A stretch of DNA of 21,154 nucleotides from Candidatus Poribacteria bacterium. Its GTDB lineage: Bacteria; Abyssobacteria; SURF-5. Position 1 is the stretch's first letter, and each line of letters begins with the position of its first letter. The stretch lies in assembly GCA_016215705.1 (NCBI GenBank), contig JACRIR010000192.1:1-21154 (forward strand), read 5' to 3'. The notes under the pieces are model-generated. The model did not search any database and was not told where the DNA came from. It saw only the letters and a program-made list of their open reading frames with translations. A program made the translations under genes and the position numbers. Shown here one piece after another: positions 1 through 21,154 of the stretch.

Positions 1-113
1 CCGAGAAAGCCGAATACACTGCCCTGTGGCACACTCAAATCCAGCCCGTTCAACGCCACAAGTGAGCCGAACTTCTTGCTCAAACCACTCGTTTCAATGG
101 CAAGGTCAGTCAT
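1..113 (-). CDS. ABC transporter ATP-binding protein, N-terminal fragment
   Basis: The first 37 codons of a gene that runs off the left edge. The translation starts MTDLAIETSGLSKKFGSLVA and continues LNGLDLSVPQGSVFGFLG. This is the opening beta strand, the 'L(S/T)KxFG...AL' A-loop region and the lead-in to Walker A (G-x-x-G) of an ABC ATPase; the Walker motif itself lies outside the window. An AGGAGGAGAG Shine-Dalgarno stands just upstream on the minus strand. The gene lies downstream of a YtrA-type GntR regulator on the same strand, the usual arrangement for drug or multidrug export ABC operons controlled by these repressors. Substrate and partner permease cannot be told from here. Confidence 0.85.
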   Translation of the reverse strand, partial: MTDLAIETSGLSKKFGSLVALNGLDLSVPQGSVFGFL

Positions 114-137
114 CCGCTCTCTCCTCCTGTAAGACAC

Positions 138-184
138 GCGTTTATTTGGGGACACCATGCCGCTTGGTGTCCCCGAATAAACGC
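138..184. repeat. Long hairpin between the GntR gene and the ABC gene
   Basis: An inverted repeat with 20 paired positions (one T-G wobble) and a 7-nt loop, TGCCGCT. The inner stem is GGGGACACCA / TGGTGTCCCC and the outer stem CGTTTATT / AATAAACG. It fills the gap between the regulator stop and the ABC Shine-Dalgarno. Fourteen bases of it, GGACACCATGCCGC, recur exactly at 13079-13092 in a second hairpin, so it looks like a dispersed palindromic element. There is no T tract, so it is not a typical terminator; it could act as a processing or partial attenuation site inside the operon. Confidence 0.75.
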
Positions 185-214
185 CCGTCGTTGCGGGAGA
201 AAGACTCGTCCTCT

Positions 215-640
215 TCACCCGCGACCCGACGCACTGGAGTCTACTCCGCCTGTCTCCGCTGCCTGCCTGAAGGCCTCGATCCTCTCAGAAACGATGTGCG
301 CCAGTTCGTCATCCGGAATTTGCAGGCGTCTGGCCTCATCGAGCGCCTTGTCAATCAGTCTGGAGACTACTCGCTCGCGTTCTTCTTTGCTGATGTTTGG
401 CACTGTTCGCGCAACAAAGGTTCCCGTGCCTCGTCTAGTTTCCACAATCCCCTGAAGCTCAAGCTCACGGTATGCTTTTGCGACCGTGTTCGGATTGACC
501 GTTATCTGCTCTGCCACTTCTCTGACCGAAGGCAACTGTTCCCCCGACAGCACCGAACCCATGGCGATGGAGTGCTTAAGTTCTTGCGCTATCTGAAGAT
601 ACAGTGGAATGCCGTCTGTTGAATCAATATTAATAATCAT
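215..640 (-). CDS. GntR-family transcriptional regulator, YtrA type
   Basis: A 141-residue DNA-binding repressor. Residues about 10-78 form the GntR winged helix: 'IPLYLQIAQELKHSIAMG', 'LPSVREVAEQITVNPNTVAKAYRELELQGIVETRRGTGTFV' with the recognition helix around NPNTVAKAYREL. Only about 60 residues follow, far too short for a FadR or HutC effector domain; this short helical tail defines the YtrA subfamily, which usually controls ABC transporter operons. An ABC ATPase gene follows on the same strand, 101 bp after the stop. Start ATG at 640-638 has no clear Shine-Dalgarno. A palindrome over its own promoter (657-684) points to autorepression. Inducer unknown. Confidence 0.9.
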   Translation of the reverse strand: MIINIDSTDGIPLYLQIAQELKHSIAMGSVLSGEQLPSVREVAEQITVNPNTVAKAYRELELQGIVETRRGTGTFVARTVPNISKEERERVVSRLIDKALDEARRLQIPDDELAHIVSERIEAFRQAAETGGVDSSASGRG

Positions 641-656
641 AGCGTATCAACTTTTA

Positions 657-704
657 CTGTCTACTGTCATAATACAGTATACAGCCAACCCCGTCTTTTG
701 TCAA
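657..704 (-). promoter_or_regulatory. Promoter and overlapping palindromic operator of the GntR-ABC operon
   Basis: On the minus strand TTGACA (699-704) and TATACT (676-681) are separated by 17 nt, a near-perfect housekeeping promoter with a start near 669. The perfect inverted repeat TACTGT-N6-ACAGTA (662-679) is nested in outer half-sites CTGT (657-660) and ACAG (681-684), giving a 28-bp symmetric site over the -10 element and the start point. This is the position expected for a repressor. Assigning it to the adjacent GntR protein is inference. Confidence 0.8.
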
Positions 705-743
705 GTCCACCCGCAATGCGATAGGGCTACCACACAATTTCGC

Positions 744-771
744 TTGACAAAGTCATATTACGTGATATAAT
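744..771 (+). promoter_or_regulatory. Strong sigma70-type promoter without an obvious gene
   Basis: TTGACA at 744-749 and TATAAT at 766-771, both perfect, with a 16-nt spacer; start expected near 778. No start codon with a Shine-Dalgarno follows until the ROK kinase more than 700 bp downstream, and terminator-like hairpins lie in between. The promoter may therefore serve a non-coding RNA. Confidence 0.75.
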
Positions 772-1122
772 TCCATTCGAGAGAATTATTTCTGCGCAGG
801 GGAAAGCCTTTGACTTGGCGAGTAGAGTCAGAGAAACGATATTATCCCGTTATCTAACGCCAACTTCGGAGAGGATTTCTACCCCCTAGAGGTTTGCACC
901 CGCGAAAAGCGAAAGGGTGTTTTGTATTATGGGGCAGAAGCCACATTCTCTTGCAGCACAGGCAGTTTCCGCTTTATTTCCTTATCTGTGTTCTGATTTA
1001 TTTCGCTTGCCATGTTTTCCCTTCCGTTTTTCGGGGGTTTCCTTTTCTCATCTATTTCTTGAGAGCAACCACCAAGTCGGTGGCAGGGTCATTTCAGAAA
1101 GGAATTCGAGTTTGCCCAGCCG

Positions 1123-1146
1123 GGAGGAGCCGCGACTCCTCCTTTT
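1123..1146 (+). terminator. Terminator-like hairpin
   Basis: A perfect 7-bp stem GGAGGAG / CTCCTCC with loop CCGCGA, followed directly by TTTT. It lies about 350 nt after the transcription start predicted from the 744-771 promoter, so it would end a transcript of that size. Confidence 0.55.
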
Positions 1147-1274
1147 CACCACATCCTCTTGCAAGAGCGGTATTTCGGGTTTGTTGGCCACTGAAGCCTT
1201 CGGCCATGCGAGCGGTCCTTGCTTTCGTGACCCATAGCCCGTGCCGATAATTGCAGGAGGGGATTAGGACGTAG

Positions 1275-1308
1275 GGGGCGCACAGCGGCCGTGCGCCCCT
1301 TGCGTTTT
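1275..1308 (+). terminator. GC-rich hairpin, possible terminator
   Basis: A 9-bp perfect stem GGGGCGCAC (1275-1283) / GTGCGCCCC (1291-1299) with a 7-nt loop, followed by TTGCGTTTT. The T tract is interrupted, so termination is plausible but not certain. Confidence 0.45.
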
Positions 1309-1410
1309 ATGCCGCTCCAATTATCGTAGACGCGGATTTGTTCAAAGAATCCCTTCCCGAACTTGACTACACGGTCGATTTGTGGTAATTAAGGGAAATC
1401 AAGAAGCAGA

Positions 1411-1435
1411 GGCAAGGGTTCAATCCTTGTCTTTT
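1411..1435 (+). terminator. Hairpin with T tract upstream of the ROK kinase
   Basis: Stem GGCAAGG (1411-1417) / CCTTGTC (1425-1431), with one G-T pair and loop GTTCAAT, followed by TTTT. It resembles a tRNA T-arm but no tRNA surrounds it. It may separate upstream transcription from the kinase gene, or attenuate it. Confidence 0.4.
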
Positions 1436-1494
1436 CACTTTCGTTTTCGAATCTGCATTCATCTACTACGGCAAGTATATAGCTGGACATCCGA

Positions 1495-2475
1495 ATGGCC
1501 CGGAAGAAATCAGGATTCGTACTGGCTCTGGATATCGGCGGAACGAAGCTTGCCGTAGGGGTATTTGATTCCTCACATGGTCTTCTCGGCCGTGCCGTAA
1601 TCCCGACCCATGCCGAGGAGGGACCGGACCGGGTTCTCGAACGATTTATAGAGTTGGCGGAATCGCTGGTGCGACAACTAGGTCTTGAGCATAGCCAACT
1701 CTCCAGAATTGGAGTGGGCTGTGGCGGTCCGCTCGACGCCGAGACCGGCATCATCTACTCTCCACCCAATCTGCCCGGTTGGGATGCATTCCCGTTAAAG
1801 AAGAAGCTTGAAGAACATTTTGGGGTGTCTGCTTTCATAGACAACGATGCGAATGCCGCTGCAATGGCCGAGCAACTATTCGGCGCCGGAAAGGGATACA
1901 AGAATATTTTCTACATCACCATGAGCACAGGCATTGGCTCCGGCGTCATTCTGGACGGGAAGATATATCGAGGCACGAACTTTTCCGCCGGAGAGTTCGG
2001 ACACATCGTAGTGGCGCGCAATGGTCCGCGCTGCAATTGCGGCGGTCGCGGATGCCTCGAAGCGCTCGCCTCCGGAACGGCCATCGCAAGAAAAGCGCGG
2101 AGAGAAGCGGCGCGCAAGCCGGAATCCGTGCTTTCACAGAAACCCTTTTCAGATTCTGGTCTGACGGCAAAGGACGTGGTGGCCGCCGCGCGTCGGGGTG
2201 ACTCTCTTGCGAAGCAAATCTTCTTGGATGCCGCCGTTTACGTCGGTCTAGGCATAACGACCGCAATCCATTTGCTCAATCCCGAAATCGTGATTATCGG
2301 CGGCGGACTGTCACGCTCGGGTAAGCTCTTATTTGATCCCATCCGCCAAACTGTCGAGGAGCGCGCACAAGAATACATCGCCGGCTTTGTCCGAATCGTT
2401 CCCGCGAAACTTGGAAAAGACGTCGGCATCTATGGCGCTCTGGCCGTCGCTCTGGAGCGCTGTCCTTCCTCTTGA
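1495..2475 (+). CDS. ROK-family sugar kinase (glucokinase-like)
   Basis: A 326-residue cytoplasmic kinase that would phosphorylate a hexose such as glucose or an N-acetyl sugar with ATP. The ATP phosphate-binding motif DIGGTK is at 13-18, the catalytic aspartate is in IDNDANAAA (D118), and the ROK signature includes GEFGH (E167, H170) with the zinc-site cysteines C180, C182 and C187 in RCNCGGRGCLEALASG. The C-terminal IIGGGLS adenosine motif is present. There is no N-terminal winged helix, so it is an enzyme rather than a NagC/Mlc-type repressor. The substrate cannot be fixed. The ATG at 1495 has only a weak Shine-Dalgarno. The gene stands alone and converges on the hslV unit. Confidence 0.93.
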   Translation: MARKKSGFVLALDIGGTKLAVGVFDSSHGLLGRAVIPTHAEEGPDRVLERFIELAESLVRQLGLEHSQLSRIGVGCGGPLDAETGIIYSPPNLPGWDAFPLKKKLEEHFGVSAFIDNDANAAAMAEQLFGAGKGYKNIFYITMSTGIGSGVILDGKIYRGTNFSAGEFGHIVVARNGPRCNCGGRGCLEALASGTAIARKARREAARKPESVLSQKPFSDSGLTAKDVVAAARRGDSLAKQIFLDAAVYVGLGITTAIHLLNPEIVIIGGGLSRSGKLLFDPIRQTVEERAQEYIAGFVRIVPAKLGKDVGIYGALAVALERCPSS

Positions 2476-2816
2476 GTCAAATACTGTGTTCGTGGGGCGG
2501 AAATTTCCTTCCGTCTTGCTTAACCTCCGGCAGCCGAAAAGCTATCATAATGCCCAACTCCCAAAGTCTTCTTGCCCGTAATCCTTTGCCAATGCCATAT
2601 TTATAAGGGAAGGTAGGGAGTAGCAGTCTTGCATTCTTTAGGTGTGTTTTATCCTGTCTACAAGGGAGGGGCGTGCATATGGCGAACAATGGCGACTTGA
2701 CAATAGGCATTGCGGGCAGCTGGGGAGATGCCTTCCTCCCGTAACTTCGGCAGGCGAGAATGCGTTGCACGTGACTCCAAGAGTCATGTAGATGTTTGAG
2801 GGCAGGAATTCGACAC
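2476..2816. other. Convergent intergenic region between ROK kinase and hslV
   Basis: No gene is supported on either strand; in particular there is no hslU, which normally follows hslV. The one clear structure is a 9-bp hairpin at 2769-2789 (ACGTGACTC / GAGTCATGT, loop CAA, one wobble pair). It lies 28 nt past the hslV stop and lacks a T tract in both directions. Confidence 0.5.
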
Positions 2817-3353
2817 TCAACTCGTCTTCAGAGTCTCGACCGTTATGTTTTCGTTTGTGTAGACGCAAATAGAAGCGGCGGCGAGGAGCGATTCCTTCAC
2901 GATTTGTTCGGCTGAAAGATCAGAATGTTTCACCAGCGCTCGCGCGGCGGCCAGGGCGTATGGCCCTCCTGAGCCGATCGCGATTATGCCGTCGTCAGGC
3001 TCGACAATCTCGCCGGTGCCCGACAGCAGGAGCGAATGGGTCGAGTCGCAAATGGCCAGCAGCGCTTCAAGTTTACGCAAGTATTTGTCGGTCCGCCAAT
3101 CCTTTGCAAGCTCGACCGCTGCCCGTTGAAGATTCGACTTGTATTCGGAAAGTTTGGCGTCGAACCTTTCAAAGAGCGTGATCGCATCAGCCGCCGCTCC
3201 GGCAAAACCGGCGAGCACCTTGCCGTCAGCCAGCCGCCTTATCTTGGTTGCGTGATGTTTTACGATCGTGTTGGAAAGGGTCACCTGGCCGTCTCCGCCG
3301 AGCGCAACAAACCCTTTATGTCTCACTGAAATTACGGTCGTGCTCTTGAACAT
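2817..3353 (-). CDS. hslV: ATP-dependent protease peptidase subunit HslV (ClpQ)
   Basis: A 178-residue threonine protease that forms the double-ring chamber fed by the HslU ATPase. The catalytic threonine is T5, exposed when MFKS is removed, in STTVISVR. The Asp17 and Lys33 equivalents of the mature protein are D21 (GGDGQVT) and K37, and the IGSGGPYA loop is present, so it looks catalytically intact. Length is normal. A GGAGG site precedes the ATG by 10 nt, and xerC is 72 bp upstream on the same strand, as in the classical xerC-hslV order. No hslU follows. Confidence 0.96.
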
Positions 3354-3425
3354 TTTGGCCCATCCTCCAGGTTATAGCCACAGAGATCACCGAGAGCGCA
3401 GCACAGGCGAGAAAAGAATCTTCTT

Positions 3426-4427
3426 TCAATCCCTTTTCCCCTTTTCGCCTTTTCCTTTTTTCCCCCGGTCTCTTGGTTCTTGCTCGCTTTGTTCCTTGCG
3501 CCTTTTGCCTCCCACGTTCCGCGCATGTGGATGCGCTTGATCATAAATGGCCCGAAGTCGCTCTATGCTCACGTGTGTGTATATCTGTGTTGTCGAGAGG
3601 TTCGAATGCCCCAGAAGTTCCTGCACGTCCCGCAGGTCGGCCCCTCCATCCAGCAAATGCGTTGCGAAACTATGCCGCAGCGTATGCGGGCTGACGGAGC
3701 GCCTGAACCACAAATGTTTCGCATAGCTGGTTACGATCCTGTGAAAATCCCTCTCCTGCAGTGGATGTCCATTGTGACTCAGGAAGAGCTTCCTTTCGGA
3801 AACTCCTTTATCCAGTTGCTTCCTCGCGATCAGATATTCTCTAAGCGCGTCGACGGCATATCTACCGAGCATGGCCATCCGCTGCTTGCGGCCTTTGCCT
3901 GTGACCTTGACAGCTCCGCCTAAGAGGTCCATATCATCAAGCCTGATTCCTGCAAGTTCGGCCACACGGACGCCGGTCGAGTAGAGCGTCTCCAGTATCG
4001 CACGGTCGCGGATTCCCTCAGGGGTATCGGTTGGCGGGGATTCGAGCAACTGCTTCGTTTCGTCTACCGAAAGAAACTCCGGAAGCTGTCTCGTCAGCTT
4101 CGGAGTCGACACATCGTCGGCGGGATTGGCCTCAACGACTCCTTCACGCTGTAAGAGATTGAAAAAAGCGCGGATGGCCGATAGCTTTCTGGCAATACTC
4201 TGCTTCGAGGCGTCACCGGATTGGAGATGCGCGAGGTAAGCTCTTATTTTGAGGCGATCGATTTCGCAAACAGGAATTGCCTCGATAGGCGTGTCCGCGC
4301 CGCCGAAAAGATGCTCAGCCAGGAAAGAGAGGAATCCCCTCATATCGCTGCAATATGCCCGTTGGGTATGCTGACTCAGGTTCCGTTCGGTCTTCAGGTG
4401 TCTCTCGAAAAGCGCCAGGTAGTCCAT
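3426..4427 (-). CDS. xerC: Tyrosine recombinase XerC/XerD type
   Basis: A site-specific recombinase of the type that resolves chromosome dimers at dif. An N-terminal SAM-like core-binding domain (about 1-95) is followed by the catalytic domain with R154 (TGVRVAEL), K178 (TGKGRK), H248 and R251 (HTLRHSFATHLL), H274 (LLGHSNL) and the nucleophile Y283 (QIYTHV). The full set is present. The chosen start is the ATG at 4427 (333 aa), which fits family N-termini; a TTG at 4457 would add ten residues. After HPHARN about 28 residues of Lys/Arg/Glu-rich low complexity follow, beyond the usual family end. Position next to hslV and topA favours XerC over XerD, but the paralogue call is inference. Confidence 0.92.
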   Translation of the reverse strand: MDYLALFERHLKTERNLSQHTQRAYCSDMRGFLSFLAEHLFGGADTPIEAIPVCEIDRLKIRAYLAHLQSGDASKQSIARKLSAIRAFFNLLQREGVVEANPADDVSTPKLTRQLPEFLSVDETKQLLESPPTDTPEGIRDRAILETLYSTGVRVAELAGIRLDDMDLLGGAVKVTGKGRKQRMAMLGRYAVDALREYLIARKQLDKGVSERKLFLSHNGHPLQERDFHRIVTSYAKHLWFRRSVSPHTLRHSFATHLLDGGADLRDVQELLGHSNLSTTQIYTHVSIERLRAIYDQAHPHARNVGGKRRKEQSEQEPRDRGKKGKGEKGKRD

Positions 4428-4563
4428 CTCGGATACACTCGTGTTCAAAACAGCCAAAAGAATGCCCGTGCCATCTCAGACTTGAGTTTGTAGGTGCGTG
4501 CGCACGCTTTTGTAGGGACGCGAAAGGCGGGTGAAGGGGAATCTTACCTTTTCTGCCCGGATA

Positions 4564-6849
4564 TCAGGTTGTGACTTCGTCTTTGGCATCCCCTTCTTTA
4601 GCTTCCTCTTTGTACCCACAACCCTTTTTGGGGCATTTCAGGGTAAGCTTGCCGTCACGAGAGTATTTCTCGACAAGAAAGTTTCCGCCGCATTGCGGGC
4701 AGTCTTGCGCCCGGGGCCGATCCCAACTGGCGAACTTGCATTCCGGATAGCGGCTGCAACTGAAGAAGACCTTGCCTTTCTTCGAGCGCTTTTCGACGAC
4801 TTCACCCCCGCAGTTCGGCTCGGGACACGTGACTCCGATGCCCAAGGACATCGTCGTTTTGCACTCAGGATATTTCGTGCACGATATGAAACGCCCGGTC
4901 CGCCCGGTTCTTACCGTCATTGGGCTGCCGCATTTAGGACAGGTTTTTCCGGCCACAAGTTGCTGCGCATCATCCGGAGGCGCGCCGTCCTCTGTTTTGA
5001 CCTCTTTCGTATTGCGGCAATCGGGATAGCCGGTGCAGGCAAGAAACTTACCGAAACGTCCCCATCGGATGACCATAGGCTTGCCGCATTTGTCGCAGAC
5101 TTCGTCCGTCGGCACGCCTTCCTTCTTCACGTTGCGCATCGAATGGGCCGCCGTGGCAAGTGAATCCTCGAATGGCCCATAGAAATCATGGAGCAACTTC
5201 TGCCAGTCCACTTTGCCCTCTTCCACTTCATCCAGTTGTTCTTCCATGCGGGCGGTAAACTCGACGTCCATGATCTTCGGGAAGCTCTCAACCAGCAGCG
5301 AATTGACCGTGAAGCCAAGGTCTGTCGGCATGAGACGCCCCTTCTCTCTTTGGACATACTTGCGCTTTTGAATGGTGTCTACGATGGTCGCATACGTGCT
5401 CGGGCGTCCTATTCCTTTCTCTTCCAAAGCCTTCACAAGGGTTGCATCGGTGTAGCGCGGCGGCGGCTTTGTGAAGTGCTGCTCAGGCGTGATTCCTTTG
5501 CAGGCAAGCGCATCATTCTGGTTCAAGGGCGGAAAAGCGCCGTCTGACTCGGAACCATTGCCGTTTTCCTCTGTCTCTTCCTTATATAGAACCAGGAATC
5601 CTTGAGACTTCAATATGGAGCCGGTCGCTCTCAGCAGGTATTTTCCATTCGCATCGATATCGATCGTCGTCTGATCATAAATCGCGGGGGCCATCTGGCT
5701 GGCGAGGAACCGATTCCATATGAGAGCATACAACGCGAGGTATTCCTTCGATAGATGTGGCGTCAATCGTTCCGGAGTCCATTCCATCGAAGTGGGTCGT
5801 ATAGCTTCGTGGGCATCCTGAGCGTCACGCTTGTTCTTGAACACGTTCACGTGGTTAGGCGGATAGTATTCCTTCCCGTATTTTTGCAGAATGTACTGCA
5901 GGGCTGCCTCCTGCGCTTCCTTCGAGACGCGGACCGAGTCCGTGCGCATATACGTGATGAGGGCAACGTTACCCTCACCGGGGATTTCGATGCCTTCGTA
6001 CAAATCCTGCGCAACCTGCATCGCGCGTGTGGGCCTCAGCCTCAGTTTCTTGAAAGCCTCCTGCTGGAGCGTGCTGGTGATGAATGGAGGATATGGCCTG
6101 CGTCGGACTTCCTTTGTCTCGACGCTCGCGACGACGTATTTTGCGCGTTTGAGGTCGTCGGCGATTTTCGACGCGGATGCTCCATCGGGTATCTCCGCCT
6201 TCTCGCCTCCGATTTTCGACAGTTGCGCCTCGAAAGGCGGGTAGCCTGATTTCTCGAGCAGAGTCTTGATAGTCCAATACTCCTGGGGAACAAACTTCTT
6301 AATCTCTTCCTCCCGCTCGCAGATTATGCGCACCGCGACCGACTGCACTCGCCCTGCGCTCAGACCTCGCTTTACTTTGTTCCATAGTAAAGGACTCAGC
6401 TTATAGCCCACGAGCCGATCGAGTACGCGACGGGCCTGCTGTGCGTTCACAAGCGCCATATCAATATCGCGAGGGTTCTGAATGGCCTCGAGGATAGCGC
6501 CCTTGGTTATCTCGTTGAAGACGATGCGCCGAATCTTGCGGTTGTTGGCGACACCGATTGACTCCCTGATATGCCATCCTATGGCCTCACCTTCACGGTC
6601 GAAGTCGGATGCCAGATACACGGCCTCGGCTTCCTGCGCAAGTTTCTTCAAGGCGGTGATGATCTTCCGCTTGCCGCTCAAAACGACGTAGTGAGGCTTG
6701 AAACCGCCGTCCATGTCGACTCCAAGCTCTTTCGGAGGCAGGTCTCGAACATGCCCCATCGAAGCCTCTACGCTGTATTCTTTCCCCAGATATTTATTTA
6801 TCGTTTTCGCCTTCGCCGGCGATTCAACGACTACGAGTTTCTTCGCCAC
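4564..6849 (-). CDS. topA: DNA topoisomerase I
   Basis: A 761-residue type IA topoisomerase that relaxes negative supercoils. The Toprim domain has E9 (VVVES) and the D82/D84 pair (SDFDREGE); the active-site tyrosine is Y300 in ITYMRTDS. Four C-terminal zinc ribbons follow, with cysteines at 585/588/605/611, 637/640/657/663, 675/680/698/704 and 717/720/739/744. A short acidic-basic tail ends the protein. The start is a GTG at 6849, preceded by AAAGGAAAAG. It is separated by 3 nt from the stop of the upstream NYN gene, so the two are co-transcribed and probably translationally coupled. Confidence 0.98.
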   Translation of the reverse strand: MAKKLVVVESPAKAKTINKYLGKEYSVEASMGHVRDLPPKELGVDMDGGFKPHYVVLSGKRKIITALKKLAQEAEAVYLASDFDREGEAIGWHIRESIGVANNRKIRRIVFNEITKGAILEAIQNPRDIDMALVNAQQARRVLDRLVGYKLSPLLWNKVKRGLSAGRVQSVAVRIICEREEEIKKFVPQEYWTIKTLLEKSGYPPFEAQLSKIGGEKAEIPDGASASKIADDLKRAKYVVASVETKEVRRRPYPPFITSTLQQEAFKKLRLRPTRAMQVAQDLYEGIEIPGEGNVALITYMRTDSVRVSKEAQEAALQYILQKYGKEYYPPNHVNVFKNKRDAQDAHEAIRPTSMEWTPERLTPHLSKEYLALYALIWNRFLASQMAPAIYDQTTIDIDANGKYLLRATGSILKSQGFLVLYKEETEENGNGSESDGAFPPLNQNDALACKGITPEQHFTKPPPRYTDATLVKALEEKGIGRPSTYATIVDTIQKRKYVQREKGRLMPTDLGFTVNSLLVESFPKIMDVEFTARMEEQLDEVEEGKVDWQKLLHDFYGPFEDSLATAAHSMRNVKKEGVPTDEVCDKCGKPMVIRWGRFGKFLACTGYPDCRNTKEVKTEDGAPPDDAQQLVAGKTCPKCGSPMTVRTGRTGRFISCTKYPECKTTMSLGIGVTCPEPNCGGEVVEKRSKKGKVFFSCSRYPECKFASWDRPRAQDCPQCGGNFLVEKYSRDGKLTLKCPKKGCGYKEEAKEGDAKDEVTT

Positions 6850-6852
6850 GTG

Positions 6853-7323
6853 CTACACTTTTCCTTTCTTGAAATAGTCAAGCCAATCGTTCACGTCGAT
6901 ATCCTCGTGCCCGTCGGGAGGCGTGCCCGTGCGCGGCCGATCCGCAGGCGCTGATTGCAGATCTCTTGCGAACTCTTCGGACAATATCAGGCGCGCTCTT
7001 CTGCTTCGCGCGCACCTGCGGATTTCGTTATCCGATGAGACAATCGTCAACCCTTTGGGATTCGGGTCCTTCTTGATCATGTCGATAATGATTGCGTCGG
7101 CTGAACTCTCTGGCGGCGCAAATATGACACGCAGTCCCCGCGCGCGCCGGCGTGGGGCAAACTCAGCGTCAGAACCCTTGTCAAACACCACTATGACCTT
7201 TTGATAATGATAACGCAATCGTTCCGTCAAGACATCAACCAGTTTCTGTTCGTCATCGGGATCTGCCAGTGAAATGGACGACATTTTCCCAATCAGGTTA
7301 TGTCCGTCGATTATCACTGGCAT
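6853..7323 (-). CDS. NYN-domain (YacP/Rae1-like) putative ribonuclease
   Basis: A 156-residue protein with the PIN-like NYN fold: IIDGHNLI with D6 and N9, VVFDKG with D48, SADAIIIDMI with D76 and D81, and IVSSDNEIR with D98. These acidic residues form the expected metal-binding cluster of the YacP family, whose Bacillus member Rae1 cleaves mRNA on the ribosome. A role in RNA decay is inferred from the family. It is the first gene of the unit led by the promoter at 7464-7492 and sits 3 nt before topA. A UTR of about 130 nt precedes it. Confidence 0.88.
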   Translation of the reverse strand: MPVIIDGHNLIGKMSSISLADPDDEQKLVDVLTERLRYHYQKVIVVFDKGSDAEFAPRRRARGLRVIFAPPESSADAIIIDMIKKDPNPKGLTIVSSDNEIRRCARSRRARLILSEEFARDLQSAPADRPRTGTPPDGHEDIDVNDWLDYFKKGKV

Positions 7324-7347
7324 TCTTGAACTCTCCAGCGAAATTGC

Positions 7348-7361
7348 GCGAATGAATTCGC
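7348..7361. repeat. GCGAAT-GA-ATTCGC palindrome
   Basis: A perfect 6-bp inverted repeat in the leader of the NYN-topA operon. The same arms occur at 15500-15517 in a longer version, suggesting a small dispersed palindrome family. Confidence 0.45.
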
Positions 7362-7463
7362 ATCCGCAGCGCCCGACCTCAAAACACGATCAAGGGACGG
7401 ATTCCTGAAGGTTAAGATAGCAAGAATCGGTCCATCTGATTCCGTCCGGGCAACGACTGAGTG

Positions 7464-7492
7464 ATTATAGTCTCACGTTCATACCTTGTCAA
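7464..7492 (-). promoter_or_regulatory. Promoter of the NYN-topA operon
   Basis: On the minus strand a perfect TTGACA (7487-7492) and a perfect TATAAT (7464-7469) are spaced by 17 nt; the start would be near 7457. It lies back to back with the rib promoter. Confidence 0.88.
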
Positions 7493-7568
7493 ATGCGTCA
7501 AGGGGTTCCGGTACAGCTTGCGGCGACTGACCGGCGCTTCAAGCCTGTCCCCGGTGCTTTGATGAAAA

Positions 7569-7597
7569 TTGACAAAACTGTGCCGTTATGGTATATT
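7569..7597 (+). promoter_or_regulatory. Promoter of the riboflavin operon
   Basis: TTGACA (7569-7574), 17 nt, TATATT (7592-7597). The expected start near 7604 falls just before helix P1 of the FMN riboswitch, the correct position for a leader-controlled operon. Confidence 0.88.
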
Positions 7598-7611
7598 TCT
7601 GCTAGAGTATG

Positions 7612-7768
7612 CGGCTTCGGGACAGGGTGGAATTCCCGACCGGCGGTGTGTTTCGCCCGGAAAGGCGGAGCGAGCCCGCGAGCGTGTCGCAGCCCGAATG
7701 ACGGCGGTGACGTGCAGACCCGGTGAGAAGCCGGGGCCGACGGCAAAAGTCCGGATGGGAGAAGGCCG
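7612..7768 (+). ncRNA. FMN riboswitch (RFN element) aptamer
   Basis: The conserved RFN blocks appear in order: TTCGGGACAGGGTGGAATTC, CCCGACCGGCGGTG, a variable helix, GAGCCCGCGAGCG, CAGCCCGAATGACGGCGG, CAGACCCGGTGAGAAGCCGG, GGCCGACGGC, AAAGTCCGGATGGGAGAAGG. Helix P1 pairs CGGCTTC (7612-7618) with 7761-7768, leaving G7765 bulged. It binds FMN and, with the terminator at 7799-7827, should switch off the rib genes when FMN is plentiful. Confidence 0.97.
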
Positions 7769-7798
7769 AAATAGAGACCGGAAGTGTGTCTGTTGTGT

Positions 7799-7827
7799 CC
7801 CGAAATGCCCTGCATTTCGGGCTTTTT
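7799..7827 (+). terminator. Riboswitch-controlled intrinsic terminator
   Basis: A perfect 10-bp stem CCCGAAATGC / GCATTTCGGG with a 3-nt loop, followed by CTTTTT. CCGAAAT at 7766-7772, partly inside the 3' strand of P1, repeats the terminator's left arm, so it can pair with ATTTCGG (7814-7820) as an antiterminator when FMN is absent. The switch model is inferred from these matching segments. Confidence 0.9.
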
Positions 7828-7910
7828 GTTGGCACACGGTGGCGGCGCTCTAACTCCATTGCCCTTCTTCTGTCTTCTGTTCCCGTCGTTCCAAACCTTG
7901 ATTTCCCAAG

Positions 7911-9014
7911 ATGCTGAGTAGCCAAAATAAATACATGGAGCGTGCGCTCGAATTGGCGCAAATGGGCAGGGGGTCCACCAGCCCTAACCCCATGGTGGGC
8001 GCAGTCATCGTCAAGGATGACCGCATCATTGCCGAGGGGTTCCATAAGCGATTCGGCGGCCCTCACGCTGAGGTTGCAGCGCTTGAAAACGCAAGCGAAT
8101 GTGTGCGTGACTCGACGGTGTACGTGACGCTTGAACCATGCTGCCATCATGGGAAGACTCCTCCATGCACTCGTGCCCTGATTAGCGCCGGCGTAAAGAA
8201 GGTCGTTATGGCCATGGAAGACCCCAACCCTCGGGTTGCCGGAAAAGGCCGTGACGAACTGGAACAGGCGGGAATCGAGGTCGAGTCGGGGCTGCTTGCA
8301 GAGGCCGCGAAGAAACTCAATGAAGCTTTCGTGAAGTACATAACTACGGGACTGCCTTTCTTTATTGCCAAAGCGGCAATGACGCTCGACGGGAAGATTG
8401 CCACACGCGAGAAGGATTCGCGTTGGATAACCGGCCAGGAGGCGCGACAGTATGTGCACTGGCTGCGAGCCGGGGTTGATGCGGTAATGGTGGGCAGCGG
8501 TACCGTCGAGGCGGATGACCCCATGCTGACAACACGCATGGCAAATGGGGGCGGGCGGGATGCCATTAGAATCGTAGTTGACGGTGATGCGAAGGTTCCG
8601 CCTGGTAGCGCGGTACTTAACATTCAGTCTGCAGCGCCGACGCTTGTCGCAGTGAAAACGACTGCTCCGTCGGATCGTAAGTCGGATTTGCGCGCGAAAG
8701 GCGTGGAGCTAATAGAGATCGAGCCGAAAAATGACAAAATCGACCTCGTGAAATTGGCAAGCGCCCTCGCCGGACGCAATATTGCCAGCGTGCTTATTGA
8801 GGGTGGCGGGGGATTACTTGCGGCGGCCTTCGATGCCGGAATAGTGGACAAGGCTTTGTTTTTCATAGCGCCCAAAATCCTGGGCGGGAAAGACGCGCCC
8901 ACGCCGGTCGAAGGGCGCGGCGTCGCAAGAGTGGCCGACGCAACCAGTCTGAAGAATATATCAATAAGTCGAGTGGGAGACGACATCCTCATCGAAGGAT
9001 ACGTGGGCAAGTGA
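7911..9014 (+). CDS. ribD: Bifunctional riboflavin deaminase/reductase RibD
   Basis: A 367-residue two-domain enzyme catalysing the second and third steps of the GTP branch: deamination of the pyrimidine, then NADPH-dependent reduction of the ribosyl side chain. The deaminase zinc site is H52 and E54 (PHAEVAAL) with C77 and C86 (LEPCCHHGKTPPC). The reductase domain starts near 148 (PFFIAKAAMTLDGKIA) with SRWITG and the GGGGLL cofactor loop. First gene after the FMN riboswitch. The ATG at 7911 fits family N-termini but has no good Shine-Dalgarno; the ATG at 7935 would be an alternative. One base separates its stop from ribE. Confidence 0.97.
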   Translation: MLSSQNKYMERALELAQMGRGSTSPNPMVGAVIVKDDRIIAEGFHKRFGGPHAEVAALENASECVRDSTVYVTLEPCCHHGKTPPCTRALISAGVKKVVMAMEDPNPRVAGKGRDELEQAGIEVESGLLAEAAKKLNEAFVKYITTGLPFFIAKAAMTLDGKIATREKDSRWITGQEARQYVHWLRAGVDAVMVGSGTVEADDPMLTTRMANGGGRDAIRIVVDGDAKVPPGSAVLNIQSAAPTLVAVKTTAPSDRKSDLRAKGVELIEIEPKNDKIDLVKLASALAGRNIASVLIEGGGGLLAAAFDAGIVDKALFFIAPKILGGKDAPTPVEGRGVARVADATSLKNISISRVGDDILIEGYVGK

Positions 9015-9015
9015 C

Positions 9016-9651
9016 ATGTTTACGGGCATCATACAGGAAATAGGGACGATTCAGCGGATTTCGCCCGGCCAGTCATGCAAAATCATGATCCGGGCAAAGA
9101 GAATCCTGAAAGACGTCGCGATTGGCGACAGTGTAAGCGTGGACGGGGCGTGCCTCACAGTCGCGACTTTCGACAAAGCCGGCTTTCAGGTCGATGCAAT
9201 GCCGGAAACGATCGAGAGGACAACACTCAAGTATCTCAAAGTCGGCAGCCGGGTAAACATGGAAGCCTCGCTCAAGCTTGGAGACAAAATGGGGGGCCAT
9301 TGGGTAACCGGTCATGTCGACGGCACAGGCAAGATTCTGAATACCGAGAAAGCCGGGAACTCGATCATTTATGAGATATCAATCTCAAGAGAGCTTTCGG
9401 AATATCTGGTTCCGAAAGGTTCAGTGGCGGTGGACGGCATCAGCCTTACTATTATCGAATGCGGGGAAGCCGCGTTCAGTATCGGTCTGATTCCGCACAC
9501 GTTGCAGAATACGACGCTTGTCGAGAAGGGCATCGGCGATCATGTGAACCTCGAGACCGATGTCATCGGCAAATATGTGCGGAGACACTTAAAAGGCTCC
9601 TCCGACGGAAGCGTCACCGAGAAACTCTTGCGCGAATCGGGTTTCATCTGA
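9016..9651 (+). CDS. ribE: Riboflavin synthase, alpha subunit
   Basis: A 211-residue enzyme that converts two molecules of 6,7-dimethyl-8-ribityllumazine to riboflavin and a pyrimidinedione. The internal duplication is clear: MFTGII, GDSVSVDGACLTV and MPETIERTTL in the first barrel, then GGHWVTGHVDG, GSVAVDGISLTI and IPHTLQNTTL in the second, ending with NLETDVIGKYV and a trimerisation helix. It starts 1 nt after the ribD stop, so translational coupling is likely. Confidence 0.97.
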   Translation: MFTGIIQEIGTIQRISPGQSCKIMIRAKRILKDVAIGDSVSVDGACLTVATFDKAGFQVDAMPETIERTTLKYLKVGSRVNMEASLKLGDKMGGHWVTGHVDGTGKILNTEKAGNSIIYEISISRELSEYLVPKGSVAVDGISLTIIECGEAAFSIGLIPHTLQNTTLVEKGIGDHVNLETDVIGKYVRRHLKGSSDGSVTEKLLRESGFI

Positions 9652-9654
9652 TGT

Positions 9655-9714
9655 GAAATGATATCCGCAAATGAATGCGGATTTCTCGTAGGGACGGATC
9701 GAGAACCGCCCCTG
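9655..9714. repeat. Hairpin and imperfect palindrome between ribE and ribBA
   Basis: First a hairpin, ATCCGCA (9663-9669) / TGCGGAT (9676-9682), extended by GAAAT / ATTTC across an internal loop. Then an imperfect palindrome at 9690-9713 with arms AGGGACGG and CCGCCCCT. Its edge GTAGGGACG also occurs at 4512-4520. It may be a decayed dispersed palindrome, or a partial attenuator between ribE and ribBA. Confidence 0.45.
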
Positions 9715-9788
9715 TAAAAGACAAATCATGACGGAAATTCACAGTTTCAAATGTGTGCAGTACAGTTTGTGTCAGTAAGGAGGACCAT

Positions 9789-10985
9789 ATGTTTAGTCCA
9801 ATCCCTGAAATCCTGGACGAAGTAAGAGCGGGACGAATGATAATCCTCGTTGATAACGAGGATCGTGAAAACGAAGGCGACCTCATGATTGCGGCCGAAA
9901 AGGCAACGCCTGAGGGCATTAATTTTATGGCGAAGTACGGCAGGGGGCTTATTTGCCTGGCGCTGACCGGCCAAAGATGCGATGAGCTCAAATTGCCAAT
10001 GATGGTCTCAAAGAACAATTCCCGCTTCGAAACCGCATTCACGATTTCCATTGAAGCGAAAAGAAACGTTACAACGGGCATCTCTGCCGCCGACAGAGCG
10101 ACGACCATACTGACTGCGATAGACGCTGCCAAAGGAGCGGATGACATTGTCGCCCCGGGTCATGTGTTTCCCTTGCGCGCGCGCGCGGGAGGCGTTCTCG
10201 TCAGGGCGGGGCAGACTGAGGGTTCCGTTGACCTTGCGCGTCTGGCGGGATTATATCCCGCAGGCGTGATTTGCGAGGTAATGAAAGACGACGGCGCCAT
10301 GGCGCGTGTGCCCGACCTGATACAGTTCTCCAAACAACATGGCACGAAACTGTGTTCGATTGAAGACCTAATCAAGTACCGGCGATTGACCGAGAGACTG
10401 GTCCAGCGGACGGTAACTACGAAGATTCCAACTCCATACGGCGAATTTCTGCTCCATGTTTATGAGACATCTGTGGACAATTGGCACCATCTCGCATTTG
10501 TGAAAGGTGACGTCACGGGGCGCAAGGGGGTTCTTGTTCGCGTTCACTCGGAATGTCTGACCGGCGACGTGTTCGGCTCGAAACGATGCGATTGCGGCGC
10601 GCAACTCCATAAGGCGCTCCAGATGATAGAGAGGGAAGGCACGGGAGTTCTGCTCTACATGAGACAGGAAGGCAGAGGGATCGGCCTCCATAACAAACTG
10701 CGCGCCTATGCGCTTCAGGATCAGGGACTCGATACGGTCGAGGCGAACGAGAGACTCGGCTTCAAGCCCGACCTGCGCGACTATGGCATCGGCGCTCAGA
10801 TTCTTTCTGATCTGGGCCTGACCGAGATAAGGCTCATGACGAACAATCCGCGCAAGATTGTCGGAATCGACGGGTTCAACCTCAGAGTCGTCGAAAGGAT
10901 TCCGATTGAGATTACGCCAACCGTGGAGAACGTGAACTATCTCGAAACGAAGCGCCAGAAGCTTGGGCACATGCTGAATCTGTAG
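9789..10985 (+). CDS. ribBA: Bifunctional DHBP synthase / GTP cyclohydrolase II
   Basis: A 398-residue fusion. The N-terminal domain makes 3,4-dihydroxy-2-butanone 4-phosphate from ribulose 5-phosphate: [10 protein letters not shown] (22-31), TTGISAADR (95-103), PGHVFPLR (123-130), CEV with E163. The C-terminal domain opens the GTP ring: zinc cysteines C256, C267 and C269 ([17 protein letters not shown]), [26 protein letters not shown]. The ATG at 9789 is chosen for its AAGGAGGA site; an in-frame ATG at 9753 lacks one. The metal-binding His of the usual GHTEA motif is Gln142 here (AGQTEG). Confidence 0.97.
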
Positions 10986-11073
10986 TCCCTTGGAATAGAT
11001 TAGTCATCTGGCGCAGGATGACAAATGGATTGCTCAGGGAAGAATCGAGCGCACGACGGAAGGAGAGAGGCCA

Positions 11074-11538
11074 ATGCCGAAAGTGTTTGAAGGCCAGTTA
11101 ATAGCAAAAGGCAAGAAATTTGGAATCGTCGCTTCACGTTTCAATGAGTTCATCACGAACAAGTTGCTCGAAGGGGCGCTCGACGCCCTCAAGCGCCACG
11201 GCGCCAAAGACGAAGAAATAGAGATTGCGTGGGTTCCCGGTTCGTTTGAAATCCCATATGCCGCCCAAAGAATGGCCGAGGGAAAGAAATACGATGCGGT
11301 CATTTGCATCGGGGCCGTCATCCGAGGCTCGACTCCGCACTTCGAGTATATCGCCAGCGAGGTAACCAAGGGAATTGCACAAACGGGGTTGAAGACGGGC
11401 GTGCCCGTCATCTACGGGGTCATAACGCCGGATACACTCGAGCAAGCGATAGAGCGGGCGGGCACAAAAGCGGGCAACAAAGGGTTTCAGGCCGCCATGT
11501 CTGCCATCGAGATGGTAAACCTGTTTGATAAGATTTGA
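11074..11538 (+). CDS. ribH: 6,7-dimethyl-8-ribityllumazine synthase
   Basis: A 154-residue lumazine synthase that condenses the pyrimidine from the GTP branch with the four-carbon phosphate from RibBA and feeds RibE. Motifs: SRFNEFIT substrate loop (21-28), VPGSFEIP (54-61), [13 protein letters not shown] with catalytic H89, and [16 protein letters not shown]. Normal length; it should assemble into pentamers or a 60-mer shell. AAGGAGAGAGG precedes the ATG. The 88-bp gap after ribBA shows no terminator. Confidence 0.97.
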
Positions 11539-11550
11539 GGAAATGCCGTA

Positions 11551-11994
11551 ATGGGTTCAAGGCGCAAGGGGCGCGAAAAGGCGCTTCAAATACTTTTTCA
11601 GCTCGATTTCAAGAACGATGACATCGAGGCGGTATGCAATGACTTTTGGAAACGGCAGCCGACCAGCCCGATAGTGCAGGAGTTCGCCGAGAAACTTGTA
11701 AGGGGGACGGTCGCAAATCGCGAGAGCATTGACCAGATGATTGTCTTAACCGTCGAGAACTGGAGCATGGACCGACTGGCGTCCGTCGACAAGGCGATAT
11801 TGCGCTTCGCCACATATGAGCTCATGTACATGCCTGACGTGCCGCCGAAGGTTACGATAAACGAGGCCGTTGAGGTTGCCAAGTCATATGGCACGGATGA
11901 GTCGGGTCGGTTCATTAATGGAGTCCTCGACAAAATCCGCGAAAAAATAGGCAAATCGACAGCTTCCCCTCTTCCCGAAACCGGAGAGCGCTAA
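11551..11994 (+). CDS. nusB: Transcription antitermination factor NusB
   Basis: A 147-residue all-helical protein that binds boxA RNA with NusE (S10) and promotes antitermination of rRNA operons. Motifs: [16 protein letters not shown] at the N-terminus, [32 protein letters not shown] and [32 protein letters not shown]. It starts 12 nt after ribH. ribH-nusB is a very common bacterial pair and nusB is probably co-transcribed with the rib genes here. The last dozen residues ([12 protein letters not shown]) are a non-conserved tail. Confidence 0.96.
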
Positions 11995-11999
11995 ACACA

Positions 12000-12842
12000 A
12001 TGGAACGTTTTGTCGACCTTCACGTGCACACCAATTACTCCGACGGCTCCCTATCGCCTGAAGAAGTTGTGGCACGCGCCAAGCAGTGCGGGCTCGCCGC
12101 CATAGGGATTGCTGACCATGACGAAGTGGCCGGCATCACGGAGGCCATTTGGAGGGGCCACCCCCACGGAATCGAGATAGTGCCCGCCGTGGAGATTACC
12201 TCCGGTTGCGACGGCAAGGAAATCCATTTGCTCGGATATCTGATTAACCACAACCATCGAGACCTTCGTGAAAGGCTCAAGCACTTTCGCTATGACCGTT
12301 TCAAGAGAATGGAACGAATGATCAAGAAGCTGAGAGGACTCGGCTTCAACATTTATATGGAATCGGTTCGCCGCATTGCAGGCCGCGGCAGCCTGGGAAG
12401 GCTGCATCTCGCAAGAGCCCTCTATCAGGAGGGAATGGTAAGTAATGTGCAACAGGCCTTCGACCTTTACATAGGCAGAGGGAAGCCTGCATACCAGGAT
12501 AAGCCTCGCGTCGAGGCGGGGGAGGCCTTTGCATTGATCAAGGATGCCGGCGGCATTCCCGTCCTGGCGCATCCGAAACTTGTGCATGTGGATAAGACGA
12601 TCCCCGAACTTGTTCGGCTCGGTCTCCAGGGGATCGAGGTCTTTTATTCAAAACATACGCCTGACGACGTGCGAAGATATCTGGCCATAGCCGCTGAACA
12701 CAATCTGCTCGTGACTGGCGGCTCGGATTGTCACGGACTCATCAAAGATTCGATGCTACTTGGCACTGTCAGGGTCCCCTACCACTATCTCGCTTCACTG
12801 CGCGAGCACGTCCGCCCCACGACGCAGTCAAGATTCTCGTGA
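12000..12842 (+). CDS. PHP-domain phosphoesterase (YciV/RNase AM-like)
   Basis: A 280-residue member of the PHP metal hydrolases. Metal ligands are visible as H8-x-H10 (DLHVHTNYSDG), D39-H40-D41 (IADHDE), E65 (PAVEIT) and H76 (EIHLLGY), with LAHP and the C-terminal GGSDCHG. The AMP-forming exonuclease and 3',5'-nucleotide phosphatase branch (YciV/TrpH) has this architecture and an inserted helical subdomain like the segment around 90-160 here. It starts 5 nt after nusB and closes the operon. Exact substrate is inferred from the family. Confidence 0.9.
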   Translation: MERFVDLHVHTNYSDGSLSPEEVVARAKQCGLAAIGIADHDEVAGITEAIWRGHPHGIEIVPAVEITSGCDGKEIHLLGYLINHNHRDLRERLKHFRYDRFKRMERMIKKLRGLGFNIYMESVRRIAGRGSLGRLHLARALYQEGMVSNVQQAFDLYIGRGKPAYQDKPRVEAGEAFALIKDAGGIPVLAHPKLVHVDKTIPELVRLGLQGIEVFYSKHTPDDVRRYLAIAAEHNLLVTGGSDCHGLIKDSMLLGTVRVPYHYLASLREHVRPTTQSRFS

Positions 12843-13000
12843 TTCTTGTAGAAGTTTAGGGCCACGATGCGGCAGTTGCGCATTGCATGAACAATGACTG
12901 ACTCTTCCCTGAGTGTTCCCTCCAGTCTGTCGCGTGCATTTGCCCGTATTTCCGCAATCTGATAGAATGGCGTTGCTGTGAAGCATAGGAGGTTTCGAAG
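12843..13000. other. Intergenic region after the rib operon
   Basis: No protein gene is supported and no terminator for the rib operon is evident. The right part holds the predicted ftrB promoter (12940-12968) and a perfect Shine-Dalgarno AGGAGGT (12987-12993). Confidence 0.5.
12940..12968 (+). promoter_or_regulatory. Predicted promoter of the ftrB unit
   Basis: TTGCCC (12940-12945), 17 nt, TAGAAT (12963-12968). Moderate match to consensus, with a start near 12975, well placed for the downstream Shine-Dalgarno and ftrB. Confidence 0.5.
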
Positions 13001-13162
13001 TTGCTGCAAACCATTTCTTATGGGCAGCCGGCCGCTCGCGCGGCGTGGTTAGTCATGCAGGGAATGGCACTTAATCGAGGACACCATGCCGCATGGTTCC
13101 CCCGATTGAGAGAAACAGATAATGTTTTCTTAGGAGCAAAAGAAAATGACAGAGCCGGTTGA
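13001..13162 (+). CDS. Possible leader ORF upstream of ftrB
   Basis: An open frame of 53 codons beginning with TTG. It is preceded at 7 nt by a perfect AGGAGGT, the strongest ribosome site in this part of the window. The product (MLQTISYGQPAARAAWLVMQ...) matches nothing I recognise. It runs through the 13073-13107 hairpin repeat and overlaps the first 17 nt of ftrB in another frame. Translation could couple to ftrB, or this could be chance or an old start region. Confidence 0.25.
   Translation: MLQTISYGQPAARAAWLVMQGMALNRGHHAAWFPRLRETDNVFLGAKENDRAG
13073..13107. repeat. Second copy of the GGACACCATGCCGC hairpin
   Basis: An imperfect hairpin with outer stem AATCG / CGATT and inner stem around GGACACCA / TGGTTCC (one bulge). 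It has loop TGCCGCA and shares 14 identical bases with the hairpin at 138-184. It lies just upstream of the ftrB Shine-Dalgarno. Confidence 0.6.
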
Positions 13163-13445
13163 CGAAAAGACCCTCGAGGCCGCAAAAGCTCGGCTTCTCA
13201 AGGGGTCCGAGAAATACGCGCAAAAGGCTGGCTACCGACTGAACGCGGACTCTGAAGTTGTGGGGACTATCATTACAGGCTTGGCCAAGAACAAGTTCAA
13301 GTATGGCCGGGCATATTGTCCATGTTTTTTCGTTTCGGGAGATCCCGAAGAAGACAAGAAGCTTATCTGTCCCTGCGAATACCACTGCGAGGACATCGAA
13401 AAACACGGCAAATGCCATTGTGGCCTCTTCGTGAAGGGCGTCTGA
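13146..13445 (+). CDS. ftrB: Ferredoxin:thioredoxin reductase catalytic subunit
   Basis: A 99-residue iron-sulfur protein that passes electrons from reduced ferredoxin to a thioredoxin disulfide. The diagnostic motifs are C58-P-C60, C75-P-C77 and C90-H-C92. By the plant enzyme, C58, C75, C77 and C90 hold the 4Fe-4S cluster while C60 and C92 form the redox disulfide. C81 (EYHC) is additional. No variable subunit lies nearby. AGGAG at 9 nt precedes the ATG. Its own promoter and the terminator at 13468-13488 make it monocistronic. Outside phototrophs such genes occur in anaerobes that regulate metabolism by ferredoxin-linked thioredoxins; that role is inferred. Confidence 0.95.
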   Translation: MTEPVDEKTLEAAKARLLKGSEKYAQKAGYRLNADSEVVGTIITGLAKNKFKYGRAYCPCFFVSGDPEEDKKLICPCEYHCEDIEKHGKCHCGLFVKGV

Positions 13446-13467
13446 GGAAGCGAGGACTGGTTGCAGG

Positions 13468-13488
13468 GCCGAATACATTCGGCTTTTT
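13468..13488 (+). terminator. Intrinsic terminator after ftrB
   Basis: Stem GCCGAA / TTCGGC with loop TACA followed by TTTTT. It lies 23 nt after the ftrB stop and 52 nt before ispE, so ispE probably has its own promoter or depends on readthrough. Confidence 0.8.
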
Positions 13489-13539
13489 CCCCGGCACGCA
13501 AGCGCAGGCAACCCGAATTCGCAATACAAATCCATTCTC

Positions 13540-14469
13540 GTGAGCAAGAGAGTCGTCATAAAATCCTTTGCAAAAATCAACCTCTACCTGGATGTTATCT
13601 GCAAACGTCGGGATGGCTATCATAACATCGAGACCATCTTTCAGACGGTAAACCTCGCAGATATCATCGAGATGGAACTGACATCTTCCGCCGTGGAGAT
13701 AACGTGCGACAGCCCGCTTGTCCCAACCGATAAAAACAACCTTGTGTTTAAGGCATTTCTCGGTCTCAAGCGAACTGTGCGCTACCACGGCGGCGTCAAA
13801 ATATGGTTGAGAAAACGTATCCCGCCGGAGAGTGGGATGGGCGGTGGCAGCTCAAATGCCGCCGCCGTGATTATCGGGCTCAACCATCTTATGCGAACAA
13901 AGCTTTCAGATGATACTATGCGTAAGATTGCGACGCCAATCGGGGCGGACGTGCCTTTCTTCATATCCGGCGGTCTCGCCGCAGCGTGGCGCATCGGCGA
14001 CAAACTCAAGCCACTTCCTCTGCTTCCAAGAAGCCATATTGTGATTGCGATACCGCGCGATGTCGCCGTTTCCACTGCGGTGGCCTACAGAATGCTGACC
14101 GCTCCCGCGTGCCGTCGGCCCGCCCCGGGAAATCTGTCGCAATGCAGTGACGGGCTGAAGGCATGTGTGAAGGCTCTAGGCGCACATGAACCGTTGTCTC
14201 GCAATAGCGCTCTTCTCTCGCTGCTTCACAATAGTCTCGAAGAACCGGTTTTTGCCGGTTCTCCCGTAGTCGGAAAACTGAAAAAGTCTCTTCTCAAAGC
14301 CGGCGCCCGGGGCGCCCTGATGAGCGGGTCCGGTAGCGCGGTTTTCGGGTTGGCCGATTCACTCAGTCACGCGCGAGAAATCAAGAAAGCGCTCGATGGA
14401 TTCCATGACTGCGCTTCCTTTGTCACAAGTACGACAGACTCAGGCTCGGTCATGGCTGAGAGTGTCTGA
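13540..14469 (+). CDS. ispE: 4-diphosphocytidyl-2-C-methyl-D-erythritol kinase
   Basis: A 309-residue GHMP kinase of the MEP (DOXP) isoprenoid pathway that phosphorylates the 2-hydroxyl of CDP-methylerythritol. Motifs: AKINLYLDV near the N-terminus, RRDGYHNIETIFQTV, the ATP loop PPESGMGGGSSNAAA, GADVPFFISGG, and the C-terminal MSGSGSAVFGL. Normal length. The chosen start is GTG at 13540, which fits family N-termini, but there is no Shine-Dalgarno in front of it and a terminator lies just upstream, so initiation is unusual. Confidence 0.96.
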   Translation: MSKRVVIKSFAKINLYLDVICKRRDGYHNIETIFQTVNLADIIEMELTSSAVEITCDSPLVPTDKNNLVFKAFLGLKRTVRYHGGVKIWLRKRIPPESGMGGGSSNAAAVIIGLNHLMRTKLSDDTMRKIATPIGADVPFFISGGLAAAWRIGDKLKPLPLLPRSHIVIAIPRDVAVSTAVAYRMLTAPACRRPAPGNLSQCSDGLKACVKALGAHEPLSRNSALLSLLHNSLEEPVFAGSPVVGKLKKSLLKAGARGALMSGSGSAVFGLADSLSHAREIKKALDGFHDCASFVTSTTDSGSVMAESV

Positions 14470-14592
14470 CATAAAACATGTTCACTTGATGGCTCAGCCC
14501 GGACAATAATGGCATTCTGAAAAGGTGGGATATCCTATTATTCGGCTATGGTGAACGACGCGCGTCTGCGTTGCAAACCTGGAGTATAGTTG

Positions 14593-15126
14593 ATGACAGC
14601 GGCAAGAAAAACGGCAGTCCTCACTGAACTGAAATCAAACTCCTTCTTCGCTGATTTTTCCGAAACTGAGATTCACGATGTGGTGAAGGTCTGCACTCTT
14701 CACATTTTCAGACCGGGTGAATATGCGTTGCGGGAAAACGAAGACTCGCAGCATATATTCATCATCTTGGCGGGCAAGATACGAATCGGCAAGACACTCT
14801 ACGCGGGAGATGAGAAAGAACTGGGATTCCTGGGTCCGGGCGATTTCCTCGGCGAGATGGCGTTTATCGATGGGAGTCCTCGCTCCGCCAGCGCATTGTG
14901 TGTCGAAGAAGCGACGTTGCTGAAGATAGATAAGACGCCCTTCGAGAAACTGGTCTCTAAAAAGCCCGCAATCGCCTATAAGATCATTATGAAGATAGCT
15001 TACTCGCTTTCTCAGCGGCTTCGCGCCTCCAACGACGTCGTTGAAGGACTCTTCTCCAACCCTAACAAGGCGATCCTGGAATTCAAGACGCGCCTCCTCA
15101 GGATTCAGGCCATGCTGATGCGGTAA
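14593..15126 (+). CDS. Stand-alone cyclic-nucleotide-binding domain protein
   Basis: A 177-residue protein made almost wholly of one cNMP-binding beta-roll (about 12-125). The phosphate-binding cassette is complete: GDFLGEMAFIDGSPRSASA with E88, R97 and S98, which suggests real cAMP or cGMP binding. A helical tail follows with no HTH domain, so it is not a CRP-type DNA-binding regulator. It more likely acts as a sensor for a protein partner, or in a role not visible here. The ATG at 14593 is preferred over the adjacent TTG at 14590 because GGAG lies 8 nt upstream. No operon partner. Confidence 0.88.
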   Translation: MTAARKTAVLTELKSNSFFADFSETEIHDVVKVCTLHIFRPGEYALRENEDSQHIFIILAGKIRIGKTLYAGDEKELGFLGPGDFLGEMAFIDGSPRSASALCVEEATLLKIDKTPFEKLVSKKPAIAYKIIMKIAYSLSQRLRASNDVVEGLFSNPNKAILEFKTRLLRIQAMLMR

Positions 15127-15227
15127 GCGTGGAACTCCTCGCGAATAAGAGTCATTCGGTAGATTCTCCATCATGCGCCGAAGCACACTGCTTCTTTACA
15201 GGGGTGTCGATTGCGAGTCTGCGTCCC
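15127..15227. other. Short intergenic region, nothing recognised
   Basis: Separates the convergent cNMP-binding gene and the small membrane protein. No clear terminator on either strand. Confidence 0.4.
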
Positions 15228-15353
15228 TCACTGGCTCAGCCAAACGAGCAACGACTTGAGCGTGACGGCGAGCACCGACGCGACAAGGATGATTATGAGC
15301 AGAAGGAAACCAAACGTGTAGCGGCTCTGTTCTTCTTTGTGTTCCTCTTTCAT
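15228..15353 (-). CDS. Possible 41-residue single-pass membrane protein
   Basis: Starts MKEEHKEEQSRYTFGF, a charged hydrophilic stretch, followed by about 23 strongly hydrophobic residues (LLLIIILVASVLAV...) and a short end, WLSQ. GAGGG stands 9 nt before the ATG. No family recognised. The clean split between a charged N-terminus and one membrane helix argues for a real gene, but the ORF is short and has no recognised neighbour relation. Topology is probably N-in. Confidence 0.45.
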   Translation of the reverse strand: MKEEHKEEQSRYTFGFLLLIIILVASVLAVTLKSLLVWLSQ

Positions 15354-15676
15354 AATTGAAACCCTCGAAGAAACCTTCCCAATCCCCTCTGTATTACCAT
15401 TACAGTGCAATCGCCTACCGCAAACTATATCATCAAATCCTCCCTTCCGTCCGTTAGAGCCTTTCAGATTTCAACTACCTGAACGGACAAACGTTGCAGG
15501 TGCGAATTTATTCGCACAAGCTTAGCGGTATTTCCTCCTGCGCACATAAGAACGAATTCGCACCTTCCCGTCGCAGCACAGTCTCCGGGGAGGATTGTTC
15601 CCGCAACAGCATCGTCTAAGAGCGTCATTACATAAACTCAAGTAACGAGCCATCAGCGAGCGAATCGCGCCAACCA
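15354..15676. other. Intergenic region with palindromic element
   Basis: No gene supported. It carries the inverted-repeat element at 15498-15565; otherwise nothing recognisable. Confidence 0.45.
15498..15565. repeat. Palindromic mini-element with AGGTGCGAATT ends
   Basis: Perfect 11-bp inverted ends AGGTGCGAATT (15498-15508) and AATTCGCACCT (15555-15565) bound 68 bp. The left end is itself part of the palindrome GTGCGAAT-TT-ATTCGCAC (15500-15517). Related GCGAAT/ATTCGC arms occur at 7348-7361. It resembles REP-like or MITE-like dispersed elements. Confidence 0.55.
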
Positions 15677-17326
15677 TCAGAACTGTGACATCATTCTGCG
15701 GCGCTTCAACTGGCAATCGTACATCTTCCGGAATACCTGATACTTGGCGTCATGGTATTCTTTCGTTGATTTATTCGAGCAAATGGTCTTCCCGCTGTGA
15801 CCCATTGCCGCCATCGCGGCCGGTACTGATGGGTAAGCGCCCGCCGCAACTGCGGCCAGGATCGCAGTCCCCAGCAGCATTGCCTCGGGTTCGCGCGGAA
15901 GCGCCATATCGCAGCCCGTGATATCAGCATGTTCCTGCAGCCAGAGCGGATTCTTCGTCCCGCCGCCGCACGCGTGAATCTTCTTGATGGAAAGCCCCTT
16001 TGCATTCAAAGCCTCGATGATGTGGCGCGTGCCATACGCGATTGCCTGAATGGTCGCGTAATAACGCAACGCGAGAGTCTCGATCGAAGTATCCAGCGTG
16101 AGTCCATCCACCATGCCGCGAGCATATGGATCGGCATATGGCGACCGATTGCCGTGATGGTAAGGGAGCACATGGAGACTCTTCGTGATTGCGGGGCCTT
16201 TGTCCGACGCCTCCTTCGTGCGTCCGACCATGTCATTGAGAATATCGTACGGAGTTTTTCCCGCTTCGTGGGCGGCAGAGACAAGTTTTCCGCCGACCGC
16301 GCTATCCTCGATAACGTGATCAATCAGCGAGCCCGTCGCGCTTTGTCCCCCCTCGAGCAGCCACATACCGGGAATCATTGCTCCGTAATATGGCCCCCAT
16401 ACGCCTTTGACGAATACCGGCTTTGATGTTGTCGCCATGTGACAGGAAGAGGTGCCTCCGATGAGCGCAAGCACGCTTTCGACGGAAGCGCCGGCAGAGG
16501 GTTTCTTGAATGAAGGGCCGAGAACCCCTATTCCTCCTGCATGCGCGTCTATGATACCCACACCGATCGCGGTACCCTCGCGCAGTCCCAATTCCCGCGC
16601 AGCCGGCTTATTCAAACGACCGGCGAATGAGCCCATTGGTCGCACCAATGAGCCGACTCTGCCATTCTTGAAAAGGTCCTCGAGCCCGACCTGTTTGAAA
16701 AATGACGTATCCCATCGGCCGTGTTTTCCCTCATGTCCGAGATATGTCCATTTGCAGACAACGGTGCACAGGCTTCTTACGTCGGTCCCGCATGCCCTGT
16801 ATACCATGAAATCGGCGAGGTCGAGAAACTTGCGCGCATCTCCCCATGTTCGGGGGAGATTCTCTTTTATCCAGAGGAGCTTAGGTGGTTCCTGCTCGGG
16901 CGACAGCTTGCCCCCCACATATCGGAGCACGCGGTGGCGGGTGGCATTGATCCTATTGGCTTGTTCGATTGCTCTGTGGTCCATCCAGACGATGATGTTA
17001 TGATCGGGTCTGTTAGTGGGCGAGACTGTGACTGGAGCGTCATCCTTGCCGAGAGCGACAAGCGAACAGGTCGCGTCGAAACTCATGCCCGCCACTCGTT
17101 CCGGCGTTGCGGCAGCGTTTCGAAGACACTTCTGAATTGCGTTCCCGGTGGCGCGCCAAATGTCCTCGGAGGACTGTTCAACAACATCGGCTTCAGGAAA
17201 AGAAATCTGAATAGGAGAGTCGGCGCTCCCCAGCATCTTGCCCCGGAGATCGAATAAACCCGCGCGGACACTGCCGGTCCCGACGTCTACTCCGAGAGCC
17301 AGATTCGCTTTGCCTGAAGGCGCCAC
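15677..17326 (-). CDS. FGGY-family pentulose kinase (D-ribulokinase-like)
   Basis: A 549-residue sugar kinase of the FGGY fold. DVGTGSVRAGLFD (14-26) binds phosphate, WMDHRA (114-119) is in the substrate region, the catalytic base is D260 in GIIDAHAGG, and the C-terminal ATP domain carries GGTSSCHM (290-297) and CGGGTKNPLW. The long form with SFDATCSLV and the YDCQ ending matches the YpCarbK/FGGY subgroup, whose characterised members phosphorylate D-ribulose. It would yield ribulose 5-phosphate, which is also the RibBA substrate, but the genes are not linked in an operon. GTG start at 17326 with GGAG upstream. No transporter or isomerase adjoins it. Confidence 0.93.
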   Translation of the reverse strand: MAPSGKANLALGVDVGTGSVRAGLFDLRGKMLGSADSPIQISFPEADVVEQSSEDIWRATGNAIQKCLRNAAATPERVAGMSFDATCSLVALGKDDAPVTVSPTNRPDHNIIVWMDHRAIEQANRINATRHRVLRYVGGKLSPEQEPPKLLWIKENLPRTWGDARKFLDLADFMVYRACGTDVRSLCTVVCKWTYLGHEGKHGRWDTSFFKQVGLEDLFKNGRVGSLVRPMGSFAGRLNKPAARELGLREGTAIGVGIIDAHAGGIGVLGPSFKKPSAGASVESVLALIGGTSSCHMATTSKPVFVKGVWGPYYGAMIPGMWLLEGGQSATGSLIDHVIEDSAVGGKLVSAAHEAGKTPYDILNDMVGRTKEASDKGPAITKSLHVLPYHHGNRSPYADPYARGMVDGLTLDTSIETLALRYYATIQAIAYGTRHIIEALNAKGLSIKKIHACGGGTKNPLWLQEHADITGCDMALPREPEAMLLGTAILAAVAAGAYPSVPAAMAAMGHSGKTICSNKSTKEYHDAKYQVFRKMYDCQLKRRRMMSQF

Positions 17327-17343
17327 CGTTTCATCTCCATGGA

Positions 17344-17387
17344 GGACTATTGCCCATACCGCATAAAGGCTATTCTAACAATAGTCC
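17344..17387. promoter_or_regulatory. Inverted repeat over the FGGY kinase promoter
   Basis: Perfect 9-bp arms GGACTATTG (17344-17352) and CAATAGTCC (17379-17387), 35 bp centre to centre. One arm lies between -10 and -35 and the other in the leader. They could be paired operator half-sites or an RNA stem. Confidence 0.45.
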
Positions 17388-17401
17388 GCAAAGAAAATCA
17401 A
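17372..17401 (-). promoter_or_regulatory. Predicted promoter of the FGGY kinase
   Basis: On the minus strand TTGATT (17396-17401), 18 nt, TAGAAT (17372-17377). Moderate match; start near 17365, about 40 nt before the GTG start codon. Confidence 0.5.
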
Positions 17402-17478
17402 TCCGCCATCGAGAAGTGTCTATATTTGTCTTGATTTGTTTAAAACTATCAAAGTTATCCGAGTGCGAAAACTTTCTC

Positions 17479-17507
17479 TTGACAAGGGTCATGCTATATG
17501 ATTTAAT
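17479..17507 (+). promoter_or_regulatory. Promoter in gene-free DNA (first of two)
   Basis: TTGACA (17479-17484), 17 nt, TTTAAT (17502-17507) in the context ATATGATTTAAT. Start near 17514. The RNA would begin with a region able to form two stems; no protein start follows. Confidence 0.6.
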
Positions 17508-17683
17508 CCTTCTCGCAGAGCCTGTGTGAATAAACGAGCGGGTTATCTTGTTCGCGATTCTGACGGCGGTCTATTCACGTGGGGAAAAAGCCTTTGGGCA
17601 GTTGAAAGGCGCGTTGCTGTCTCTTGGAATGGCATAGCCTTCAGCCTCAAAAGATTGATTTGCACGCAAGCGTAGGATATTGC

Positions 17684-17712
17684 TTGACATGTCCTCACGG
17701 CTGTGATTTAAT
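17684..17712 (+). promoter_or_regulatory. Promoter in gene-free DNA (second of two)
   Basis: TTGACA (17684-17689), 17 nt, TTTAAT (17707-17712) in the context TGTGATTTAAT, nearly the same design as the one 205 bp upstream. A hairpin AGGGT / ACCCT (17724-17739) closed by GGTG / CACC lies at the predicted transcript start. Confidence 0.6.
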
Positions 17713-17897
17713 TTGGTGCGTTCAGGGTGGCGCAACCCTCACCAGCTAACAGAGTCAAGCTCGACACACAGCAGGTCAAACAACCCGGCGCGGGGGGAGT
17801 AATGATCAGGCAGGTGTGTGCTTTCCTCTCTACCACTCTCGTCTCGATCCCTGTCTTTGGTTCATGCGCAATTACCCACCGGGCCTCAGAAGAGTAC

Positions 17898-17915
17898 AAT
17901 AGGGTTAACCCTATT
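17898..17915. repeat. Perfect 18-bp palindrome
   Basis: AATAGGGTT followed directly by AACCCTATT, with no spacer. Such a site suits a dimeric DNA-binding protein, but no gene depends on it visibly. Confidence 0.5.
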
Positions 17916-18060
17916 TGCTTGCCGCAGGGAGCGCGGAAGCGCAGCATATTATTCACTTTTCTCTTTCGCCTCCCGCGTGCTCTGCGGTTCAGATTCTGTT
18001 GTTTTGGATGGCAGCAGGCGCATTTCGCAATTCGAGTTGCACACGTTTACAGTTCTATGA

Positions 18061-18104
18061 CGAATTCTGGAAGGGCGACTCGCGAGTCGCCCTTCCAGGA
18101 TTCG
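18061..18104. repeat. 44-bp near-perfect palindrome
   Basis: A 32-bp perfect core (18067-18098), left arm CTGGAAGGGCGACTCG meeting its exact complement with no spacer, extended by CGAATT / GATTCG with a single mismatch (18066/18099). This symmetry is far beyond chance for ordinary sequence. It resembles the dispersed palindromes with AGGGCGA/TCGCCCT arms. Confidence 0.8.
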
Positions 18105-18258
18105 GGCGTATGCGTCGCCGTATTGCGTATTGTACGAAGCCGTGAGCCAGGCTTTAAGACATTGGAAATATGTTTGCATGCGCCTGTTGTGTGACCGAAT
18201 CGATTATGCGACCAAATAGTCAGCGTGTAATATTACCGCACGCTTAAGAAGAATAAGA

Positions 18259-18304
18259 AGGGCGATCAGTCCTTACAGTTTGGCGACTGCGACTGACCGC
18301 CCCT
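18259..18304. repeat. Imperfect palindrome with AGGGCG/CGCCCCT arms
   Basis: GGGCG (18260-18264) and TCAGTC (18266-18271) pair with GACTGA (18291-18296) and CGCCC (18298-18302) across one A-C mismatch. It shares the AGGGCGA arm with the 44-bp palindrome 155 bp upstream. Confidence 0.5.
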
Positions 18305-18307
18305 AGC

Positions 18308-18339
18308 CATGAAGGAGCGGGTATTTGCCCGCCCTCATG
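18308..18339. repeat. Hairpin with GCGGG/CCCGC stem
   Basis: Inner stem GCGGG (18317-18321) / CCCGC (18328-18332), loop TATTTG, framed by CATG on both sides. Only a broken T-rich tract follows (CTATTTGTATTTT), so a terminator role is uncertain. Confidence 0.4.
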
Positions 18340-18505
18340 CTATTTGTATTTTACCATGAGCCCAAAGCGTTCGCAAATAATTGTGGCCCATGCTATCTGA
18401 ATCCTATCCCTGATTGTAAGCAGTGATCAGCATTTCGAGTAGGAGAATCTTAAGGAGAGAGAGCACTTGGGAATTACAGGCGCCAAAAGTGGAAGGAGTG
18501 CTCAT

Positions 18506-19318
18506 ATGCTGCGGGTTGCTTTAGCCACTGCACTTTTGCTCGGACTGTGCTTTGTTTATTGCGGTGCGACATACGCGGAAGAATCAGGGTCAAGCGCAGG
18601 AGTCGAAGAGGACATCTCTCCTCCCTCTGAAAATAAGACACCCTTTGGCCCGGCAATAGGTGAAGATGCCATTACGGAGGGTGTGCCGGACTCAATTGAA
18701 AAACTTTTCTCAAGCAACCTTATTCAAGTATACCGTAGTTGTTCTACCGTGTTCGTGGGCAAAGTGGTAAATTCTCGAGCTGAAGAACCTCGCAGAAACG
18801 GAATTATCTATACAGAGTATGCTTTTTCCGTATTAGAGTATTTGAAAGGCGATACCGGCAAAAAGACCATATTGCTCAGGAACCTTGGAGGAGAAATCCC
18901 TGAGCTAAAACGAGGAATGGCCTCTGCCTTCTCATTCAAATTGGAGGTTGGAAAGACATACCTCGTTTTCTTGCGGCCAAATTATGAGCGCTATGTGCTT
19001 CCGATTGTACGAGTATTCTCCGTTCTGAATGCAGGGGAAAAGATTGCGGACGAAAAAGGCAGGGTTCTTCTTGACACTTATCTGAACGGGGAAACCATTC
19101 AGTCCGTGGAATCACTGTATACACCACTGATCTATGGTTACCGCGGAGTTGATGGTCGCGTTCCCCCTCCCATGCCAATTAGTGAGCCCGATAGTGTATC
19201 CATCAACGCCGTCATCGAGAGTGGAGAAAGTGTTGCAACGAGATATGGGGAAAGAGCGAAACGCCCGTACTTGAAACTGGAAACGCTGAAGGCATTCCTT
19301 GAGAAGAGCCTCAGATAA
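18506..19318 (+). CDS. Secreted protein with TIMP/NTR-like sequence pattern
   Basis: A 270-residue exported protein. The signal peptide is MLRVALATALLLGLCFVYCG with cleavage likely after ATYA (residue 24). A low-complexity acidic linker follows, then a core near 70-160: 'VYRSCSTVFVGKVV', 'YTEYAFSVLEYLKGD', 'NLGGEIP', 'FKLEVGKTYLVFL'. This succession recalls the OB-like NTR fold of TIMPs, but the TIMP N-terminal Cys-x-Cys is missing and only C79 remains in the mature protein. The ATG at 18506 is chosen for AAGGAG at 7 nt and the tidy signal peptide; a TTG at 18467, also with AAGGAG, would add 13 residues. A metalloprotease gene follows after 15 nt. Confidence 0.75.
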   Translation: MLRVALATALLLGLCFVYCGATYAEESGSSAGVEEDISPPSENKTPFGPAIGEDAITEGVPDSIEKLFSSNLIQVYRSCSTVFVGKVVNSRAEEPRRNGIIYTEYAFSVLEYLKGDTGKKTILLRNLGGEIPELKRGMASAFSFKLEVGKTYLVFLRPNYERYVLPIVRVFSVLNAGEKIADEKGRVLLDTYLNGETIQSVESLYTPLIYGYRGVDGRVPPPMPISEPDSVSINAVIESGESVATRYGERAKRPYLKLETLKAFLEKSLR

Positions 19319-19333
19319 TCTGAGAGCGGAGAT

Positions 19334-21154
19334 ATGAGAAAATCTACCCATCTCTACACGGTATTGGTAGCTAGCGCAACAATCTTACTCTCCATCTTGG
19401 ACACTGCCCATGCCGACTTGGTTGGACACGGCTGGATAGAACAAAGAGAGATATACTATTCTTACCTTCCCGACGCAAACCATTGGCAATGTTTCTTGGA
19501 CAGCAGTGCTGCATGGAATACCGTCGTTGATGATAATCCATCCGGCACTTACAGTGCCAATGATTGGCTGATTGGATACTATACGAGTGGAGGAAACCCG
19601 ATTCGCGATAGGCTCCCTTCGCCCAACAATGGCGACTTTGAGACCGGCGTATTGACAAGCACGCAAATGGGTGATCGCGGATATGATTCATGGACAGATC
19701 TTGGGGCAAATGGCATCACCTACTATTGGTACGCATGGTGGGGCATCTTTTCAAATCGAATACAGGAAGCAGATGCTTTCGTTAATCCTGATATTGCGGA
19801 TGATCCGGCACAGCACAGGAAGACCTTAACCCATGAGTTTGGACATGCATTAGGCCTCAATCATGAGGAGCGCTATTTCGAGCTGATGTACCCGGGAACC
19901 TACCAACAACCCCCCAACTACGCATCGGTGTGGTATAACCGCCTCGTCGACATATATTGGGCAAGGAACAATCTTACATGGGTTAATGCGGAGGTTGGCG
20001 AAACTGTATGGGTGTTGGAGAATTGGGCCGATATGGCCGTATGGTCGCAAACGCATAGCAATAGCGGAAGCGATGGTAGTCTCGTGATGACTAATGTGTC
20101 GCCGACCGTCGTAAATGCTGGTGGCTCAATAACGATAGAACACATTCACGTCGAGAATCGAGGGAATGTTGGTGCGACAAACGTCACCGTTCGGTTCTAT
20201 CTATCCGAAAATGACATCATATCCTCCTCAGACTACGAGATCGGCTCGATTCATTGGGATAACTTTGCCGCTAGTAGCTTCTGGGCAAACGGTAGCGTAA
20301 CCTTTACGCTACCAACGGGCATTCCATCGGGGACATACTACGTTGGCTTGATTGTTGAAACCAATAGTTCAGAAAGGTCCACCGCCAACAATGCAGCCAT
20401 TCTAATGGATGGATGGGCAAACGATTTTTCAGAAAGGACTGTCAGAGTTTGTACGGTTGAAGTTTGTGACGGAGTCGATAACGACTGTGACGGATTTACA
20501 GATGAAGGCGGGAACAGTCTTTGCAGCGACAGCACATACTGCAATGGTACAGAAATATGTGCCGGTTCGTCAGGTTGTCAAGCAGGGACTCCACCAAACT
20601 GCAATGACGGGATAAGCTGCACCACGGATAGCTGCAATGAGGCGGCTGACAGATGCGATCATACAACAAACAATGGAGTCTGCAGCGACGGGCAATACTG
20701 CAATGGCACGGAATACTGTGATGCGTCATATGGATGCCGGACAGGAACCCCGCCAAACTGCAACGATGGGATAAGCTGCACTACGGATAGCTGTAATGAA
20801 TCTGCTGACAGTTGTGACCATACACCAAACAACGGGGTCTGCAGCGACGGACAATACTGCAACGGTACCGAGTATTGCGATGCCTCGTACGGTTGCCGGA
20901 CGGGGACCTCGCCGAACTGTAATGACGGCATAAGTTGTACTGCAGATAGCTGCAACGAGTCTGCCGACGGGTGTGACCACACACCAAACAATGCTGTCTG
21001 CAATGACGGTCAATATTGCAACGGCGTAGAGTATTGCGATGCGTCTGTGGGTTGCCAGGCAGGCGCGTCGCCAAATTGCAGCGACCCAGACCCCTGCACA
21101 TCTGATATTTGCGACGAATCTGTCGATACGTGTCTGCACTTGCCGGGAGGTCCG
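19334..21154 (+). CDS. Secreted matrixin-like zinc metalloprotease with Cys-rich repeats, partial
   Basis: An open frame of 607 codons from the ATG to the window edge without a stop. A signal peptide (MRKSTHLYTVLVASATILLS, to about 27) precedes a metzincin domain with zinc site H167-E-F-G-H171-A-L-G-L-N-H177 and a Met-turn M185 (LMYPG). A CARDB-type beta-sandwich spans about 255-360 (ENRGNVGATNVTVRFYLSEN). EVCDGVDNDCDGFTDE (376-391) is the MopE-type metal-binding motif. Four cysteine-rich repeats of 52-53 residues follow, like Dictyostelium-type repeats. No pro-domain cysteine switch is evident. It probably acts outside the cell, with the C-terminal part for adhesion or anchoring. Co-transcribed with the gene 15 nt upstream; Shine-Dalgarno weak. 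Confidence 0.9.
   Translation, partial: MRKSTHLYTVLVASATILLSILDTAHADLVGHGWIEQREIYYSYLPDANHWQCFLDSSAAWNTVVDDNPSGTYSANDWLIGYYTSGGNPIRDRLPSPNNGDFETGVLTSTQMGDRGYDSWTDLGANGITYYWYAWWGIFSNRIQEADAFVNPDIADDPAQHRKTLTHEFGHALGLNHEERYFELMYPGTYQQPPNYASVWYNRLVDIYWARNNLTWVNAEVGETVWVLENWADMAVWSQTHSNSGSDGSLVMTNVSPTVVNAGGSITIEHIHVENRGNVGATNVTVRFYLSENDIISSSDYEIGSIHWDNFAASSFWANGSVTFTLPTGIPSGTYYVGLIVETNSSERSTANNAAILMDGWANDFSERTVRVCTVEVCDGVDNDCDGFTDEGGNSLCSDSTYCNGTEICAGSSGCQAGTPPNCNDGISCTTDSCNEAADRCDHTTNNGVCSDGQYCNGTEYCDASYGCRTGTPPNCNDGISCTTDSCNESADSCDHTPNNGVCSDGQYCNGTEYCDASYGCRTGTSPNCNDGISCTADSCNESADGCDHTPNNAVCNDGQYCNGVEYCDASVGCQAGASPNCSDPDPCTSDICDESVDTCLHLPGGP
20513..21145 (+). repeat. Four tandem 156-159 bp repeats inside the metalloprotease gene
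   Basis: Units begin at 20513 (156 bp), 20669, 20828 and 20987 (159 bp each). Each encodes the pattern NNGVCSDGQYCNGTEYCDAS, then YGCRTGTPPNCNDGISCTTD and SCNESADSCDHTP, with nine cysteines in fixed places. Units 2 and 3 are nearly identical in protein; unit 4 diverges toward its end (CSDPDPCTSDICDES). More units may follow past the window edge. Confidence 0.93.

Follow-up and report, generated by a model that had tools for sequence, protein, structure and literature searches.

The genes P1 and P2, located at the end of the analyzed window (the whole 21,154-nt stretch of DNA), are best read, with moderate confidence, as an operon that encodes a prodomain-less secreted matrixin (P2) together with a cognate partner of predicted NTR fold (P1), which would inhibit the protease in trans or keep it latent. 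This reading draws on the predicted fold of P1, on the recurrent association of its relatives with metzincins, and on the properties of the partner proteases, as described below.

The P1-P2 gene pair and the rest of the window

The window is an entire contig of a 5.47 Mb draft genome, and P2 is therefore incomplete. The P1 gene runs from an ATG at 18506 to a TAA at 19318 and is separated from the P2 ATG (19334) by 15 nt, in agreement with a preliminary description of two signal-peptide genes at this distance. The signal peptide of P1 is clear-cut (MLRVALATALLLGLCFVYCGATYA, cleaved before EES), and that of P2 is MRKSTHLYTVLVASATILLSILDTAHA, cleaved before DLV; signal-peptidase sites were assigned using an ad hoc rule based on the -3/-1 positions and hydrophobicity rather than SignalP. 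The features of both genes are collected in Table 1.

Table 1. Features of the P1-P2 locus (window coordinates)
Feature	Position	Strand	Basis or remark
Shine-Dalgarno-like GGAAGGAG	18491..18498	+	7 nt ahead of P1 ATG; read from sequence
P1 (270 aa), leading gene of the pair; secreted NTR (TIMP-like) protein	18506..19318	+	ORF and family profile
P1 signal peptide, aa 1-24, TYA^E, without lipobox	18506..18577	+	Sequence reading and ad hoc -3/-1 scan
P1 acidic N-terminal extension, aa 25-61	18578..18688	+	Spacing comparison with relatives; mostly low pLDDT
P1 predicted NTR/OB core, aa 62-175, with KG, GG and GKxYLVFL motifs	18689..19030	+	AlphaFold2 and Foldseek
P1 C-terminal helix, aa 258-269, common to the family	19277..19312	+	Alignment; model helix 234-245
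P2 (607 aa or more), secreted matrixin-like metzincin truncated 3' by the end of the contig	19334..21154	+	Open ORF; PF00413
P2 catalytic domain, straight after the signal peptide	19415..19978	+	No prodomain, no cysteine switch
P2 zinc site HEFGHALGLNH	19832..19864	+	Sequence
P2 Met185 of the Met-turn (ELMYPGTY)	19886..19888	+	8 residues past third His
P2 CARDB/DUF11-like domain	20087..20398	+	Pfam; both models under cut-off
P2 Cys-rich repeat, 2.9 tandem copies with a period of 159 bp	20583..21042	+	Repeat analysis

Mature P1 begins with EESGSS and contains a single cysteine (C79). The N-terminal Cys1-x-Cys3 and the conserved disulfides of TIMPs are absent from it, which agrees with the earlier remark that the first protein lacks an N-terminal Cys-x-Cys, and no lipobox was found in its sequence. 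Approximately 40 mostly acidic residues lie between the signal peptide and the domain (10 D/E versus 1 K/R in aa 25-62), and this N-terminal extension has no counterpart in the other family members examined. A long linker (aa 176-257) leads from the core to the C-terminal helix.

The stretch from the zinc site to the Met-turn of P2 reads HEFGHALGLNH-EERYFELMYP, so that both the complete HExxHxxGxxH site and the Met-turn previously noticed in the second gene are present. The eight residues from the third histidine to the methionine correspond to the Met-turn spacing of animal MMPs. The Pfam Peptidase_M10 model (PF00413) scored 23.1 bits on P2 in hmmscan (cut-off 24; E 7.4e-5) and 24.6 bits in a six-frame search, that is, at the edge of the cut-off. 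The PRCGxPD cysteine-switch prodomain of animal-type MMPs was not found in P2. The unit of the Cys-rich repeat is 53 residues long; the contig stops within this 159-bp repeat (20583-21154), which is the likely cause of the assembly break.

Two other regions of the window contain recognizable elements. An FMN riboswitch (Rfam RF00050, 89.8 bits; 7609-7771) precedes a riboflavin cluster (ribD, ribE, ribBA, ribH) and a NusB-like gene (7911-11994). On the minus strand, topA-, xerC- and hslV-like genes lie in a row (2817-6849), an order known from Firmicutes; no hslU was found beside hslV within the window.

A family of P1-like proteins and its pairing with metzincins

P1 matches no model in Pfam and NCBIfam, and its family is unnamed. 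The Pfam TIMP/NTR profiles gave no match to P1 at E<1, and the agrin NtA model matched weakly (best 0.019) in 4 of 26 family members. As a sole query, P1 retrieved no useful relative in 60 genomes, a GTDB contig scan or plasmids. The relatives were reached via a Pfam matrixin search of 290 genomes followed by reading of the genes upstream of the matches: several matrixins have a gene for a small secreted protein with the P1 pattern just upstream. These upstream partners likewise match no Pfam or NCBIfam model, and one of them aligns with P1 in a single BLASTP comparison (E 6e-9). A profile of 25 family members, from which P1 was excluded, recovers P1 with E 1.8e-13 for a database size fixed at 4500, and P1 was its only match when searched together with the window's other ORFs and 2000 shuffles.

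The family signature comprises [AS]D.[IV][VI].G.V close to the N-terminus and, further on, IyT, KG, an invariant GG, geEvvlFL and qGkf.V, after which come a variable linker and a C-terminal helix. The succession of a hydrophobic stretch, KG and GKxYLVFL that had been pointed out in the first gene is present and represents this signature. A family profile whose seeds included P1, and whose E-value for P1 is circular and therefore disregarded, matched 49 of the 290 genomes at E<0.01; no relatives were found in viral contigs or plasmids. According to record titles, the named loci belong to Myxococcota, Latescibacterota, Handelsmanbacteria, Gemmatimonadota and Acidobacteria, as well as Planctomycetota, Rokubacteria, Oligoflexales, Tectomicrobia and unplaced Deltaproteobacteria, and the NTR-metzincin pairing is spread over approximately ten bacterial phyla.

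The structure of mature P1 was predicted by AlphaFold2 using P1 and 20 relatives as input. In the resulting model the core (aa 62-175) has pLDDT values of mostly 85-94 and the C-terminal helix is also predicted, while the extension and the linker are mostly of low confidence (global pLDDT 61). The first 13 Foldseek matches of P1 in the PDB are all NTR/TIMP structures (agrin NtA, TIMP-1, -2 and -3, and the PCOLCE NTR domain; best E 7.9e-4), with agrin NtA as the best match, which bears out the earlier proposal of an NTR/TIMP fold for the first protein. The VIA rows for P1 are NTR-bearing chains (complement C345C, TIMPs, NtA) with Z of 7.4-8.7, where a value of about 8 is moderate. Potempin A is not among the best 50 Foldseek rows of P1, which is not evidence against a common fold. 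No sequence match of the family to any PDB chain was found, and a comparison of its profile with TIMP-2 gave a co-linear alignment of weak significance (E 0.07), so the fold assignment is based on structure prediction. In view of the global pLDDT and of Foldseek E-values near 1e-3, the NTR/OB fold of the P1 core has good support but falls short of proof. When a natural fusion from Archangium was modelled, its NTR half reached a pLDDT of 82-98, and its protease half matches karilysin, the top structural match, and MMPs; this model contains no confident domain docking (pTM 0.49) and is uninformative in that respect.

The association with metzincins was tallied for 64 family domains detected at E<3.3e-4 in the 290 genomes. 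A same-strand Pfam matrixin lies within 3.5 kb in 44 of them, nearly always directly downstream, compared with approximately 0.16 expected by chance. The five seeds of the profile were the window pair and four members picked for adjacency; when the seeds are left out, the tally is 39 of 59. Four other matches run off contig ends, and hand reading of most of the remaining ones revealed metzincin motifs adjoining or fused in about ten more, bringing the paired members to about 54 of about 60 testable matches. At least five members have no metzincin nearby (G049:C27, G151:C1, G145:C42, G093:C64 and G282:C35), which weighs against our preferred reading; the case of G278 is ambiguous. A separate scan of the collection with a narrower set of four members, conducted irrespective of neighbours, yielded 22 named loci. 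A metzincin is encoded directly downstream or fused in 20 of these; the exceptions are L067, which is cut by a contig end, and L071 from Tectomicrobia, which has no metzincin. The recurrent adjacency that the preliminary description had proposed to survey is thus found across genomes.

The stop and start codons of many pairs share 4 bp, which points to translational coupling. Three of the named loci are single-ORF fusions (L066 in Archangium lansinium, L080 in Planctomycetota and L082 in Rokubacteria) with an N-terminal NTR domain, which is thereby placed at the position of a prodomain. In three further fusions (G133:C18, G129:C90 and G265:C20) the metzincin precedes the NTR domain, which makes a free NTR N-terminus impossible in them, and in two genomes (G030, G177) the protease gene comes before the NTR gene. 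Both arrangements count against the preferred reading and indicate that a single mechanism may not apply to all members of the family.

Several loci deviate from the simple pair. Two tandem NTR domains are encoded after a metzincin with the zinc site HENGHAIGFPH in L090 (G030:C26) and L094 (G177:C127). In four myxobacterial loci (L062, L063, L064 and L065) two metzincin genes come one after the other behind the NTR gene, whose product may thus serve both proteases. Short ORFs of 180-226 aa in other genomes, as well as at G000:C225:21071-21154, match PF00413 weakly and by the zinc site only; they probably represent an archaemetzincin-like family rather than matrixins.

Missing prodomains and the mature N-terminus

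Eighteen distinct partner proteases were read, including that of the window, and all of them carry HExxH at aa 142-211, in a catalytic domain that begins directly behind the signal peptide. In none of the 18 is there a cysteine-switch motif or room for a prodomain, and these proteases would therefore need latency from elsewhere.

The predicted mature N-terminus lies at a similar distance from the predicted NTR core in most relatives. Exactly 21 residues separate the predicted cleavage site from the conserved Gly of betaA in 22 of 43 members, and 20-23 residues in most others; many of the remaining members have an alternative AxA site giving 20-21 residues. This Gly aligns with Ala21 of TIMP-2 in the weak co-linear profile comparison, for which the TIMP-2 letters were checked against the PDB (126/127). 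As the betaA spacing matches that of TIMP-2 in this weak alignment, the mature N-terminus of most relatives, often Thr or Ser, would fall into the register of TIMP Cys1. In TIMP complexes, it is the alpha-amine of Cys1 that binds the zinc; a TIMP-like zinc contact formed without a disulfide is plausible in most relatives. The invariant GG appears to align close to the C-connector of TIMPs, which forms the second half of their binding edge.

P1 itself is a clear outlier, with 61 residues between the cleavage site and the betaA Gly. The domain of TIMPs starts at the mature N-terminus and that of P1 does not, which weighs against the preferred reading. Because the 40-residue extension displaces the N-terminus, the contact of P1 with P2 must differ from that of TIMPs or need trimming. 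Thus, the previously suggested contact of another kind holds for P1, whose mature N-terminus is 40 residues off the domain, whereas it likely does not extend to most relatives, with their N-terminus at the Cys1 register.

According to the preferred reading, P1 would be synthesized first, exported by the same route as P2, and bound to P2 in the periplasm or during exit from it, so that as a trans inhibitor or latency factor it would keep P2 inactive until the protease is outside; we infer the binding, the inhibition and the timing of release for this pair. In most relatives, a free N-terminal Thr or Ser at the Cys1 position could chelate the catalytic zinc. The window's P1 may instead block P2 by its acidic extension in a propeptide-like manner or through some other side of the barrel, or it may do so only once it has been trimmed. 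It can be speculated further, as a tentative extension that we hold to be possible though doubtful, that the family represents widespread, so far undescribed bacterial TIMP analogues free of disulfides, which inhibit prodomain-less matrixins via a free N-terminal Thr/Ser placed in the active site at the Cys1 register, that bacteria had TIMP-matrixin pairs earlier than animals or acquired them independently, and that the window's member swapped its free N-terminus for an acidic propeptide-like tail.

Alternative roles and known systems

P1 could act mainly as a folding or secretion chaperone: following Sec export it would help the catalytic domain of P2 to fold, before being discarded. The lack of prodomains in all 18 partner proteases is in line with this role, as are the gene order and tight coupling, which suit a partner made first, and the N-terminal fusions, which would act intramolecularly. 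We nevertheless consider it unlikely, since some NTR genes come after the protease gene, a poor fit for a foldase, and since, to our knowledge, the known partners of metzincins, TIMPs included, are inhibitors rather than foldases.

The closest published pair is Mtz-Tim of Listeria monocytogenes, a secreted metzincin adjoining a protein described as TIMP-like in structure, a pair that has been reported across many Gram-positive bacteria (PMC8235301). Tim is a lipoprotein encoded after Mtz, which cleaves and releases it (PMC8235301). Because Tim is a substrate of Mtz, P1 could likewise be a substrate or co-effector of the kind proposed for Tim: P2 would cut P1, and an NTR fragment would then act extracellularly. 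That the Listeria partner is a substrate counts against the preferred reading. The flexible acidic N-terminal stretch and the low-confidence linker of P1 could be cut. However, P1 has no lipobox and hence no anchor for release, the gene order is opposite to that in Listeria, and the N-terminal extension is missing from most relatives, and this model appears improbable for the window's pair. The two systems, compared with Tim taken by description, share a metzincin gene next to a TIMP-like gene (15 nt apart in the window); P1 differs in lacking a lipobox, in being encoded first, and in the other phyla and the fusions of its family. The Listeria pair is the sole report of a bacterial TIMP-like protein that we found in the literature.

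A binding or targeting role, in which the NTR domain would bring the protease to the extracellular matrix or surface and adjacency would reflect common function rather than regulation, is more improbable still. Agrin NtA, the best Foldseek match of P1, binds laminin, and some NTR domains are fused C-terminally, as is usual for accessory domains; on the other hand, P2 already carries C-terminal CARDB-like and Cys-rich modules, and most partners are separate small proteins encoded ahead of the protease. Finally, although P1 is absent from two genomes of the same family as the source genome, a chance adjacency of two unrelated secreted proteins is highly improbable for the window's pair, and for the family it is rejected by 44 of 64 pairings against 0.16 expected, by 20 of the 22 named loci and by repeated fusions.

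Among known inhibitory systems, animal TIMPs and MMPs resemble the P1-P2 pair in the predicted NTR/TIMP fold of the partner and in the MMP-like zinc site, and most relatives also in a mature N-terminus that would lie at the TIMP Cys1 register. P1 differs in the absence of Cys1-x-Cys3, of disulfides and of a Pfam TIMP match, and in its 40-residue extension; furthermore, animal MMPs have a cysteine-switch prodomain, whereas the partner proteases of the family do not. In Tannerella forsythia, the genes of the inhibitory potempins directly precede those of KLIKK proteases (PMC7296668), and the structure of the PotA-karilysin complex is available in the PDB (8b2q). The likeness consists in a small secreted partner encoded directly before a metzincin and in karilysin ranking first among the structural matches of a family protease; unlike P1, potempins are lipoproteins, and KLIKK proteases have a conserved C-terminal domain ending in KLIKK. 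In Pseudomonas, bamI is located upstream of mep72 and co-transcribed with it; BamI, for which a partly unfolded structure is predicted, alleviates toxicity and associates with the protease in a complex (PMC4334185). The potempin and bamI loci are thus precedents for placing an inhibitor gene ahead of its metzincin. AprI inhibits its Pseudomonas metzincin via a zinc-NH2 bond (cited in PMC8235301), and its structure is not TIMP-like (PMC8235301). These two systems share with P1-P2 a metzincin with an adjacent gene for a cognate inhibitor, which in P1-P2 is the role we favor, and differ in the accessory domains of Mep72 and AprA, which are other than those of P2.

Taken with the preferred reading, these observations suggest that bacteria use a TIMP-like partner to keep matrixins devoid of a prodomain under control. 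TIMPs are generally regarded as an animal invention. A family present in approximately ten phyla and coupled or fused to prodomain-less matrixins would explain how such proteases are exported without harm to the producing cell, and it opens a way to test where the TIMP-MMP pairing came from. It also offers small single-domain, mostly cysteine-free scaffolds for the design of MMP inhibitors.
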